NCBI GenBank assembly: GCA_027487905.1
Contig: JAIYCR010000098.1
Location: 1 to 64,000 of the forward strand
From: Rubrivivax sp.
GTDB taxonomy: Bacteria; Pseudomonadota; Gammaproteobacteria; Burkholderiales; Burkholderiaceae_C
Direction: 5' to 3'
Length of the DNA stretch: 64,000 nucleotides
In this document: one piece after another, positions 1 through 64,000 of the stretch
How the letters are laid out: every line of letters starts with the position of its first letter
Numbering within the stretch: position 1 is the stretch's first letter
Notes under the pieces: model-generated
What the model was told of the DNA's origin: nothing
Databases searched by the model: none
The model's input: the letters and a program-made list of their open reading frames with translations, nothing else
Position numbers and translations under genes: made by a program

Positions 1-1
1 C

Positions 2-58
2 GCCAGCAACGGCGTGATCCACGTCATCGACAAGGTGCTGATCCCCAGCCCCCTTTGA
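2..58 (+). CDS. Fasciclin-domain protein, C-terminal fragment
   Basis: Only the last 18 codons lie in the window. They read ASNGVIHVIDKVLIPSPL and then TGA. The pattern N-G-x-I-H-x-I-D-x-V-L-x-P is the conserved C-terminal strand (H2 box) of fasciclin/FAS1 domains, which are secreted or surface adhesion modules in bacteria. Nothing can be said about length, signal peptide or number of domains. Confidence rests on this single motif, which is quite specific. Confidence 0.75.
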   Translation, partial: ASNGVIHVIDKVLIPSPL

Positions 59-122
59 GGGCGAAGCCTGGCCTTCGCAATGGCCCTCGGCGTGCTTTCA
101 GGAGGCCCTGCAGGGGCCTGGA

Positions 123-153
123 ACCGGACGTGAAGGCGCCTTCAAAGTCCGGT
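123..153. terminator. Candidate bidirectional terminator hairpin
   Basis: A nested inverted repeat, ACCGGAC (123-129) and GTCCGGT (147-153), encloses the 12-base palindrome GAAGGCGCCTTC (132-143). It lies just after the fasciclin stop and overlaps the stop of the convergent small gene, the expected place for a shared terminator. There is no T-run, so intrinsic termination is not proven. Confidence 0.35.
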
Positions 154-399
154 GCTGCGCTGCCACCAGCGCACCGCTCGAGGCGGCGTGGTGGTGGCCT
201 GTGCGGGGTTGCTCTGCGGAGCGGCAACCGAAGTGGCGACCGCAGCGGAAACCGGCCCAGGTGCCTCGGGTCGCTGCATTGCCTCCAGCGCGAACGAGGC
301 ATCCAGGCCGAAGGCGGTGCCCATGTCGGCGAAGTCGGGGCCCAGGCGCTCGCGCTGGCGCTCACGCCATTTGCGGGGGGAGAAGGCGGCGAGGTTCAT
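142..399 (-). CDS. Small hypothetical protein, 85 aa
   Basis: I do not recognise the family. The ATG at 399 is preceded by AAGGGG about seven bases upstream, a good ribosome binding site, which is the main reason to accept the gene. The N-terminal third is basic and rich in R, W and E (S-P-R-K-W-R-E-R-Q-R-E-R), followed by an acidic-hydrophobic stretch and a Pro/Ala-rich low-complexity tail. No signal peptide or membrane segment is seen. It is probably a small cytoplasmic protein; its tail may be unstructured. It is convergent with the fasciclin gene. Confidence 0.45.
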   Translation of the reverse strand: MNLAAFSPRKWRERQRERLGPDFADMGTAFGLDASFALEAMQRPEAPGPVSAAVATSVAAPQSNPAQATTTPPRAVRWWQRSTGL

Positions 400-658
400 G
401 GCGCACCCCTTGGGTTCGGGCGGACGGGTCAGGTGGCCCTTGGGGCCGGTTGCCGCATGCAACCGACCGTGACCACCGGATGAAGTGTGAAACGCCAGGG
501 ATGACGCCGCCATGACGACAAGCGGTCGGAATGCCCATTAGTTCCGCCGAGACGCGGCCTTTCCCGGGGGTGGCGCTGAAACGCCACACCGGGCTCCACC
601 GTCCGCAGGAGGGCGGTGGCGGTGGCCGCAGCCTCCGCCCGCCCTTTGCCTCGTCGCT

Positions 659-1861
659 TCAGGCGGCCGCGCCCAGCACCGCCGCCATGGCCTCGGCGGT
701 GCGCTCCACATTGCCCGCGTTCAGGCCAGCCACGCACATCCGGCCTGATCGGATCAGGTAGACAGCGAACTCGTCGCGCAGGCGGTCCACCTGCTGCGGG
801 GTGAGGCCGGTGTAGCTGAACATGCCCTGCTGGCGCAGGAAGTAGCTGAAGTCGTGGCCCGGCAGCCGTGCCGACAGCACGCCGTGCAGGCTGCGGCGCA
901 TCGCCAGGATGCGCTCGCGCATCTCGGCCAGTTCGGCCTCCCACAGCGCGCGCAGGTCGGTGTCCGCCAACACATGGGTCACCAGGCCCGCCGCGTGCAG
1001 CGGGGGGTTGGAATAGTTGCGGCGCACGGTGGCCTTCATCTGGCCCAGCACCCGCTCGGCCTGGCTCGCATCCGGGCACACGACGGTGAGCGCGCCGCAG
1101 CGCTCGCCATACACGCTCATGCTCTTGGAGAAGGAGTTGGCCACGAAGAAGGGCGCGCCCGACGCGGCCAGCGCCCGGATGGCATAGGCATCGGCGTCGA
1201 TGCCCGAGCCGAAGCCCTGGTAGGCCAGGTCCAGGAAGGGCAGCAGGCCGCGCTCGTGCATCAGCGGGATGAGCCGGTCCCACTGCTCGGGGCTCAGGTC
1301 CACACCGGTGGGGTTGTGGCAGCAGGCGTGCAGCAGCACGACGCTGCGCGGGGGCAGGGCGGCGATGGCCTCGCACATCGCCTCGAAGCGCACACCGCCG
1401 GTGGCCGCGTCGTAGTAAGGGTAGGCGTGCACCGCCACGCCGGCGCCCTCGAACAGCGACCGGTGGTTGTCCCAGGACGGGTCGCTCACCCACACCGCCG
1501 ACCCCGGGAACCAGCGGGCGAGGAAGTCCGCGCCCACCTTCAGGCCGCCCGAGGAGCCGACCGTCTGCAGCGTCACCGCACGGCCGCTGGACAGCAGCGG
1601 GTGGTCGGCACCGAAGAGCAGTGCCTGCACCGCCCGCCGCATCGGCGGGCTGCCTTCGATGGGCAGGTAGGGCTTGGCGCCACCCGCGGCGGCCAGGCGC
1701 TGCTCGGCCAGCTGCACCGCACGCATCACCGGGATGCGCCCCTGCTCATCGAAGTAGATGCCGATGCTCAGGTTGACCTTGTGGGGCCGCGGGTCGGCCT
1801 GGAAGACCTCCACCAGGGCGAGGATGGGGTCACCGGCGAAGGGTTCGACGTGGCTGAACAT
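659..1861 (-). CDS. tyrB: Aromatic amino acid / aspartate aminotransferase
   Basis: This is a 400-residue class I PLP-dependent aminotransferase of the AspC/TyrB subgroup (the family is about 396-400 aa, so full length). It exchanges amino groups between aromatic amino acids or aspartate and 2-oxoglutarate in the cytoplasm. Visible landmarks are the N-terminal D-P-R-P-x-K-V-N-L-S-I-G-I-Y block, HNPTG before the PLP-contacting Asp/Tyr region, the Schiff-base lysine in NSFSKSMSVYGER, and the C-terminal SGR whose Arg binds the substrate carboxylate. It lies 45 bp downstream of the glutathione peroxidase gene on the same strand, so the two may be co-transcribed. Choosing between TyrB and AspC specificity is a judgement from overall similarity. 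Confidence 0.88.
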   Translation of the reverse strand: MFSHVEPFAGDPILALVEVFQADPRPHKVNLSIGIYFDEQGRIPVMRAVQLAEQRLAAAGGAKPYLPIEGSPPMRRAVQALLFGADHPLLSSGRAVTLQTVGSSGGLKVGADFLARWFPGSAVWVSDPSWDNHRSLFEGAGVAVHAYPYYDAATGGVRFEAMCEAIAALPPRSVVLLHACCHNPTGVDLSPEQWDRLIPLMHERGLLPFLDLAYQGFGSGIDADAYAIRALAASGAPFFVANSFSKSMSVYGERCGALTVVCPDASQAERVLGQMKATVRRNYSNPPLHAAGLVTHVLADTDLRALWEAELAEMRERILAMRRSLHGVLSARLPGHDFSYFLRQQGMFSYTGLTPQQVDRLRDEFAVYLIRSGRMCVAGLNAGNVERTAEAMAAVLGAAA

Positions 1862-1906
1862 GGTGTGGGATGGACGGTGGAGAAGGTTTCGACGAAGGCG
1901 AAGCGT

Positions 1907-2434
1907 TCAGGCAGCGCTTGGCAGCGGCGCCGGCGCCGGCGCAGGCTCGGCCAGTGCGGCCTCGATGTCCCGCTCGAGCGATTCGGGCGTCGTCGTGGGG
2001 GCGTAGCGCTCGATCACGCGGCCGTCGCGGCCGACGAGGAACTTGCTGAAGTTCCACTTCACCGCCTCCAGGCCGAGCACGCCGGGCTTGCTGGCCTTGA
2101 GCCACTGCCACAGCGGATGGGCCTCGGCGCCATTGACCTGCACCTTGGCCATCATCGGAAAGCTCACCCCGAAGTTGCGCTCGCAGAAGCTCGCGATCTC
2201 GGCGTTGCTGCCCGGGTCCTGGGCGCCGAACTCGTTGCTCGGAAAGCCCATCACCACCAGGCCCTGGTCGCGGTGGCGCCGCCACAGCGCCTCCAGGCCG
2301 GCGAACTGGGGCGTGAAGCCGCAGGCGCTCGCGGTGTTGACGATCAGCAGCACCTGGCCGTGGTGGTCGGCCAGCCGCACCGGCGCACCGGTGATGGAGG
2401 TGGCGACGAAGTCGTGCAGCGAGGGTTCGGCCAT
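1907..2434 (-). CDS. Glutathione peroxidase (thioredoxin-fold peroxidase)
   Basis: At 175 residues it has the length of bacterial glutathione peroxidases, which reduce H2O2 and organic hydroperoxides using glutathione or thioredoxin. Motifs in order: NTASACGFTPQF with the peroxidatic Cys (normal Cys form, not selenocysteine), GFPSNEFGAQDPG, and KWNFSKFLV carrying the active-site Trp and Asn. The C-terminus ends in an Ala-Pro repeat tail. The ATG is preceded by AGGAG at a good distance. It is likely the first gene of a pair with the aminotransferase downstream. Confidence 0.92.
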   Translation of the reverse strand: MAEPSLHDFVATSITGAPVRLADHHGQVLLIVNTASACGFTPQFAGLEALWRRHRDQGLVVMGFPSNEFGAQDPGSNAEIASFCERNFGVSFPMMAKVQVNGAEAHPLWQWLKASKPGVLGLEAVKWNFSKFLVGRDGRVIERYAPTTTPESLERDIEAALAEPAPAPAPLPSAA

Positions 2435-2512
2435 CTGCGGCTCCTGGGGAAGAACGCGGTGGCCGATGGTAGTGCTGGCGGGCGCGGAGATTCCCGCGCC
2501 ATCCGCCGCCGC

Positions 2513-4003
2513 TCAGGGCCGCATGAAACCCAGGTCGCGTCCCGCGCCGAAGTTGCCGAGGTTGGGGAACACCTCGTTCAGCCCGGTCTCGGACACGCCG
2601 AACCAGCGGCCCAGCGTGGCACCGATCTGGTCCACCGCGGTCACCGGCAGGAAGCTGCCCGAGCCCACCTCATCGTCCTGGTTCAGCCCGAGCGTGGGGA
2701 AGCGGCCCACCACCTCGCGGCCGCGCACCGCGCCGCCCATGACGAAGTGGTGCGAGCCCCAGCCGTGGTCGGTGCCATCGCCGTTGCTGGTGAAGGTGCG
2801 CCCGAAGTCGGACGCGGTGAACAGCGTCACCTGGTCGCGCACCCCCAGCGTGCCCAGCGTGGTGTCGAAATAGCCCAGCGCGTGCGACAGCCGGGCCATC
2901 AGGTCGGCATGCACCCGGTTCTGGTTGTCGTGGGTGTCGAAGCCGCCCATGCTGACGAAGAACACCTGGCGCCGGGTGCCCAGCGAGCTGCGCGCACCGA
3001 TGATGCGCGCCACCGTCTGCAGCTGCTGGGCGAGGTTGTTGTTGGAAAGCGCCCGGGTCGAGGGCAGCGTGACCTGGGTGGGCGCGGTCACGGCGGAGGC
3101 GGTGAAGGCCCTCTGGAAGTTGGCCTGCGCGTCTATGGAGCGCTTGGTGATGGCCGCGTACTCGCGGGCATAGAGGTTGTTGTAGTCGGCAGCGGTGATG
3201 AGCGTGCTCAGCTGGCCGGATGCCGCCGTCGAGCCGAACAGCGTGCCGGTGACGCTGCCCACCGCCACCGCGCCGCTGCCGCTGACCTGGTACTGGAACA
3301 CGTCGCGGCCGGACAGGAAGACGGCATTGCCGGCGGTGGAGATGTTGGTGAACAGCGCATTGCCCGAGTTGCCGGCGGCCATCAGGTCGCCCAGGCGGCC
3401 GCCCCAGCCGATGCGTGCGCCTTCCGGGGACAGCGCCTGCCAGGTGGACTGCTGGTCGTTGTGCGAGAAGAGCTTGGCCGGGCGGGGCGCGGTGTTGCCG
3501 CGGTACTGCGCCTTGGTCAGCGGCTGCACCAGCGGGCCGGCGTTGGCCAGGATGGCCAGGCGCTGGTCGACGTTGAAGAGCCGCTGCGCCTCGGGCATGG
3601 ACGGGTGCAGCGCAAAGCCGCGGGCGCTGTTGCCCGGCGTCAGCGTGTAGGCGGGGGTGAGCCCGAGCACGCCGCCCAGTGCGGCCGGCGTGGCCATGGC
3701 GGCGTTGGGGTCGGGCGCGGCGCCCACCGGGCGCAGCGCGATCGGGTCGGGGGCCTGGTTGCGCACCGTGGTGTAGGTGTTCCACGACGCGGTGTCGGTG
3801 GGCAGCACCATGTTGGCCGAGTCGTTGCCGCCGAACAGGAACAGGCAGACGATGGCCTTGTAGTCGTTGGGTGTCGTCTGCGCGGCGGCCGTGCCCAGCG
3901 TGGCCAGGTTCAGCGCGAAGGGCGCGCCGGCGGTGCCGACGCTGCCGCCGATCAGCGAGGCGGTGCGCAGGAAGGCGCGGCGGGTGGCGGGGCGGTGGTT
4001 CAT
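2513..4003 (-). CDS. DUF1501 family exported protein
   Basis: A 496-residue protein of the DUF1501 family (related to the sulfatase/alkaline phosphatase fold). It begins with a Tat signal: T-R-R-A-F-L-R-T-A followed by a hydrophobic run and an A-A-A-Q cleavage region near residue 41. The metal-site-like segment FLFGGNDSANM follows, with MGGFDTHDNQ in the middle and DFGRTFTSNGDGTDHGWGSHHF toward the C-terminus, all typical of the family. It sits 70 bp downstream of a DUF1800 gene; this pairing is conserved in many bacteria, but its substrate and role are unknown. An AGGA precedes the ATG. Confidence 0.88.
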   Translation of the reverse strand: MNHRPATRRAFLRTASLIGGSVGTAGAPFALNLATLGTAAAQTTPNDYKAIVCLFLFGGNDSANMVLPTDTASWNTYTTVRNQAPDPIALRPVGAAPDPNAAMATPAALGGVLGLTPAYTLTPGNSARGFALHPSMPEAQRLFNVDQRLAILANAGPLVQPLTKAQYRGNTAPRPAKLFSHNDQQSTWQALSPEGARIGWGGRLGDLMAAGNSGNALFTNISTAGNAVFLSGRDVFQYQVSGSGAVAVGSVTGTLFGSTAASGQLSTLITAADYNNLYAREYAAITKRSIDAQANFQRAFTASAVTAPTQVTLPSTRALSNNNLAQQLQTVARIIGARSSLGTRRQVFFVSMGGFDTHDNQNRVHADLMARLSHALGYFDTTLGTLGVRDQVTLFTASDFGRTFTSNGDGTDHGWGSHHFVMGGAVRGREVVGRFPTLGLNQDDEVGSGSFLPVTAVDQIGATLGRWFGVSETGLNEVFPNLGNFGAGRDLGFMRP

Positions 4004-4073
4004 GGGGCGGTCCTGGGCAATGACGAGGGTCGGGCGGCTCGGGCGGCTGCGGCTCGGGGTGTGGCCGCCGGGC

Positions 4074-5894
4074 TCAGGGCTGCGCCAGGTAGTCGGGCGA
4101 GGCCATCGTCAGGAAGATGGCGATCGAGGCCCGGTTGCGCCGGGCGGCATCGATGGCCGCCTGGTTGGTCACCGTGCCGGCGCTGTTGACCGTGGGCGCC
4201 GGAATGGTCACGCTGATGAGGGCGGCCATCAGCGCCGCGCGCTGCCGGTCGGTCATGCGTCCGCCCATCAGCAGCAGGTTCATCCGCTCGATGAGCTCGG
4301 TCGGGTTTCCCGCGCTGGGCTTGTCGGCCAGCGCCATCTCCCGCTCGTAGTTCTGCCGCACGTCGCGGCCGGTGTTCACCGCCACCCAGGTCTGCAGGTA
4401 GTTCAGGTAGCCCGCCACCGACACCTCATGGGCGAGCTGCAGCTCCGGCGACACCAGGCCGTTGTTGGCCAGGTCCGTGCGCGGCGGCACGTAGCCGGGG
4501 CGGTAGAAGTTGAAGACCGACGGCGAGCGCATCGGGGTCTGGCCCAGACGCGTGGCGGCGTCGTCGGTGTTGTCGATGCCCGTCCAGTTGCCGCTGGCGC
4601 TCGTCGCGTTGAAGGCCCGCATCCAGTGGGCCAGGCGCAGCACCGGCTCGCGCAGCTTGCCCTCGGCATCGGCGGCGGCGGGGCTGCGCGCCTCGGCATC
4701 GAGCAGCACCGCGCGCAGCACGGCCTTCATGTCGCCACGCACGCCCGCGCCGTTGTCGGCGAAGGCAGCGGCCACCCGGCCCACATAGGCCGGACTGGGG
4801 TTGCTCTTGACCAGGCGCTGGATCAGCTGCCGGCCGATGAAGGGGCCCACGTTGGGGTGGTTGAACAGCGTGTCCAGCGCGATCTTCAGGCTGGCCCGGG
4901 GGTCGGCGGTGGTCTGGGCGGGAATGGTCGTGCCCAGGAAGCGCTTTTCCAGCGTCGAGTGGAAGGCCGGGTAGGCGCTCATCGGCTGCCAGTCGCGGTC
5001 AGGGTGGGGCGCGCCGCCCTGGAAACGGGTGGTGGTGCGGTCGGCCTCGTTGGGGCCGGCATACCAGCTGAAGCCGGTGAACACGCGCGCCAGGCCCTGG
5101 ATGTCCGCGCCGGTGTAGCTCTCCTGGTCCTGGCCGTTGGGGCCGGGCTTCTTGATGCCCTGCGCGTCGAGCTGGTACAGCCCGATGGAGAAGAGCTGCA
5201 TCACCTCGCGGGCGTAGTTCTCGTCGGGCACCCGGCCGGTGGCGGTGTTCTCCTTCTGGTTGCGAAGGTGGGACAGGTACAGGCCCATCATCGGGTGCAG
5301 CGTCACCGCCTCGAGCAGGTCGCGGTAGTTGCCGAAGGCCTGCGCACCCAGCATGTCCAGGTAGCTCGCCACGCCGCGCGGGTACTGCGCCACGTTGCCG
5401 TCGTTGAAGGACACCACGAAGATCTGCGACAGCGCGAAGGCCACCCGCTGGCGCAGCGGGTCCTGCCCGGTCACCGCCTGCTTCCAGAAGCTTTCCAGCA
5501 GGTGCCCCTGGCTGGACATGCTGCCCACCGGCAGCTCGCCCAGGCGCTGGTCCATGTAGGCGCGGTGCAGCGTCTGGGGCGCTGCGAACTGCGCGTTGAT
5601 CCAGTCGCCGTAGGTCTGGGCGGACAGCGCCGCGATCGAGGCCTCGGTGGGTCCGAAGGTGGCCTGCGCCAGAAAGCGCGAGGCGTCCGCGGCACTGGGC
5701 TGAACCACGGCCGCGGCGGGCCCTTCGGCCGAAGGCGCACCGGCACCGCCGCAGGCGGCCAGCAGCACGGCAGCCGCCAGCGGGGCGAGCCAGCCCAGGC
5801 GCCGAGGTGTGGCGTCGGGGGCGGCGGCCTCAGGGGCGGTCGGCTGCGGCGTCGCGGGGGCTGGGCGGACGGGGCGCTCGAACAGGGCAGGCAT
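4074..5894 (-). CDS. DUF1800 family lipoprotein
   Basis: Long protein of the DUF1800 family. I start it at the ATG at 5894 (606 aa), which has GGAG upstream and places a lipoprotein signal close to the N-terminus: a hydrophobic segment ending L-A-A-C-G-G. The open frame continues upstream to 6104, but that extension has no signal-like character. Family hallmarks include R-F-L-A-Q-A-T-F-G-P-T near residue 70, the N-Y-A-R-E-x-M-Q-L-F-S-I-G-L-Y block, and the L-x-H-P-N-x-x-x-F-I-G-x-x-L-I region. It is exported and probably acts with the downstream DUF1501 protein. Biochemical function is unknown. Confidence 0.88.
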   Translation of the reverse strand: MPALFERPVRPAPATPQPTAPEAAAPDATPRRLGWLAPLAAAVLLAACGGAGAPSAEGPAAAVVQPSAADASRFLAQATFGPTEASIAALSAQTYGDWINAQFAAPQTLHRAYMDQRLGELPVGSMSSQGHLLESFWKQAVTGQDPLRQRVAFALSQIFVVSFNDGNVAQYPRGVASYLDMLGAQAFGNYRDLLEAVTLHPMMGLYLSHLRNQKENTATGRVPDENYAREVMQLFSIGLYQLDAQGIKKPGPNGQDQESYTGADIQGLARVFTGFSWYAGPNEADRTTTRFQGGAPHPDRDWQPMSAYPAFHSTLEKRFLGTTIPAQTTADPRASLKIALDTLFNHPNVGPFIGRQLIQRLVKSNPSPAYVGRVAAAFADNGAGVRGDMKAVLRAVLLDAEARSPAAADAEGKLREPVLRLAHWMRAFNATSASGNWTGIDNTDDAATRLGQTPMRSPSVFNFYRPGYVPPRTDLANNGLVSPELQLAHEVSVAGYLNYLQTWVAVNTGRDVRQNYEREMALADKPSAGNPTELIERMNLLLMGGRMTDRQRAALMAALISVTIPAPTVNSAGTVTNQAAIDAARRNRASIAIFLTMASPDYLAQP

Positions 5895-6066
5895 GGCGGA
5901 CTCCGGTGGGGCGGCGCGCAGTGTGCTGTCGGCGCAGCGGGCGCCGTTGCCAAACGCGTCACGGATCGTGGGATGCTGACAGGGCGTTACGACCCGCCGG
6001 TGAACAAATGAAACAGCGCGGGGAGCCGCCCTCAAGGCCGCGTGCCGACGGCCGATAACGCCGCGC

Positions 6067-8877
<2,811 letters not shown>

Positions 8878-8964
8878 CGGCAGCAGCACTCGGTCGCAGG
8901 GTTCGACGACCCGTGGCCACCGGGCTTGCCCAGGCTCACCACGGGCCCGCAGGGGCGGGTCGGG

Positions 8965-9076
8965 TGAGCGCCGTTCTCGCCAGCGATGCGGCGGGGCCGG
9001 GGGCCTCGTGCATCGCGGGACATCCCGAGCCTGGCGGTGGCCTCGCGGCTCGACCGTCGCAGCGCTCCTCGGGAAG
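8965..9076 (-). ncRNA. S-adenosylhomocysteine (SAH) riboswitch
   Basis: On the minus strand this leader shows the SAH riboswitch layout. TCCCGAG (9074-9068) pairs with CTCGGGA (9029-9023) as P1. Between them are the conserved GGAGCGCTGCGAC and GCCAGGCTCGG segments. GCGATG/CATCGC arms (about 9016-9011 and 8989-8984) form a downstream helix. The final AACGGCGCTC puts GCGCTC (about 8971-8966) in position for a pseudoknot with GAGCGC near 9068-9063. The leader ends about 88 bases before metH. In this class, SAH binding raises expression of SAH-recycling genes such as ahcY and metH. Recognition is by primary-sequence consensus and pairing that I checked by hand. Confidence 0.88.
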
Positions 9077-9082
9077 ACCCGG

Positions 9083-9088
9083 ATTCTA
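9083..9088 (-). promoter_or_regulatory. Candidate -10 element for metH
   Basis: TAGAAT on the minus strand lies where it would start a transcript about 7 bases downstream, at about 9076, the first base of the SAH riboswitch P1 helix. No convincing -35 box is seen. The fit of spacing to the riboswitch 5' end is the main support. Confidence 0.45.
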
Positions 9089-9204
9089 GGAGCGGCGGCG
9101 GCCCGAAACACAGTGGTCGGGCCCGCGACTTGCCAAATCGTCGGTCTGCCGACGGTGACGGCATCATCGACGGGCCGGCACCCACCCCTTCCGATCCCTC
9201 TCGC

Positions 9205-9894
9205 ATGTCCGCCTTGCCACCGCCCCTGCCACCGCCCTTGCCGCCGCACTTGCCGCCTCGCCAGCCTCAGCGGGCCGCCTGCACCCGCCGCCGCTTCCTG
9301 AGCCTGGGTGGCGCGGCGTCGGCCGGGTCGGCCGCGGCGCTGTTCGGCCTGACGGGCCTGAGCGGCTGCGCCAGCCGCCCGCCGGTGCCGGTTCCGCTGC
9401 CGCCCGCGGCCTCCTCGGTGCCCGGCTCGGCCGGCGGGCCCGCGCGTGGCGGCGGCGACGGTGCCGCAGCCTTCGTCTGGTCGCGAGACGCCGAGTCGGC
9501 CTTCACCGCCTTCAGCCGCTACCTGGGCCCCGGCCCGCTGGTGCGGCGCAGCGGCGACGACCGCGTCTGGCTGGTGCTGCCGGGCGAGAACCTCTATCCC
9601 GACGGCCGTGCGGCGCTCGCGCCCGCGGCCCGCCGCTGGCTCGATCAGGTGGCCCTGGTGATGCAGGCCTGGCCGGCCAGCGAGGCGCGCCTGGTCGGCC
9701 ACACCGACGCCCGGGGTGCGGCCGCGGCCAACGACGCCCTGTCGCTCGAGCGGGCGCAAAGCGCGCGCGACTGGCTGGTGGCCCGCGGCGTGCCGGCCCG
9801 CAGGCTCAGCCTGGCCGGCCGGGGTTCGCGTGACGCCGGTGCGCCTGGCGGGGACCGGCGGCTGGAGTTGCTGCTGGGCGAGCGAGTGCGCTGA
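9205..9894 (+). CDS. OmpA-like peptidoglycan-binding lipoprotein with Tat-type signal
   Basis: A 229-residue exported protein. After a Pro-rich start, the signal region combines a twin-arginine motif (R-R-R-F-L-S-L) with a lipobox (L-S-G-C-A), so it is probably a Tat-exported lipoprotein. The C-terminal 100 residues form an OmpA/MotB-like domain: [34 protein letters not shown] and GRGSRD are the usual peptidoglycan-contact blocks. It would tie the outer membrane to the cell wall. The gene sits on the plus strand between the two metH parts, which are on the minus strand, and is divergent from the riboswitch-controlled metH leader. Confidence 0.82.
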
Positions 9895-9933
9895 GCCGGC
9901 GCGGGCGGGTCCGGTGCCCGACTGGCTTCAGGC

Positions 9934-11049
<1,116 letters not shown>

Positions 11050-11064
11050 CGCCCGATTCTAGGA

Positions 11065-11457
11065 ATGACCCACCTTCTCCCCCTGCAGGCCTGGGACTGG
11101 CTGCAATCCAGGCCCGACGCGGTGTTCATCGACATCCGCATGGAGATCGAGCACCTGTACGTCGGCCATCCCCCCGGCGTGGTGCACCTGGCCTGGTACG
11201 AATACCCGGAGCTCACGCCTGATGCGGCGGCCTTCGTGGCCGCGGTGGAGCGCGAGGCCGGTGGCCGCGAGCGGCCGGTGCTGCTGATCTGCCGCTCGGG
11301 CAATCGCACTGTGCATGCGGGCCAGGCCCTGGAGGAGGCGGGTTTCCGGGAGGTTGCCCACGTCGTCCACGGCTTCGAGGGTGACCTGGACGAGCGGGGT
11401 CACCGTAGCCAGCTCAACGGCTGGCGCTTCGATCGCCTGCCCTGGGGGCAGCTGTAG
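11065..11457 (+). CDS. Rhodanese-like domain protein
   Basis: A 130-residue single-domain rhodanese. The active-site loop is L-L-I-C-R-S-G-N-R-T, with the persulfide-carrying Cys followed by R-S-G-x-R, as in sulfurtransferases; the CH2A-like start DAVFIDIRMEIE and the end HGFEGDLDE...LNGW are typical of a family common in Burkholderiales. It likely moves sulfane sulfur in the cytoplasm, but the substrate is unknown. It starts 15 bp from metH on the opposite strand, and its last 44 bp overlap the 3' end of the convergent GGDEF-EAL gene. Confidence 0.85.
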   Translation: MTHLLPLQAWDWLQSRPDAVFIDIRMEIEHLYVGHPPGVVHLAWYEYPELTPDAAAFVAAVEREAGGRERPVLLICRSGNRTVHAGQALEEAGFREVAHVVHGFEGDLDERGHRSQLNGWRFDRLPWGQL

Positions 11458-13639
11458 CCGGCGGCGTGCCCAGCGGGGCGGGCCGCGTGGGGGCGGCGGC
11501 GTCCAGGTCGGTGGTGCTCGTGTCGGAGAACAGCGAGTTGCGAAACGGCAGGGCCCGCGGGCCCACGTCGTCCATCGCCCACAGTGCCAGCGCCTTGGCC
11601 GACATGGGGCGTGCGAAGAGGTAGCCCTGCAGCTGGTCGCAGCCGAGCGAGCGCAGGATGCGCTGCTGGCCCTCGGTTTCCACCCCCTCGGCCACCACCT
11701 TCAGGCCCAGCGCCTGGGCCAGCTTGACCACCGCATCGACGATGGCTCGGGCGTCGCCGCTGGTTTCCAGGTCGGCCACGAAGCTCTGGTCGATCTTCAG
11801 CTCCTCCGCGGGCAGCTGGCGCAGGTAGGCCAGGCTCGAGTAGCCGGTGCCGAAATCGTCGATGGAGATGTGAACGCCCAGCGCCTCCAGCCGCGCGAAG
11901 AGGGCCTTGGTGCTGCCGGTGTCGTCCATCGCCGCCGATTCGGTGATCTCGCAGGTCAGCAGCCGCGGATTGACCCGGTGCCGGCGCAGCGCCTCCGCGA
12001 TGCGATCGACGATGTCCTCCTGGCGCATCTGCTGCACCGACAGGTTGATGGCCACCCGCATGCGCAGGCCCTGGTCGCGCCAGGCGCGCGCCTGGCGGCA
12101 GGCCTCGTCGATGACCCAGTTGCCCAGCATGCCGATGAGCCCGAAGCGCTCGGCCACCGGAATGAACACGCCCGGCGACACCACCCCCCGCAGCGGGTGG
12201 CGCCAGCGCATCAGGGCCTCCGCGCCGGTGATCTCGCCGGTGGGCGCGTTCACCTTGGGCTGGTAGAAGAGCTCGAGCTCGCCCTGCTCGATGGCGCGCC
12301 GCAGGTCGCGCACCATGTCCACCTGATCGCGGGGAGGAGCCACCATGTGGGGCTCGAAGACGCAGTGGGTGGCCCCGCCGCTGCGCTTGGCCGCCGCGGT
12401 GGCGCGCTCGGCGCGGGCGATCAGCACCGATTCGGCGCCGTGGTCGGGGAACAGCGCCACCCCGACCGAGCAGGACAGCGAGAACTCCCGCCCCTGCACG
12501 ACCACCGGCTGCTGCATCCGTTCGACCAGCCGCGCGGCGCGCTCGATCACCGCCAGGCTGCCGCTGGGCTGGGGCACCAGCAGCACGAACTTGTCGCCGT
12601 TCAGGCGGCCCACCGCATCGTCCGGCGCGGCCAGCGCGGCCAGCCGCTCGGAGAAGGCGCGCAGCAAGGCGTCGCCCACCGCATGGCCGAGCGCCTCGTT
12701 GACCGGACGGAAGCCGTCCACGTCCACCATCAGCACCCCCAGGCCCTGGTGGCTGGCCTCGGCGCGGGCGGCCATCGAGTGCAGCCGGGCCTCGAGTGCC
12801 TCGCGGTTGAGCAGGGTGGTCAGCGGGTCGCGGGTGGAGGCCAGGGCCAGGTCGGACTCGGCAGCCTTCAGGATGCGCCGGATGCGCTGGTCGATGCCCG
12901 CGCCGGCCATCAGTGCGAAGAAGAGCGCCGGCACGCCGACGACCGACAGCAGCCACAGGGACTCGCCGGCCACCGTGCCGGCCGCGGCATCGGCGCTGCG
13001 CAGCAGCTGACCCGCCCGCTCCAGGCTGCCCGTGCCCAGGCGGGAGCCGGAGAAGGCCGCACACCACACAGCACCGAACGAGCCCGCCAGGCTTGCGGCG
13101 ATGCCGAAGAGGGCCCGGCGCCCTGCCCGTTGACGGGCACCGATCAGCGCCAGGCGGCTGCTTAAGGCAACGGCCAGCAGTGCACCGGCCACGCCGATGG
13201 TCCATTCCCGCGCGGCGGGCATGGCGGTGGAAGGCAGCGCCGCGCCGAGCAGCCCGAGCACGGGCACGAGACCCACGCCGGCAAGCAGCGCCAGCGCCGC
13301 CAGCAGCGCGGCCCGCCGGTGCGAGCCCGAACGTGCGGCCAGCTCGCACACCACCAGGCTGATCGCGGTGGCCACCACCCACGCCCAGCCCTGGGCCGCC
13401 AGCGACCAGCGCGCCACCTCCAGCCCTGGCAGCGCGGGCAGCACCACCGCTTGCACGCTCCACAGCGTGCTGCCCAGCGCCAGGCCGGCGAACACCCGCC
13501 AGCGCGCGGCCATTTCCCGCTGTGCCCGCAGGGCCTGCATCAGCAGCGCCATGCAGGCGTAAAGCCCGAATGCACCCAGGGCGACCGCCGTCAGCGCGGG
13601 GGCGGTCTGCAGTGGGGGCAGGGGCAACCAGGGGGACAT
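11414..13639 (-). CDS. Membrane GGDEF-EAL protein with degenerate GGDEF
   Basis: About 741 aa from the ATG at 13639. Residues 1-250 hold seven or eight hydrophobic segments forming a membrane sensor. A GGDEF-like domain follows, but its signature near residue 345 reads L-N-G-D-K-F, so the Gly and Glu needed for cyclase activity are changed. The EAL domain (from about 470) is intact: E-A-L-M-R-W, C-E-I-T-E-S, D-D-F-G-T-G-Y-S-S, L-K-I-D, V-V-A-E-G-V-E-T and Q-G-Y-L-F-A-R-P. I therefore expect a cyclic-di-GMP phosphodiesterase, possibly regulated by GTP binding to the GGDEF part. The 3' end overlaps the convergent rhodanese gene. Confidence 0.9.
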   Translation of the reverse strand: MSPWLPLPPLQTAPALTAVALGAFGLYACMALLMQALRAQREMAARWRVFAGLALGSTLWSVQAVVLPALPGLEVARWSLAAQGWAWVVATAISLVVCELAARSGSHRRAALLAALALLAGVGLVPVLGLLGAALPSTAMPAAREWTIGVAGALLAVALSSRLALIGARQRAGRRALFGIAASLAGSFGAVWCAAFSGSRLGTGSLERAGQLLRSADAAAGTVAGESLWLLSVVGVPALFFALMAGAGIDQRIRRILKAAESDLALASTRDPLTTLLNREALEARLHSMAARAEASHQGLGVLMVDVDGFRPVNEALGHAVGDALLRAFSERLAALAAPDDAVGRLNGDKFVLLVPQPSGSLAVIERAARLVERMQQPVVVQGREFSLSCSVGVALFPDHGAESVLIARAERATAAAKRSGGATHCVFEPHMVAPPRDQVDMVRDLRRAIEQGELELFYQPKVNAPTGEITGAEALMRWRHPLRGVVSPGVFIPVAERFGLIGMLGNWVIDEACRQARAWRDQGLRMRVAINLSVQQMRQEDIVDRIAEALRRHRVNPRLLTCEITESAAMDDTGSTKALFARLEALGVHISIDDFGTGYSSLAYLRQLPAEELKIDQSFVADLETSGDARAIVDAVVKLAQALGLKVVAEGVETEGQQRILRSLGCDQLQGYLFARPMSAKALALWAMDDVGPRALPFRNSLFSDTSTTDLDAAAPTRPAPLGTPPATAAPRAGDRSASR

Positions 13640-13806
13640 GGGCAAGCGCAGGGGCGGCGGCGGGGCGGCGAGGACGGCGTGTGGGCGCGGGCGGAGTGTT
13701 CGGATGCCGAGGAAGCCGGATGGCGCCGCGCGGGGCCGATGTCCGGGGGATATCGGTGCGGCCCGACCGGCCTTGAGCCGCAGGGCAGCGACAAGCCGGC
13801 CGCCGT

Positions 13807-16227
13807 CTAGCTTGGCACGCTGCGCGCGAGGAAGCCCACGCCGCGCCGCAGGCGAACCTCGGGTTTCACCCGATGCTCGGCTTCGAGCTGCGACAGGAAC
13901 TCATCGGGCTCGAAGGCTTCGCCGAGCACGTCCACCTGCCGCCGCACCGCAGCGAAATCGCCCGGCGTCAGCTGCTCGAGCGGGCGCAGCCGCTCGGCCT
14001 GCTCGGGCGTGAGCGCGGCGGCATCGCCGCCGAGCGCCTCGACCACGAACATGCGCTCGCGCTGGGAGGCGGTGAGGGGCCGGAAGCGGATCTTGAAGGT
14101 GAAGCGGCGCAGGGCCGCCTCGTCCAGATCGTCGAAGAGGTTGGTGGTGCAGATGAAGATGCCGGCGAAACGCTCCATGCCCTGCAGCATCTCGTTGGTC
14201 TCGCTGACCTCGTAGTGGCGCTCGGCCCGCTGCCGGCTGCGCAGGTAGCTGTCGGCTTCGTCGAGCAGCAGCACCGCCCCCTCGGCGGCCGCATCGGCAA
14301 ACATCCGGGCCATGTTCTGTTCGGTCTCGCCGACGAACTTGCTCATCAGGTCGCTCGCCTGCCGCACCATCAGGGGCCGCCCCAGCTGCTCGGCGATGTG
14401 CTCGGCCAGGGCCGTCTTGCCGGTGCCGGGGGCGCCGTGGAAACACAGCGTGCCCCACGACCTTCGGCGCAGCGCCTCCACGATGCGCGGCACCTCGAAG
14501 CGCGATTCGGTGTTCAGCAAGGACAGGTCGTACCGCGTGACCACCCGCCGCGCGCCGCGCACCGCGGCATCCGCCTGGCCGAGCGCCCGGTCGGCATGGG
14601 CGATCTGGCGCTCGATCAGCAGGTCAAGGCTCAGCGGGTGGGCCGCTTCGCCGGTCGCGCCGGTCGCGCCGGTCGGGCCGGTCGACGCGGAATCGGCCTG
14701 CACGGCGCCGGCGGGCCGTGGCTGCGAGGCCAGCCGGGCGAATTTCACCGCCGTGCGGATCTGCGCGGGTGTCAGGCCCCGACGCTCGGCCAGGCGCGCG
14801 GCGAAGTCCGCCGGCAAGTCGAGCCCCGCGAGCGCGCGGCGCACCAGCTCCTCGCGCGCCCCCGGCGGCGGGCTCTTGAGTTCCAGGTGGTACTGGAAGC
14901 GGCGCCGGAAGGCAGGGTCGATCTGCTCGATGCGGTTGGTCACCCAGATCACCGGCACCGGGTTGGTCTCCAGGATCTGGTTCACCCAGGCCTTGCCGCT
15001 CACGCTGCCGCTGGGCGAGCCGTCGCCGGTTTCCAGCCGGGCCATCAGCTGGGCGGCTTCGGTGGAGATGGGCGGAAACACGTCTTCGACCTCGTCAAAG
15101 AGCAGCGCCACCTGCTCGCTGCCCTTGAGGAAGACCTGGCTGATCTGCAGCGACCGGTAGCGGTCGCGCCCGGACAGGCTGTTGCCGTCGCGGTCGGCGT
15201 ATTCGACCTCGTAGAGCTGCACGCCCGCGGCCTGCGCCACCACCTTGGCCAGCTCGGTCTTGCCCGTGCCCGGCGGCCCGTAGAGCAGCACGTTCACGCC
15301 CGGCTCGCGGCGGGCCACCGCCTGGCTGAGCAGCGAACCCAGCACCGCCACCTCGTCGCTGACGAAGGCGAAATCGGACGGGCCGAGCTCGCTGCGCACG
15401 ACCGGGCGGGTGAACACGGCCATCAGTTCGCCCGGCCCGTCATAACGGCGCATCAGCACCGGCGGCAGCTGTTCGCTGACCTTCATCAGGTCGGCCAGGT
15501 CGGTGATGTTGTGCTCGGAGATCAGGTTCTCCACCATGCCGATGCGCTCCAGGCGCGAGCCGGCCCGCAGCGCGTCGGCCACGTCGGTCTCGCTGACGCC
15601 GGCCACCTCGGCGATGGCGGCGAAGGCCTCCTGGGCGTTGGACACCTTGAACTCCACCAGCAGCCCGCGCAGGTCGCGCTGGTAGCGCGCGAGCGTGCCG
15701 TACAGCAGCAGCGCCCGCTCGGCCGGGTTGAGCTGCAGCAGCCCGGCCAGCGCGTCGATGTTCTTCTGCACGAGCGTGGACTCGCGGCGCAGGCTGCGGC
15801 CGAGCCAGTCGGCGGTGCTCACCAGCACCTGCAGCAAGTCCTTGGGCGCGTCCTTGATGTACTCGTCGATGTAGAAGAAGAGCGTGCCTTCCTCGTAGGG
15901 CCCGTGCCAGGCGCCGTGGCGGGCCATGAAGGCCGCGTCGGTGAGCGCCTCGTGGCCTGTCCAGTGCTCGTTGCCGCGGCAGCGCTGGGCGAGAAAGCCG
16001 CGCAGCCGGCCGAGCACCGCAGTGGGCCACACCAGGTGGCGACCGGTCAGCGTCAGCAGGTTGTTCCAGTCGCGCCGCAGGTTGAAGCGCCCGGCATGCC
16101 GGGTGGTCAGCGTGAGCACGAAGTGGGTGCACATGCGGTCGAGCACCGGCGCCTGCTCGAGCCCGGGCGACAGCATCAGCCGGGCGTCGGCGGCCAGGGT
16201 GCGGGCATCGGCGGGCTTGCGAGGCAT
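13807..16227 (-). CDS. Tandem AAA+ ATPase
   Basis: An 806-residue protein with two AAA+ modules. The N-terminal 300 residues are a distinct helical region of unknown function. Module 1 has Walker A GPPGTGKT near residue 317 and Walker B LLFDEVED; module 2 has Walker A GAPGTGKT near 598, Walker B LLLDEADS and a following E-T-N-E sensor region. Both retain an arginine-finger-like R-R-F/R-R-R-F motif. The modules are joined by a low-complexity linker of T-G-P-T-G-A-T-G-A-T-G. The start at 16227 has GAGAGGAAA upstream. It is likely a cytoplasmic unfoldase or remodelling ATPase. It resembles tandem-AAA proteins such as Cdc48 only in layout, and I cannot name its substrate. Confidence 0.85.
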   Translation of the reverse strand: MPRKPADARTLAADARLMLSPGLEQAPVLDRMCTHFVLTLTTRHAGRFNLRRDWNNLLTLTGRHLVWPTAVLGRLRGFLAQRCRGNEHWTGHEALTDAAFMARHGAWHGPYEEGTLFFYIDEYIKDAPKDLLQVLVSTADWLGRSLRRESTLVQKNIDALAGLLQLNPAERALLLYGTLARYQRDLRGLLVEFKVSNAQEAFAAIAEVAGVSETDVADALRAGSRLERIGMVENLISEHNITDLADLMKVSEQLPPVLMRRYDGPGELMAVFTRPVVRSELGPSDFAFVSDEVAVLGSLLSQAVARREPGVNVLLYGPPGTGKTELAKVVAQAAGVQLYEVEYADRDGNSLSGRDRYRSLQISQVFLKGSEQVALLFDEVEDVFPPISTEAAQLMARLETGDGSPSGSVSGKAWVNQILETNPVPVIWVTNRIEQIDPAFRRRFQYHLELKSPPPGAREELVRRALAGLDLPADFAARLAERRGLTPAQIRTAVKFARLASQPRPAGAVQADSASTGPTGATGATGEAAHPLSLDLLIERQIAHADRALGQADAAVRGARRVVTRYDLSLLNTESRFEVPRIVEALRRRSWGTLCFHGAPGTGKTALAEHIAEQLGRPLMVRQASDLMSKFVGETEQNMARMFADAAAEGAVLLLDEADSYLRSRQRAERHYEVSETNEMLQGMERFAGIFICTTNLFDDLDEAALRRFTFKIRFRPLTASQRERMFVVEALGGDAAALTPEQAERLRPLEQLTPGDFAAVRRQVDVLGEAFEPDEFLSQLEAEHRVKPEVRLRRGVGFLARSVPS

Positions 16228-16319
16228 GCGGCGTTTCCTCTCCCGGCGGCGCCGGGCGGGTGATCTTGTCGCAGCCGCCCGCCAGCGGCAAGCCGGCAAG
16301 GCCCGGGGTCAGTCCCAGG

Positions 16320-16598
16320 TCAGTGCAGCACCAGGGGCTGGTGCATCCAGTCGCTGAAGCCGGAGAGGAATTCGTCGATGGACTCGGTCGTGGGCCCGGC
16401 CTCGACCAGCGCATCGACCTGCTCGCGGAACTGGCGTGCCAGCGCGCCGTCCAGGTAGATCTCCTTGCGCGAGCGCTTGTCTACGATCTCGTAGCCACCC
16501 CGCGGGGAGGCCGGCGCCCCGTCGTGCGCCCGGGGGGGAACGCTGTCGAGTTCGAACTGCATCACGGCGAACTGGTCGGAGTTGTAGAGAAGCTGCAT
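16320..16598 (-). CDS. DUF3567 family protein
   Basis: A 92-residue protein of the betaproteobacterial DUF3567 family. It shows the family pattern of an M-x-L-L-Y-N-S start, a central G-G-Y-E-I-V-D-K with a following R-K-E-I-Y-L-D-G, F-R-E-x-V, and the Q-P-L-V-L-H terminus. Function is unknown; the family is small, cytoplasmic and widely conserved. It lies 92 bp upstream of the tandem AAA+ gene on the same strand, so the two may be expressed together. The ribosome site is weak (only AGG directly before the ATG). Confidence 0.85.
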   Translation of the reverse strand: MQLLYNSDQFAVMQFELDSVPPRAHDGAPASPRGGYEIVDKRSRKEIYLDGALARQFREQVDALVEAGPTTESIDEFLSGFSDWMHQPLVLH

Positions 16599-16662
16599 CC
16601 TGCGCGTGGCGCCCGTGAGGGGCGACCTCCATGCACAGCACATGCGGCTGGCACGGGGTGAA

Positions 16663-17487
16663 TCAAGGGCCTGCGCGCAGCCGCAGCTCGAGCGAGTCGC
16701 CGTCGCCGGGCGAGGCGAGCACGGCGCGGATCGGCAGGTGATCGCGGCGCGGGTCGAGCCAGACGTCCACCCGGGTGTCGTTGGCGTCCTGCGGTTCACG
16801 CACCAGGTGCACCCCCGCGGCGGCGGCGTCGCGGCCGCGCCCGCTCGTCTGCGGCGACGCGAGCGCGGGCTCGGTGCAGCGCAGGCTCCAGGTCTGGGCA
16901 TGGCCGCGCGCGCCGGTCACCCACAGGCTGAAGGTGTCGCCGGCCACGAGCGGCCGGCCGGTGGCGTTGGCGCGGGCCGCCAGCTGGATCATCCAGCTCA
17001 GCCGGTCCTGGGCGTCCGGCGGGAAGGCCGTGACGGTGGCGGATGACGAGTAGCGCACCACGCCTTCGGGTCGCAGGAACCGGGCGCTGTGCTCCCGTCC
17101 GGCGGTGCGCCGCTCGACGAAGCGCTCCGGCGCCAGCCCCAGTGGCGAGATCGCCCCTTCGCTGACCCACTGCAGCAGCAGCCAGCCCGCCAGGCGGCCC
17201 TCCAGGCGGGCGCGGTAGCGGCCTTCATCGTGCGACCAGCTCAGAAGGCCACTGCCGCCGAAGCGGCCCAGGCGCAGTTCGTAGTCCAGCTCGCGGGGCG
17301 CAGGCAGCGCCATCACGGGCGCCGCGCGGGCCGTGCCCGGCGTGATCCAGGCGCCCGCCAGGGGTGCCGCGCCGCCCAGCGCGAGCAGCTGGCGCCGCGT
17401 GAGGCCGGTATTGGCCTGGCCGTCGGGCCCCCTGGCCGCGGTCGCAGAATCGGGCGCTGGGCTCAAAGCCGGAACTCCTTCGAACAT
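16663..17487 (-). CDS. DUF3108-like exported protein
   Basis: An exported protein of about 274 residues (ATG at 17487; a GTG at 17499 is also possible). A Tat-type signal T-R-R-Q-L-L-A-L-G-G precedes a hydrophobic run and an A-R-A-A cleavage site. The mature part is beta-rich with the DUF3108 features: a L-D-Y-E-L-R-L-G start, an E-G-x-I-S-P-L-G-L-A-P-E-R-F segment and the end V-D-V-W-L-D-P-R-R-D-H-L-P-I-R-A-V-L. DUF3108 proteins are periplasmic with unknown role. Its start overlaps the start of the divergent FAH-like gene (ATG at 17486), so the two promoters must lie within each other's coding sequence. Confidence 0.75.
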   Translation of the reverse strand: MFEGVPALSPAPDSATAARGPDGQANTGLTRRQLLALGGAAPLAGAWITPGTARAAPVMALPAPRELDYELRLGRFGGSGLLSWSHDEGRYRARLEGRLAGWLLLQWVSEGAISPLGLAPERFVERRTAGREHSARFLRPEGVVRYSSSATVTAFPPDAQDRLSWMIQLAARANATGRPLVAGDTFSLWVTGARGHAQTWSLRCTEPALASPQTSGRGRDAAAAGVHLVREPQDANDTRVDVWLDPRRDHLPIRAVLASPGDGDSLELRLRAGP

Positions 17488-18418
17488 GAAACTCGCCACC
17501 CTAGCCGACGGCTCGCGCGATGGCCACCTCGTGGTGGTCGCCGACGACCTCGATCAGGCCCACTATGCCTGCGCCGGCGCCTCCCGGCTGCAGGCGCTGC
17601 TGGATGACTGGAACTTCCTGTCGCCTCAACTCGAGGACATCAGCGCGACCCTGGCCGGCGGCAAGGCGCGCCATGCGATGCCCTTCGACCCGACGCTCGT
17701 GCGGGCGCCGCTGCCGCGTCCGCCGCGCTGCGTTCGCCTGGTCCTGCACCGCGAGGGCGACCAGGCGCTCGCCGGCACGCCGTGCGCGGTGGTCGAGGAG
17801 CCGGCCTGGTTCGGCGGCCCGCGCTGGCCGGGCGAGCCCGCGGCGACGGCCCAGTGGCATTGGCAGCCGCACCTGGCGTTGGTGACCGCCGACCTGCCCT
17901 GGGGCGCCGACCCTGCGCGTGCGGCCGAGGCGGTGCGGCTGATGGGTTGGGCGGTGCGCCCCCTGCTGGCAGGCATCGTCACCGGCCTGGGGGCGGGCGA
18001 GGCGTCCTTGCAGGATCGCGCCGGTGTGGCGTCGGCATCGGCATCGGCCTGGCGGTTCGCGCCGCTGCTGGCCACGCCCTCCACCTTGCCGGCCTCGGCG
18101 GAGGGCTGGAACTGGCGACGCCTGCCGGTTGGCGCGGACGGACCGATCCGGCTGCCGCGGGGCAGCTCCAGCCTGGCGGGGGCCGCCGGCTGGCCAGCGG
18201 CCAACGCGCTGGGGCCGGCGCTGGCGGCCGTCGCGCAGCGCGCACCCTTGCCGGCCGGCACCGTCGTGCTGCTGCCCCTGGCCGAGCCCGAAGCCCACCC
18301 GACGCTGCCGGCGGGTGCAATCGGCTGGAGCCTGGCCCTGGTGGACGCGACGGGCGCGGCGCCGCTGGGCGAGGTGGTGTTCACCGAACGCCAGACGCGC
18401 GCGGCCGGCGCGGTCTGA
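17486..18418 (+). CDS. Fumarylacetoacetate-hydrolase-like protein lacking catalytic residues
   Basis: This 310-residue protein starts exactly like the FAH-family proteins of Burkholderiales (M-K-L-A-T-L-x-D-G-S-R-D-G ... L-D-D-W-N-F-L-S-P-Q-L, G-K-A-R-H-A-x-P-F-D-P). The catalytic half is strongly changed. The usual E-A-E metal-ligand strand before V-V-T-G-D-V appears here as Q-P-H in W-Q-P-H-L-A-L-V-T-A-D-L, the following N-D is gone, and the G-S-G-T-V block near the C-terminus is replaced by L-L-P-L-A-E. I infer a non-catalytic paralogue. The reading frame is intact and shows normal codon use for the region, so it is not a simple pseudogene. Confidence 0.7.
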   Translation: MKLATLADGSRDGHLVVVADDLDQAHYACAGASRLQALLDDWNFLSPQLEDISATLAGGKARHAMPFDPTLVRAPLPRPPRCVRLVLHREGDQALAGTPCAVVEEPAWFGGPRWPGEPAATAQWHWQPHLALVTADLPWGADPARAAEAVRLMGWAVRPLLAGIVTGLGAGEASLQDRAGVASASASAWRFAPLLATPSTLPASAEGWNWRRLPVGADGPIRLPRGSSSLAGAAGWPAANALGPALAAVAQRAPLPAGTVVLLPLAEPEAHPTLPAGAIGWSLALVDATGAAPLGEVVFTERQTRAAGAV

Positions 18419-18611
18419 GCGCCGCCCTCTTCACGTTTACACGTCAGCCCAGCGCGGGCTGCGGTGGCCACAATCGGGGGGGTCGGGGTGGACCCAGGGC
18501 AGGCGGTATCCGGCCCAGCGCAGGCTGCCGGCCCTCCACGCGCCTGCGCCGCCCGCCTTCGCCTTCGTTCCCGCCCTCGCCCTAGCCCTCGCCACCAGCA
18601 GGAGTCTTCAG

Positions 18612-19352
18612 ATGGCCACCGACGCTTCCAGCTTCAGCTCCTTCGTTCCGGGTTTCGAGTTCCTGCAGGGACTGGTGAAGAACGCCGGAGCCGCGTTGCC
18701 GGGCATCGGCCAGTGGGTCGCGCCGACCCTGGACCCGGCCGAACTGGACAAGCGCATCGAAGAGCTGCGCACCGTGCAGTTCTGGCTCGAGCAGAACGCC
18801 CGCATGCTGGGCGCCACCATCCAGGCGCTGGAGGTGCAGCGCATGACGCTGTCCACGCTGCAGACGATGAATGTGCAGATGGGCGACCTGCGCGAGTCGC
18901 TGCGGGTGAAGGTGCCCGAGCGCGCCGCGCCCGAACCGGTGGCAGCCCCCGCGCCGGCTTCGGCCTTCGCCAAGGCGGGCGGCAAGGCCGCGGCCGAGCC
19001 GGCCGCCACCGGCTCCGATGCGGGCCCCGATTCAGGCACCAAGCCGGCGGCCGCAGCCGGCGCGGTCGACCCGATGCAGTGGTGGGGCGCGCTGACGCGC
19101 CAGTTCACCGAGCTGGCCTCGCAGGCCATCCAGGACGGGGCGGGCGGTGCGGCCCGCAAGGCGGCCGACACGCTGGTGCAGCAGTCCATCGACGCCACCG
19201 GCGAGGCCTTCCGCGCTGCGGCGGCCATGCCCGCGGCCACGGTGAAGCAGGCGTCCGCCGCGATGCGCAAGGCGGTGAGCGCCGCGCCGGCGGCGCCGGC
19301 ATCATCGGCACCGGCGCGCAAGCGCCCGGTGGCCCGCAAGCGCTCCCCCTGA
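18612..19352 (+). CDS. phaM: PhaM-type polyhydroxybutyrate granule protein
   Basis: A 246-residue protein matching PhaM-type proteins, which bind PHB granules, activate PHB synthase and attach granules to the nucleoid. The N-terminal part has F-V-P-G-F-E-F-L-Q-G-L and the conserved coiled segment L-D-K-R-I-E-E-L-R-T-V-Q-F-W-L-E-Q-N. A long Ala/Pro/Lys-rich linker follows. The C-terminus is a short Lys/Arg/Pro/Ala tail (R-K-R-P-V-A-R-K-R) like the DNA-binding tail of PhaM and histone H1. GGAG precedes the ATG by seven bases. A FIST gene follows 10 bp downstream, suggesting a two-gene operon. Confidence 0.88.
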   Translation: MATDASSFSSFVPGFEFLQGLVKNAGAALPGIGQWVAPTLDPAELDKRIEELRTVQFWLEQNARMLGATIQALEVQRMTLSTLQTMNVQMGDLRESLRVKVPERAAPEPVAAPAPASAFAKAGGKAAAEPAATGSDAGPDSGTKPAAAAGAVDPMQWWGALTRQFTELASQAIQDGAGGAARKAADTLVQQSIDATGEAFRAAAAMPAATVKQASAAMRKAVSAAPAAPASSAPARKRPVARKRSP

Positions 19353-19362
19353 ACCACTGCCG

Positions 19363-20622
19363 ATGAAGCGATTCCTCCACGCCCATGCCACCCATCCCCA
19401 ATGGCGGATGGCCCTCGGCCTGGTGGCCGCGCAGATCGAGGCGCAGCGCGGCAGCGGAGGCCGCGTGGACGTGCCCACGCTGGGCTGGGCCTACATCACC
19501 GACCACCTCGCGCCGCAGGCTCCCGCCCTGCTGGACGGTCTTCGCGAGCGCTGGCCCGGGGTGCACTGGGTCGGCTCGGTGGGCGTGGGCATCGCCGCCA
19601 GCGGCGTCGAATACATCGACGAGCCAGCGCTGGCGGTGATGCTGTCGGACATTCCGGTGACCGATTTCCGGGTGTTCTCCGGCGCCCAGCCGCTGGTGCA
19701 GGGCGGCCAGCGCCACCTGGCCTTCGAGGCCGCGACCGCGCTCGTCCACGCCGATCCGGCCACGCCGGATCTGGCCGACCTCATCGCCGAGATGAGCGAC
19801 CGCACCACCACCGGCTACCTGTTCGGTGGCCTGGCCGCTTCGCGCGGGCCGGCCTGGCACCTGGCCGATGGCGCGTTCCAGGGCGGGCTGTCGGGCGTGG
19901 CTTTCGGGCGCGACGTGGCCTTGCTGTCGCGGGTCACGCAGGGCTGCCAGCCGGTGGGCCCCACGCGGCGCATCACCCGCTGCGAGCGCAACGTCGTCTA
20001 CGAGCTCGACGGCGCGCCGGCGCTGGACTGCCTGGTGCAGGACGTCGATGCCACGGATGCCGATCCGCGCGCGGCCTTCGCACGCCTGCAGCGGGTGCTC
20101 ATCGGCCTGGCCGCCGCCGACGAAGACCTGGTTTCGCGCCCCGGACAGTTCGGCTCGGACACGGTGGTGCGCCACATCGTCGGCTTCGATCCCCAGCAGC
20201 GCGGCATCGCCGTGGCCGATGCGGTCGAGCCGGGTCTGCGCGTGGCCTTCTGCACCCGGGACACCGACGCCGCGCGGCGCGACCTGATCCGCATCTGCGC
20301 GGAGATCCGCGAGGAACTCGAGCCGGAGGCCTGGCCGCGCGAGGCGGCCGCTGTCACCACGCCGGGCTCCGGCGGCGAGGCCGGTGCCGCCCCCCAGGCA
20401 GCCGGCATCCTGGGCGCGGTCTACGTCAGCTGCTCGGGGCGCGGCGGCCCGCACTTCGGCGGGCCCAGCGCTGAGATGAAGATCGTCCAGCATGCGCTGG
20501 GCGACGTGCCCCTGGTGGGCTTCTTCGCCGCCGGCGAAATCGCCCGGCACCACCTGTTCGGCTACACCGGCGTGCTCACGGTCTTCACCGACCGCGCGAC
20601 CGACCGCGCGACCGGCCGCTGA
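19363..20622 (+). CDS. FIST signal-sensing protein
   Basis: A 419-residue protein with FIST N (residues about 30-230) and FIST C (about 240-405) domains, an intracellular sensor thought to bind small ligands such as amino acids. Recognisable blocks are G-W-A-Y-I-T-D, W-V-G-S-V-G-V-G-I, T-T-T-G-Y-L-F-G-G-L, G-L-S-G-V-A-F, T-Q-G-C-Q-P-V-G-P, and at the end S-C-S-G-R-G ... G-F-F-A-A-G-E-I. No output domain is attached and no TM segment is seen, so it probably signals through a partner not encoded beside it. The C-terminus ends in a 12-bp tandem duplication (D-R-A-T-D-R-A-T). Confidence 0.85.
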   Translation: MKRFLHAHATHPQWRMALGLVAAQIEAQRGSGGRVDVPTLGWAYITDHLAPQAPALLDGLRERWPGVHWVGSVGVGIAASGVEYIDEPALAVMLSDIPVTDFRVFSGAQPLVQGGQRHLAFEAATALVHADPATPDLADLIAEMSDRTTTGYLFGGLAASRGPAWHLADGAFQGGLSGVAFGRDVALLSRVTQGCQPVGPTRRITRCERNVVYELDGAPALDCLVQDVDATDADPRAAFARLQRVLIGLAAADEDLVSRPGQFGSDTVVRHIVGFDPQQRGIAVADAVEPGLRVAFCTRDTDAARRDLIRICAEIREELEPEAWPREAAAVTTPGSGGEAGAAPQAAGILGAVYVSCSGRGGPHFGGPSAEMKIVQHALGDVPLVGFFAAGEIARHHLFGYTGVLTVFTDRATDRATGR

Positions 20623-20852
20623 GCTGCGCGGGCCGCTCAGGTCCCGTGCCGGGCGCCGGCCAGGGGTCGTGACGGCATCGCCGGGGGTCAAAGCCCTGTC
20701 CGCCTTTTCGCGGGCCGGCCCTGCGCGGCCAGGGGCATCGCCAGACGCTACATTGGTCGACCCGGTTCTCCCGCTGTCGCGCCGCCCGCGCGCCCGGCGT
20801 CCACCCGCGGAAGCTTTCGCATCCCTGCACCGGAGCCCATCCGTCCAGCCCC

Positions 20853-22364
20853 ATGAATGCCCCCGAAGCCCTTTCCCAGCTGACCGCCGCCGCTGCCCCT
20901 GAACGCCGGGCTCGCCAGGCCGAGGTGGTGGCCGCCCTGGGCGCATTGCTGCCCACCCACGCCCTGTTGTGGCAGCGCGAGGATGTGGTGCCCTACGAGT
21001 GCGACGGCCTGACCGCCTACCGCGAGCAGCCGCTGGTGGTGGTACTGCCCGAGACCGAGGCCCAGGTGGCCGCCGTGCTGCGCGAGTGCCACCGCCTTCG
21101 GGTGCCGGTGGTCGCCCGCGGGGCGGGCACGGGCCTGTCCGGCGGCGCGATGCCCCATGCGATGGGCGTCACGCTGAGCCTGGCCAAGTTCAACCGCATC
21201 GTCGAGGTCAACCCGACCGCTCGCACCGCCACCGTCCAGTGCGGCGTGCGCAACCTGGCCATCAGCGAGGCCGCCGCCCGCCACGGCCTCTACTACGCGC
21301 CCGACCCGTCCAGCCAGATCGCCTGCACCATCGGCGGCAACGTCGCGGAGAACTCCGGCGGCGTGCATTGCCTGAAGTACGGCCTCACGCTGCACAACGT
21401 GCTGCGGGTGCGCGGCTTCACTGTCGAAGGCGAGGCGGTCGAGTTCGGATCGCTCGCGCTGGATGCGCCGGGCCTGGACCTGCTCAGCGTGGTGGTGGGC
21501 AGCGAGGGCATGCTGGCCGTCACCACCGAAGTCACCGTCAAGCTCGTGCCCAAGCCGCAGGTGGCGCGCTGCATCATGGCGAGCTTCGACGACCTGCGCC
21601 GCGCCGGCGACGCGGTGGCCGCGGTCATCGCCGCGGGCATCATCCCGGCCGGTCTGGAGATGATGGACAAGCCCATGACGGCGGCCGTCGAGGACTTCGT
21701 CCACGCCGGCTACGACCTCACCGCCGAGGCCATCCTGCTGTGCGAGAGCGACGGCACGCCCGAGGAGGTCGAGGAGGAGATCGGCCGCATGAGCGAGGTG
21801 CTGCGCGCGAGCGGCGCGACCACCCTCACCGTGAGCGCCGACGAAGCCCAGCGCCTGCGCTTCTGGAGCGGCCGCAAGAATGCCTTCCCGGCCAGCGGTC
21901 GCATCAGCCCGGACTACATGTGCATGGACTCCACCATCCCGCGCAAGCGGCTGGCCGACATCCTGCTGGCCATCGCCGAGATGGAGAAGACCTACGGGCT
22001 GCGCTGCGCGAACGTCTTCCATGCGGGCGACGGCAACCTGCACCCGCTCATCCTCTACGACGCGAACGACCCGGACCAGCTGCGCCGCTGCGAGCTCTTC
22101 GGTGCCGACATCCTCGAGACCAGCGTGCGCATGGGCGGCTCGGTCACCGGCGAGCACGGCGTGGGCGTGGAAAAGCTCAATTCGATGTGCGTTCAGTTCA
22201 GCCCCGCCGAGCTCGAGCGGATGATGGCCGTCAAGCACGCCTTCGATCCGCACGCCCTGCTGAACCCGGGCAAGGTCATCCCCACGCTGAACCGTTGTGC
22301 CGAGTACGGAAAGATGCACGTCAAGCGCGGCCTGCTGCCCTTCTCCGACCTTCCCCGTTTCTGA
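20853..22364 (+). CDS. glcD: Glycolate oxidase FAD subunit GlcD
   Basis: At 503 aa this is full-length GlcD, the FAD-binding D-lactate/glycolate dehydrogenase subunit. The PCMH-type FAD domain has R-G-A-G-T-G-L-S-G-G-A, I-G-G-N-V-A-E-N-S-G-G and V-V-G-S-E-G-M-L. The C-terminal FAD-linked oxidase part has N-V-F-H-A-G-D-G-N-L-H-P and G-E-H-G-V-G. It oxidises glycolate to glyoxylate at the membrane together with GlcE and GlcF, genes that follow immediately. No regulator of glc type (GlcC) lies in the window. The 230 bp before it show no clear promoter. Confidence 0.95.
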   Translation: MNAPEALSQLTAAAAPERRARQAEVVAALGALLPTHALLWQREDVVPYECDGLTAYREQPLVVVLPETEAQVAAVLRECHRLRVPVVARGAGTGLSGGAMPHAMGVTLSLAKFNRIVEVNPTARTATVQCGVRNLAISEAAARHGLYYAPDPSSQIACTIGGNVAENSGGVHCLKYGLTLHNVLRVRGFTVEGEAVEFGSLALDAPGLDLLSVVVGSEGMLAVTTEVTVKLVPKPQVARCIMASFDDLRRAGDAVAAVIAAGIIPAGLEMMDKPMTAAVEDFVHAGYDLTAEAILLCESDGTPEEVEEEIGRMSEVLRASGATTLTVSADEAQRLRFWSGRKNAFPASGRISPDYMCMDSTIPRKRLADILLAIAEMEKTYGLRCANVFHAGDGNLHPLILYDANDPDQLRRCELFGADILETSVRMGGSVTGEHGVGVEKLNSMCVQFSPAELERMMAVKHAFDPHALLNPGKVIPTLNRCAEYGKMHVKRGLLPFSDLPRF

Positions 22365-22420
22365 CCCCCGGCCGCACAGGGCGTTTGCCTGCGCCGGGCG
22401 CTGCCCCGCCCCCTTTGCTC

Positions 22421-23524
22421 ATGAACCCGATCTCCAACGACCCCGCGCTGCAGCTTCTCGTGGATCGCGTGCGCGACGCTGCCGCAGCGGGTACGCCGCT
22501 GCGCATCGTGGGCGGTGGCACCAAGGACTTCTACGGCGAGGCGCCGGTGGGCGAGGCGCTGCACACCGACCTGCTCGAGGGCGTTTCCAGCTACGAGCCC
22601 ACCGAGCTCGTGGTCACCGTGCGCTCGGGCACGCTGCTGTCCGAGCTCGAGGCGATGCTGGCCGACAAGGGCCAGTGCCTGCCCTTCGAGCCGCCGCACC
22701 TCGGTGCGGGCGGCACGGTGGGCGGCATGGTGGCCGCGGGGCTGGCCGGCCCGGCGCGTGCGGCGGTGGGCAGCGTGCGCGACTACCTGCTGGGGGCCAC
22801 CTTGCTGGACGGCCGCGGCCAGGTGCTCAGCTTCGGCGGCCAGGTGATGAAGAACGTCGCCGGCTATGACGTGGCCCGGCTGCTGGCCGGCTCGATGGGC
22901 AGCCTCGGGCTGATCCTGGAGGTGTCGCTGAAGGTGCTGCCGGTGGCGCCGGCCACGCTCACGCTGCGCTTCGACCTGGACGAGCCGCTGGCGCTGAACC
23001 GGCTGAACGCCTGGGCGGGCCAGCCCTTGCCGGTCAACGCCAGCGCCTGGTGGGACGGCACGCTGGTGGTGCGGCTGCGTGGCGCCCAGGCGGCGGTGGC
23101 CAGCGCGGCGCGGCAGTTGGGCGGCGAGGCGCTCGACGCCGCGCTGGCCGAGGCCTTCTGGACCGACATCCGCCACCAGCGCGACGAATTCTTCCGCCGC
23201 GCCGCGGCCGCGGCGGCGTCCGGTGCAGCGGCGCTGTGGCGGCTTTCGCTGCCGTCCACCGCGCCGAGCCTGGCGCTGCCCGGCGAGCAGCTCATCGAGT
23301 GGGGCGGTGCGCAGCGCTGGGCGCTCACGCCGGCCCCGGCGAGCGAGGTGCGCGCCGCCGCCAGTCAGGCCGCGGGTCACGCCACGCTCTACCGCAGCGC
23401 CGACAAGTCCGCCGGCGTGTTCTCCCCGCTGCCCTCACCGCTCGACCGCATCCACCGCGAGTTGAAGAAGTCCTTCGACCCGGCGGGCATCTTCAACCCC
23501 GGGCGGCTCTACCCCGGGCTTTGA
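22421..23524 (+). CDS. glcE: Glycolate oxidase subunit GlcE
   Basis: A 367-residue second FAD-binding subunit of glycolate oxidase. It keeps L-R-I-V-G-G-G-T-K at the start of the FAD domain, the segment L-G-A-G-G-T-V-G-G-M, and the C-terminal I-F-N-P-G-R-L. The gene follows glcD after 56 bp and precedes glcF by 36 bp, so all three are one operon. The ATG chosen gives the usual length for GlcE (about 350-370 aa). Confidence 0.94.
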   Translation: MNPISNDPALQLLVDRVRDAAAAGTPLRIVGGGTKDFYGEAPVGEALHTDLLEGVSSYEPTELVVTVRSGTLLSELEAMLADKGQCLPFEPPHLGAGGTVGGMVAAGLAGPARAAVGSVRDYLLGATLLDGRGQVLSFGGQVMKNVAGYDVARLLAGSMGSLGLILEVSLKVLPVAPATLTLRFDLDEPLALNRLNAWAGQPLPVNASAWWDGTLVVRLRGAQAAVASAARQLGGEALDAALAEAFWTDIRHQRDEFFRRAAAAAASGAAALWRLSLPSTAPSLALPGEQLIEWGGAQRWALTPAPASEVRAAASQAAGHATLYRSADKSAGVFSPLPSPLDRIHRELKKSFDPAGIFNPGRLYPGL

Positions 23525-23560
23525 GGCCACCCCCGCCAGAGATCCCATCCCGAAAGCCCC

Positions 23561-24826
23561 ATGCAGACCCACCTCGCCCCCGAGTTCAAGGGCACCGCCG
23601 ACGGCCAGGCCGCCGAGGCCATCCTGCGCAAGTGCGTGCACTGCGGTTTCTGTACCGCCACCTGCCCGACCTACCAGATCCTGGGCGACGAGCTGGACGG
23701 TCCCCGCGGCCGCATCTACCTGATGAAGCAGGTGCTCGAGGGCGCCGAGGTGACGCGCAAGACGCAGCTGCACCTGGACCGCTGCCTGACCTGCCGCAAC
23801 TGCGAGACGACCTGTCCGTCCGGCGTCGAATACGGCCACCTGGTGGACATCGGCCGACGCCTGGTCGAGCAGCGGGTGGAGCGACCGGCGGGTGAGCGGG
23901 CGCTTCGCTGGCTGCTCAAGGAAGGCCTGACCTCGCCCCTGTTCGGCCCGGCCATGGCCGTCGGACAGCGGGTGCGCGGCCTGCTGCCGGCCAGCCTGAA
24001 GGCCAAGGTGCCCCGGCCCTCTGGCGCCAACGCCCACCGCTGGCCCACGCGCAGCCACCCGCGCCGGGTGCTGATGCTCATGGGCTGCGTGCAGCCGGCG
24101 ATGATGCCCAACATCAACAGCGCCACGGCCCGGGTGCTCGATGCAGCCGGCATCCAGACGCTGGTGTCCGACGGTGCGGGCTGCTGCGGCGCCATCCGCA
24201 CCCACCTGAACGACCACGAGGGGGGGCTTGCGGACATGCGCCGCAACATCGACGCCTGGTGGCCTCTGGTGGAGGGGCTCACCTCCCAGGGCCGCGTCGA
24301 GGCGATCGTGACCAATGCGTCGGGATGCGGCGTGGCGGTGAAGGACTACGGCCACGCACTGGCCGGCGACCCGGACTACGCCGACAAGGCGCGCCGGGTG
24401 GCTTCGCTCGCGCGCGACCTGTCCGAACTGCTGCCCGACATCGCGCCGGCGCTGAAGAGCCGGCTGGGTCGGCGCGGCCTGGGCCCTCAGGTGCCGCGTC
24501 GCCTGGCCTACCACCCGCCGTGCACGCTTCAGCACGGGCAGCAACTGCGCGGCGGGGTGGAGACCCACCTGGCGGCCCTCGGGTTCGAGATCGAACGCGC
24601 CCCCAGTGACGCGCACCTGTGCTGTGGCTCGGCCGGCACCTATTCGGTGCTGCAACCCGAGCTCGCCTACGAGCTGCGGGATCGCAAGCTGCGCTCGCTC
24701 GAGCCGGTGAACGCCCAGGCCATCGTCTCGGCCAACATCGGCTGCATCCAGCACCTGCAGTCGGGCACGCCCGTGCCGGTGCGGCACTGGGTGGAGGTGC
24801 TCGACGAGGCGCTGGGCTCGGTCTGA
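23561..24826 (+). CDS. glcF: Glycolate oxidase iron-sulfur subunit GlcF
   Basis: A 421-residue iron-sulfur subunit. Two 4Fe-4S ferredoxin motifs are seen: C-V-H-C-G-F-C-T-A-T-C-P near residue 27 and C-L-T-C-R-N-C-E-T-T-C-P near 77. Two CCG (cysteine-rich) domains follow, with G-A-G-C-C-G and H-L-C-C-G-S-A-G-T. It passes electrons from the flavin subunits toward quinone at the cytoplasmic membrane. The end of the gene is 2 bp from the end of the convergent TerB-like gene. Confidence 0.95.
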   Translation: MQTHLAPEFKGTADGQAAEAILRKCVHCGFCTATCPTYQILGDELDGPRGRIYLMKQVLEGAEVTRKTQLHLDRCLTCRNCETTCPSGVEYGHLVDIGRRLVEQRVERPAGERALRWLLKEGLTSPLFGPAMAVGQRVRGLLPASLKAKVPRPSGANAHRWPTRSHPRRVLMLMGCVQPAMMPNINSATARVLDAAGIQTLVSDGAGCCGAIRTHLNDHEGGLADMRRNIDAWWPLVEGLTSQGRVEAIVTNASGCGVAVKDYGHALAGDPDYADKARRVASLARDLSELLPDIAPALKSRLGRRGLGPQVPRRLAYHPPCTLQHGQQLRGGVETHLAALGFEIERAPSDAHLCCGSAGTYSVLQPELAYELRDRKLRSLEPVNAQAIVSANIGCIQHLQSGTPVPVRHWVEVLDEALGSV

Positions 24827-24828
24827 GC

Positions 24829-25350
24829 TCAGCCGGCCAGCGCCACCGTTGCCGCCCCCGCTCCCGCCGAGCGGAGCGGCTGGCGCGCACCACGGGCCAG
24901 CCGGACGGCGTCCAGCCGCACACCCCAGCGGTCCAGCGCCTGCCAGAACAGGCGCGACTCCCCCGGGTGCAGCTGACCATCGCTTCGGATGACCTCGAAG
25001 GCCAGCGTCAGCACCTCCTGGCGCACCTGCAGGTCCGGCACCGCGTCGAGCCAGGCGTGGGCCTCCTCGCCGTCGAGCTTGAACATCGAGTCGCCGGTGC
25101 GGGCCTGCCGTTCGAGCAGCCCGGCGCAGACTTCCCGCATCACCTGGTAGAAGCGCTCGCGCGGCAGGCCCAAGCGTTCGTAGGCGTGTGCATCGTCCAG
25201 GGCCTGCACCTCGCAGGCACCCAGGCGCCCATCGGCGACGATGGCCAGCACCAGCACGCGGGCGGCGGCTTCCGGCGAACCGGAGGCGATGGCGGCCACC
25301 GGCAGGCGGGAGCTGGAGCTGGAGCTGTGGAGCGGAGCGGCGGTGTTCAT
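24829..25350 (-). CDS. TerB-like protein
   Basis: A 173-residue cytoplasmic protein. After a Ser-rich N-terminal stretch (six consecutive Ser), a helical TerB/DjlA-type domain begins: V-L-V-L-A-I-V-A-D-G-R-L ... and, later, A-F-E-V-I-R-S-D-G-Q-L-H-P-G-E. The two acidic A-D-G and S-D-G loops match the metal-binding sites of TerB-like domains. TerB proteins are linked to tellurite resistance and membrane stress, but standalone homologues are of unknown function. The end is 2 bp from glcF. A possible promoter lies at 25401-25430. Confidence 0.65.
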   Translation of the reverse strand: MNTAAPLHSSSSSSRLPVAAIASGSPEAAARVLVLAIVADGRLGACEVQALDDAHAYERLGLPRERFYQVMREVCAGLLERQARTGDSMFKLDGEEAHAWLDAVPDLQVRQEVLTLAFEVIRSDGQLHPGESRLFWQALDRWGVRLDAVRLARGARQPLRSAGAGAATVALAG

Positions 25351-25400
25351 GGCGATGGGGGTTGACCTTCGGCGGGCAGCGGCGCTGCCCGACGGGCCTG

Positions 25401-25430
25401 CACTACATCGCGCTGGCCGGCCGGCATTCA
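25401..25430 (-). promoter_or_regulatory. Candidate promoter of the TerB-like gene
   Basis: On the minus strand TTGAAT (25430-25425) and TGTAGT (25406-25401) are separated by 18 bases, each matching the sigma-70 consensus at four of six positions. They lie about 50 bases upstream of the ATG at 25350. The nearby TTCGAA palindrome (25431-25436) is in a less GC-rich patch. This is weak evidence. Confidence 0.3.
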
Positions 25431-25494
25431 ATTCGAATCTTCGGGCCCCGGACTTCGGTTTTCCGGAATCGGCCTGGCCCCACCCTGGCCGGGA

Positions 25495-26526
25495 TCAGGG
25501 CCTTTCGTCGGCAGCCGACGGGGGAGCGGTCACGGGTTTCGCGGCCGGCTGGCGGACGGCCAGCGCCACGCCCAGCACCAGAAGGCCGATGCCGGTGGCC
25601 GTCAGCACCGGCGGCCACTGGCCGCGCAGCACGAAGGCATAGGCCAGCGCGGCGAGCGTCTCGAACACGATGAGCTGTCCCACCAGCCGGGTGGGCAGGC
25701 GCTGGCTGGCCTCGTTCCAGCACAGCGTGCCCAACCAGGACGCGAACAGCGCGATGGCCAGCATCAGGCCCAGGAAGGCCAGCGGCTCGGGCCCCAGCGG
25801 CATGGGGAAGTCCGATCCGGTGAGGGCCAGGTAGGCCCAGGTGAGCGCATAGCCGAGCGCCGCCAGCGGCAGCGTGGCCAGGCCCTGGGCGGTGGCCCAG
25901 ACGCGGGGGCTGCGGTCCGGGTGGGCGCGCAGCCAGTCGGCGTTGGCCAGCGGATACCAGGTCCAGCAGACCACCGCGCCTGCAGCCAGCAAGGCGCCCA
26001 GCCCGTAGGCAAGCAGGTCGCCGTCCGGCTGCGCGCGCAGGCGGGTCAGCTCGTCCTGGTTCACCAGGGCCAGGCCCGCTGCGGTCAGCAGCAGCGCGGG
26101 CAGCAGCGCGCGCCAGGGCAGTCGTCCGTCACGGGTCGCATCGCGCCGGTTGGAGATCAGCGCGATCACCACCGGCAGCGTGCCGATGATCATCGTGGGC
26201 AGCGGCCCGCCGGCCTGCTGAATGGCGCTGGCGAGGAAGAGGTAGTAGACGACATTGCCCACCAGGCCGAGCCGGGCCGCGGCCCACCAATCGGATGCGC
26301 TGAGCTCGCGCAGCCGCTGCCAGTCAAGCGCGGCCAGGCCGATGGCCATCAGGCCGAACGCGAGGTACCGGCCGAAGGCCAGCAGCGCGGCGGGATAGTC
26401 GGGCAGCATCTGCGGCCCCGCGAACACCAGACCCCACATGAGCCCGGCGGCCAGGGCGAAGAGCACCCCGCTCCACAGCGTGGAAGGCGAAAGCGCGGCG
26501 GGCACTGGCGGGGCGGAAGCGGACAT
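25495..26526 (-). CDS. DMT family transporter (EamA)
   Basis: A 343-residue inner-membrane protein with ten predicted hydrophobic segments, arranged as two EamA repeats of five helices. The first helix has G-L-M-W-G-L-V-F-A-G; the repeated motif appears again with L-A-Y-A-F-V-L-R-G near the C-terminus. Drug/metabolite transporters export metabolites or amino acids; no substrate can be assigned here. The ATG at 26526 is followed by a plausible short cytosolic leader before TM1. Direction matches the TTC38-like and amidase genes upstream, but a 160-bp gap separates them. Confidence 0.85.
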   Translation of the reverse strand: MSASAPPVPAALSPSTLWSGVLFALAAGLMWGLVFAGPQMLPDYPAALLAFGRYLAFGLMAIGLAALDWQRLRELSASDWWAAARLGLVGNVVYYLFLASAIQQAGGPLPTMIIGTLPVVIALISNRRDATRDGRLPWRALLPALLLTAAGLALVNQDELTRLRAQPDGDLLAYGLGALLAAGAVVCWTWYPLANADWLRAHPDRSPRVWATAQGLATLPLAALGYALTWAYLALTGSDFPMPLGPEPLAFLGLMLAIALFASWLGTLCWNEASQRLPTRLVGQLIVFETLAALAYAFVLRGQWPPVLTATGIGLLVLGVALAVRQPAAKPVTAPPSAADERP

Positions 26527-26607
26527 GCGCGGCAGTGGCGTGGACGGGCCGCGATTGTGGGGCGCGGGGGTGGGGTGGGCGCAGGGGTGTGGGCAAGGAC
26601 GCCAGCG

Positions 26608-26643
26608 GAGAACGTCTGCGAGGACGTCTGCGAGGACGTCGGC
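26608..26643. repeat. 12-bp tandem repeat, three copies
   Basis: Three consecutive 12-base units (GAGAACGTCTGC, GAGGACGTCTGC, GAGGACGTCGGC) followed by a degenerate fourth. They lie in the 160-bp gap between the DMT transporter gene and the TTC38-like gene. The unit length is a multiple of three in an area without a believable gene. Confidence 0.8.
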
Positions 26644-26686
26644 GAAGCGTCCGCAAGAAGGCCCGTGCAGGCGTGCCCTGCCAGCG

Positions 26687-28036
26687 CTAGCCCAGCCAGG
26701 CCGCCCAGTGCCGCGTGAGCGGGGTGGCCGGCTTGGCCCACTGCCGCTCGCGCAGCAGGGCCCGGCCCAGGCGGCGCTCGGCGTCGCCGCCGGCGGTGGC
26801 GCAGGCGGCCAGCAGGGTCTGGTCGATGAGGTCGCGCTGCGCATGGCTGCCACCCAGTGCCTGGGCGCGGCTGCGCACCGGGTAGAGCAGCGTGCAGGCG
26901 GCGGCCGCGTCGCCGCGTCCCAGGGCCAGCAGGCCGCGCATCAAGGGCAGACCGAGGTCGCGGGCAATGCGGTGGTTGCAGCGGCGCGCTTGGCCCGCAT
27001 CCAGCGCGCGCGCGGCGCAACGGGCCGTCCAGGCCTCGGCCCGGCTGGTCTGTCCGCTGCACAGCATGGGCAGCAGGGCGTGCAGGTCGTTGAAGGCATA
27101 GCCGCCTGCCGCCTCGTCGGGCAGCGCCCAGCCGGCGAGCAGCGCCGCCGCCCGTTCGGTCACGTCCTGGCCCAGCAGATGCAGCCGCCACAGCAGCGCG
27201 GCGGCATCCACCCGGTGCAGCGTGGCCTGCATCGTCGCGGCACCCAGGTGCCCGTCGACCAGGCGCAGCACGCCGCTGCAGTCCAGGCCCTCGAGCCGGA
27301 ACAGCGCGCTGTGCCACCACAGGTGGACGGCAAAGCCGTTGCCCTCGGCCCAGGCCGGCTGGTGCTGGCGCAGCCAGGCCGAGCCCTCGTCGAAGCGGCC
27401 CTGCATCTCCATCACATGGGTCACCGCGTGCACCGCCCAGGGCTGGCGAGGGTCCCGGGCCAGCGCACGGCGGGCGACGTCCTCGGCAGCGCCGTACTCA
27501 TGGTTCTCCTCGAGCCCGAAGGCGTAGAGGGCGGCCACGCCGGGTTGCAGCGGATCGTCCTCGTCCCAGGCCGCCAGGCAGCGCGCCGGCCGGCCCCGCA
27601 GGCCCGCGCGGTCGCCGCGGTAGAAGTCCCACAGGTGGGCCCACTGCAGCGCCAGCGCGTCCAGGGGCTCGTCCAGCAGCAAGGCGTCCCAGGCCTCGCA
27701 GGCGGCGCTCCAGCGGCCCTCGGCCACCGCGCGCAGGGCCTGCAGGTGAACCGCCTCGCGCGGGCTCAGCGGCCGGTGCGCGCGCTCGCTGCGCGGCCCT
27801 TGCAGGCCCTCGAGCAGCGCCGTGGCCTCGGCGACCAAGGCCGGGTCGGTCAGGCTCAGCAGGAAGCCCGCGCGCATCAATCTCGGCATCGCCCACAGCG
27901 GGTCCGCCGCCTCGGCTGCATCCAGGTCGGCCAGGGGCGTGTCGTAGAAGCTCATCATCCGCCACAGCGCCCGCTCGGCGTGTTCGAGCGCCTGCGCCGA
28001 CGCGGCGGAGGTGGCCAGGCCGCGCCGGTCGTTCAT
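26687..28036 (-). CDS. TTC38-like tetratricopeptide protein
   Basis: A 449-residue all-helical protein with tetratricopeptide-like repeats, matching the TTC38 (tetratricopeptide repeat protein 38) family. Typical features are A-L-x-x-x-P-x-x-x-W-A-V-H-A-V-T-H-V-M-E-M-Q-G-R near residue 210, L-W-W-H-x-A-L near 260, and an H-A-L-L-P-M-L block. No signal or membrane segment is seen; it is probably cytoplasmic. It begins 13 bp after the amidase gene, so it is likely part of the solute-binding protein-amidase operon. Its role there is unknown. Confidence 0.75.
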   Translation of the reverse strand: MNDRRGLATSAASAQALEHAERALWRMMSFYDTPLADLDAAEAADPLWAMPRLMRAGFLLSLTDPALVAEATALLEGLQGPRSERAHRPLSPREAVHLQALRAVAEGRWSAACEAWDALLLDEPLDALALQWAHLWDFYRGDRAGLRGRPARCLAAWDEDDPLQPGVAALYAFGLEENHEYGAAEDVARRALARDPRQPWAVHAVTHVMEMQGRFDEGSAWLRQHQPAWAEGNGFAVHLWWHSALFRLEGLDCSGVLRLVDGHLGAATMQATLHRVDAAALLWRLHLLGQDVTERAAALLAGWALPDEAAGGYAFNDLHALLPMLCSGQTSRAEAWTARCAARALDAGQARRCNHRIARDLGLPLMRGLLALGRGDAAAACTLLYPVRSRAQALGGSHAQRDLIDQTLLAACATAGGDAERRLGRALLRERQWAKPATPLTRHWAAWLG

Positions 28037-28049
28037 GTGGCCAGGCCCG

Positions 28050-29528
28050 TCAGCGTGAAGGGGCCGCCGCTGCGCGCCCGGCGGCCGCCGGTGGCTGCGG
28101 CCACGCACGGGGGGCGGGTGCGAGCAGCTCCCACATCCGGGCCAGCCGGAGCACGCCCAGGTCGTCGTGGCGCCGGCCGACGATCTGCAAGCCGATGGGC
28201 AAGCCGTCTTCGGTATGCCCCGCGTTCAGGCTGATCGCGGGCTGCTCGCTCATGTTGAAGGCCAGCGTGAAGGCGATGTGCTCGAAGGGCTGGGCGGGGT
28301 CGTCGGTGGGACAGGGCAGCTCGGCGGCAAAGGCCGGGATGGCCGCCGTCGGGCTGATCAGCGCGTCGAAGGGCCGCGTGGCCGCCACCGCCGCCTCGCG
28401 CATCGCGCCCATCTGGCTGTAGCCGCGGAACACCGCTTCGCCCGACAGCCGTGCGCCGCCTCGAGCCCATTCGGCGATGAAGGGGAGCACCCGCGCCTGG
28501 CGCTGCATCGGCCAGGCGGAAAGGTCCAGCCATGCCCGCATGCGCCAGAAGGCGTCCATGCCGTCGATCATCGAGCGGGTCATGAAGGGCGGGATTGGCA
28601 CCACCTCGGCGCCGGCTCGCTCGAAGCGGCGCGCGGCCTCCTCGATGGCCTGCCGCACCGACGCCTGCACCGGCAGGCCCCAGCCGGCGTCGAGCATCAG
28701 GCCCAGCCGGCGGCCGCGCAGGTCAGCCTCGGCCGGCAGGTCGCACCAGTCCAGCGGCTGCCAGGGCAGGCTCATGGTGTCGCGGTCGTCCGGGGCGCTG
28801 AGCACCTGCAGGGCCAGCGCTGCGTCGGCCACGCAGCGGGTGAGGGGGCCGGCCACGCGGCCGGCATAGGGCGGGTGGATGGGCACCCGGCCCAGGCTGG
28901 GCTTGAAGCCCACCACGCCGCACCAGCCTGCGGGCAGCCGGATGGAGCCGCCGATGTCGGTGCCCAGATGCAAGGGGCCATAACCCGCCGCGGCTGCCGC
29001 GGCCGCACCGCTGCTGCTGCCACCCGGCCCGAGCGACAGGCGCCAGGGGTTGCGGGTGAGGGCGTGAAAGCTCGACAGGCCCGAACTGAGCATGCCCAGG
29101 TCGGGCATGGTGGTCTTGGCCAGCAGCACCGCGCCGGCCTCGCGCAGGCGCGCCATCGGGGGGGCGTCGGCCGTGGCCGCAACGAGCTCGGTGGCCGCGC
29201 AGCCCAGCGGCAGCGGCGTGCCCCGGCTGGCGATGTTCTCCTTGACCGTCACCGGCACGCCGTCCAGCGCCCCGGCCGGTTCGCCGCGTTGCCACCGCTG
29301 CGCGCTGGCCTGGGCGCCCTGGCGGGCGGCGTCCGCGTCGGCTGCCCAGGTGGCGTGCAGGTGCGGCTCCCAGCTCGCCATGCGTTCCAGCACCGACTCG
29401 AGCACCGTCACCGGCGACACCGCCTGCCGGGCATAGGCGTCGACCAGGGCCGCGGCGGACCACTCGCACCAGGGCAAATGCGCCGAGCGCTGCTCGGCGG
29501 GCACCTGCGACAGCAGCGTGTGCTTCAT
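28050..29528 (-). CDS. Amidase signature family enzyme
   Basis: A 492-residue amidase. The Ser-cis-Ser-Lys triad is complete: Lys in V-T-V-K-E-N-I (near residue 95), the cis-Ser in G-G-S-S-S-G, and the nucleophile Ser in T-D-I-G-G-S-I-R. It hydrolyses an amide bond, but the substrate cannot be told from the sequence. It is 43 bp downstream of the solute-binding protein gene and 13 bp upstream of the TTC38-like gene, so the transporter probably imports its substrate. No signal peptide, so cytoplasmic. Confidence 0.92.
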   Translation of the reverse strand: MKHTLLSQVPAEQRSAHLPWCEWSAAALVDAYARQAVSPVTVLESVLERMASWEPHLHATWAADADAARQGAQASAQRWQRGEPAGALDGVPVTVKENIASRGTPLPLGCAATELVAATADAPPMARLREAGAVLLAKTTMPDLGMLSSGLSSFHALTRNPWRLSLGPGGSSSGAAAAAAAGYGPLHLGTDIGGSIRLPAGWCGVVGFKPSLGRVPIHPPYAGRVAGPLTRCVADAALALQVLSAPDDRDTMSLPWQPLDWCDLPAEADLRGRRLGLMLDAGWGLPVQASVRQAIEEAARRFERAGAEVVPIPPFMTRSMIDGMDAFWRMRAWLDLSAWPMQRQARVLPFIAEWARGGARLSGEAVFRGYSQMGAMREAAVAATRPFDALISPTAAIPAFAAELPCPTDDPAQPFEHIAFTLAFNMSEQPAISLNAGHTEDGLPIGLQIVGRRHDDLGVLRLARMWELLAPAPRAWPQPPAAAGRAAAAPSR

Positions 29529-29571
29529 CGCCTGCCTTCGCTGCGCATGACGGCCGATCGCGCCTGCAGAC

Positions 29572-31092
29572 TCACTGCCAGCGAAGTGCCGACAGGTCGT
29601 TGGCGGGGATGGGCGAGCTGCTCCAAAGCCCCGTCAGCCGGCGGTTGGACACCATGAACTGCGGAAGGATGAAAAGGAAGGCATTGACCTGGTCGGCCGC
29701 GATGAGGCGCTGCATGTCGCCCAGCAGGCGCCGGCGCTCGGCCACGTTGGTGCTGCCGTTGTAGCGGGCGAACAGCGCCTGGAAGGGCTTGCTGTCGTAG
29801 CCCCAGTAGTAGGCCGGGTCGGCGTAGCGGTCAATGTCCAGCGGCTCCACGTGGCTGATGATGGTCAGGTCGAAGTTGCCCTTGAAGGGGCCGGCCAGCC
29901 ACTGGGCCCACTCGACGTTCTCGATCTTCGCGTTGATGCCCACCGCGGCCAGTTGCGCCGCCACGATCTCCCCGCCCTTGCGCGCGTACTGCGGCGGCGG
30001 CAAGGTGAGCGTCACGTTCAGCGGCAGCGTCACGCCGGCCTCGCGCAGCAAGGCGCGCGCGCGGTCGGGGTTGTAGGGGTTCTGGCCGGTCAGGTCGACA
30101 TGGCCGTCCTCGCTGGGCGCCATGTGGCTGCCGATCGGCGTGCCGAAGCCCTCCTGGGCGCCATCGATCACTGCCTTGCGGTCGATGGCGGCCTGGATGG
30201 CGCGGCGCACCCGCGGGTCGTCGAAGGGCTTCTTGCGGTGGTTGATGGCGACGATGGTCTCGCCCGTGGTGCTGCCCACCTGCACGGTGAAGCGCTTGTC
30301 GGACTGGAACTGCTTGAGGCTTTGCGGTGCGCCGAAGCGGGGCATGCCGTCGATGTCGCCGGCCAGGAGCGCTGCCACCTGCGCGGCCGGGTCGTTGATG
30401 AAGCGGAAGGTCACGCGGCCGAGCATCGCCGGGCTGGGCTGGCGAAAGCCGTCCCACTTCACCAGGCTCAGCGAGCTGCCCTTCTTCCATTCGTCCAGGC
30501 GATAGGGGCCGGTGCCCACCGGTCGGGTGGCGGTGGTGGCAGCGGACTTCGGGTCGAGGATGACCGCGGTGTTCTCGCCCATGCGCCACAGGAAGTTGCC
30601 GTCCGGGTTGTTCAGCAGGATGACGACGGTGTGCTCGTCGGGCGTGTCCACCCGGGCGATGTTGTCGAAGACGGCCTTCTTCGCCTTGTTGGTGCTGCCC
30701 TCGGCGCGGGCGCGGTCGAAGCTGAACTTCACGTCCGCGGCGGTGAAGGCTTCGCCGTCGTGGAAGCGCACGCCGCGCTTCAACTTGAAGGTGTAGACGC
30801 GGCCGTCCGGGTCGGTCGTCCAGCTCTCGGCCAGCAGCGGCGTGATCTTGCCGTCCAGGTTGATGCGGGTCAGGCCCTCCAGCACGTTGTAGTGGACGAT
30901 CTCGCCGATGGCCGCCGCCGGGGCGGTGGTGGGGTCCAGGCTGGTGGGCTCGAGGATCATGCCGAGCACGGCGGCATCGCGTCGCACGGCCTGTGCCTGC
31001 GCATCCGAAGGCCAGGCGAGGGCGGTGAGGGCGCTGGTGCCGCCGACGAGGCAGCAGGCCAGGGCAAGGCGTCGGACGCGGTCGATTCTCAT
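29572..31092 (-). CDS. Peptide-type ABC transporter solute-binding protein (family 5)
   Basis: A 506-residue periplasmic binding protein with a signal peptide ending near residue 34 (A-Q-A). The family-5 signature appears as L-D-P-T-T ... Y-N-V-L-E-G-L ... L-A-E-S-W, then the R-x-G-V-x-F-H-D-G motif near 105. It should bind peptides or similar amide compounds and deliver them to an ABC importer. Adjacent are one ATPase gene upstream and an amidase downstream; the permease genes are not next to it but at 56.1-57.9 kb. Confidence 0.92.
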   Translation of the reverse strand: MRIDRVRRLALACCLVGGTSALTALAWPSDAQAQAVRRDAAVLGMILEPTSLDPTTAPAAAIGEIVHYNVLEGLTRINLDGKITPLLAESWTTDPDGRVYTFKLKRGVRFHDGEAFTAADVKFSFDRARAEGSTNKAKKAVFDNIARVDTPDEHTVVILLNNPDGNFLWRMGENTAVILDPKSAATTATRPVGTGPYRLDEWKKGSSLSLVKWDGFRQPSPAMLGRVTFRFINDPAAQVAALLAGDIDGMPRFGAPQSLKQFQSDKRFTVQVGSTTGETIVAINHRKKPFDDPRVRRAIQAAIDRKAVIDGAQEGFGTPIGSHMAPSEDGHVDLTGQNPYNPDRARALLREAGVTLPLNVTLTLPPPQYARKGGEIVAAQLAAVGINAKIENVEWAQWLAGPFKGNFDLTIISHVEPLDIDRYADPAYYWGYDSKPFQALFARYNGSTNVAERRRLLGDMQRLIAADQVNAFLFILPQFMVSNRRLTGLWSSSPIPANDLSALRWQ

Positions 31093-31185
31093 CAGCGGGA
31101 CTCCGGCAGGGGACGGTTCGGGAGCGGGTCGGAAGCGAGGGTCCGCGCGTGGCCGCGCTCGGCATCCGCCCGGTGGACACGCTTT

Positions 31186-31992
31186 TCAGGCGACGGCAGG
31201 CAAGGCCTCCATCAAGGCGCGAGTGTAGGCATGACGGGGCGCGCCGAAGACCTCGCGCGACGGCCCCCGCTCGACGACCTCGCCCTCGCGCATCACCAGC
31301 ACCTCCTCGCACAGGTGGTCCACCACCGCCAGGTCATGGCTGACGAAGAGGTAGGCCATGCCGAAGCGCTGCTGCAGCTCGACCATCAGGTTGAGCACCT
31401 GCGCCTGCACCGACACGTCCAGCGCGCTCACCGGCTCGTCGGCCACCACCACCGCAGGCCGGGTCACGATGGCCCTTGCGATGGCGATGCGCTGGCGCTG
31501 CCCGCCGGAGAACTCGTGCGGGTAGCGCTGCGCATCCGAGGCGCGCAGGCCCACCGCGTCCAGCGACTCGGCCACCCGCTGCTGGCGCTGCTGCGGGGTG
31601 AAGCCCCGCCACAGCGGCTCGGCCACCGTCCAGCCCACCGGGCGGCGGGGGTCGAGCGAGCCGAAGGGATCCTGGAACACCATCTGGATGGAGCGCCGCG
31701 CCTCGCGCAGCGAGGCCGCGTCGAGCGCATGGGGGTCCTGCCCGTTCCACAGCACGCGGCCGGCGGCAGGACGCTCCAGGGCCATGGCCAGCCGCGCCAG
31801 CGTGCTCTTGCCCGAGCCGGACTCGCCCACGATGCCCAGGTTGCGCCCCGCCTGCAGTTCCAGGCTCACGCCCTTGACCGCGTGCACCACCGGTGCCGGG
31901 CCGAACAGGCGCTCGCGGGGCAGGCGATAGCGCTGGTGCACATCCACCAGGGCAAGCCGCGGCGGGGAAGGAGCCGGCGAGGGGGTGTTCAT
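31186..31992 (-). CDS. ABC transporter ATPase (OppF/DppF type)
   Basis: A 268-residue nucleotide-binding subunit. It has Walker A G-E-S-G-S-G-K-S-T, the Q-loop region M-V-F-Q-D-P, signature S-G-G-Q-R-Q-R, Walker B V-V-V-A-D-E-P and the switch His in V-S-H-D-L. The start V-H-A-V-K-G-V-S is typical of the DppF/OppF branch, which needs a partner ATPase (the OppD-type protein of 35082-36179). The C-terminal extension of OppD-type proteins is absent. Directly upstream, but on the opposite strand, is a TRAP operon. Confidence 0.92.
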   Translation of the reverse strand: MNTPSPAPSPPRLALVDVHQRYRLPRERLFGPAPVVHAVKGVSLELQAGRNLGIVGESGSGKSTLARLAMALERPAAGRVLWNGQDPHALDAASLREARRSIQMVFQDPFGSLDPRRPVGWTVAEPLWRGFTPQQRQQRVAESLDAVGLRASDAQRYPHEFSGGQRQRIAIARAIVTRPAVVVADEPVSALDVSVQAQVLNLMVELQQRFGMAYLFVSHDLAVVDHLCEEVLVMREGEVVERGPSREVFGAPRHAYTRALMEALPAVA

Positions 31993-32085
31993 CGACAGGG
32001 CGGGTGGGTTCAGCGGGGCGGCGGCGCTGAGCGGATGATGCCGCGCCGGGCAAACCCCCCGGCGCTCCGACCGCACGCGACGCCA

Positions 32086-32109
32086 CAATGGCGCCCCACA
32101 CCGCCATTG
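32086..32109. promoter_or_regulatory. Candidate operator: 8-bp inverted repeat in divergent promoter region
   Basis: CAATGGCG (32086-32093) and CGCCATTG (32102-32109) form a perfect 8-base dyad with an 8-base spacer. It lies between the divergent ABC ATPase gene (start 31992) and the TRAP dctP gene (start 32124), 14 bases before the latter. This is a plausible site for a regulator of the TRAP operon. The regulator is not encoded nearby. Confidence 0.4.
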
Positions 32110-32123
32110 AACCGTCGTGTCAC

Positions 32124-33206
32124 ATGACCGATTTCGAGCGCACCCCCACCCCCGAGTCCCCGGGGTCCGGGCCTGACACCACCCGCCGCGCCGGGCTGCG
32201 GCGCCTGACGGCCGCCTGGCTCGCGCCGCTGGCCGCGGGCATCGGCGCCGCCGCGCCGGCCCAGGCCCAGGTGGAACCCGCAGCCGCGCGACGCACCGTG
32301 CTGCGGGTGTCCACGCCCGCGGTCCCCGACGACTGGCATGCGCGCATGTGGACGGTCTTGCGCCAGTCGCTCGATGCGGCCGCCCCGGGCGCCTTCGACG
32401 TGCAGATCCACCTGTCGGGCACCCTGTTCAAGCAAGGGGCCGAGCCGGCTGCCATGGCCCGCGGCAACCTGGAGCTGGCCGCCCTGTCGGCGGCCGACCT
32501 CGCCCGCCGGGTGCCCGAGTTCGGCGTCTTCACCGCGGGCTACACCCTGCGCGACCCGGCCCACCAGCAGAAGGTGTTCGAAGGACCCATCGGCGAGTCG
32601 CTGTACCGGCGGGTCACCGCCGAGATGGACATCGTGCCGCTGGCCACGCTCTACCTCGGCACGCGTCAGCTCAACCTGCGCGAGGCGCGAAACGTCCGCA
32701 CGCCCGAGGACCTCAAGGGCCTGAAGCTGCGCATGCCCGCCAGCCGCGAGTGGCTGCTGCTGGGCGAGGCGCTGGGGGCCACGGCCATGCCGCTGGCCTT
32801 CGGCGAGGTCTACCTGGCGCTGAAGACCGGCACCATCGACGCGCAGGACAACCCCCTGCCAACGGTCCGGGCCGCCAAGTTCCACGAGGTGACCCGCCAG
32901 ATCGTGCTGACCAGCCACCTGGTGGACGGGCTGGTGATCGCCGTCTCCTCCAAGGCCTGGCAGGCGCTGGACGAGCGCGGCCGGGCTCAGCTGCGCGCGG
33001 CCGCGCGGGCCGCGGTGGCCTTCAACAACGAGAACCGCCTGAAGGAGGAGGCCGAACTGGTGGCCTTCTTCCGCCAGCAGGGGCTGCAGATCACCACGCC
33101 TGACCTGGACAGCTTCCGCCGCGCGGTGCGCCAGGCCTATGCCGCCTCGGACATCGGGCGGGCCTGGCCGGCCGAGCTGCTCGAGCGCATCGCCGCGACG
33201 CGGTGA
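32124..33206 (+). CDS. dctP: TRAP transporter solute-binding protein DctP
   Basis: A 360-residue periplasmic substrate-binding protein. The signal region has a twin-arginine-like T-R-R-A-G-L-R-R-L and ends in A-Q-A-Q (about residue 50). The DctP fold is recognised from L-K-L-R-M-P-A-S-R near residue 215, which carries the conserved Arg that binds the substrate carboxylate, then A-L-K-T-G-T-I-D-A-Q-D-N-P and the helix F-H-E-V. Substrate is probably a carboxylic acid. It begins a three-gene operon with dctQ and dctM. Confidence 0.88.
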   Translation: MTDFERTPTPESPGSGPDTTRRAGLRRLTAAWLAPLAAGIGAAAPAQAQVEPAAARRTVLRVSTPAVPDDWHARMWTVLRQSLDAAAPGAFDVQIHLSGTLFKQGAEPAAMARGNLELAALSAADLARRVPEFGVFTAGYTLRDPAHQQKVFEGPIGESLYRRVTAEMDIVPLATLYLGTRQLNLREARNVRTPEDLKGLKLRMPASREWLLLGEALGATAMPLAFGEVYLALKTGTIDAQDNPLPTVRAAKFHEVTRQIVLTSHLVDGLVIAVSSKAWQALDERGRAQLRAAARAAVAFNNENRLKEEAELVAFFRQQGLQITTPDLDSFRRAVRQAYAASDIGRAWPAELLERIAATR

Positions 33207-33778
33207 AGGCGAAGCCGGCCCCGCCGGGCGAGCGTCGCGTCGCGGGCTCGCGCTGGATGCGGGGCACCCGCTGGATGGCCCAGGCGGTGGGGGTGGCCCT
33301 CTTCGCCGCGCTGGCGCTCACCTTCGTCGTCCAGGTGGGCGCGCGGCTGGTGTTCTCGCGCCCGCTGCCCTGGACCGACGAACTGGCGGTGCTGCTCTAC
33401 CTGGCCTCGGTGCTGTGGGCGGGCGCGCTGCTCGTGCCCTGGCGCGAGCACGTGGCGATGGACCTGGCCTACACCGGCGCGCCGCGCGGCGCCCGGCGCG
33501 CCATGGTCTTCGTCGGCGGCGCAGCGGTGGCCGGCCTGGCCGTGGCGGCCGCGCCGGCCACCCTCGACTACCTGCTCGACCTGCGGCGCGACACGACTCC
33601 CGTGCTGGGTTGGTCGCTTGCGCTGGTCTACGCGCCCTTCGCCCTGCTGCTGGCCGCGATGGCGCTGCGGGGTGCGGGCGTGGCGCTGGACGCCCTGCGC
33701 GGGCGACTGCCCGAGGACGGGTCGGGCGCTGCGCAGCCTGGCGGCCCGCCCGCCGCAGCGCCGCCCCACGCCCCATGA
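33203..33778 (+). CDS. dctQ: TRAP transporter small permease DctQ
   Basis: A 191-residue membrane protein with four hydrophobic segments, as for DctQ subunits. Typical is the E-L/P-W-T-D-E region (here L-P-W-T-D-E-L-A-V-L-L-Y), followed by W-R-E-H-V-A-M-D. It uses a GTG start that overlaps the dctP stop (GTGA), and its end overlaps the ATG of dctM (ATGA), showing tight coupling of the operon. Confidence 0.88.
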   Translation: MKAKPAPPGERRVAGSRWMRGTRWMAQAVGVALFAALALTFVVQVGARLVFSRPLPWTDELAVLLYLASVLWAGALLVPWREHVAMDLAYTGAPRGARRAMVFVGGAAVAGLAVAAAPATLDYLLDLRRDTTPVLGWSLALVYAPFALLLAAMALRGAGVALDALRGRLPEDGSGAAQPGGPPAAAPPHAP

Positions 33779-35070
33779 GCGCGCCTTTCATCCTGCTGCT
33801 CGTCGTGCTCGCCGCGGGGGTGCTGATGCGCTTGCCGGTGGCCTTCGCGATGCTGGCCTCGGTCATCGCCTACCTGCTGGCGGGTCGCCAGGACCCGGCG
33901 CTGGTGGCCGAGCAGGTGCTCAACGGGCTCTACAACAGCTACGTGCTGCTGGCCGTGCCGCTGTTCATCCTGGCGGCCAACCTGATGAACGCGGGCACGG
34001 TCAGCGAGCGGCTCTTCGACACCTGCCGCGTCTTCGTGGGGCGCCTGCGCGGCGGGCTGGCGCAGATCGACGTCCTGGTCAGCGTGGTCTTCTCGGGCAT
34101 GAGCGGCAGCGCGATTGCCGATGCCGCCGGGCCGGGGCTGGTGACCATCCGGCAGATGCTCAAGAAGCCCGGCTATCCGCCTGGCTTCGCCGGGGCGGTG
34201 GTGGTGGCCAGCGCCACCATCGGGCCGATCATTCCGCCGTCCATCCCGATGGTCATCTACGCGCTCGTCTCCGGCACCTCGGTGGGGGCGCTGTTCCTGG
34301 GCGGCGTGGTGCCCGGCCTCTTGATGGCCGTGGTGCTGATGCTCACGGTGCAGCTCATCGCCCAGCGACGCGCGCTGCCGCGCGAGGAACCGGTGCCGGC
34401 CGGGCGTCGGTGGGCCGCGCTGCGCGAGGGCCTGCTGCCGCTGTCGCTGCCGGTGGTGCTGCTGGGCGGGCTGTACAGCGGGGGCTTCACACCCACCGAG
34501 GCGGCCGCAGTGGCGGCGGTTCACGCGCTGCTGCTGGCCAGCCTCGTCTACCGTTCCATCGGCTGGAGGACCCTGGCCGGCGTGCTGCTGCAAAGTGCCC
34601 GCTCCAGCGCGGTGATCACGCTCATCATCGCCGGGGCCTTCGCGCTGAACTACGCCTTCACCGCCGAGGGCGTGCCCCAGGCGCTGGCCGGCTGGATCGG
34701 CGCGCAGGGCCTGAGCGCCTGGCAGTTCCTGCTCCTGGTGAACCTCGTCTTCCTGGTGCTCGGCTGTTTCCTGGACACCACCGTGATGCTGCTCGTGTTC
34801 GTGCCCATGCTGCTGCCGGCAGCCACCGCGCTGGGCGTGGACCCGGTGCACTTCGGGGTGGTGGTGATCGTCAACATGATGATCGGGCTCATCACCCCGC
34901 CCTTCGGCATGCTGCTGTTCGTCACGCAGGCGCTCACCGGCATTGCCATCCGCGACATGCTGCGCGAGGGCTGGCCCTTCCTGCTGGCGCTGCTGGGCCT
35001 GCTGGCGGCCCTCACCGCCTGGCCGTCGCTGGTGCTGTGGCTGCCGCGGCTGGCGGGCTATGCGGGCTGA
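33775..35070 (+). CDS. dctM: TRAP transporter large permease DctM
   Basis: A 431-residue membrane protein with about 12-13 hydrophobic helices, the usual size for DctM. Family motifs are P-L-F-I-L-A-A-N-L-M-N, G-M-S-G-S-A-I-A-D-A-A-G, I-I-P-P-S-I-P-M-V-I-Y and I-G-L-I-T-P-P-F-G-M. It mediates Na+- or H+-driven uptake of the DctP-bound compound. It ends 11 bp before the end of the convergent OppD-type ATPase gene. Confidence 0.93.
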   Translation: MSAPFILLLVVLAAGVLMRLPVAFAMLASVIAYLLAGRQDPALVAEQVLNGLYNSYVLLAVPLFILAANLMNAGTVSERLFDTCRVFVGRLRGGLAQIDVLVSVVFSGMSGSAIADAAGPGLVTIRQMLKKPGYPPGFAGAVVVASATIGPIIPPSIPMVIYALVSGTSVGALFLGGVVPGLLMAVVLMLTVQLIAQRRALPREEPVPAGRRWAALREGLLPLSLPVVLLGGLYSGGFTPTEAAAVAAVHALLLASLVYRSIGWRTLAGVLLQSARSSAVITLIIAGAFALNYAFTAEGVPQALAGWIGAQGLSAWQFLLLVNLVFLVLGCFLDTTVMLLVFVPMLLPAATALGVDPVHFGVVVIVNMMIGLITPPFGMLLFVTQALTGIAIRDMLREGWPFLLALLGLLAALTAWPSLVLWLPRLAGYAG

Positions 35071-35081
35071 AGGGCTGAAGC

Positions 35082-36179
35082 CTATTCGTCGGCCCGGATG
35101 CATCGGGCGGTGTGGGCGGGCGTGCCGCCCGAGAGCGCTCGCAGCGCGGGTTCGCCCGCGTGGCATGCGGTTTGCACCCGCGGGCATCGGCTGGAGAAAC
35201 TGCAGCCCGCAGGCAGATCGGTGAGCTCGGGCACCCGTCCGGGGATGGTGGCCAGCGGCTGGCCACGGGAGTGCCCCAGCCGGGGGCGGGCGCCCTTCAG
35301 ACCCCGGGTGTAGGGGTGTGCCAGGCGGCCGAAGACCTCCCGGGTAGGGCCGCTTTCGACCACCTGGCCGGCATACATCACATGGACCTGCTCCACGCAG
35401 GAGGCCACCAGGTTCAGGTCGTGGCTGATCAGCAGCAGCGCCATGCCGCGCTCGCGCACGGCTTCGGTCAGCAGCGACAGGATCTCCTTCTGGATCGTCA
35501 CGTCCAGCGCCGTGGTCGGTTCGTCGGCGATCAGCAGGTCGGGGTCGCAGGCCAGCGCCATGGCGATGCCCACCCGCTGGCGCTGGCCGCCGGACAGCTG
35601 GTGCGGCCAGGCGTCCAGGCGGCGCCGTGCGTCGGGCAGGCGCACCGCATCGAGCAGCTCCAGCGCCCGCGCCCTTGCCTCGCGCCGCGACAGGCCTCTG
35701 TGCAGCCGCAGCGGCTCGGCCACCTGGTCGCCCACCGTGTGAACCGGGTTCAGCGCGGTCATCGGTTCCTGGAAGACCATGGCCAGGCGCGCACCGCGCA
35801 GCGCGCACCACGCCGGCTCGGCAAGCCCGACGAGCTCCTGGGCCGGCGCAAGCCGCGCGTCGCGCGGGCCAGCCGACCGCGCCGCCAGCTGAATCGACCC
35901 GCTCACCGCCGCGCCTTCAGGTAGCAGCCCCATCAGCGCGAGCGCGGTCATCGACTTGCCGCAGCCGGATTCGCCGATGAGCGCGGCCGTGCCGCCGCGC
36001 TCGAGCGCCAGGTCCAGGCCGCGCAGCACCGGGGTCGGTCCCTTCGCCGTGGGCAGCGTCACCCGCAGGTCGCGCAGGCGCAGCAGGGGCTGCGGCCGGT
36101 GGGCGTCGCCCCCGGGTTCGTCCGGGGGGGCGACCAGGCCGGTGCCCAGGGTGGCGTTCAGTTCGGATGGGGGTTGCAC
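35082..36179 (-). CDS. ABC transporter ATPase (OppD/DppD type)
   Basis: A 365-residue nucleotide-binding subunit with Walker A G-E-S-G-C-G-K-S-M-T, Q-loop M-V-F-Q-E-P, signature S-G-G-Q-R-Q-R, Walker B L-L-I-A-D-E-P and I-S-H-D-L. The C-terminal Cys-rich OppD extension is present: L-P-A-G-C-S-F-S-S-R-C-P ... C-H ... R-C, which can bind an iron-sulfur cluster in the DppD family. It starts at a GTG. It should pair with the OppF-type protein 3 kb away, from which it is separated by the TRAP operon on the other strand. Confidence 0.92.
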   Translation of the reverse strand: MQPPSELNATLGTGLVAPPDEPGGDAHRPQPLLRLRDLRVTLPTAKGPTPVLRGLDLALERGGTAALIGESGCGKSMTALALMGLLPEGAAVSGSIQLAARSAGPRDARLAPAQELVGLAEPAWCALRGARLAMVFQEPMTALNPVHTVGDQVAEPLRLHRGLSRREARARALELLDAVRLPDARRRLDAWPHQLSGGQRQRVGIAMALACDPDLLIADEPTTALDVTIQKEILSLLTEAVRERGMALLLISHDLNLVASCVEQVHVMYAGQVVESGPTREVFGRLAHPYTRGLKGARPRLGHSRGQPLATIPGRVPELTDLPAGCSFSSRCPRVQTACHAGEPALRALSGGTPAHTARCIRADE

Positions 36180-36294
36180 GGGAGCGGACGATAGCGCCTT
36201 GCCAACGGGCGGGCCCCACCCCCCAGCCCCGGGAAGTTGTACCCAACGAGCAACGCGTTCGGGGGTGTATGGGGGAAATCGGTCATGCCCGAGC

Positions 36295-36318
36295 CGTCAT
36301 GCCGCCCGTAACATGACG
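36295..36318. promoter_or_regulatory. Candidate operator: 7-bp inverted repeat
   Basis: CGTCATG (36295-36301) and CATGACG (36312-36318) form a perfect dyad with a 10-base spacer, in the 167-bp divergent gap between the OppD-type gene and the molybdopterin-fold gene (GTG at 36347). Another GGTCATG copy precedes it at 36281. It could bind a dimeric regulator of the plus-strand sensor pair. Confidence 0.35.
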
Positions 36319-36346
36319 ACTTCCCAGGTTCTTTGTCGTCTGCATC

Positions 36347-36892
36347 GTGACCCACCATCCCGAACGGCCCTCGCGGCGCCCTTTCCTCGGCCTCTCGCTG
36401 GCGGGTGCGCTGGCGGTGTGGGTCGGCCCGGCGCGGGCGAATGCGCTGCCCCGGCCCACCGGTCCGGTGGTGCTCACCGTGTCGGGCCCGCTGGTCACGC
36501 GCGGCAATGCCGATGGCGGCGCCGAGTTCGACATGGCCATGCTCACGTCGCTGGCCCAGCGAACCGTCACCACCCGCACGCCCTGGTACGAAGGTGCGCG
36601 CCGTTTCACCGGGCCGCTGCTGCGCGACGTGCTCGGCGCGGCCGGTGCAAGCTCGCTGGCCGGGCGCACCTTGCGCGCCACGGCGCTGAACGACTACCGG
36701 GTCGAGATCCCGGCCGAAGACGCGGCGCGCCACGACGTCATCATGGCCCGTGCCCTGGATGACCGGCCGCTGGCGGTGCGCGAGAAGGGCCCCTTGTTCG
36801 TGATCTACCCCTTCGACGACAAGCCCGAGCTGGCCAACCCCACCTTCTTCGGCCGCTGCATCTGGCAACTGCGCTCCATCGAGATCCGCTGA
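36347..36892 (+). CDS. Molybdopterin-fold periplasmic protein, probably a sensor partner
   Basis: A 181-residue exported protein with a signal (S-R-R-P-F-L-G-L-S-L-A-G-A-L, A-R-A near residue 32) and a sulfite-oxidase-type molybdopterin-binding fold, as suggested by G-P-L-V-T-R-G-N, R-F-T-G-P-L-L-R-D-V-L and Y-P-F-D-D. It lacks the conserved mid-domain Cys that ligates Mo in the enzymes; the only Cys is near the C-terminus (G-R-C-I-W). It is followed 24 bp later by a hybrid histidine kinase, so I infer a periplasmic ligand-binding partner of the kinase. GTG start. Confidence 0.65.
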   Translation: MTHHPERPSRRPFLGLSLAGALAVWVGPARANALPRPTGPVVLTVSGPLVTRGNADGGAEFDMAMLTSLAQRTVTTRTPWYEGARRFTGPLLRDVLGAAGASSLAGRTLRATALNDYRVEIPAEDAARHDVIMARALDDRPLAVREKGPLFVIYPFDDKPELANPTFFGRCIWQLRSIEIR

Positions 36893-36916
36893 GCCGGACC
36901 CGATCGGCGCCTTCCC

Positions 36917-38734
<1,818 letters not shown>

Positions 38735-38755
38735 GGGCGCCGCCCTGTTTCAGGC

Positions 38756-39391
38756 TCAGCCCTGCGCGGCGATGTCGCGCAGGGCCTGCGCGAAGGCCTC
38801 TTCAGGCTGCGCGCCCTGGATCAGGTGGCGGCCGTTCACCACCACCGAAGGCACCGCGCGGATGCCGGCCTGCTGCCACTCGGCCTCGGCGGTGCGCACT
38901 TCGTCGGCGAAGCGGTTTTCCTCGATGACCCGGCGCACATCCTCGGCTTCCAGGCCCAGGGCGACGCAGGCTTCGATCAACACCTGCGGGTCCGCCGGGT
39001 TGCGGCCATCGCGGTGGTAGGCCGCCAGCAGCGAGCGCTTGAGCCGCCACTGCGCATCCCCGGGCAGCAAGCCCGCCCAATGCAGCACCCGGTGCGCGTC
39101 GAAGGTGTTCCACACGCGTTCACGCGGGCCGAACTCAAAGCCCACCGCCTGCCCGCGCTCGCGCAGCGTGGCCCGCGCGGCTGCCAGCTGCGCGTCGTCC
39201 ATGCCGTACTTGGCCTTCAGGTAGGCCCCCGCGTCGGCGCCCGCCGGCCCCATCGTCGGGTTGAGCTCGAAGGGCTGGAAATGCAGGTCGACCTCGATGC
39301 TGCCCTGCAGCGAATCGAGCGCCCGCTCGAAGCTCGCAAGCCCCACGGCGCACCAGGGGCAGGCGATGTCGGAGATGAAGTCGATTCGCAT
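38756..39391 (-). CDS. DsbA-family oxidoreductase (FrnE type)
   Basis: A 211-residue cytoplasmic thioredoxin-fold protein of the FrnE/DsbA-like branch. The active site is C-P-W-C at residues 11-14, the insertion is helical, and the cis-Pro follows in A-V-P-S-V-V-V. No signal peptide is present, as usual in this branch; members are polyketide or chromene isomerases and reductases. The ATG is preceded by AAGGA at an ideal distance, which decides the start over the upstream in-frame extension. Confidence 0.88.
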   Translation of the reverse strand: MRIDFISDIACPWCAVGLASFERALDSLQGSIEVDLHFQPFELNPTMGPAGADAGAYLKAKYGMDDAQLAAARATLRERGQAVGFEFGPRERVWNTFDAHRVLHWAGLLPGDAQWRLKRSLLAAYHRDGRNPADPQVLIEACVALGLEAEDVRRVIEENRFADEVRTAEAEWQQAGIRAVPSVVVNGRHLIQGAQPEEAFAQALRDIAAQG

Positions 39392-39613
39392 GGGGTCCTT
39401 CGAGGGTTTGGGCGACGCTCGCCGCCGAGGGCCGGATTGTCGGCCGTCCGCCGCGACGCCCCCCCGCCAGCTTCGGCTCCAGCCAGCCGCGCTGGCCATC
39501 GCCGGGCGACCCTGGCGCCCACAGCGCGATGGTCGGACCTGGCCAGGCCTCGCCACCGGCGATTCGTCGCGGCATCATGCGCAGAGTTCTCAGGATCGCC
39601 AGGGAGTTCGTCC

Positions 39614-40198
39614 GTGCAGCCAGATGTTTCCCAGCCCGACACCGTGCTTCGGAGTGCAGATCCGACTCGGCTGATCGGCGATCGCCCAGTGGGCCGTCTG
39701 TGCATCCGGTATGCCCAGTGGGCTGTGTGCGCGCTGGCCCTGGCCGGGTGTGCCCAGTCTCCGGGGCCTTCCGCCACGGGCCCGGGCGGCGCATCGATGC
39801 CGTCCGCTGCTGATCTCGTGAAGATTTCCTACCTCAACTCGGGCACCTTCGACGAGGCGCTTCGCTCGGCACTGGATCGGTCGCCCGACGTCGTCCAGGT
39901 CCAGATCGAGGGCCGGGTCGATGTCAGTGCCTTCCCTGAACGGCTGGACCGCTGGCTGCTGGCGGTCCAGGAGTCGGGGGGGCGCGTGGCCCAGCGCTCG
40001 GTTGCGCCGGCCTCGGAGCCGCAGGAGCGCTTCGTCGGCGTGCTGGTCGACTTCGCCGTCAAGGTGTGGAACCTGACCGAGCAGCGCCGCCGCTACGGCG
40101 CGGCCTCCGGCTACGACGCCATCGTCGACGTCGAGCGGGGGACGGGAGCGGTGCGGGGCGTGATGTTCCAGCGGCGTCCCGCAGCGGCAGGCCGCTGA
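39614..40198 (+). CDS. Small putative lipoprotein, GTG start
   Basis: A 194-residue protein I do not recognise. A GTG at 39614 has AGGGAG eight bases upstream and gives a signal with lipobox L-A-L-A-G-C-A-Q at about residue 46. The mature part is mixed helix/strand, with V-D-V-S-A-F-P-E-R-L-D-R-W-L and Y-D-A-I-V-D-V-E-R-G-T-G. No Cys beyond the lipobox. It faces the end of the caspase-fusion gene, 31 bp away on the opposite strand, and lies between that gene cluster and the DsbA gene. Function unknown; a link to the cluster is only positional. Confidence 0.6.
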   Translation: MQPDVSQPDTVLRSADPTRLIGDRPVGRLCIRYAQWAVCALALAGCAQSPGPSATGPGGASMPSAADLVKISYLNSGTFDEALRSALDRSPDVVQVQIEGRVDVSAFPERLDRWLLAVQESGGRVAQRSVAPASEPQERFVGVLVDFAVKVWNLTEQRRRYGAASGYDAIVDVERGTGAVRGVMFQRRPAAAGR

Positions 40199-40229
40199 GC
40201 GGCGGCACCGATCGATGCGCCCGCCGCCC

Positions 40230-43200
40230 TCACGGTGCGGGCTTGGCCAGGATGCGCTCTGGAATTCCTTCGGGAATGACCGTCACCGGTGTCTGCTTGC
40301 CTTGGGTCAGGCGCGCGACGCCCTCCTGCACGAAGGGGCTGAGGCTGCGCGTCGTCACCATGGGCGTCGTCGGCAGCCTGGCCTCGCCTCGCAGGCCAAG
40401 GGTCAGCATCTTGGTGAAGGCGCCATTGCCCCACTCCGTCAGTTCGTAGGACAGTTGCCGGCCCGTGCTGGAGGCAAAGACCGTCACCGCATTCTCGGGC
40501 GCCGACACGGTGTTCGCGAAGCGAGCGGTCTCGTTGGAGTCCCCGCCGAGCAGGCTGGCTGCTCCCCCGGCGAAACAGGTGTCCAGCATCAGCAGCGCCC
40601 GCCCGCGCAGGCCTGCCAGCGGGTGGGCGAACACGGTGCCCGGGATGGCCGTCTGGGTGGGACGCAGGGCGTCGAACTCCCAGGGCAGGAAGTGGTAGCG
40701 ACCATTCGGGTCGTTCACGCCGTGGCCGGCCAGGAAGACCACGCCCGCGTCCCGTTCCGTGACCTGGCTGGCCAGCCAGCGCATGGCCTCCTCGATCGGC
40801 CCGCGCTGAGCCTCGGCATCGGTGAGCACGCGAGCCTGAACGTCCTCGTAAAGCGCGCCCTTCTGCGCGCTCATCACCCGCACGAAGTCGTGGGCGTCCT
40901 TGGCGGGCAGCTTCAGGCGGATCGACGCATCGCGGTACTGCGCCACGCCGATCGCCACGATGAACAGCCGCCCGGCCGGTCCGGACGGCTCCAGCGGCGC
41001 GGCGCCCCGGCGGTCGATCACGTAGCGCAGCGGCTCGGACGACTCGTGCGAGGTTCGCGCCACCAGCTGCAGCAGCCGGCCGGAAGCGGGGGCCTGCACC
41101 ACCACCTCGCCGGCCGCCTGGCCATCCAGCGTGGGCGGCAAGGTCAGCGCCAGAGGCTCCACGAGCTGACCATCCAGACGGGTCTCCACCCGCAGCGTGT
41201 CCCGCGGACGGTCGCTGCGCAGCGAGAAGGGCAGCCGCAGGGGCTCGCCGCTGGCCGCCAGGCGCAGGGCCTGCAGCGGTGCGAGCACTGGCGGCAACTG
41301 GGCTGCGATGGCGGCGGTGATCTGGTCGACGGCCGTCGTGGCGCCGGTCAGCGCGGCACTGGGCGTACTTGGAGGCGCTGGCGGCGGTGACGGGGTCACG
41401 GTCGTCGTCGTGGAAGCAGGCCTGCCCTGCCGGGCCGCGTCCGCAGCTTCGACCGCCCGCTGCGGATCGCGCAGTGCCAGCACCCGGTCGATCACGTCCG
41501 GCCGGTGATAGGCGTCGCGGAAGCGGCCCACCGAGAAGTAGTCGGGCACGTCGCCGCCCGCGCGGTCCACGAGCCAGCCCAGCCGCGACTCCACCCCATG
41601 GCTCGCGTCGTAGTGGCCCGTGGGCATCCACAGCACCCAGCCATCGGCCATGACGAGGGCGGACAGCAGCAGGCTTCCGTCTGCCGCCCGCCACCAGCGC
41701 ACGCTGCCGTCGTTCAGCAAGGCGATCACCATCTGGCCGTCGGCGCTGGCGTTGACCGCCCTGACTTCGGTGGGCGTGCGGACGTCCCACACCACGCGCT
41801 GCTGACGGTCGATGCGTCGCAGCCCTTCACTCGTCGCCAGCACCAGGTCGCCACCGTCGCCGATGAAGGTCAGCGCGCGCGAAATCTCGCCGGTTGCCAG
41901 CGTGAGGCGGCGGCCGGCGACGTCGGGGCGGAAGTGGTCCTCGAAGTTGTTCGCCACTTCCAGGAGGCCCAGCCGAGTGCGAGGCTCGAGCAGGCCGGTC
42001 CTGAGGCCGGGGCCGAGGCGACGCTGCGCCAGCTCGAAGCTCACCGGCGTGCGTGCCTTGCCACGAACCCATCGGATCGTGCCCCCCTCCGCGCTGACCA
42101 GGAGCTCCCGGGCGGCCCGTTGAGCGAAGAAGTCCAGCCCGGCCGGCCCCAGGGTTCTGCCGGTGCCGTCTGCCACCACGCCCCAGGAACCCTCGAAGCT
42201 CGCCCAGACCACCTTCTCCTGCGGCACGCCGCTTCCCGGGGCCGCTTGTCTCACCAGGGTCAGGTCGGTGATGGTGTCCGCGGCGACGCGCTGACTGGCA
42301 AGAAGCGCGCCGGTCAGCGCATCGAAACGGTAGACGCGACCCTCCACTGATTCGGGTCGGCTGGTGGATCCGGCAGTGGTCAGCGTGAGCCCGTCCGAGG
42401 CGAATCGAACGGCCTGCGTGGTGCTGATCGGGTCCGTCGGACGGGGGTCGAGCACGTCATTGGGTGAGCGCAGCCGAAGCAGCTCCCGACCGGTGCCGAC
42501 ATCGAAGACGGCGGCGCCCGCGCCCGCGGTGAAGAAGCCTGCAGCCAGCCGGTCGCCCCGCGGTGACAGGTCGACCGAGAGGATGTCTGCACCGACGGAG
42601 AAGCGCTGGCGAGCCTGGACGCGCTGCCCAGCGGCTCCATAGACGGCCACGGTGCCATCCCGGGCCCCAGCCACGAGTTGAAGGCCGCGCGCGGAAAGGG
42701 CCAGGCAGTCGCCGTCGAAGCGGTCCTCGAACACCAGGGCGCCCGACTGGGTGTCGAACACCCGAAGCGCCCCCGGCTCCGCATAGCACGCGGCCAGCAG
42801 CTGGCCGTCGGCGGTGAAGGCCAGCCGCCGGACATGCGCACCCAGCGCGTCGAGGCGCCGGGCGAACTGCCCGTTGCTGGCGCGGAACATCCAGATGGAA
42901 GGGCCTGGCGGCGAGGCCGTGCTGCCGCTGCCGGCCACGGCGACCAGATCCTCGGACGGGTGGAAGGCTGCGCCGAACAGGCGCCCCGTCCGGGCAGGCC
43001 CGACCGGCGGGCGCAGCACCGCGATCGGACGTCCCTCCGAGAGCGTCCACAGGCGTGCGGTCTTGTCGTCCGACGCCGTGACCACCAGGTCGCGCCCGAC
43101 GTCCACCGCCAGCCGCATGATGGGCGCCGAATGCCCAGGGGCGTTGATCTGCAGCCAGGTGGCCGCCGGGACGCCAACGCCACTGAACACGAGCAGGCCG

Positions 43201-43286
43201 ACGGCGAGGGCCTGAAGCCCGGCGCAGGCGCTGCGCCACAGCGTCCGCCCTGTCACCCACCGTCGTTGTTCGGACCGTCCGCTCAC
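40230..43286 (-). CDS. Beta-propeller/caspase-like peptidase fusion
   Basis: A 1018-residue protein with a single N-terminal hydrophobic segment (signal or anchor, about residues 20-42). The middle (about 45-600) holds WD40-like repeats, e.g. G-H-S-A-P-I-M-R-L-A ... L-V-V-T-A-S-D-D-K-T-A-R-L-W and L-A-A-G-F-F. The C-terminus is a caspase-like C14 domain: catalytic His at about 855 (F-L-A-G-H-G-V-N) and Cys at about 904 (L-M-L-D-T-C-F-A-G-G). It starts at GTG overlapping the stop of the upstream giant lipoprotein gene, so translation is coupled. It is the last gene of the cluster. Substrate unknown. Confidence 0.85.
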   Translation of the reverse strand: MSGRSEQRRWVTGRTLWRSACAGLQALAVGLLVFSGVGVPAATWLQINAPGHSAPIMRLAVDVGRDLVVTASDDKTARLWTLSEGRPIAVLRPPVGPARTGRLFGAAFHPSEDLVAVAGSGSTASPPGPSIWMFRASNGQFARRLDALGAHVRRLAFTADGQLLAACYAEPGALRVFDTQSGALVFEDRFDGDCLALSARGLQLVAGARDGTVAVYGAAGQRVQARQRFSVGADILSVDLSPRGDRLAAGFFTAGAGAAVFDVGTGRELLRLRSPNDVLDPRPTDPISTTQAVRFASDGLTLTTAGSTSRPESVEGRVYRFDALTGALLASQRVAADTITDLTLVRQAAPGSGVPQEKVVWASFEGSWGVVADGTGRTLGPAGLDFFAQRAARELLVSAEGGTIRWVRGKARTPVSFELAQRRLGPGLRTGLLEPRTRLGLLEVANNFEDHFRPDVAGRRLTLATGEISRALTFIGDGGDLVLATSEGLRRIDRQQRVVWDVRTPTEVRAVNASADGQMVIALLNDGSVRWWRAADGSLLLSALVMADGWVLWMPTGHYDASHGVESRLGWLVDRAGGDVPDYFSVGRFRDAYHRPDVIDRVLALRDPQRAVEAADAARQGRPASTTTTVTPSPPPAPPSTPSAALTGATTAVDQITAAIAAQLPPVLAPLQALRLAASGEPLRLPFSLRSDRPRDTLRVETRLDGQLVEPLALTLPPTLDGQAAGEVVVQAPASGRLLQLVARTSHESSEPLRYVIDRRGAAPLEPSGPAGRLFIVAIGVAQYRDASIRLKLPAKDAHDFVRVMSAQKGALYEDVQARVLTDAEAQRGPIEEAMRWLASQVTERDAGVVFLAGHGVNDPNGRYHFLPWEFDALRPTQTAIPGTVFAHPLAGLRGRALLMLDTCFAGGAASLLGGDSNETARFANTVSAPENAVTVFASSTGRQLSYELTEWGNGAFTKMLTLGLRGEARLPTTPMVTTRSLSPFVQEGVARLTQGKQTPVTVIPEGIPERILAKPAP

Positions 43287-46200
43287 TGCCAGGCGCCATT
43301 CGGTCGGGCGATCAGCACGCCGCCCGGGAGGGTGATCGCGAGCGTCCCTCGCGCTTCGTCGACCCAGGCGATGTCCCGCGGGAAGCGGACAGCCCCGGGC
43401 AGCGCGCCGGCGATGGACGCGGCCGTCCCGTTGCCGACCACCGTCGTCACCACGCCGTCGGGCGTCATCCGCCGGATGCGGTGGTTCTCGGTGTCGGCGA
43501 TGAAGAGGTTGCCGCTGCCGTCGATGGCCAGTCCATCGGGAAAGCGGAAGCGCGCACTGCTGCCGGTCGCGTCCACCATGCCGGGTACCCCTGCGGTGCC
43601 CGCGATCGTGGTCACCCCGCCGGTACCCAGCGCGATCCGCCGGATCGTGTGGTTGTTCGTGTCGGCGACGTACAGCAGGTTGCGTGACACGTCCACCGCG
43701 ACCCCGCGGGGCCCATGGAAGCGAGCCGCCGCCCCGGTGCCGTTCGCGCTTCCAATGGACAGAGCGGTACCCGCCACGGTGGACACGCCGGTGGTCAGCG
43801 AATAGAGCCGGATCACATGGTTGGCTGTGTCCGCGATGTACGCGTTCCCATTCGACAGCGCAGCGACCCCCCGCGGTTCGTTGAACCGACTCGCCGAAGC
43901 GGTGCCGTTGGTCGATCCGCTCGTGCCGACGATGCCCGCGAGCGTGTCCACGGTGCCGGCACCGACCTGCAGCCTTCTCAGCGCGTTGCGGTCGGTGAAG
44001 TAGATCGTTCCGCCGCCAGTCCCGGGAAGGGCGCTGAAGCCGTTCACGTCGGTGAAGGTGGCGCCTGCCAGGGCGAAGTTGGGGGCACCTGGGCCGGCCA
44101 GGGTGGAGACGTTGGCTCGATCGCTGATGAAGCGCACGAGGCCGCCCGCGCGGTCCATGACGATCAGGTCCTCCGCGCTGAAAGGCACGATCCCGCGAGC
44201 CTCCTGGAAGCGAGCGGCCGTACCCAGGCCATTCACCGGTGTCGGGGAGCCGGTGGTTTCAGTGGTTCCCGCCAGCAGACTCAGTTGCCCCGCAGTGCCG
44301 AGCACCAGCGATCGGGCACGGACCCTCTGGGTCAGGAGGGTTCTGGGAGGGCTGGCCGTGTCCGTGACGACGAGGTCGATCTCATCGGCCACATTGTCGA
44401 TCTGCACCGACCAGGTCGAGACCTCGGGCAGCGTGTTCCTCGGAAACTCCCGACTCTCATTGACCGTCACCGTCGGCACCGGCTGGGTGCCGACTGCACC
44501 GGGCGACGAGACGTTCACCACGGTGAGGCGAGCCTGTGCGTTCTCGACCACCACCTGATTCCACCGGAGCTCCAGAACCAAGGGCGAGATAGAGCTCGCC
44601 AGCGATCTGACGCTGCTCGACAGCCGAAGCGGAAGTGCGCCGGTTTGAGGTGTTCCGTCCGCATTGAACTCGGTCGAGTCCGAGCACCAGGTGTTGCCTC
44701 GATCGCTCCCGGCCGAGCCGCCCGTGCCCAGGGGATCTTCCGCAGGGCTCTTGCCCGTTCCGGCATTGCAGGCCCGGATCGTGTAGCTCACCCCGGCCGT
44801 CGTCGGCAGCAGCACCCGGTACTGAGACTGGGCACGGGCGACGATCTCGTTGGACAGGCGGGTGAGGTCGTTGGTGGTCTGCGAGCTTCTGCGAATGACC
44901 TGGTAGTAGCCGACATCGCCATTGAGCCCGGTGCCGGCTGTGGTGTGCCCGGTCCAGCGCAGCTCCAACTGACCGTTCGAAACCCGGGCGGAAAGGTTGT
45001 TTGCGCTGGTCCACTGCGGGACTGCCCCCGGTGCTCCCGCGGCCCCCGCCGAGCCGCCATCGCCGGAGGAGCCGCCGCCCGTTCCATCACCCCCCGCCCC
45101 CCCGCCGAAGTCGAAGGTCAAGGCGGCGTCGAAGAGGGTGGAGACCGAGGTGTTCTGCTGCAAGGTCTTCTGGGCCTGGTCCCGTGCGGTGCCTGCGGCG
45201 ACCTGTGCGGCGATGGTCCCGGCGGTGCCAGCGGGGACGTTGATCACGGCGCGCCAGGTTCGGGCGTCCAGTTGGCTGAAGCTCGCGACGCTGGCACCTG
45301 TGGGCAGGGTGAAGGCCACCGAACTCTGGCTGAAACCGGTGACGGGCTCGCTCCATTCGAAGCGCAGCCCGACTTGCGTGTTGCCTGTCAGGCCGGTGTT
45401 GTCCGTGCTGATGGAAAGCGTGGGCGGCGCCAGGTCGGTGTTGAAGGCGACTGGGGCGCTGCTGCTGGCGGCCGGCGGGTTGCCGAAGAGATCGCGCACG
45501 GCGTCGACCGAGATGCTCGCGCGCAGGCTGCCCACCGCATCGGCGGGTGGTGTGACGACGAGCCGGTAGACCGTGTCGGAGACCTGGGTGAAGGCGCCCC
45601 GGGTTCCCCGGTCCAGGCCCACCGCGTCGGGCCCGAAGCCGGTGACGGGTTCGGTCCAGGTGAAGCTGAAGCTGATGGGCCCGGTGGCCGTGCCGGCGGC
45701 ATCCGAGGCGATGCTGACCTGGGGCGGCACCGAGTCCACGGTGACGCTGCGGGTGGTGGGCGAGGTGGTGTTGCCCGCGCCGGTGACGAAGGTGGCCGAG
45801 ACGGTGACGCTGCCCGCAGTGGGCCAGGCGGCGGTGGGGACGTTCAGGCTGAAACTGCGGTCGGCGCCTGCGACCACGGTGCCGGTGAAGCCGGTGCCGC
45901 TGCCCGTGGCCGGCAGGGAAATGGTGACGGTGCGGCCGGCTTCGGAGATGGAGCCGCGCACGGTGACGCCAGCGCCCGCGCTGCGTTCGGCGGCGTTCAG
46001 CCGGTCGTCGCCAGAGATGGGGGCGAGCGTGAGGATGCCCGGGCCGATGGGCGCGACGCTCAGCTCGGAGGCGGCTGTGACCTGGCGTGCCCCGGTGCCG
46101 TCGGTCTGCCAGCGGGCGTTGTCGGTGGTGGCCGTGGCCAGGCGGGCCTGGAAGAGGCCGGGGAAGTCGCGCTGGGCGCTGCGGGTGGGGGGCAGGCCCT

Positions 46201-48175
46201 GCAGTCGGGTGGGTGCCTGAGCGGCCAGCACGGCGTCGGGCTGGCCGGCGGTGCCGGGCACGACGGGCGAGCCCCAGAAGAAGACGGCGCCGTCGCGGTC
46301 GACGGCGAGGAAGCCCTGGCCGGCGCTGGCGATGGAGACGATGCGGGCGAGGCCGGGCACGGCGGCGGCGAAGCCGCGGGAGGCGCCGGGCGCGCCCAGG
46401 GCGCCGAAGCGGTTGTCGCCCCAGGCCCAGACGCTGCCATCGGCGCGCAGGGCGGCCATGGCGGCGTCGCCTGAGGCAGGAACGACGGCGGCCAGTGCGG
46501 AGACCGAAGTGAGGGCTTGGCCACCGGCCTGTTGAACTGCGGCTGGCAGAGCTTGGGTGGCGGCGGCCGTGCTGCTGCGGCCGAGCGCGTCTGCCCCGCT
46601 GCCGAAGCCGAGGATCGTGCCGTCGGCCATCAGCGCGTAGGACAGATCCCCGATGGCAAAGACGCTGCGCACAGAAGTGAGGCCTGCCACACGCTGGGGC
46701 GTGGGGGATGTGCCGAGCGAGCCGAGCTGCCCACCACTGCCGTCACCCCAGCCAAGCACGCCGCCGTCGGCCATGCGGGCCAGGCCGTGGGCGCGACCCA
46801 GGGCGATGGAGCTGGCGCCTCCCAGGGCGCTTACTTCGGTGGGCGCTGCAGCGTTGACACCCAGCCCCAGGCCGACCAGGCCGCTGCCCCCGCCCTGCCC
46901 GAGCGCGAAGATACGGCCATCCTCGGCCTGCAGGAAGACGGCCGTGGCGGGCGCTGTACCCGCGAAGAAGCTCTGCACGAAGCGGCCCGGCCAAGCGGTG
47001 CCGGGGCTGCCGTCGGCGTTGATGGGTGCGGCATGACCGTCGCGGCCGAGCCGCACGGCGGCCGGGGTACCGCTGGTCTGTCCGAGTGCGGCCAGTCCCA
47101 GGGTGTCGGGCAGACGTTCCGTCAGTGTGGCGGACGCTTGGCGGCGAGCGGCGACCGAGAGCGCTGCATCCAGGGCACTGGCCAGACGACCAGGGTCGTA
47201 AGCGGCGGCGCCCGCCGCCGCCACCGAAGCACCTGAGGGGTCCAGCCCGTCCACGCGACCGTCGGCCGCATCGCGGGCGATCTGGCTCGCCACGGCCAGC
47301 GCGGGCGAGGCGAGGCCCGGGTTGTAGAGCGCGGCCTGGGTACCCAGGCCGAGCAGGGCGAGGGTGTAGCGGTCGCCGGCCCGGTCGGCGAGCAGACCCG
47401 TAGGGGGGGATGCAGTGCCGACCAGGGCCGGCACCTGCAGCAGCGAGACGATGCCCAGGTTGGTGGGGAAGAGGGCCTTGTAGGGGCCATCCAGCACCCG
47501 CTGGTGGGCAGCGTTGATGACCGCAGCCGCGGGCAGGGCAGGGCCTGCGGCGAGCGCGCTCAGGCGATCAGCCGCCGTGGCCAGTGCGCCGGCGTCGACC
47601 ATGGTCGTGGGTGGCCCCAGAAGCTCCCGCGCGGCAGCCTCGGTGAAGGGGGTGACACCGATGTTGCGGTCGAGCATGGGCACGAGCGCGCGCAGCGTCT
47701 CGGTGGCCGGGATGGGCAGCGTGACGGGTGCGCCCGGGCGGCTGGCATCCACCGTGGTGGCCGTGGTCGATCCGGTGACGGTGACCAGGAAGGGGCCAGG
47801 AGCGCCGCAGGCGGTGAGCGTGGCTCGGCCATCGGGGCCGGTGAGGGCCTCGCCGATGGAGGAGCCATCGGCGCGGGAGACGGACACCCGCGCGCCCACG
47901 ATCGAGCCGCCGCCGAGCGTGGGTGTGATGCCCACACCGCCCTGGCCGTCCGCACCCGTGCCGAAGCCGCTGGCCGGCAGCACCCAGTCGGACGAGCCGG
48001 AAAAGGCGCTGCCCACTGCGGGCGTGCACGACGAAGCGGGTTCGGGCCCTGGGCCGCCGCAGGCCGCGAGCGCGACGACCAGCATCAGCGCAGAGGCCTG
48101 GACGCAGGATTTCAGCCCCCCCAGGCGGGCAGGCCGGGCGGTCGGGTGGGTATTGTCGAGGGTCATGTCGTGCAT
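43283..48175 (-). CDS. Giant lipoprotein with RCC1-like, Ig-like and NHL repeats
   Basis: A 1630-residue surface lipoprotein. Lipobox V-A-L-A-A-C at residue 39. Residues about 420-660 carry RCC1-like units (D-G-x-x-x-x-W-G-D-G/N), about 700-1060 two Ig-like units (V-D-S-V-P-P-Q-V-S-I, S-E-P-V-T-G-F), then a Gly-rich linker and a fibronectin-like part. The last 300 residues are NHL repeats such as A-R-F-x-x-P-x-G-V/L-A-V/I-D ... I-A-D-T-x-N-H-x-I-R. Both propeller types are binding platforms. It overlaps the downstream caspase gene by 4 bp and follows the small caspase gene after 27 bp. Start may be 48175 or 48166. Confidence 0.85.
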   Translation of the reverse strand: MHDMTLDNTHPTARPARLGGLKSCVQASALMLVVALAACGGPGPEPASSCTPAVGSAFSGSSDWVLPASGFGTGADGQGGVGITPTLGGGSIVGARVSVSRADGSSIGEALTGPDGRATLTACGAPGPFLVTVTGSTTATTVDASRPGAPVTLPIPATETLRALVPMLDRNIGVTPFTEAAARELLGPPTTMVDAGALATAADRLSALAAGPALPAAAVINAAHQRVLDGPYKALFPTNLGIVSLLQVPALVGTASPPTGLLADRAGDRYTLALLGLGTQAALYNPGLASPALAVASQIARDAADGRVDGLDPSGASVAAAGAAAYDPGRLASALDAALSVAARRQASATLTERLPDTLGLAALGQTSGTPAAVRLGRDGHAAPINADGSPGTAWPGRFVQSFFAGTAPATAVFLQAEDGRIFALGQGGGSGLVGLGLGVNAAAPTEVSALGGASSIALGRAHGLARMADGGVLGWGDGSGGQLGSLGTSPTPQRVAGLTSVRSVFAIGDLSYALMADGTILGFGSGADALGRSSTAAATQALPAAVQQAGGQALTSVSALAAVVPASGDAAMAALRADGSVWAWGDNRFGALGAPGASRGFAAAVPGLARIVSIASAGQGFLAVDRDGAVFFWGSPVVPGTAGQPDAVLAAQAPTRLQGLPPTRSAQRDFPGLFQARLATATTDNARWQTDGTGARQVTAASELSVAPIGPGILTLAPISGDDRLNAAERSAGAGVTVRGSISEAGRTVTISLPATGSGTGFTGTVVAGADRSFSLNVPTAAWPTAGSVTVSATFVTGAGNTTSPTTRSVTVDSVPPQVSIASDAAGTATGPISFSFTWTEPVTGFGPDAVGLDRGTRGAFTQVSDTVYRLVVTPPADAVGSLRASISVDAVRDLFGNPPAASSSAPVAFNTDLAPPTLSISTDNTGLTGNTQVGLRFEWSEPVTGFSQSSVAFTLPTGASVASFSQLDARTWRAVINVPAGTAGTIAAQVAAGTARDQAQKTLQQNTSVSTLFDAALTFDFGGGAGGDGTGGGSSGDGGSAGAAGAPGAVPQWTSANNLSARVSNGQLELRWTGHTTAGTGLNGDVGYYQVIRRSSQTTNDLTRLSNEIVARAQSQYRVLLPTTAGVSYTIRACNAGTGKSPAEDPLGTGGSAGSDRGNTWCSDSTEFNADGTPQTGALPLRLSSSVRSLASSISPLVLELRWNQVVVENAQARLTVVNVSSPGAVGTQPVPTVTVNESREFPRNTLPEVSTWSVQIDNVADEIDLVVTDTASPPRTLLTQRVRARSLVLGTAGQLSLLAGTTETTGSPTPVNGLGTAARFQEARGIVPFSAEDLIVMDRAGGLVRFISDRANVSTLAGPGAPNFALAGATFTDVNGFSALPGTGGGTIYFTDRNALRRLQVGAGTVDTLAGIVGTSGSTNGTASASRFNEPRGVAALSNGNAYIADTANHVIRLYSLTTGVSTVAGTALSIGSANGTGAAARFHGPRGVAVDVSRNLLYVADTNNHTIRRIALGTGGVTTIAGTAGVPGMVDATGSSARFRFPDGLAIDGSGNLFIADTENHRIRRMTPDGVVTTVVGNGTAASIAGALPGAVRFPRDIAWVDEARGTLAITLPGGVLIARPNGAWQ

Positions 48176-48202
48176 CGCCTTGCTTGCTGGGCCGCTGCGG
48201 CC

Positions 48203-49120
48203 TCACCGGGTGCGGGCCAGGTCCACCGCGAGGCCTGAACGCGCAGGCTCGCAACGGCCCTGCGGGCCCGGTACCAGGCAGTAATCGCCGACCAGGCTGC
48301 TGGTTTCCCAGGGCACCTGCCGGTTCGAGGTCTCCCGGGCCACGGCCGTGCGCACCCGCTTGAACAGGGCTTCCACGGGCACTCCCACATCGTCCAGCGC
48401 TGCGGCCAGGTGCCGGGTGTAGACGCTGTTGCCCAGCTTGCCGCCGTCCTCGGCGACCGACCCGGGGGAGGTGGCGAAGGCGATCAGCGTTCCCTGGGGC
48501 TGCGGACCGGCGCGCAGCCCGGGCGCCAGCCAGCCGGACACCGATCGGGCGCCGCCGGCGCCCACGGCGCGTACCGGAAACGGCTGGTTCCGGCAGGCAT
48601 CCAGCACGAGGATGTTCACGCCTTGGGGAAAGCGCGACAGCTGTTCGCCGACCTCGCTGATGTCCAGCCCCTGACGCGGGACGTCGTCGACCGAAGCGAT
48701 GTCGGCGTCGATGGGCAACAGGTAGTTTCGACCCCGCCATTGGGAGCCGTGGCCGGCGAAGTAGAAGAACCGGCTGGCCGCGTCGCGGCCGTCCATCAGC
48801 CACTGACGCAGGCCCGAGCCCAGGCGTTCGCGGGTGGCGTCCTCCAGGCGGGTGACTTCGAAACCGATTCGCTCCAGCGTCTGGGCGACCAGCCGCGCGT
48901 CGCGCACCGCGTTCTGCAAGGCGGCCAGCGGGTAGGCCGCGTTGCCCACGACCAGCGCCGAGCGCCGGGCCGAACCCGGCACGCCGGCCAATCCCGGGGT
49001 CTGCGCGCGCGCCGCCGGCGCGGCGCGGCCTCCCGCCAGCGCCACGAATGCCGTGGCGGCGGCAAGCCGCAACCAGGGCCGACGCCGCAGGGGTTCGTGG
49101 AGCGTGCCGTCCATCGTCAC
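48203..49120 (-). CDS. Caspase-like (C14) peptidase
   Basis: A 305-residue exported caspase-like protein. After a signal region (A-A-A-T-A-F-V-A-L-A-G-G ... A-R-A-Q) the p20-like domain starts with R-R-S-A-L-V-V-G-N-A-A-Y. The dyad is complete: His at 124 (F-A-G-H-G-S-Q) and Cys at 176 (L-V-L-D-A-C-R-N-Q). The end has G-D-Y-C-L-V-P. Start is GTG (49120) or ATG (49114). It follows the anti-sigma gene after 3-9 bp. Substrate and target unknown; location probably periplasmic. Confidence 0.85.
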   Translation of the reverse strand: MTMDGTLHEPLRRRPWLRLAAATAFVALAGGRAAPAARAQTPGLAGVPGSARRSALVVGNAAYPLAALQNAVRDARLVAQTLERIGFEVTRLEDATRERLGSGLRQWLMDGRDAASRFFYFAGHGSQWRGRNYLLPIDADIASVDDVPRQGLDISEVGEQLSRFPQGVNILVLDACRNQPFPVRAVGAGGARSVSGWLAPGLRAGPQPQGTLIAFATSPGSVAEDGGKLGNSVYTRHLAAALDDVGVPVEALFKRVRTAVARETSNRQVPWETSSLVGDYCLVPGPQGRCEPARSGLAVDLARTR

Positions 49121-49123
49121 GCC

Positions 49124-49798
49124 TCAATGCTCGGACCGGACCGGACCGGGTTCGATGGACGAGGTGGCGACGGCCGGGTCGGCGCGCAGGCGCTGCTGCA
49201 CCAGGGCCAGATCGTCCGCGGAGCCTGCCAGCGGCGCGAGCCGGTACTCGCCCACGGGGTTGGGTCCGGCGACGATCTCCAGCCCCTCGCGACGAAGCAG
49301 TGCACGCAACGCGGCCTCGCTGATGCCGTCACGGAACATCACCCGCAGATGAGGGCTCGGGTTGACGGCAGGAGCCGCCGAGGGCGGGGCGCCCGAGCGG
49401 AGCAGCCGATGCTCGGCCTCGACCGATGGGTCGGACAGAAGCGACGCGATGACGACCGCCTGGACCGCGACCACACCGGCAGCCAGCGCCAGTGGCGGCG
49501 TGAGCCAGCTTCGAAGGGTGTCGAGCCAGCCCGACCGGGTGTCCGGTGCGGCCTGTGCGGGCCGCGTGGACGAACGACGGTCGGCCCGCAGCAGTCGCTC
49601 CAGGTGCTGGCCGCCGGCGTCCACCGGCGAGCGATCCGCCTGTTGCCGCACCGATTCCCGCAGCCGCAGGGTCCAGCGCATCTCGCGCTCGAGATCGGGC
49701 GCACCGTCCATCAGCCTGGCCAACGCCGGCCCGGGCCTGTGCGACGGGTCGGTTCCATTGACGATGAAGGGCAGGTCCGCTGGGTCGGGCAGGCTCAT
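49124..49798 (-). CDS. Probable anti-sigma factor (membrane, no Zn motif)
   Basis: A 224-residue protein whose ATG overlaps the sigma gene stop (ATGA). The N-terminal about 100 residues are cytoplasmic and charged, one TM segment follows (about 103-125: L-T-P-P-L-A-L-A-A-G-V-V-A-V-Q-A-V), and the C-terminal about 95 residues are periplasmic (L-R-V-M-F-R-D-G-I-S-E-A-A-L-R-A-L-L). No Cys, so the zinc anti-sigma motif is absent. Position, overlap and one-TM layout suggest an anti-sigma factor; sequence alone does not prove it. Confidence 0.65.
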   Translation of the reverse strand: MSLPDPADLPFIVNGTDPSHRPGPALARLMDGAPDLEREMRWTLRLRESVRQQADRSPVDAGGQHLERLLRADRRSSTRPAQAAPDTRSGWLDTLRSWLTPPLALAAGVVAVQAVVIASLLSDPSVEAEHRLLRSGAPPSAAPAVNPSPHLRVMFRDGISEAALRALLRREGLEIVAGPNPVGEYRLAPLAGSADDLALVQQRLRADPAVATSSIEPGPVRSEH

Positions 49799-50394
49799 GA
49801 CAAGGCTCCCTGAGGCGACGCGCGGGCCACGCTCGCCTCCACGCACGCCCGTACCTGAGACCTTGCATGGAAGAGCCGGGTCTTGACCGTTCCGTTCGGT
49901 ATGCCCTGCAGGTCAGCTACGTCCTGCACTCCCAGGTCCTCGAAGTACACGAGGTGCAGGCACTCGCGGTGTGCCGCACTCAGCCGGTCGATGCACCGTC
50001 GCAGCAAGGCCGCGTCCTGGGCTTGCTCGAGCAGCGACTCCGCGATCGGTGTCTCGTCCTGCAGCACGTCGGCGTGCTCGTCCAGGTCGTCCTCGTTGCC
50101 CGGTCGACGGCGCAGCTCATCGAGCATCCTGAACCGGGCCACACCCAGCAGCCAGGTGCTGAACTTCGATTCGCCCCGGTAGGCCCGGGGCTTTTTCCAC
50201 ACTTCGAAGAAGGTGTCGCCCGTCACGCTGTCGGCGATGGCTTCGTCGCCGCAGCGGTGCAGCACGAAGGCGTGGACCCGGCGTGCGAAGAGCCTGTGCA
50301 GCTCGCGAAGCGCGACTTCGTCGCCGTCGGCCATCCGGTCCAGCAGCGCCTTGGCACGGGCTTCGTGGGGATCGAGCGTCTGGCGGGAGTTCAT
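49795..50394 (-). CDS. ECF-type RNA polymerase sigma factor
   Basis: A 199-residue ECF sigma factor. Region 2 is D-T-F-F-E-V-W-K-K-P-R-A-Y-R-G-E-S-K-F-S-T-W-L; region 4 has L-S-A-A-H-R-E-C-L-H-L-V-Y-F-E-D-L-G-V-Q-D-V-A-D and the HTH end G-T-V-K-T-R-L-F-H-A-R. It is tightly coupled to the probable anti-sigma gene. It sits in the middle of the 12-gene cluster, so it may autoregulate the cluster, but its target promoter is not identified. Confidence 0.93.
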   Translation of the reverse strand: MNSRQTLDPHEARAKALLDRMADGDEVALRELHRLFARRVHAFVLHRCGDEAIADSVTGDTFFEVWKKPRAYRGESKFSTWLLGVARFRMLDELRRRPGNEDDLDEHADVLQDETPIAESLLEQAQDAALLRRCIDRLSAAHRECLHLVYFEDLGVQDVADLQGIPNGTVKTRLFHARSQVRACVEASVARASPQGALS

Positions 50395-50419
50395 GGCGGG
50401 GAATGGCGGAGTGACCGGT

Positions 50420-51052
50420 TCAGGAGACGATGCGGAACTGCACGCGGCGGTTCGACGGTGCGGTGGGCAACAGGCCGTCCAGTGGTTCGACCGACCCTTT
50501 GCCGATGGGCTGCAGCCGCGCCGGGTCGATGCCGTGTCGCTCCACGAGCGTGCGGAAGACCGTCATCGCCCGCTCCCAGGACAGCATCAGGTTGCGGTGG
50601 GCGGCGCCTGAGGCGTCGGTGTGGCCTTCGACCGTCAGGCGCAGCGACGGGTCCTGAGCCATCAGCTGCGCGATGGCATCGACGTAGGCCGCTGCGTTGC
50701 CGCTCAGCCGGGCGCTGTTGGCCTCGAAGCCGATGGGCAACGCAACGGCGGGGCCGGTCGCCGACGCGGCGGTCGTTGCGGGCGCGCTGGCCGCGGCGTT
50801 GGCAGCGTTCGCGGCTTCCACAGGCGTGCTGCCCACAGCCGGGTTGGCGGCCCAGACGATGCCCCGCGACATCGGCGCATCGGCCTGGGTGGGCGCCTTC
50901 GCGGCGGGTGCGGACTCGCGCTGGAGCGCCGCTCGCAGCTCGGCAACGCTGGGCACGCCCTGGATCACGGCCACCTGGGCGTTCGCGGACAGGGCGCTGC
51001 CCATCAGGACGAGCGTCAGCGCGGCAATGGGGGGCAGACGGTGTGCAGGCAC
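50420..51052 (-). CDS. OmpA-like peptidoglycan-binding protein
   Basis: A 210-residue exported protein with signal peptide (I-A-A-L-T-L-V-L-M-G-S-A-L-S-A-N-A-Q). A low-complexity Ala-rich middle leads to an OmpA-like C-terminus: L-P-I-G-F-E-A-N-S-A-R-L, V-E-G-H-T-D-A-S-G, N-L-M-L-S-W-E-R-A, and P-S-N-R-R-V-Q-F. The GTG start has AGGAG upstream. It may anchor the surface structure of this cluster to the cell wall. Confidence 0.85.
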   Translation of the reverse strand: MPAHRLPPIAALTLVLMGSALSANAQVAVIQGVPSVAELRAALQRESAPAAKAPTQADAPMSRGIVWAANPAVGSTPVEAANAANAAASAPATTAASATGPAVALPIGFEANSARLSGNAAAYVDAIAQLMAQDPSLRLTVEGHTDASGAAHRNLMLSWERAMTVFRTLVERHGIDPARLQPIGKGSVEPLDGLLPTAPSNRRVQFRIVS

Positions 51053-51100
51053 GGTGGGACTCCTCGGTGAGCGGGGCCTTCAAGCGCAGGTACGCAAAGC

Positions 51101-52054
51101 TCAGTTGTTGCCGATGCGGGTGTTGCTCTTGCCCAGCAGCCCGGCCTGGCCCTGGACAACGCCGCCCACGGACACATCGGTCTGGCCGGAGCTCGCATTG
51201 CCGATGGCCACGGTCTGGCGATTCAGCGCGCCGCCTTGTCCCTGCACCACGCGGCCCACCTGAACCCGGCTGGACCCGGAACCGCTGGCATTGCCAATCC
51301 TGGCCGTCTGCTGATTGAGCGCACCGGCCTGGGCCTGGGTGAGCGAGCCGATGCGAACGTCCGAACGCGCCTGTCCGCTGGCGTTGCCGACCTCAGCGCG
51401 CTGGCTGTTCATCGCACCGGCCTGCGCCTGCGTGACCGAGCCGGCGTTCACCCGTGCACTGGACTGCCCGGAGGCGTTGCCGATGTCTGCGGTCTGCCGG
51501 TTCAGCGCGCCCGCCTGCAGCTGCGTCAGCCGCCCGACGTGGGTATGGCTGCTGGCATTGCCTGACGCATTGCCGACCGCCGCCTGCTGGCGGTTCAGCG
51601 CGCCGGCTTGGACCTGCTGCGCCGAACCCACGGAGGCGTCGCTTCGACCTTGACCGCCTGCGTTGCCCACTGACAGGGTCTGGTCGTTCAAGGCACCGGC
51701 TTGCACCTGCAGGGTGCTGCCCACCCGGCTGCGCGCACTCGCGCTGCCCGCGGCGCTGCCGATGTCCGAGCGCTGACGGCTCATCACGCCCAGCTGCACC
51801 TGCGTGCCGGACCCGCTGCGGGCATCGGTGGACGCGTTGCCCTGGGCATTGCCGATAGCGGCGCGCTGGTCCGAGGCAACGCCCAGCTGCACCTGCGTGG
51901 CCTGTCGCAGCTCGGCATTGCTCTCCTGGGCCGGCGTCGCGGTGCCCAGGGCTGCCAGCAACACCGCCAGGCCCAACCTCAGCACCCCGGGATCGGCCGC
52001 GACGCTGGAAGCCGGATTCGCCCGGACCGGCAGGATGGATAGCGCTGCATTCAT
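51101..52054 (-). CDS. Long curlin-like repeat protein
   Basis: A 317-residue secreted protein. After a signal (A-V-L-L-A-A-L-G-T-A-T-P-A-Q) it is nearly all repeat: eight full 31-residue units and a partial ninth with the consensus V-G-S-x-x-Q-V-Q-A-G-A-L-N-R-Q-T-A-x-I-G-N-A-S-G. The first two units are more diverged. The Q-x-Q-x-G-x-x-N-x-Q-x-x-x-x-G-N pattern resembles curlin repeats, which stack as amyloid beta-strands. No Cys. ATG with AAGGAG upstream. It shares its repeat design with the short protein at 55274-55720; it could be a minor subunit or a nucleator. Confidence 0.75.
   Translation of the reverse strand: MNAALSILPVRANPASSVAADPGVLRLGLAVLLAALGTATPAQESNAELRQATQVQLGVASDQRAAIGNAQGNASTDARSGSGTQVQLGVMSRQRSDIGSAAGSASARSRVGSTLQVQAGALNDQTLSVGNAGGQGRSDASVGSAQQVQAGALNRQQAAVGNASGNASSHTHVGRLTQLQAGALNRQTADIGNASGQSSARVNAGSVTQAQAGAMNSQRAEVGNASGQARSDVRIGSLTQAQAGALNQQTARIGNASGSGSSRVQVGRVVQGQGGALNRQTVAIGNASSGQTDVSVGGVVQGQAGLLGKSNTRIGNN
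51104..51913 (-). repeat. 93-bp coding repeats of the long curlin-like gene
   Basis: Eight full and one partial copies of a 93-bp unit, in phase with the coding frame. Conservation is strongest at the codons for Q-A-G-A-L-N-x-Q and G-N-A-S-G and weak in the eight or nine residues between them. Confidence 0.85.
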
Positions 52055-52085
52055 CGATATCTCCTTGGTCCGGCCATCGCCGGGT

Positions 52086-52838
52086 TCAGCCGCCGCACTT
52101 GACATCCCCGCTGCCCTGGCCCTGGCGGGTCAGGGCGGGCCGGCCCTTGCATCGAACATCGCCCGAACCGTCCAGCGAGAGCGTCAACGCCCGGGCGTCG
52201 ACCCAGGCATCGCCGCTGCCGGCGCTTCGCAGGGTGAGCTGTTCGACGGCGAGGTCCGACGCGTGGACGTCGCCGCTGCCCGTCAGGCGCATCGCGGCCA
52301 GCCTGGCCGTGCCGGCGAGCCGCACTTCGCCACTCCCCGATGAGTCGAGCTGCAGCTCGGAAAGGTTCAAGCCGCGGGCCAGCAGGTCCGACGATCCACC
52401 GACCCGCAGTGCCAGTCGATGCGACCGCAGGGCCGTCAGGACCGCGCTGCCGCTGGACTGCAGGCTCAGCCGCTCGAGGGTGGCGAAGCCCAGGGACATC
52501 AGCACCGGCGCGCGGGTCTGGAAGCCGCTGGCGGCCAGGCGCAACTCGCCCGCGACCGTGCTGACCTTCAACGCGTGCAGGACGGCGGGTTCGGCGCTGA
52601 CGCTCAGGCGGCCCGATTCGGCCGGCCGGAGCCACAGCTCGGCGGGAAGCTCGCACAGGACAGCGGAAAAGCTCAGTCCATCGAACACACGCTGCGCGAC
52701 GGCGGGCTGGCCTGACTGCGCCGCCGCCTTGCCTGACCGGCTCGACAGACCCCAAGCCGTCATCGCCCCGGCCGTGGCGATCACGAACCGGCGCCGAGTG
52801 CGCGACGGCTGGCTGCCCGTTGAGGATTCAAGGCGCAT
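52086..52838 (-). CDS. DUF2807 (GIN-domain) exported protein
   Basis: A 250-residue exported protein with a Tat-type signal (T-R-R-R-F-V-I-A-T). The rest is a right-handed beta-helix-like repeat with G-S-G-x-V/A motifs (S-S-G-S-A-V, S-S-G-S-G-E-V, T-G-S-G-D-V, G-S-G-D-A-W), typical of the putative auto-transporter adhesin head GIN domain, DUF2807. The start overlaps the preceding gene by 11 bp. It may coat or cap the surface fibre, which is inference. Confidence 0.8.
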   Translation of the reverse strand: MRLESSTGSQPSRTRRRFVIATAGAMTAWGLSSRSGKAAAQSGQPAVAQRVFDGLSFSAVLCELPAELWLRPAESGRLSVSAEPAVLHALKVSTVAGELRLAASGFQTRAPVLMSLGFATLERLSLQSSGSAVLTALRSHRLALRVGGSSDLLARGLNLSELQLDSSGSGEVRLAGTARLAAMRLTGSGDVHASDLAVEQLTLRSAGSGDAWVDARALTLSLDGSGDVRCKGRPALTRQGQGSGDVKCGG

Positions 52839-53250
52839 CGGGGTTCTCGATCAGGCACAGACCACTCTTGAGATCGAGCACCTGAACGGCGATCTGCCGG
52901 GACCGCGTGGAGCGGAAGTCCAGCGGCGTGGTGCTGCGCGCGGCGGGCGTCAGGCCGGACCCCTCGTAGACGAGACGGCCCTCCTGGAAACAGCGCAAGG
53001 TCGGTTCGCGCCGCTCGCCCTTGCGCGCGGACAAGACCGAGGCGTCTGGGCGGCGAGTCGCGGCCTGCGGCGAGGTCGTCGAGGCATCGACGGCCAAGTC
53101 CAGCCCGGCGTTCGCCACAGGCGGAACCAGCAGGATCAGCCAGGCACACAGGGCCGATGCGTTGACACCGCGCCTTTGGCGAGCCGAGCCCGGGACAGGG
53201 TGCGACGAGTCGCGGCGACGGGCGTCGGTCGATTCAGCGTGCAAGGACAT
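52828..53250 (-). CDS. Small secreted protein of unknown family
   Basis: A 140-residue protein. A hydrophobic segment N-A-S-A-L-C-A-W-L-I-L-L-V-P-P-V-A-N-A-G serves as a signal. The mature part has two Cys (L-R-C-F-Q-E-G-R-L-V-Y-E and G-L-C-L-I-E-N) that could form a disulfide in a small beta domain. Its start overlaps the CsgG-like gene end by 17 bp and its end overlaps the DUF2807 gene start by 11 bp, strong evidence that it belongs to the operon. The role may be like a small curli accessory protein, but no similarity is claimed. Confidence 0.6.
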   Translation of the reverse strand: MSLHAESTDARRRDSSHPVPGSARQRRGVNASALCAWLILLVPPVANAGLDLAVDASTTSPQAATRRPDASVLSARKGERREPTLRCFQEGRLVYEGSGLTPAARSTTPLDFRSTRSRQIAVQVLDLKSGLCLIENPDAP

Positions 53251-54838
53251 CGAGCACCCCCATGTCCGGGTTGGATCCCGAGCGTTGCGCCAGCTGCTGG
53301 CGCAGCGCGTTCACTTCCTGGATGCCCGCCCCGGGGGCGAGCGCCTGCGGGCCCAGGTCGCGTTCGGTGCGAAGGCAGGCGATCGTCTCGGTCACACCGG
53401 CCTTGCTGGCCAGGATCTGAAAGCCGAACCCGCCCGGGAATCGGATGCGCGCGCCGGCCGGCACCGCAGCCGTGGGCCGCGAAGGGTTGGGGTAGAACTG
53501 GGTCAGGCGGCGCTGGTCATCCAGCAAGAAGCAATACAGAAAGCCGGCGCTGCTCACGGCCACCTCGACCTCGACTGGCTCGCCGCGCCGGTGCACATGC
53601 GCCGGGCCGCGGACATTGGCCACGGCGACAGCCGATGGCGTGCCAGGACCGGCCGACGGTGGCGGTGGTGGTGTTGACACGGGCGCCGGCGTTGCTGCCG
53701 CGGGGCTGGCTTCGGCCGTCTGCAGCTGCTGAAAGGCGGCGGCGGCCAGCTTGTCCGTTCTCGAATGGTCCGAGCCGAGATAGGCGCGAAAGAACTCGAG
53801 ATCCAGGTTCAGGTCCGGCTTGAGCCCCACGGCCTGCTTCCAGGCGCGCACCGCACGTTCAAGCGCGGGATTGAGCTGGCCATCGACTTCACCCGTGTAC
53901 AGGTTGCGGGCGCCCATCTGGATCTGCAGCCAGCTCACGAGCGAGGGGACGTCACCCCTCAAGGTGTCCCACCAGTCCTCGATCTCGAGCGACACGTTGG
54001 TGTCGGCGTCCGTCAGTCCGAGGCAGGTCCAGTAAGGGATCTTGAGCAGTCGGCCGTACAACTCGATCGCGCTGAGCTCGACGAGCGCACGCAGCGCCTG
54101 CCCCTGCCCGTCGCTGCTGGTGAAGGTGAAGTTGTACTGGACCCCGAACTTCTGCAGGCTCAGGTCGCCATCGAAGCCCCGCCCCCTCCTGCGGATGAGC
54201 ACATAGTTCTTGGAGGTCACGCCGGGCAACAGGGTGAGCCCTTCGAGCTCGATTAGGCTGAGGTCCAGGCTCATGCCGGAGAAGGCATCGGATTCCGCGG
54301 CGCCCAGGCAGAGCGGGCCCAGGCAGATGCCGCCATCGCGCTGCTTGCGAAGCGTCGTCTCGTCGAACTGCGACACCGAGCCCTGCACGGCGAAGCTCGC
54401 GTTCTTGATGACGTCCTCGCGGCCTGCGGCCACCGCGCTGCCCGCGACCCACGGAATGAGCCGCACCGCACGGCTGCCGCGGGTCATGGCCGAGGTGGCC
54501 GAAGTGAACATCTCGCGCGCCCCGGCGCGGACCTTCTGCGTGGCGTCGGGGATGTCCTCGACGACCACCGCCACGTTGCGGGCGCCATAGGTGCGGAACA
54601 GGCCGTCCATGCAGCGGATGGCGCTGGCAAAGCTCGTGACATTGGCCCGGGGCGGACCCGCGCTCGGCCCGACGCTGGCCTCGACGGCCTGGCGGCGGAA
54701 CTCGTCGACCGAAGCCGGGCGGCTGCCCGCGGCCGAAGCGGGCGCCAGGCCCTGTCCCATCGCGAGCAGCGGCAGGCACAGGGCCGTGGCCAGCGCAACC
54801 GCACAGCGCCGAAGAAGAAAGCTCAGGAGCCTGCGCAT
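53234..54838 (-). CDS. CsgG/HfaB-like protein with PG-binding and DUF4384-like domains
   Basis: A 534-residue exported protein. The first 300 residues have the CsgG/HfaB layout: I-R-C-M-D-G-L, R-N-V-A-V-V-V-E-D-I-P-D-A-T, F-A-V-Q-G-S-V-S-Q-F-D-E, D-L-S-L-I-E-L, and the C-terminal helix A-L-R-A-L-V-E-L-S-A-I-E-L. CsgG is the outer-membrane pore for curlin. Then come a peptidoglycan-binding-1-like piece (L-Y-T-G-E-V-D-G-Q-L-N-P-A-L), a Pro-rich linker and a DUF4384-like domain (F-L-Y-C-F-L-L-D-D ... F-Y-P-N-P). The signal has no proper lipobox, unlike CsgG. GGAG precedes the ATG. Confidence 0.7.
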   Translation of the reverse strand: MRRLLSFLLRRCAVALATALCLPLLAMGQGLAPASAAGSRPASVDEFRRQAVEASVGPSAGPPRANVTSFASAIRCMDGLFRTYGARNVAVVVEDIPDATQKVRAGAREMFTSATSAMTRGSRAVRLIPWVAGSAVAAGREDVIKNASFAVQGSVSQFDETTLRKQRDGGICLGPLCLGAAESDAFSGMSLDLSLIELEGLTLLPGVTSKNYVLIRRRGRGFDGDLSLQKFGVQYNFTFTSSDGQGQALRALVELSAIELYGRLLKIPYWTCLGLTDADTNVSLEIEDWWDTLRGDVPSLVSWLQIQMGARNLYTGEVDGQLNPALERAVRAWKQAVGLKPDLNLDLEFFRAYLGSDHSRTDKLAAAAFQQLQTAEASPAAATPAPVSTPPPPPSAGPGTPSAVAVANVRGPAHVHRRGEPVEVEVAVSSAGFLYCFLLDDQRRLTQFYPNPSRPTAAVPAGARIRFPGGFGFQILASKAGVTETIACLRTERDLGPQALAPGAGIQEVNALRQQLAQRSGSNPDMGVLDVLAR

Positions 54839-54862
54839 GGGGAACTCCGGCGTCCGGGCGCT

Positions 54863-55186
54863 TCAGCGGCACTTGGCCGTGTTGTAGACGTTGCCGGTCA
54901 CGATGACCGTCTTGTTGCGCTCGGCGATGCGGTTGGAGCCGCGCTTGTCGTCCGCCGCATTGCCGATGTCCACGTTGCCGCAGTTCTCGTCGCCGCCGGG
55001 CTTGCGCCCGCCCGACTTGTCATTGCCCGAGCGCCGCTGCTTCAGGGTTTCCTTGGCAAGCGTGGCGCGGTCCTTGTCGTCGATCTCCAGCGCGTCGGCA
55101 CGCGCCGAACGGGCCTCGGACGCGGTGGCGCCAAACGCCAGCAGGCTCGCCACGACAGCCAGGCGCGCCAGGGGAAGTGCAGTCAT
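54863..55186 (-). CDS. Small Asn/Gly/Cys secreted protein
   Basis: A 107-residue secreted protein of no known family. The signal is L-A-R-L-A-V-V-A-S-L-L-A-F-G-A-T-A-S-E-A. The mature part is rich in K, R, D and G, with an N-terminal R-x-x-A-L-x-x-D-D-K and a C-terminal half E-N-C-G-N-V-D-I-G-N ... V-I-V-T-G-N-V-Y-N-T-A-K-C, where two Cys bracket N/G-rich beta segments. The G-N turns resemble the repeats of its neighbours. GAGG precedes the ATG. It may be an accessory or minor fibre component. Confidence 0.6.
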   Translation of the reverse strand: MTALPLARLAVVASLLAFGATASEARSARADALEIDDKDRATLAKETLKQRRSGNDKSGGRKPGGDENCGNVDIGNAADDKRGSNRIAERNKTVIVTGNVYNTAKCR

Positions 55187-55224
55187 GACGGAACCTCGTG
55201 TTGCTGGGGTGAAGCCCGGCGCAA

Positions 55225-55264
55225 CCCGGCGGCCCGTGCGGCGGGGAGCGCACGGGCTGCCGGG
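55225..55264 (-). promoter_or_regulatory. Long stem-loop between first two genes of the cluster
   Basis: Left arm 55225-55240 and right arm 55249-55264 pair as six base pairs, one G-T wobble and nine base pairs, with an eight-base loop. This is a 16-bp stem in the 87-bp gap between the short repeat gene and the next gene. There is no following T-run. It may act as a partial terminator or RNA-stabilising hairpin that leaves more message for the first gene. Confidence 0.65.
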
Positions 55265-55273
55265 TATGGCCGA

Positions 55274-55720
55274 TCACTTGGAGGTGTTGCCCACGTTCAT
55301 GGTCTGGGCGTTCTGCGCGCCGCCCGCCTGGACCTGGGTCACCCCGGCCGCCTTGACGTTCGACTGCCCCGCCGACGCGTTGCCCATGTTGAGCGTCTGC
55401 TTGTTGTTCGCGCCCCCGGCCTGGACCTGGGTCACGCCCTTGGCGTCGACGTTGGACTTGCCGCCGCCCGACGCGTTGCCCATGTTCATCTGCTGCGTGT
55501 TGTTCGCGCCGCCGGCCTGCACCTGGGTGACGCCGGCGGCCTTCACGTTCGACTGGCCCGAGCCCTGCGCGTTGCCGATGTTGGCGGTCTGCTTGTTGTT
55601 CGCGCCGCCGGCCTGCACCTGCGTGCCGCCCTTGAGATCGACGTTGGACGTCTGGGCGTGGGCCATGCCGGCGGCGGCAACGGCGATCAGGGCAGCAAGC
55701 AGTTTGGAGGTGGTGTTCAT
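55274..55720 (-). CDS. Short curlin-like repeat protein, likely major subunit
   Basis: A 148-residue secreted protein: signal L-L-A-A-L-I-A-V-A-A-A-G-M-A-H-A-Q, then four repeats of 31-32 residues with consensus N-V-x-A-x-G-V-T-Q-V-Q-A-G-G-A-N-N-K-Q-T-x-N-x-G-N-A-S-G. The Q-x-G-G-x-N-N-x-Q spacing resembles curlin. No Cys and few charged residues in the core, as expected for a functional amyloid. It is the first gene of the cluster and is followed by a stem-loop, consistent with high expression. Not a certain CsgA homologue. Confidence 0.75.
   Translation of the reverse strand: MNTTSKLLAALIAVAAAGMAHAQTSNVDLKGGTQVQAGGANNKQTANIGNAQGSGQSNVKAAGVTQVQAGGANNTQQMNMGNASGGGKSNVDAKGVTQVQAGGANNKQTLNMGNASAGQSNVKAAGVTQVQAGGAQNAQTMNVGNTSK
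55277..55645 (-). repeat. 93-96-bp coding repeats of the short curlin-like gene
   Basis: Four copies, two of 96 bp, one of 93 and a truncated last. They are much more alike at the DNA level than those of the long repeat gene, suggesting more recent duplication or gene conversion. Confidence 0.85.
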
Positions 55721-56084
55721 GATCAGGATTCCTGGTTTCGGCCCGTGGACGGTGTTCGATGCGGGCCGCAAAGGCATCGAACCGGTGGTGACATGAATGA
55801 GTCGTGCCACCGCGCCGTCAGGTTCAAGGAACCGGCGAAAAAGGAATCGGAGCGCCTGAAGGCACGCTCACCACAGGTCTGGCCAAGGCGCGGGGGCGAC
55901 GTGGTTGTCCCACCCGCCACCGGCACGGGAATCCTCAACTTGAACGAAAGACCCCCTGTTTGAGGGGCTATCAACACATCGAAGGTGATCGATCCAATGA
56001 TCAATGGCGGATCAATCCGGATTCACCGCGATTCGGATCGCCCTTGCAAAAAGGCAGGCGAACAGGCGAGAGGATCCCGATCCC
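55721..56084. promoter_or_regulatory. 364-bp gap upstream of the fibre cluster
   Basis: No convincing gene. The stretch is less GC-rich than the rest of the window, especially 55960-56060. It holds a perfect dyad GGTTC-AAG-GAACC (55821-55833), and three direct repeats of GATC(C)AAT at 55991, 55999 and 56010. It must contain the promoter of the 12-gene cluster on the minus strand and the end of the permease operon. I found no clear sigma-70 or ECF promoter. Confidence 0.5.
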
Positions 56085-56933
56085 TCACCGCCCCCGCGCC
56101 AGCTTCGGATCGAGCAGGTCGCGCAGGCCGTCGCCCAGCAGGTTCAGCCCCAGCACCGACAGCGCGATGGCGAGCCCCGGCCACAGCGCCAGCAGCGGGG
56201 CCTGGAACATCAGCGTCTGGGCTTCGTTGAGCATGCGGCCCCAGCTGGGCGTGGGGGGCTGGGTGCCCAGCCCGAGGTAGCTCAGCGCCGCTTCGGCCAG
56301 GATGGCCAGCGCGAACTGGATGGTGGCCTGCACGATCAACGCGCCGGCGATGTTGGGCAGCACATGGTCGACGGTGATGGCCCAGGGTCCGCGGCCGCAG
56401 GCGCGCGCCGCCAGCACGTACTCGCGCGTCCAGACCGACAGCGCGGCGCCCCGGGCGATGCGTGCGAACACCGGGATGTTGAAGATCCCGATGGCCACGA
56501 TGCTGGTGACCAGGCCCGGCCCGTAGACCGCGGTGAGCATGATGGCGGTGAGCAGTGCGGGAAAGGCGAAGGCGAAGTCGGCGCTTCGCATCACGAGTTC
56601 GTCCACCCAGCCCCGGCGCGCTGCGGCCAGCAGTCCGAGCACCACGCCGCAGGCGATGCCGATGCCCACGGCGATCAGGCCCACGGCGATGGAGTTGCGC
56701 GCGCCCACCAGCAGCAGCGAGACGATGTCGCGGCCCAGGCTGTCGGTGCCCAGCCAGTGCACGGCCGACGGCGGCGCGAGCTTCATCGGCACGTTGATGG
56801 CGGTGGGCGGGTGGGGCGTCCACAGCAGCGACAGCGCGGCCAGCGCCAGCAGCAGGGCGACCAGCACCGCGCCGGTCACGAAGCTGCCGTGCCGCGTGAA
56901 CCGCCTCCAGGCGAGCGCCGTTGCGCGCGGCAT
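56085..56933 (-). CDS. Peptide-type ABC permease (DppC/OppC type)
   Basis: A 282-residue inner-membrane permease with about six hydrophobic segments. The OppC-type features are L-G-T-D-S-L-G-R-D near residue 65 and the EAA loop R-E-Y-V-L-A-A-R-A-C-G ... H-V-L-P-N. I start it at 56933, where GAGG precedes the ATG; an ATG at 56951 overlapping dppB is possible. It is coupled to the DppB-type gene 7 bp upstream. The matching ATPases and solute-binding protein are 20-27 kb away. Confidence 0.92.
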   Translation of the reverse strand: MPRATALAWRRFTRHGSFVTGAVLVALLLALAALSLLWTPHPPTAINVPMKLAPPSAVHWLGTDSLGRDIVSLLLVGARNSIAVGLIAVGIGIACGVVLGLLAAARRGWVDELVMRSADFAFAFPALLTAIMLTAVYGPGLVTSIVAIGIFNIPVFARIARGAALSVWTREYVLAARACGRGPWAITVDHVLPNIAGALIVQATIQFALAILAEAALSYLGLGTQPPTPSWGRMLNEAQTLMFQAPLLALWPGLAIALSVLGLNLLGDGLRDLLDPKLARGR

Positions 56934-56940
56934 CGAAGCC

Positions 56941-57900
56941 TCAGGCGGCATGGCGCAGCCTCGGGTCGAGCACGCCATACAGCAGGTCGACCAGGAAGTT
57001 GATCGCGATGACCGAAGCGGCCAGCAGCATCACCACGCTTTGCACCACCGGAAGGTCGCGGTTGGCGATGGACTGGAAGACCAGCCGCCCGAGGCCCGGC
57101 AGCGTGAACACGTTCTCCACCACCACCGTGCCGGTGAGCAGGTTGGCGAACTGCAGGCCCATCACCGTCATCACCGGCACCGCCGCATTGCGCAGCACGT
57201 GCCGCCACAGCGCGGCGCGCCGGCTCAGTCCCTTGGCGCGCGCGGTGCGGACGTAGTCCTCGCGCAGCACATCCAGCACCGCCGAGCGGGTGATGCGGGC
57301 CAGGATGGCGGCCTGCACCAGCGCCAGCGAGAACGCCGGCAGCGCCAGTGCGCCCAGTGCCGCGCCCACGCTGCCCCCGTCGGCCTCGGTCCAGCCCGGG
57401 AAGCCGCCGGCCGAGACCCACTGCAGCTGAACGGCGAACACGAGGATCAGCAGGATGGCGAACCAGAAGCTCGGGATGGCCACGCCGAGCTGGCTCAGCG
57501 CCATCACGCCCAGGTCGCCGGGCCGGTTGTGGCGCGACGCCGCATAGACGCCCATGAAGACGGCGGCCACGCTGGCCAGCAGCATGGCCATCACCGCCAG
57601 CGGCACCGTCACCTCCAGCCGCTGCAGCACCAGTTCGGCCACCGGGGTGTCGTAGGTGAGGCTGGTGCCCAGGTCGCCGCGCGCCAGCCCCAGCACCCAG
57701 TGGGCGTAGCGCTCCCAGGCCGGGCGATCCAGACCGAGCCGGGCCTCCAGCGCCGCCAGCGATTCGGGGGTTGCCGAGTCGCCCAGGATCACCTCGGCGG
57801 CATTGCCCGGCAGCAGGTCGAGCACCGCGAACACCACGACCGATGCGGCCAGCAGCGTCAGTGCGAAGGCAGCCAGGCGGCGCAGCAGGTAGACGGCCAT
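56941..57900 (-). CDS. Peptide-type ABC permease (DppB/OppB type)
   Basis: A 319-residue permease with six TM segments. N-terminal Y-L-L-R-R-L-A-A-F-A-L-T and D-L-L-P-G-N-A, then the EAA loop E-D-Y-V-R-T-A-R-A-K-G-L-S, H-V-L-R-N-A-A-V-P-V, and the end F-L-V-D-L-L-Y-G-V-L-D-P-R-L. It pairs with the DppC-type gene. No ribosome site is clear. Confidence 0.93.
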   Translation of the reverse strand: MAVYLLRRLAAFALTLLAASVVVFAVLDLLPGNAAEVILGDSATPESLAALEARLGLDRPAWERYAHWVLGLARGDLGTSLTYDTPVAELVLQRLEVTVPLAVMAMLLASVAAVFMGVYAASRHNRPGDLGVMALSQLGVAIPSFWFAILLILVFAVQLQWVSAGGFPGWTEADGGSVGAALGALALPAFSLALVQAAILARITRSAVLDVLREDYVRTARAKGLSRRAALWRHVLRNAAVPVMTVMGLQFANLLTGTVVVENVFTLPGLGRLVFQSIANRDLPVVQSVVMLLAASVIAINFLVDLLYGVLDPRLRHAA

Positions 57901-57943
57901 CGGGCGGGATCGCGGGCGGGTCGGGTTGGGGGCGGACCCGGGC

Positions 57944-58864
57944 TCAGCCCCTGGGGCGGCGTCCACCCCGCGGGTTGCGCGGGCCGTTGCCGGGGCGGCC
58001 CCGGGAGGCCGGTGGGCCACCCGGACGGCCACGGACGGAGGCCTTGGGGTCGGCGGCGCCAGCGACGGCTCGAGGCCGGGTGATGTCGGCCAGCAGCAGC
58101 GTGGCGCGCACCAGCATCTCCACGGCGTCGCCCAGTTCGGTGGGCGGCTCCAGGGTCTCGATCAGTTCGAGCAGCGCGTCGGCATCCTCCAGGTCGTCGG
58201 CGTCGAGGAACTGGCACAGCAGGGCCTGGGGCTCGGCCGCCGCCGGGTCGCCGAGTTCGAGCAGGTCCTGGAAGCTCGCCATCGCGTGCGCGAAGCCGGC
58301 CACCCAGGGGTAGACCGCCTCGCGAACGGTGTCGGGCATGGACTCGAAAGCGGCCCCTTCGTCGTCCTCCCCCCCGTCCTCTCCCTCGTCCTCCTCGCCA
58401 TCCGCCTCCCCATCCTCATCCCCGCTCCCGTCCCCGTCCCCGTCCACCTCCATCACCCACGGGTCGAACCACTGTCGCTGGGCGATGGCCGACTCCAGCG
58501 CGGCGTGGCGGTCGATGGCGACGCGGCGCATGCCCTCGACGGCCTCCCCCTCGGCGCCCGGCGCTGGCGGTGCACCCGTCGGGTGGGCGCCATCCGGGTC
58601 GAGCGCGGCGGCCCACCAGCGCGACAGGGGCACGGCGCGGGGCTGCAGCAGCACGCCGCACAGGAAGCCGTCGAGCATGGTGGCCGGCAGAGCATCGCCG
58701 CCCCGGCGTCCTTCCAGCGACTCGCGCAGCCTCTCGAAACGGTCGATGGTCGGGCCATCCGACGGCGTGTCGCTGGCGGTCGTCGGGACCGTTTCGGGGA
58801 GGCCCGGGCGGGCGCTGGGGGCGCCGGCAGGGCGGTGGGGTCGGGTGGGGGGGCGCGCGGGCAT
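57944..58864 (-). CDS. UPF0149 (YgfB/YecA) family protein with acidic insert
   Basis: A 306-residue protein. The UPF0149 core has [12 protein letters not shown] near residue 64 and W-V-A-G-F-A-H-A-M near 185. Between them (about residues 139-168) lies an insert made only of D, E, G, S and A, coded by simple GGA/GAC-like repeats. The C-terminus is Arg/Gly/Pro-rich (R-G-R-P-G-G-P-P) and basic, possibly nucleic-acid binding. The acidic and basic low-complexity parts are longer than in usual members. It lies 43 bp upstream of dppB on the same strand. Function unknown. Confidence 0.8.
58362..58446. repeat. Simple-sequence tract within UPF0149 gene
   Basis: A low-complexity run of CCTC/GTC/CCC-type triplets (plus strand) coding for the acidic insert, with four consecutive CCGTCC-like units. 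It may vary in length between strains. Confidence 0.7.
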
Positions 58865-59199
58865 GGGGGCATTGTCCGGCCATGGCCGTCTTCCGCGTCC
58901 GTCCCGCCGCATCCGTCTGCCGCCATCCACAGTCCGGTGGAGGCCTGGTCGCAACGCGCCGCCTAGGATCGCGCCCGCGCTGTCGCACGCCAGGGTCATG
59001 TCGGCTCGGGCGAATCCAACCAGAGGGCGAGCGCGCCGGTGGCGCGCTCCAAGCCCCACCCGCCTGCGCCCGGCGCCCGAGATGCGCCCAGCATGTGCCC
59101 AGCATGTGCCCGACCGGCGCATCAGCCCCTGGACACCCGGCCCGCCCCGAGTTGACTAGACTCGCTGTCCCCCCGATTCCCCCCGCCGGAGACCAGCCC
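58865..59199. other. 335-bp divergent intergenic region
   Basis: This lies between the UPF0149 gene and mmsA and carries promoters in both directions by position. I see no gene. It contains two and a half copies of an 11-bp unit GTGCCCAGCAT (about 59084-59112). A TTGACT at 59152-59157 could be a -35 box for mmsA, but no good -10 follows at the right distance. Confidence 0.5.
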
Positions 59200-60720
<1,521 letters not shown>

Positions 60721-60748
60721 GCATCGATCGGGCCTGAGAGCCGACGGC

Positions 60749-60770
60749 GCCCGACCGGGGCCGGTCGGGC
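60749..60770. terminator. Candidate bidirectional terminator
   Basis: A near-perfect 22-base palindrome: GCCCGACCGG then GG then CCGGTCGGGC. It sits between the convergent ends of mmsA and the PhoX-type gene. It forms a strong GC stem, with direct repeats of CCCCGCTCAAG right after. No T-run. Confidence 0.5.
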
Positions 60771-60786
60771 CCCGCTCAAGCCCCGC

Positions 60787-62721
60787 TCAAGCCCCGATCA
60801 CCCCGCCATCCGCGCGCCGGATCACCACGGTGGCCGAGCGCGGCCGCCCGTCCGGGCGGCGGTCCGGCCAGTTCGAGAAGCGCCGCGGGTCGGCCGGGTC
60901 GCTGCGGTCGCTTGGCGTCTCGCCCGGGTGCTGGATGTTCACGAAGGCGGTGCGCCCGTCCGGCGTCCAGGTGATGCCGGTGACCTCGCAGTTCGTGGGC
61001 GCCGTCAGGAAGCGGCGCATCTCGCCGGTGGCCACGTCGCAGGCCAGCATCTGGTTGTTGCCGATGCGGGTGAATTCGCCCTTGTACATCTGGGTGGCGT
61101 GGGCGTCGGTCTGCACCCACAGCACGCCGCGCCGGTCGAAGGCGATGCCATCCGGGCAGGCGAAGAAGTCGCCCTTCACATTGCCCCTGGCCTCGGCCCG
61201 CTCGTTGGCCGGGTCGCCAGCGAGCACCAGGTGGTTCCAGCGGAATCCCGGGGCGTCGAAGTCGCCGTCTTCCTTCCAGCGGATGATCTGCCCCATGGTG
61301 TTGTTGGCGCGCGGGTTGGCCGCGTCCACCCCGGGGTTGCTGCCCACGCCGCGGCTGGAGTTGTTGGTGAGCGTGCAGTAGACCCAGCCGCTCGCCGGGT
61401 CGATGGCCAGCCACTCCGGGCGGTCCATCTTGGTGGCGCCCAGCAGGTCGCTCGCCTGGCGCGTCTTGATCACCACCTCGCCGGCGTCGGCGAAGCCGTT
61501 GGCCGCAGTGAGCGGGCCCTGGCCGTGCACCAGCGGAATCCACCGGCCGGTGCCGTCGGCATCGAAGCGCGCGACGTACAGCGTGCCGTGGTCGAGCAGC
61601 TCGCGGTTGGCCTGGGCGGCCGTCAGCCCGTTGCCTGCAGGGCGGATGCGGTCGCGGCTGACGAACTTGTAGATGTATTCGAAGCGGGCGTCCTCGCCCG
61701 AATAGACGACCGCCCGCTGGTCCTTCGTCACCGCGACCCAGGCGCCCTCATGGGCCGCCCGGCCGAGCGCGGTGCGCTTGATCGGCGTGCTGGTCGGGTC
61801 CATCGGGTCGAGCTCGACGACCCAGCCGAAGCGGTTGGGCTCATTGGGGTGGCGGGTGGCGTCGAAGCGCTCGTCGTGCTCCTGCCAGCGGTAGCCCCAG
61901 CTGTCCTTGCGCACGCCCCAGCGACGCTCGTGCGCCGAGGGGGTGTCGCCCCCGACGAAATAGCCCGAGAAGTTCTCCTCGCCGGAGAGGTAGGTGCCCC
62001 AGGGCGTGGCCGCGCTCGCGCAGTTGTTCAGCGTGCCCAGCACGCGCCGGCCGGTGGGGTCGGCGGCCGTGCACATCATCGGGTGGCCGGCGGCCGGGCC
62101 GCCGACGTCGAAGGGCGTGGCCATGGTGATGCGGCGCGCATAGCGCGACGGGCGCACCATCTGCCAGCCACTGTCGCGCTGCTCGACCTCGATGACCGAC
62201 AGGCCGTGCGCGGCCATGCTCTTGCGCACCTTCTCCGCGCTCCAGGTCCTCATGCCGTCGGCATGCAGCAGGCCGTCGTCGGCGTACTCGTGGTTCATCG
62301 CGAGCAGGCCGCGCCGGCTCGAACCCAGCGGGTAGAAGGCCAGCCCGTCGTGGTGCATGCCCATCTGCACTGCCTGGTCGGCGGCTGAGTTGGACGCATC
62401 GAAGCGGAAGGGCGGCATCTGCCCGGGCACGCCCACCGGTTCTCCCCAGGCGGCGATGACCTCGGCGATGTAGCCCTCGGGGACGACGAGCTGGTCGCCG
62501 AAGCCGGGCGGCACGGCCTTGAAGCCCAGCGTGGGCGACGGCGGCGTTGCCCCCGGGCTTGCACAGCCGCCCAGCGACGCGGCCAGCGGCGACAGCGCGG
62601 CCAGTGCGGCGAGCGCGGCGCCGCCCCGCAGCACGGCGCGACGGGCCGGGTCCGACACCTCGTGGATGCTTGGGTTGGCCGAGCGGTTGCTGTCTTCCAT
62701 CGAGTCGAAATCCTTGGGCAT
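60787..62721 (-). CDS. PhoX family phosphatase-like protein (DUF839)
   Basis: A 644-residue exported protein of the PhoX/DUF839 family. A Tat signal R-R-A-V-L-R-G-G-A-A-L-A with a lipobox-like L-G-G-C follows the short N-terminus. Conserved blocks include M-N-H-E-Y near residue 145, C-A-S-A-A-T-P-W-G-T-Y-L-S-G-E-E-N near 225, R-P-E-W-L-A-I-D, F-A-C-P-D-G-I-A-F-D and G-E-T. PhoX is a Ca/Fe-dependent phosphatase; the E-E-N and N-H-E ligand regions look kept. It may help with phosphate supply. AGGAG precedes the ATG. No Pho box was identified. Confidence 0.88.
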   Translation of the reverse strand: MPKDFDSMEDSNRSANPSIHEVSDPARRAVLRGGAALAALAALSPLAASLGGCASPGATPPSPTLGFKAVPPGFGDQLVVPEGYIAEVIAAWGEPVGVPGQMPPFRFDASNSAADQAVQMGMHHDGLAFYPLGSSRRGLLAMNHEYADDGLLHADGMRTWSAEKVRKSMAAHGLSVIEVEQRDSGWQMVRPSRYARRITMATPFDVGGPAAGHPMMCTAADPTGRRVLGTLNNCASAATPWGTYLSGEENFSGYFVGGDTPSAHERRWGVRKDSWGYRWQEHDERFDATRHPNEPNRFGWVVELDPMDPTSTPIKRTALGRAAHEGAWVAVTKDQRAVVYSGEDARFEYIYKFVSRDRIRPAGNGLTAAQANRELLDHGTLYVARFDADGTGRWIPLVHGQGPLTAANGFADAGEVVIKTRQASDLLGATKMDRPEWLAIDPASGWVYCTLTNNSSRGVGSNPGVDAANPRANNTMGQIIRWKEDGDFDAPGFRWNHLVLAGDPANERAEARGNVKGDFFACPDGIAFDRRGVLWVQTDAHATQMYKGEFTRIGNNQMLACDVATGEMRRFLTAPTNCEVTGITWTPDGRTAFVNIQHPGETPSDRSDPADPRRFSNWPDRRPDGRPRSATVVIRRADGGVIGA

Positions 62722-62831
62722 GCGCAGGCTCCTGGGTGGTGTGGGCTTGAATGGGCTCGAGCGGTGAAACAAGTGTGGGGTGCGAACCGGACGGCGCGTC
62801 GCTTGGGCGGGCGTTCCTGCGCGGGCGGTCC

Positions 62832-63710
62832 TCAGCCAGCCGTGTCGCCGCCCAGCCAGTCCAGCAGCCATTCGTTCACCGCCTCGGGCTGCTCGCGCTG
62901 GGGGAAGTGGCCGGCGCCGGGGATGCGCTCGAAGCGGTAGGGTCCGGTGAAGAAGGCGCCTTGGTCGTCCATCAGTTCGGCGCGCAGGTCATCGGCGCCG
63001 CACAGCGCCAGCGTGGGCACCGGGATGGGCCGGGCCATGCGTTCCCTGAGCGCGGCCAGCTTCGGGTCGCCTCGGCTGGGGTCGAGCATGGCGCGGTAGT
63101 AGCCCAGCGTGGCGCCGAGCACGCCGGGTTGCGCCAGCATGGTCTTCACCTGGGCAATGTGCCGGACGTCTTCGAAGCCTGCAGTCGTCCAGTACTGCCA
63201 GAGGTAGTCGATGAAGGCGTAGTTCCGCTCGGCGATGGCCTGCTCGGGCAGTTCGGGCAGCTGGAAGAACCACCAGTGGAAGGAGCGGTGGATGTGCCGG
63301 GGGTCCAGCAGGCTGCGGCGCACCTCGGCGGGGTGGGGAACGGCCATCAGCACCGCGCGGCGCACCCGCTCGGGATGCGCGGCGAGCAGGGCATAGCCGA
63401 TGATCGCGCCCCAGTCCTGGCCGACGAAGTGCATCGGCTCGCCCTGGCCGATCACCTCGATGAGCGCGGCGATGTCGGCCACCAGGGTGGCCTTGTCGAA
63501 CCAGCCGTCGGTGGGCACGGTGGTGGGCGGATAGCCGCGCAGGAAGGGTGCGTACACCCGGTAGCCCACCCGCGCCAGCGCGGCCATCTGGTGGCCCCAG
63601 GTGTGGGCGTTGTCGGGAAAGCCGTGCAGCAGCAGCACCGCGGGGCCCGGACCCTCGGTGTTGGCAGTCAGGCAGGCGAAGTCGATCCCATTGGCGTGGA
63701 AGGTCTGCAT
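62832..63710 (-). CDS. Alpha/beta hydrolase (epoxide hydrolase-like)
   Basis: A 292-residue alpha/beta hydrolase. The oxyanion motif is H-G-F-P-D; the nucleophile elbow is G-Q-D-W-G, so the nucleophile is Asp, as in epoxide hydrolases and haloalkane dehalogenases. The acid is in G-A-D-D and the His in G-A-G-H-F-P-Q. The cap domain contains W-W-F-F-Q-L-P. Substrate unknown. The start is uncertain: ATG at 63710 has no ribosome site; an upstream ATG is at 63746. Confidence 0.88.
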   Translation of the reverse strand: MQTFHANGIDFACLTANTEGPGPAVLLLHGFPDNAHTWGHQMAALARVGYRVYAPFLRGYPPTTVPTDGWFDKATLVADIAALIEVIGQGEPMHFVGQDWGAIIGYALLAAHPERVRRAVLMAVPHPAEVRRSLLDPRHIHRSFHWWFFQLPELPEQAIAERNYAFIDYLWQYWTTAGFEDVRHIAQVKTMLAQPGVLGATLGYYRAMLDPSRGDPKLAALRERMARPIPVPTLALCGADDLRAELMDDQGAFFTGPYRFERIPGAGHFPQREQPEAVNEWLLDWLGGDTAG

Positions 63711-63861
63711 CGGGGCATCATCGCGCGCTGGCGCCGCGGCCTCCATCGGCGCAACCCCGAGCGGTCGGCCCTGCCCTTGCCCCGCTCGCCCGGCGTCACC
63801 TGCTGTCACCCGCCGCCACCCCCACCCACACCTCCACCCTCACCCTCTTCCCCTGCCTGCC

Positions 63862-64000
63862 ATGACCCGGACTGCCTCGACGCCGCAGCGAACCGTCCTC
63901 ATCACCGGCGCCTCCGGCGGCATCGGCGCGGCCTGCGCGAGGGCCTGCGCGCGCGACGGCTGGGCGGTGGCCGTGCACTACCGCAGCCAGGCACAGGCCG
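63862..64000 (+). CDS. SDR-family oxidoreductase, N-terminal part
   Basis: The first 46 codons of a short-chain dehydrogenase/reductase. The Rossmann motif reads V-L-I-T-G-A-S-G-G-I-G (T-G-x-x-x-G-x-G), followed by A-V-A-V-H-Y-R-S, where an Arg after the second strand favours NADP(H). The gene runs off the window. A pyrimidine-rich stretch precedes the ATG and no Shine-Dalgarno is seen. Substrate cannot be told. Confidence 0.85.
   Translation, partial: MTRTASTPQRTVLITGASGGIGAACARACARDGWAVAVHYRSQAQA

Follow-up and report, generated by a model that had tools for sequence, protein, structure and literature searches.

An SAH riboswitch precedes metH2, the larger part of a split methionine synthase, in Rubrivivax sp.

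Introduction

In a 64,000-nucleotide stretch of Rubrivivax sp. DNA (the window), a riboswitch for S-adenosylhomocysteine (SAH) was predicted in front of one half of a divided metH, which raises the question of which gene is placed under this sensor and by which route a signal from the aptamer could reach the start codon. SAH riboswitches bind SAH and reject SAM, and the family has a pseudoknot. The class was reportedly introduced by Wang et al. in 2008 and is held in Rfam as RF01057, and in the family's original description SAH binding is said to raise expression.

A pseudoknotted helix has been reported for RF01057 (PMC2891591, in excerpt). In the excerpted text of Leyn et al. (2014; PMC4239095), SAH riboswitches are reported from both beta- and gamma-proteobacteria; their core targets are ahcY and metF, and in Comamonadaceae MetH is added as a taxon-specific target. 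The original prediction was right to name a class known in betaproteobacteria, and the metH target, too, is in print. Moreover, excerpts of the literature describe the B12-dependent methionine synthase of Phaeobacter inhibens as split in three genes (PMC5764234), and list metH1 and metH2 in Xanthomonas (PMC4239095).

Results

The aptamer and its target gene

A cmscan search of the window matched RF01057 at 9076..8959 on the minus strand over model positions 1-78, i.e., at full length, with 43.4 bits against a gathering threshold of 37 and an E-value of 9.9e-5 (computed for 64 kb and 4227 Rfam families), and the match was recovered in a repeat search and in a search of the organism's own genome. 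The original prediction had placed an SAH riboswitch at 8965-9076 without giving a strand, and had named the lack of a significant covariance-model (CM) score as its refutation; the coordinates fit, and the score lies above the curated cut-off. No second gathering-level Rfam match was found in the 64-kb window, and a permissive Rfam search of 8600-11400 (E ≤ 1) returned nothing beyond the RF01057 match.

In the CM alignment the core positions agree with the RF01057 consensus, and the arrangement that defines the family, P1 and P2 with the conserved core GAGGAGCGCUGC...CCAGGCUCGG, is present on the minus strand. According to this alignment and a pair check, the 5' strand of P1 (9074..9069) forms six standard pairs with its 3' strand (9028..9023), the seventh, outermost pair of the model being a U-U mismatch, while P2 joins CGGUCG (9056..9051) to CCACCG (9040..9035) by five standard pairs out of six, with one C-C mismatch. 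Within the conserved core, the pseudoknot 5' strand GAGCGC (9067..9062) is perfectly complementary over 6 bp to GCGCUC (8971..8966), which is part of the pseudoknot-forming AACGGCGCTC (8975..8966); the P1 pairing, core and pseudoknot strand that had been noticed in the leader were therefore all recovered. The interval between P1 and the pseudoknot 3' strand holds an extra hairpin (8983..9016, minus strand; GCGAUGC 9016..9010 / GCAUCGC 8989..8983), most of which the Rfam model lacks (a 35-nt insertion at this place) and whose stem was present in both folds of the window, free and aptamer-forced.

The gene that follows, metH2 (8877..6067, minus strand), encodes 936 aa with the Pfam domains Pterin_bind, B12-binding_2, B12-binding and Met_synt_B12, scores 1155 bits against NCBIfam TIGR02082, and represents the larger part of a B12-dependent methionine synthase. 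The aptamer ends 81 nt before its ATG, which places it in the 5' leader of a SAM-cycle gene; GTG 8889 and ATG 8790 are alternative in-frame starts. The homocysteine-binding part, metH1 (11049..9934, minus strand), encodes 371 aa with an S-methyl_trans domain (PF02574), and cmscan of the 64 kb found no gathering-level SAH riboswitch ahead of it. The pterin-, B12- and activation-domain gene is thus indeed the larger metH half to which control had been ascribed. Since an OmpA-family lipoprotein-like gene on the opposite strand (9205..9894, plus strand; PF00691) separates metH1 from metH2, the latter is probably a transcription unit of its own that needs its own promoter. The OmpA-family gene was also found on the opposite strand directly upstream of the metH2 leader in two related loci (L065 in genome G001 and L068 in G006); tblastn matched it neither in the remaining 24 metH2 loci (approximately 1.5 kb upstream) nor in the 80 named loci introduced below. 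Downstream of metH2, two adjoining minus-strand genes (2513-6104) match DUF1501 and DUF1800.

Distribution in related genomes

The genome carries two SAH riboswitches, the metH2 copy of 43.4 bits and a second copy of 63.9 bits that precedes a gene matching S-adenosylhomocysteine hydrolase (AdoHcyase; ahcY). RF01057 was detected in at least 57 of 60 related genomes, own included (search filters lose some weak matches), and in none of 14 control genomes. Among the 83 copies in the 60 genomes, assigned by tblastn with the organism's own proteins, 56 stand before ahcY and 27 before metH2. All of the latter belong to the window's family, where they occur in 27 of 36 genomes, own included, and the 24 genomes from other families yielded no riboswitch before metH2. 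Of the nine family genomes that have no metH2 copy, some are incomplete, so that not all nine need lack one. The same-genus genome G001 has a match before metH2 (L065) of 51.6 bits, and seven further family copies have scores of 37-43.5 bits. SAH binding and control of metH2 expression are predicted from family membership and from this conserved position.

In one genome (G045:C93:83462-83683; L022 and L071) two tandem SAH riboswitches, 62 nt apart, precede a single ahcY; behind the first come an 11-bp perfect anti-pseudoknot match and a T-rich stretch, possibly a terminator, and behind the second a Shine-Dalgarno sequence.

The comparison was extended to 80 named loci, the best 80 among the matches listed in a metH2 scan, of which 76 had genomes covered by the Rfam searches. 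Of these 76, 49 have a match in the 400 nt ahead of metH2, all above the cut-off except L125 (32.7 bits), and 27 have none; the sequence of one of the 27, L102, begins at metH2 and allows no judgement. In 17 of the 27, metH1 stands directly in front of metH2 (63-203 nt); these are Burkholderia, Paraburkholderia, Caballeronia, Cupriavidus, Pandoraea, Polynucleobacter and one Burkholderiaceae bacterium. Among the 49 loci with a match, metH1 lies within 400 nt in four. The other nine without a match are four Aquabacterium loci and L115, L118, L120, L139 and L145. For L120 a pattern search gave a candidate where Rfam gave no match, and the genome of L145 has an RF01057 match only at 34.3 bits and elsewhere than at metH2. 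In L115 (Comamonadaceae bacterium OS-4), an SAH riboswitch of 46.6 bits (1010-1090) stands before metH1, not directly before metH2. L139 (Acidovorax sp. Leaf191) gave no Rfam match upstream of metH2; by eye, a degenerate-looking riboswitch remnant lies just upstream of the gene, with the GAGTGAGCC stretch before the ATG retained.

In a metH2 tree of 106 rows (quick method, midpoint root), the 77 riboswitch-labelled rows fall in one 86-row group together with nine rows without a riboswitch (support 87, not starred). The window sits among 26 rows that form a group (support 84, not starred); those with a family name are labelled Sphaerotilaceae, except for one Burkholderiaceae. Aquabacterium falls within the same group. 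Rfam found no SAH riboswitch before metH2 in its four loci (L094, L097, L103 and L150), and all four have TAAAAT 6-7 nt before an ATG; this looks like a leaderless metH2 mRNA, left by deletion of the whole riboswitch leader.

Promoter

A -10-like box, TAGAAT (9088..9083, minus strand), ends 6 nt ahead of the first aptamer base, in agreement with the box that had been placed at the start of the leader. Its position is conserved: a TANNNT hexamer precedes the core anchor by 15-21 nt in 27/27 metH2 and 46/56 ahcY leaders, against 0-2 occurrences per offset at the other scanned offsets over all 83 leaders. Inspection by eye revealed no convincing -35 box upstream of TAGAAT. On the basis of the -10 box, the predicted transcription start coincides with the first aptamer base or slightly precedes it.

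Anti-pseudoknot pairing in metH2 leaders

Downstream of the pseudoknot strand GCUCACC, 24 of the 27 metH2 leaders contain GGTGAG, which in 16 begins 8-13 nt before the start codon, i.e., at the Shine-Dalgarno position, and in two more leaders (L061 and L032) a similar element is located at the start codon. The remaining nine lack a GGTGAG-like element at that place; eight of these have GGTGAG 32-63 nt upstream, and the ninth, L065, the window's nearest relative and of the same genus, has no GGTGAG and only a 5-bp match (p 0.638). In L032 (genome G031), the pseudoknot strand and its flank, GCUCAUCGAU, are complementary to AUCGAUGA, which includes the metH2 start codon.

The longest complementary run exceeded dinucleotide shuffles (p < 0.05) in 19/27 metH2 and 20/56 ahcY leaders, and was not significant in 8/27 (window included) and 36/56, respectively. 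In addition, a swap test was performed in which pseudoknot strands were permuted between species (20000 permutations, relatedness being ignored). The observed fit sum was reached in 0/20000 permutations for the 27 metH2 leaders, for 49 pattern-found named metH2 leaders, and for the 22 ahcY leaders of other families, and the result was not significant for the 34 ahcY leaders of the window's family (1459/20000). The pattern-found set differs from the 49 Rfam-matched loci (L120, L123 and L128 in; L096, L099 and L161 out), and overlaps the 27 by at least one leader, L131 having the same metH2 and leader as L023. A compensatory double change, from GCUCACC/GGUGAGC to GCUCACU/AGUGAGC, was found in L115 and L092. 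By these comparisons, the anti-pseudoknot pairing covaries in the metH2 leaders when they are taken as a set, and a choice of the pseudoknot 3' strand between its aptamer partner and the Shine-Dalgarno sequence is a plausible SAH-ON translational switch.

The displaced element in the window

In the window, the anti-pseudoknot element GGUGAGC (8940..8934, minus strand) is complementary to GCUCACC (8969..8963), and this helix has a predicted probability of 0.99 in the free ensemble; taken alone, the 7-bp match is not significant (p 0.060, shuffles). ATG 8877 is 63 nt downstream of the element and has no clear Shine-Dalgarno sequence, so that the complementarity between Shine-Dalgarno and pseudoknot 3' strand seen in other leaders is not found here. 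Instead, the element is located at the base of an accessory hairpin (8908..8947, minus strand) with a 10-bp stem of GGCCCGUGGU (8947..8938) and GCCACGGGUC (8917..8908), for which a shuffle p of 0.024 and a fold z of -2.8 against mononucleotide shuffles were obtained. The hairpin and the anti-pseudoknot helix share bases, and would therefore compete. No T run follows the hairpin, which makes it unlike an intrinsic terminator.

The labels 'direct' and 'displaced' for leaders are our own and follow the distance to the start codon; they were assigned ahead of tree building. For L089, L093, L095 and L138 the GTG after GGTGAG was taken as the start, which makes them direct. In the 20 displaced leaders, GGUGAG lies 22-74 nt upstream of the first in-frame metH2 ATG (GTG in L085), and the stem at GGUGAG has a mean of 7.55 bp compared to 5.37 in shuffled sequences, with 6/20 at p < 0.05 (Fisher p 9e-6, related sequences being counted apart). 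The corresponding values for 54 direct leaders were 4.19 and 4.66, with 0/54 at p < 0.05. Local fold energy provided weak evidence for the accessory hairpin, with z < -2 in only 2/18 displaced leaders (the window and L086) and z > 0 in 4/18. The displaced rows cluster on the metH2 tree (20 rows, 4 changes; 0/500 shuffles as low), and two rows of their tree group, L087 and L032, are direct. A clade-specific hairpin at GGUGAG thus appears fairly well supported by sequence comparison of the displaced leaders.

Constrained folding predicted more opening of the start region in the aptamer-forced state in 60/75 leaders, a result that is biased by forcing strands to be unpaired; L116 was left out, and for six of the 75 the search pattern put P1 in the wrong place, leaving one P1 pair at most (L002, which is the window, and L080, L084, L093, L095 and L138). 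When the window was folded by hand, the opening hardly changed, from 0.26 free to 0.31 aptamer-forced.

Two further pairings were considered for this leader. A relay, in which the 3' arm of the accessory hairpin would sequester the start region, was dropped, with 2/20 leaders exceeding shuffles at p < 0.05. Pairing of the P1 3' strand with the leader (GAGCCTGG, 8 bp, p 0.022 in the window) is probably a chance match and recurs in no other leader among the 19 displaced ones compared; the P1-strand matches in L099 (8 bp) and L043 (7 bp) involve another place and another sequence.

Discussion

The 5' leader of metH2 very probably contains an SAH riboswitch that works as an ON switch through mutual exclusion of the pseudoknot and the pairing with GGUGAGC. 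The aptamer match, the metH2 target, the conserved position and the covariation of the anti-pseudoknot pairing across the metH2 leaders as a set are direct observations; we infer the ligand, the direction of the response and a translational read-out. Transcription would start at the aptamer, and when SAH is scarce the pseudoknot 3' strand, as GCUCACC, would pair with the downstream GGUGAGC and leave the aptamer open. Accumulating SAH would stabilise P1, P2 and the pseudoknot, drawing GCGCUC into the aptamer core and freeing GGUGAGC. As GGUGAG occupies the Shine-Dalgarno position in 16/27 metH2 leaders, its release should permit translation and yield more methionine synthase, which would remove the homocysteine that AhcY makes from SAH. 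For the last step in the window, from GGUGAGC to the start codon, the accessory hairpin, a standby site and Rho access are candidates.

That a G+C-rich intergenic stretch matched the model by chance is a negligible prospect: the region is 76% G+C and the cmscan bias term amounts to 10.2 bits, but the E-value of 9.9e-5 and the recurrence before metH2 in L065 (51.6 bits) and in 27/36 family genomes, against 0/14 controls, speak otherwise, and the conserved position before the same gene already refutes it. A decayed riboswitch, of which the aptamer still scores while control of metH2 is gone, would account for the low score relative to the ahcY copy of the same genome (43.4 against 63.9 bits), the mismatches in P2 and outermost in P1, the displaced anti-pseudoknot element, and the apparent loss of the whole leader in Aquabacterium of the same metH2-tree group. 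Decay is nevertheless improbable, as the core agrees with the consensus, neither the 6-bp pseudoknot nor the -10 spacing is disrupted, the scores of seven other family copies fall in the range of 37-43.5 bits, and long insertions lower the score with the core untouched.

More serious, yet still unlikely in our judgement, is a real aptamer whose read-out in the window's clade is transcriptional, by Rho-dependent or other termination, rather than translational. It is suggested by the separation of the anti-pseudoknot element from the start codon, and is in line with the 9/27 metH2 leaders that have no GGTGAG-like element there, with the tendency of displaced GGTGAG to sit in a hairpin (7.55 against 5.37 bp in 20 leaders), and with the lack of any useful start-region opening predicted in the window; the missing T run after the accessory hairpin, which is unlike an intrinsic terminator, argues against it. 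We put forward, tentatively and as possible rather than probable, that the platform was rebuilt in the window's clade. GGUGAG would there no longer be a Shine-Dalgarno sequence and would form the base of the clade-specific accessory hairpin, SAH choosing between this hairpin and the anti-pseudoknot helix. Aquabacterium would then have lost the entire leader, with the same kind of -10 box coming to lie directly before the ATG, and with a leaderless metH2 that is free of SAH control.

Compared to the known family, the window shares the full-length match above gathering, P1, P2, core and pseudoknot, a SAM-cycle target and beta-proteobacterial relatives, and differs in the 35-nt insertion with its extra hairpin between P1 and the pseudoknot strand, and in the displacement of the anti-pseudoknot element from the start codon. 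The Comamonadaceae regulon, as excerpted from PMC4239095, likewise has this riboswitch family before metH, and each genome there has one or two operons with the riboswitch (ahcY, metH); the excerpt does not give the controlled metH part and the expression platform, and on the metH2 tree the window is placed among Sphaerotilaceae rows. As in the excerpted accounts of Phaeobacter inhibens and Xanthomonas, MetH domains reside in separate genes, whereas in the window there are two genes, one with the homocysteine domain and one with the remaining domains, with the OmpA-like gene on the other strand between them. A riboswitch before metH2 is thus a correct, ordinary and already described arrangement, since MetH is listed as an SAH-riboswitch target in the excerpted PMC4239095, and the modest new angle is in the platform. 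No description of the displaced platform was found in the literature searched, which was partial, and one may be in print in the primary papers on this riboswitch.

The finding adds another betaproteobacterial methyl-cycle gene to the targets of a known metabolite sensor; in the split methionine synthase, it is the corrinoid-bearing part alone that carries the riboswitch here. Moreover, the comparison yields a concrete and testable pairing for the ON switch, that of the pseudoknot strand with the Shine-Dalgarno sequence. Finally, a clade in which this pairing has seemingly moved, and has been lost in one branch, may be useful for studying how a read-out changes while the aptamer stays.

Follow-up and report, generated by a model that had tools for sequence, protein, structure and literature searches.

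The window, the whole stretch of DNA analysed here, comprises 64,000 nt of Rubrivivax sp. (GCA_027487905.1 JAIYCR010000098.1:1-64000), and the cluster covers positions 40230-55720 on its minus strand. Twelve intact open reading frames, g1 to g12, lie on this strand from 55720 down to 40230. They are separated by gaps of 87, 24, 48, 25, 3 and 27 bp, while the other junctions are overlaps of 4-52 bp. The measured junctions confirm a preliminary description of twelve minus-strand genes with gaps of at most 87 bp, and Pfam identifies the OmpA, DUF2807, sigma factor and two caspase-domain proteins that it had named. The features are listed from the 5' end of the cluster.

55951..55968, minus strand: terminator-like hairpin that sets the cluster apart from the ABC-transporter genes on its 5' side (consensus scan, weak evidence alone)
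55798..55827, minus strand: promoter-like element TTGAACC-N16-CGACTCA, 5' of g1 (exact match)
55274..55720, minus strand: g1, secreted repeat protein, 148 aa, 31-32-residue repeats with QxGxxN (repeat analysis)
54863..55186, minus strand: g2, small secreted protein, two invariant Cys, C69 and C106 (family alignment)
53234..54838, minus strand: g3, CsgG-fold pore with PG_binding_1 and DUF4384 (Pfam for the latter two; fold and hhalign for CsgG)
52828..53250, minus strand: g4, small secreted protein, two invariant Cys, C87 and C132 (family alignment)
52341..52370, minus strand: second promoter-like element TTGAACC-N16-CGACTCA, inside g5 and 5' of g6 (exact match)
52086..52838, minus strand: g5, DUF2807 protein with RR-type signal sequence (Pfam, E 2.6e-26)
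51101..52105, minus strand: g6, secreted repeat protein, 334 aa, 31-residue repeats, predicted beta-solenoid (repeat analysis and AlphaFold)
50420..51052, minus strand: g7, OmpA C-terminal domain protein with signal peptide (Pfam, E 1.1e-16)
49795..50394, minus strand: g8, ECF sigma factor, sigma-70 r2/r4 (Pfam)
49124..49846, minus strand: g9, anti-sigma factor with one membrane segment (about 114-140), a zf-HC2-like N-terminus and a protease-prodomain-like C-terminus (domains)
48203..49120, minus strand: g10, caspase-domain protein (Peptidase_C14), intact His-Cys dyad, export signal (Pfam and motif check)
43283..48175, minus strand: g11, 1630-aa lipoprotein with RCC1, Ig-like (Big_12) and NHL repeats (Pfam); accessory, lineage-specific
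40230..43286, minus strand: g12, exported WD40 propeller with caspase domain (Peptidase_C14) (Pfam); occasional member

Third-position GC is high in all twelve genes. The flanking genes are unrelated to the cluster, with ABC transporter permeases on the same strand on the 5' side and, as read by eye, a DsbA/FrnE-like gene on the 3' side. Signal sequences are visible by inspection in g1-g7 and g10-g12. By the same reading, g5, g10 and the g10 relatives have signals that resemble the twin-arginine type. Five proteins (g1, g2, g4, g6 and g9) have no significant Pfam family. A consensus scan detected no sigma-70 promoter inside the cluster.

The pore protein and the secreted repeat proteins

The Pfam CsgG profile does not reach its threshold on g3 itself and is matched weakly by 5 of 19 g3 homologues, with a best E of 0.0017. 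An hhalign comparison of the g3 family with E. coli CsgG gives E 7.8e-7 at a probability of 92. CsgG chains make up all of the top 24 PDB matches of the AlphaFold model in Foldseek, with E down to 4e-8. The model is of modest overall confidence (pLDDT 77, pTM 0.58) and contains the long strand pairs 149-173/176-197 and 202-228/231-242 that are expected of CsgG. Judged by its modelled fold, the N-terminal half of g3 is a CsgG domain that is remote in sequence. The earlier assignment of g3 as a CsgG-like export protein therefore stands as far as the fold is concerned, with a clear match, but the identity is remote and Pfam CsgG is silent on g3. A lipobox is present in 63 of 72 members of the g3 family and absent from the g3 of the window. 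In a curated survey of curli systems, most Pfam CsgG matches fell outside curli systems and were considered probable paralogues that form part of a larger family (PMC3521004). The pore family was thus already known to be wider than curli; the present system is not described there.

Both g1 and g6 are rich in Gly, Asn and Gln. The motif QxGxxN is carried by most repeat units, within a longer unit of roughly SxVxxxxIxQxQxGxxNxQxxxIGNA, and recurs at a spacing of exactly 31 residues in g6 and 31-32 residues in g1. Six copies are found in g6, compared to a mean of 0.35 and a maximum of 3 in shuffled sequences. Dueholm et al. (PMC3521004) give X6QXGX2NX10, which contains this motif, as the minimal repeat of curli; in several relatives of the window's proteins the motif is altered or absent. 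AlphaFold predicts a regular beta-solenoid with two strands per rung (pLDDT 84, pTM 0.84). At the level of motif and spacing, the repeats are thus curlin-like, as the preliminary description had proposed. This likeness does not extend to homology: curlin PF07012 has no match in g1 and g6, in their relatives or in the whole genome of the window, hhalign of the repeats against CsgA and CsgB gives no match, and a PDB profile search reveals no curlin homology. Since Foldseek finds no significant match between the solenoid and the solved curlin (best E 0.29), we go no further than to suggest that the repeats may be amyloid.

Repetitive proteins beside the pore gene are not restricted to the window. 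In relatives, the open reading frame just 5' of g2-g3 is usually repetitive and belongs to one of several classes with periods of 31-39. Under a strict periodicity cut, a frame with strong periodicity (30-40 aa) lies just 5' of g3 in 37 of the 60 loci that were eligible, compared to 2 of 1679 control frames, one of them encoding a further solenoid protein at the same locus. The repeat proteins reach 460-1600 aa in some loci. Arenicella-type loci (L098:3308-9456, L109:7930-9336) encode very large upstream repeat proteins of up to 1629 aa with a period of 37, whose sequence class differs from that of the window.

The genes g2 and g4 encode small secreted proteins. In most loci g2 adjoins g3, and the g4 family shares the motif RCWQxGRL, which reads RCFQEGRL in the window. 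Searches of both proteins against PDB, and of g2 against Pfam, returned nothing credible. Their identification as CsgE and CsgF was rejected, as hhalign against these two proteins gave no match.

These data bear on whether the cluster is simply a divergent form of the canonical curli operon (type VIII secretion). The CsgG fold of g3 and the minimal curli repeat in its neighbours would fit such an origin. However, CsgE and CsgF are found in none of the 19 g3-bearing genomes (the E. coli control was positive), curlin PF07012 occurs in 2 of 200 genomes, neither of which bears g3, the profile comparisons with CsgA/CsgB and CsgE/CsgF are null, and the repeat period is 31-39 rather than about 22. 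Given that curlin profile, CsgE and CsgF are all lacking in the tested genomes, we conclude that this is not a canonical curli system, and we regard the diverged operon as quite unlikely. A polysaccharide-adhesin anchor like HfaA/HfaB/HfaD of Caulobacter, in which the CsgG-like protein exports anchor proteins instead of a fibre, would account for a CsgG-like pore accompanied by OmpA and peptidoglycan-binding domains, and HfaB is indeed thought to export HfaA and HfaD (PMC5362036). No polysaccharide genes are present among g1-g12, though, and the size of the largest repeat proteins also speaks against anchor proteins; this alternative appears unlikely.

Conservation of the gene set

Homologues of g3 are present in 21 of 399 genomes of the order. 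The repeat family, detected by profile, is found in 8 of the 399, all of them among the 21 with g3 and all with the repeat gene adjoining g3; as the profile was built from these same loci, the informative part of this result is the absence elsewhere. A genome scan, for which a tight 8-sequence profile was used instead of a loose 19-sequence one, yielded 71 named loci, mostly in Betaproteobacteria and some in Gammaproteobacteria. The conserved order is repeat gene, g2, g3, g4, g5, repeat gene, OmpA, sigma, anti-sigma and caspase. It is seen in distant Betaproteobacteria and is near complete in, for example, L061, L064, L068 and L069 (OmpA there, but beyond the caspase gene).

The last two genes behave differently. 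Only one relative of g11 (L095) is found in the 71 loci, and close relatives of g12 are occasional (L061, L095). With g11 almost private and g12 occasional, the conserved unit is g1-g10. The twelve-gene system of the preliminary description is thus upheld for g1-g10, which recur in order, and not for g11 and g12, which lie outside the core. That the gene set might be missing from other genomes, which would have spoken against a joint system, is contradicted by the 71 loci. The set is conserved in many environmental Beta- and some Gammaproteobacteria and is undescribed: in open-licence papers, we found no description of this gene combination or of the function of this CsgG group.

Sigma factor, exported caspase and promoter-like element

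The proposed pairing of an ECF sigma factor with a probable anti-sigma factor is borne out. As expected of this class, g8 has sigma regions 2 and 4 only and is linked to a membrane anti-sigma gene. Within the g9 family, zf-HC2 is matched in 10 of 17 members and a fervidolysin-prodomain-like domain in 3. From these matches in relatives and the single membrane segment, we take g9 to be an anti-sigma factor whose periplasmic domain resembles a protease prodomain. In g10, the p20 domain and His-Cys dyad of Peptidase C14 (orthocaspases) are present, and the catalytic motifs AGHG and DAC are kept in g10 and in all relatives at the same position. The fervidolysin-prodomain-like periplasmic domain, in the C-terminal third of the anti-sigma factor (window 49124-49846), beside an exported caspase is an unusual pairing. 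It is plausible that this prodomain-like end makes g9 a candidate partner of the caspase.

The sigma/caspase block is often not adjacent to the rest: across the loci there are 33 sigma genes, and for 20 of them a caspase gene lies no more than 2.6 kb away. In some loci the nearby sigma gene is a different one or is missing. In Acidovorax-type loci (L100, L103, L106, L107), a sigma gene lies directly 3' of g3 without element, anti-sigma or caspase gene, apparently a second regulatory arrangement.

A promoter-like element was first noticed as TTGAACC-N15-GCAAC 5' of repeat genes in several lineages. Its family form, TTGAACC-N15-GCAAC-NN-A, also written TTGAACC-N15-GCAACNNA, is associated with repeat genes, OmpA genes and the sigma/caspase genes in different lineages. 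A strict search of 1.16 Mb of locus DNA gave 32 matches with a spacer of 15, compared to 0-4 for each of the other spacer lengths between 10 and 21. Outside the discovery set fall 21 of the 32 sites, which precede OmpA, anti-sigma/caspase, DUF2807 and second repeat genes and a few other genes. Position 29 is A in 39 of 39 aligned sites, which are partly dependent as some genomes are related, although this position was absent from the search pattern. Genome-wide, in 16 genomes with element-bearing loci, 32 of 42 matches lie inside cluster loci. Genes for OmpA proteins of the g7 type have their own element upstream in other genomes.

The variant in the window agrees with the family element in the -35 half and the invariant A, whereas its -10 half departs from the consensus (CGACTCA versus CAACCCA). 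With up to 1 mismatch allowed, the 4.35-Mb genome contains exactly two sites, both exact. As the query was derived from these sites, what is informative here is that the single additional copy belongs to the same cluster. Two Aquabacterium genomes lack a sigma gene of this kind at the g3 locus and have the element at unlinked loci: before OmpA and a g3 paralogue in both, before a sigma-anti-sigma-caspase operon in one, and before unrelated genes at one further site per genome. At L158:15905 (minus) and L159:15883 (minus) of Aquabacterium, the element is followed by the g3 paralogue and a lytic-transglycosylase-like gene. At L052:13095 (minus) and L053:13272 (minus), it precedes a very short secreted Cys-containing frame of about 60-70 aa, MSLSFRKTTCLMISTLLLAVGMAGAHAAYSPRVTK..., a possible extra member of the regulon. 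At the level of sequence, the cluster thus has a promoter element 5' of its own operon, as ECF regulons do. The element shared by its members supports the self-regulation put forward in the preliminary description and turns it from a conjecture into a testable regulon.

Two further explanations can be weighed at this point. A caspase-based cell-death or anti-phage cluster, with pore and repeats as effectors or bystanders, is suggested by the two caspase-domain genes and by the PADLOC 'caspase' profile, which matches g10 and g12. PADLOC is null for the other proteins tested, so that the profile stands without known defence partner genes, and a defence system was rejected. The export signals visible in the caspases and the element that links the caspase gene to secreted repeat and OmpA genes point away from it as well, and we give this reading the least credence. 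Two or more unrelated transcription units, placed side by side by chance, would explain why g11 and g12 fall outside the core and why the sigma/caspase block can be unlinked. They would not explain the same order in distant lineages, the 8/8 co-occurrence of the repeat family with g3, or an element common to the members even when these are unlinked; a chance assembly is very improbable.

Proposed system and comparison with known systems

The best explanation, and in our view a reasonably probable one, is that the cluster encodes a system for secretion and surface assembly that belongs to the CsgG family and has an ECF regulon of its own. In such a system, g3 would form an oligomeric CsgG-type outer-membrane pore that additionally carries its peptidoglycan-binding domain and DUF4384, and would export g1 and g6, which, once outside the cell, would adopt a beta-solenoid fold and probably form fibres. 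The small proteins g2 and g4 may act as accessory factors in the places held by CsgE and CsgF in curli, g5 may be a surface partner, and g7, together with PG_binding_1 of g3, could fix the assembly to peptidoglycan. Transcription of the operon would be driven by g8 from TTGAACC-type promoters, with g8 held by the membrane anti-sigma factor g9. The exported caspase g10, encoded right after g9, would most likely act in the periplasm on g9 or on secreted substrates, and could so couple transcription to the state of assembly. The fibre and the proteolytic arm put forward in the preliminary description are conjectural parts of this model.

More speculatively, the loci may represent a distinct CsgG-dependent class of surface-assembly system, widespread in Beta- and some Gammaproteobacteria, in which the exported caspase acts on the prodomain-like membrane anti-sigma factor, and the secretion state thereby controls beta-solenoid fibre genes through TTGAACC-type ECF promoters. 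We hold this full version to be possible but doubtful.

The conserved association of a CsgG-type pore and repetitive secreted proteins with a dedicated sigma factor, anti-sigma factor and caspase suggests a second, separately regulated route to curli-like surface material, which, if true, would operate in environmental bacteria. One non-curli CsgG branch gains candidate substrates, candidate accessory proteins and a sequence-defined regulon. For exported bacterial caspases, a group with few known roles, the anti-sigma factor becomes a specific candidate partner that is directly testable.

With E. coli curli (CsgA-G), the system shares a CsgG-fold pore, secreted QxGxxN repeats and small accessory proteins beside the pore gene. 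It differs by the missing curlin profile, CsgE and CsgF, by the repeat period of 31-39, by the fusion of the pore to PG_binding_1 and DUF4384, by the two repeat genes that flank the pore gene, and by the ECF/anti-sigma/caspase control. Caulobacter HfaA/HfaB/HfaD likewise combine a CsgG-type protein, HfaB, with exported surface partners (PMC5362036), but here no polysaccharide link is seen and there is an own sigma regulon. Neisseria MafA, a secretion protein reminiscent of CsgG, offers an earlier example of a CsgG-like lipoprotein that oligomerises and secretes a substrate other than curli (PMC7738311). In contrast to the present system, the substrate of MafA is a polymorphic toxin. We know of no such repeats, sigma factor or caspase in the MafA system. 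The g8/g9 pair resembles other pairs of ECF sigma factor and membrane anti-sigma factor in its overlapping genes, zf-HC2-like domain, single membrane segment and element 5' of its own operon, and is set apart from them by the protease-prodomain-like periplasmic domain of the anti-sigma factor and the exported caspase gene that follows.
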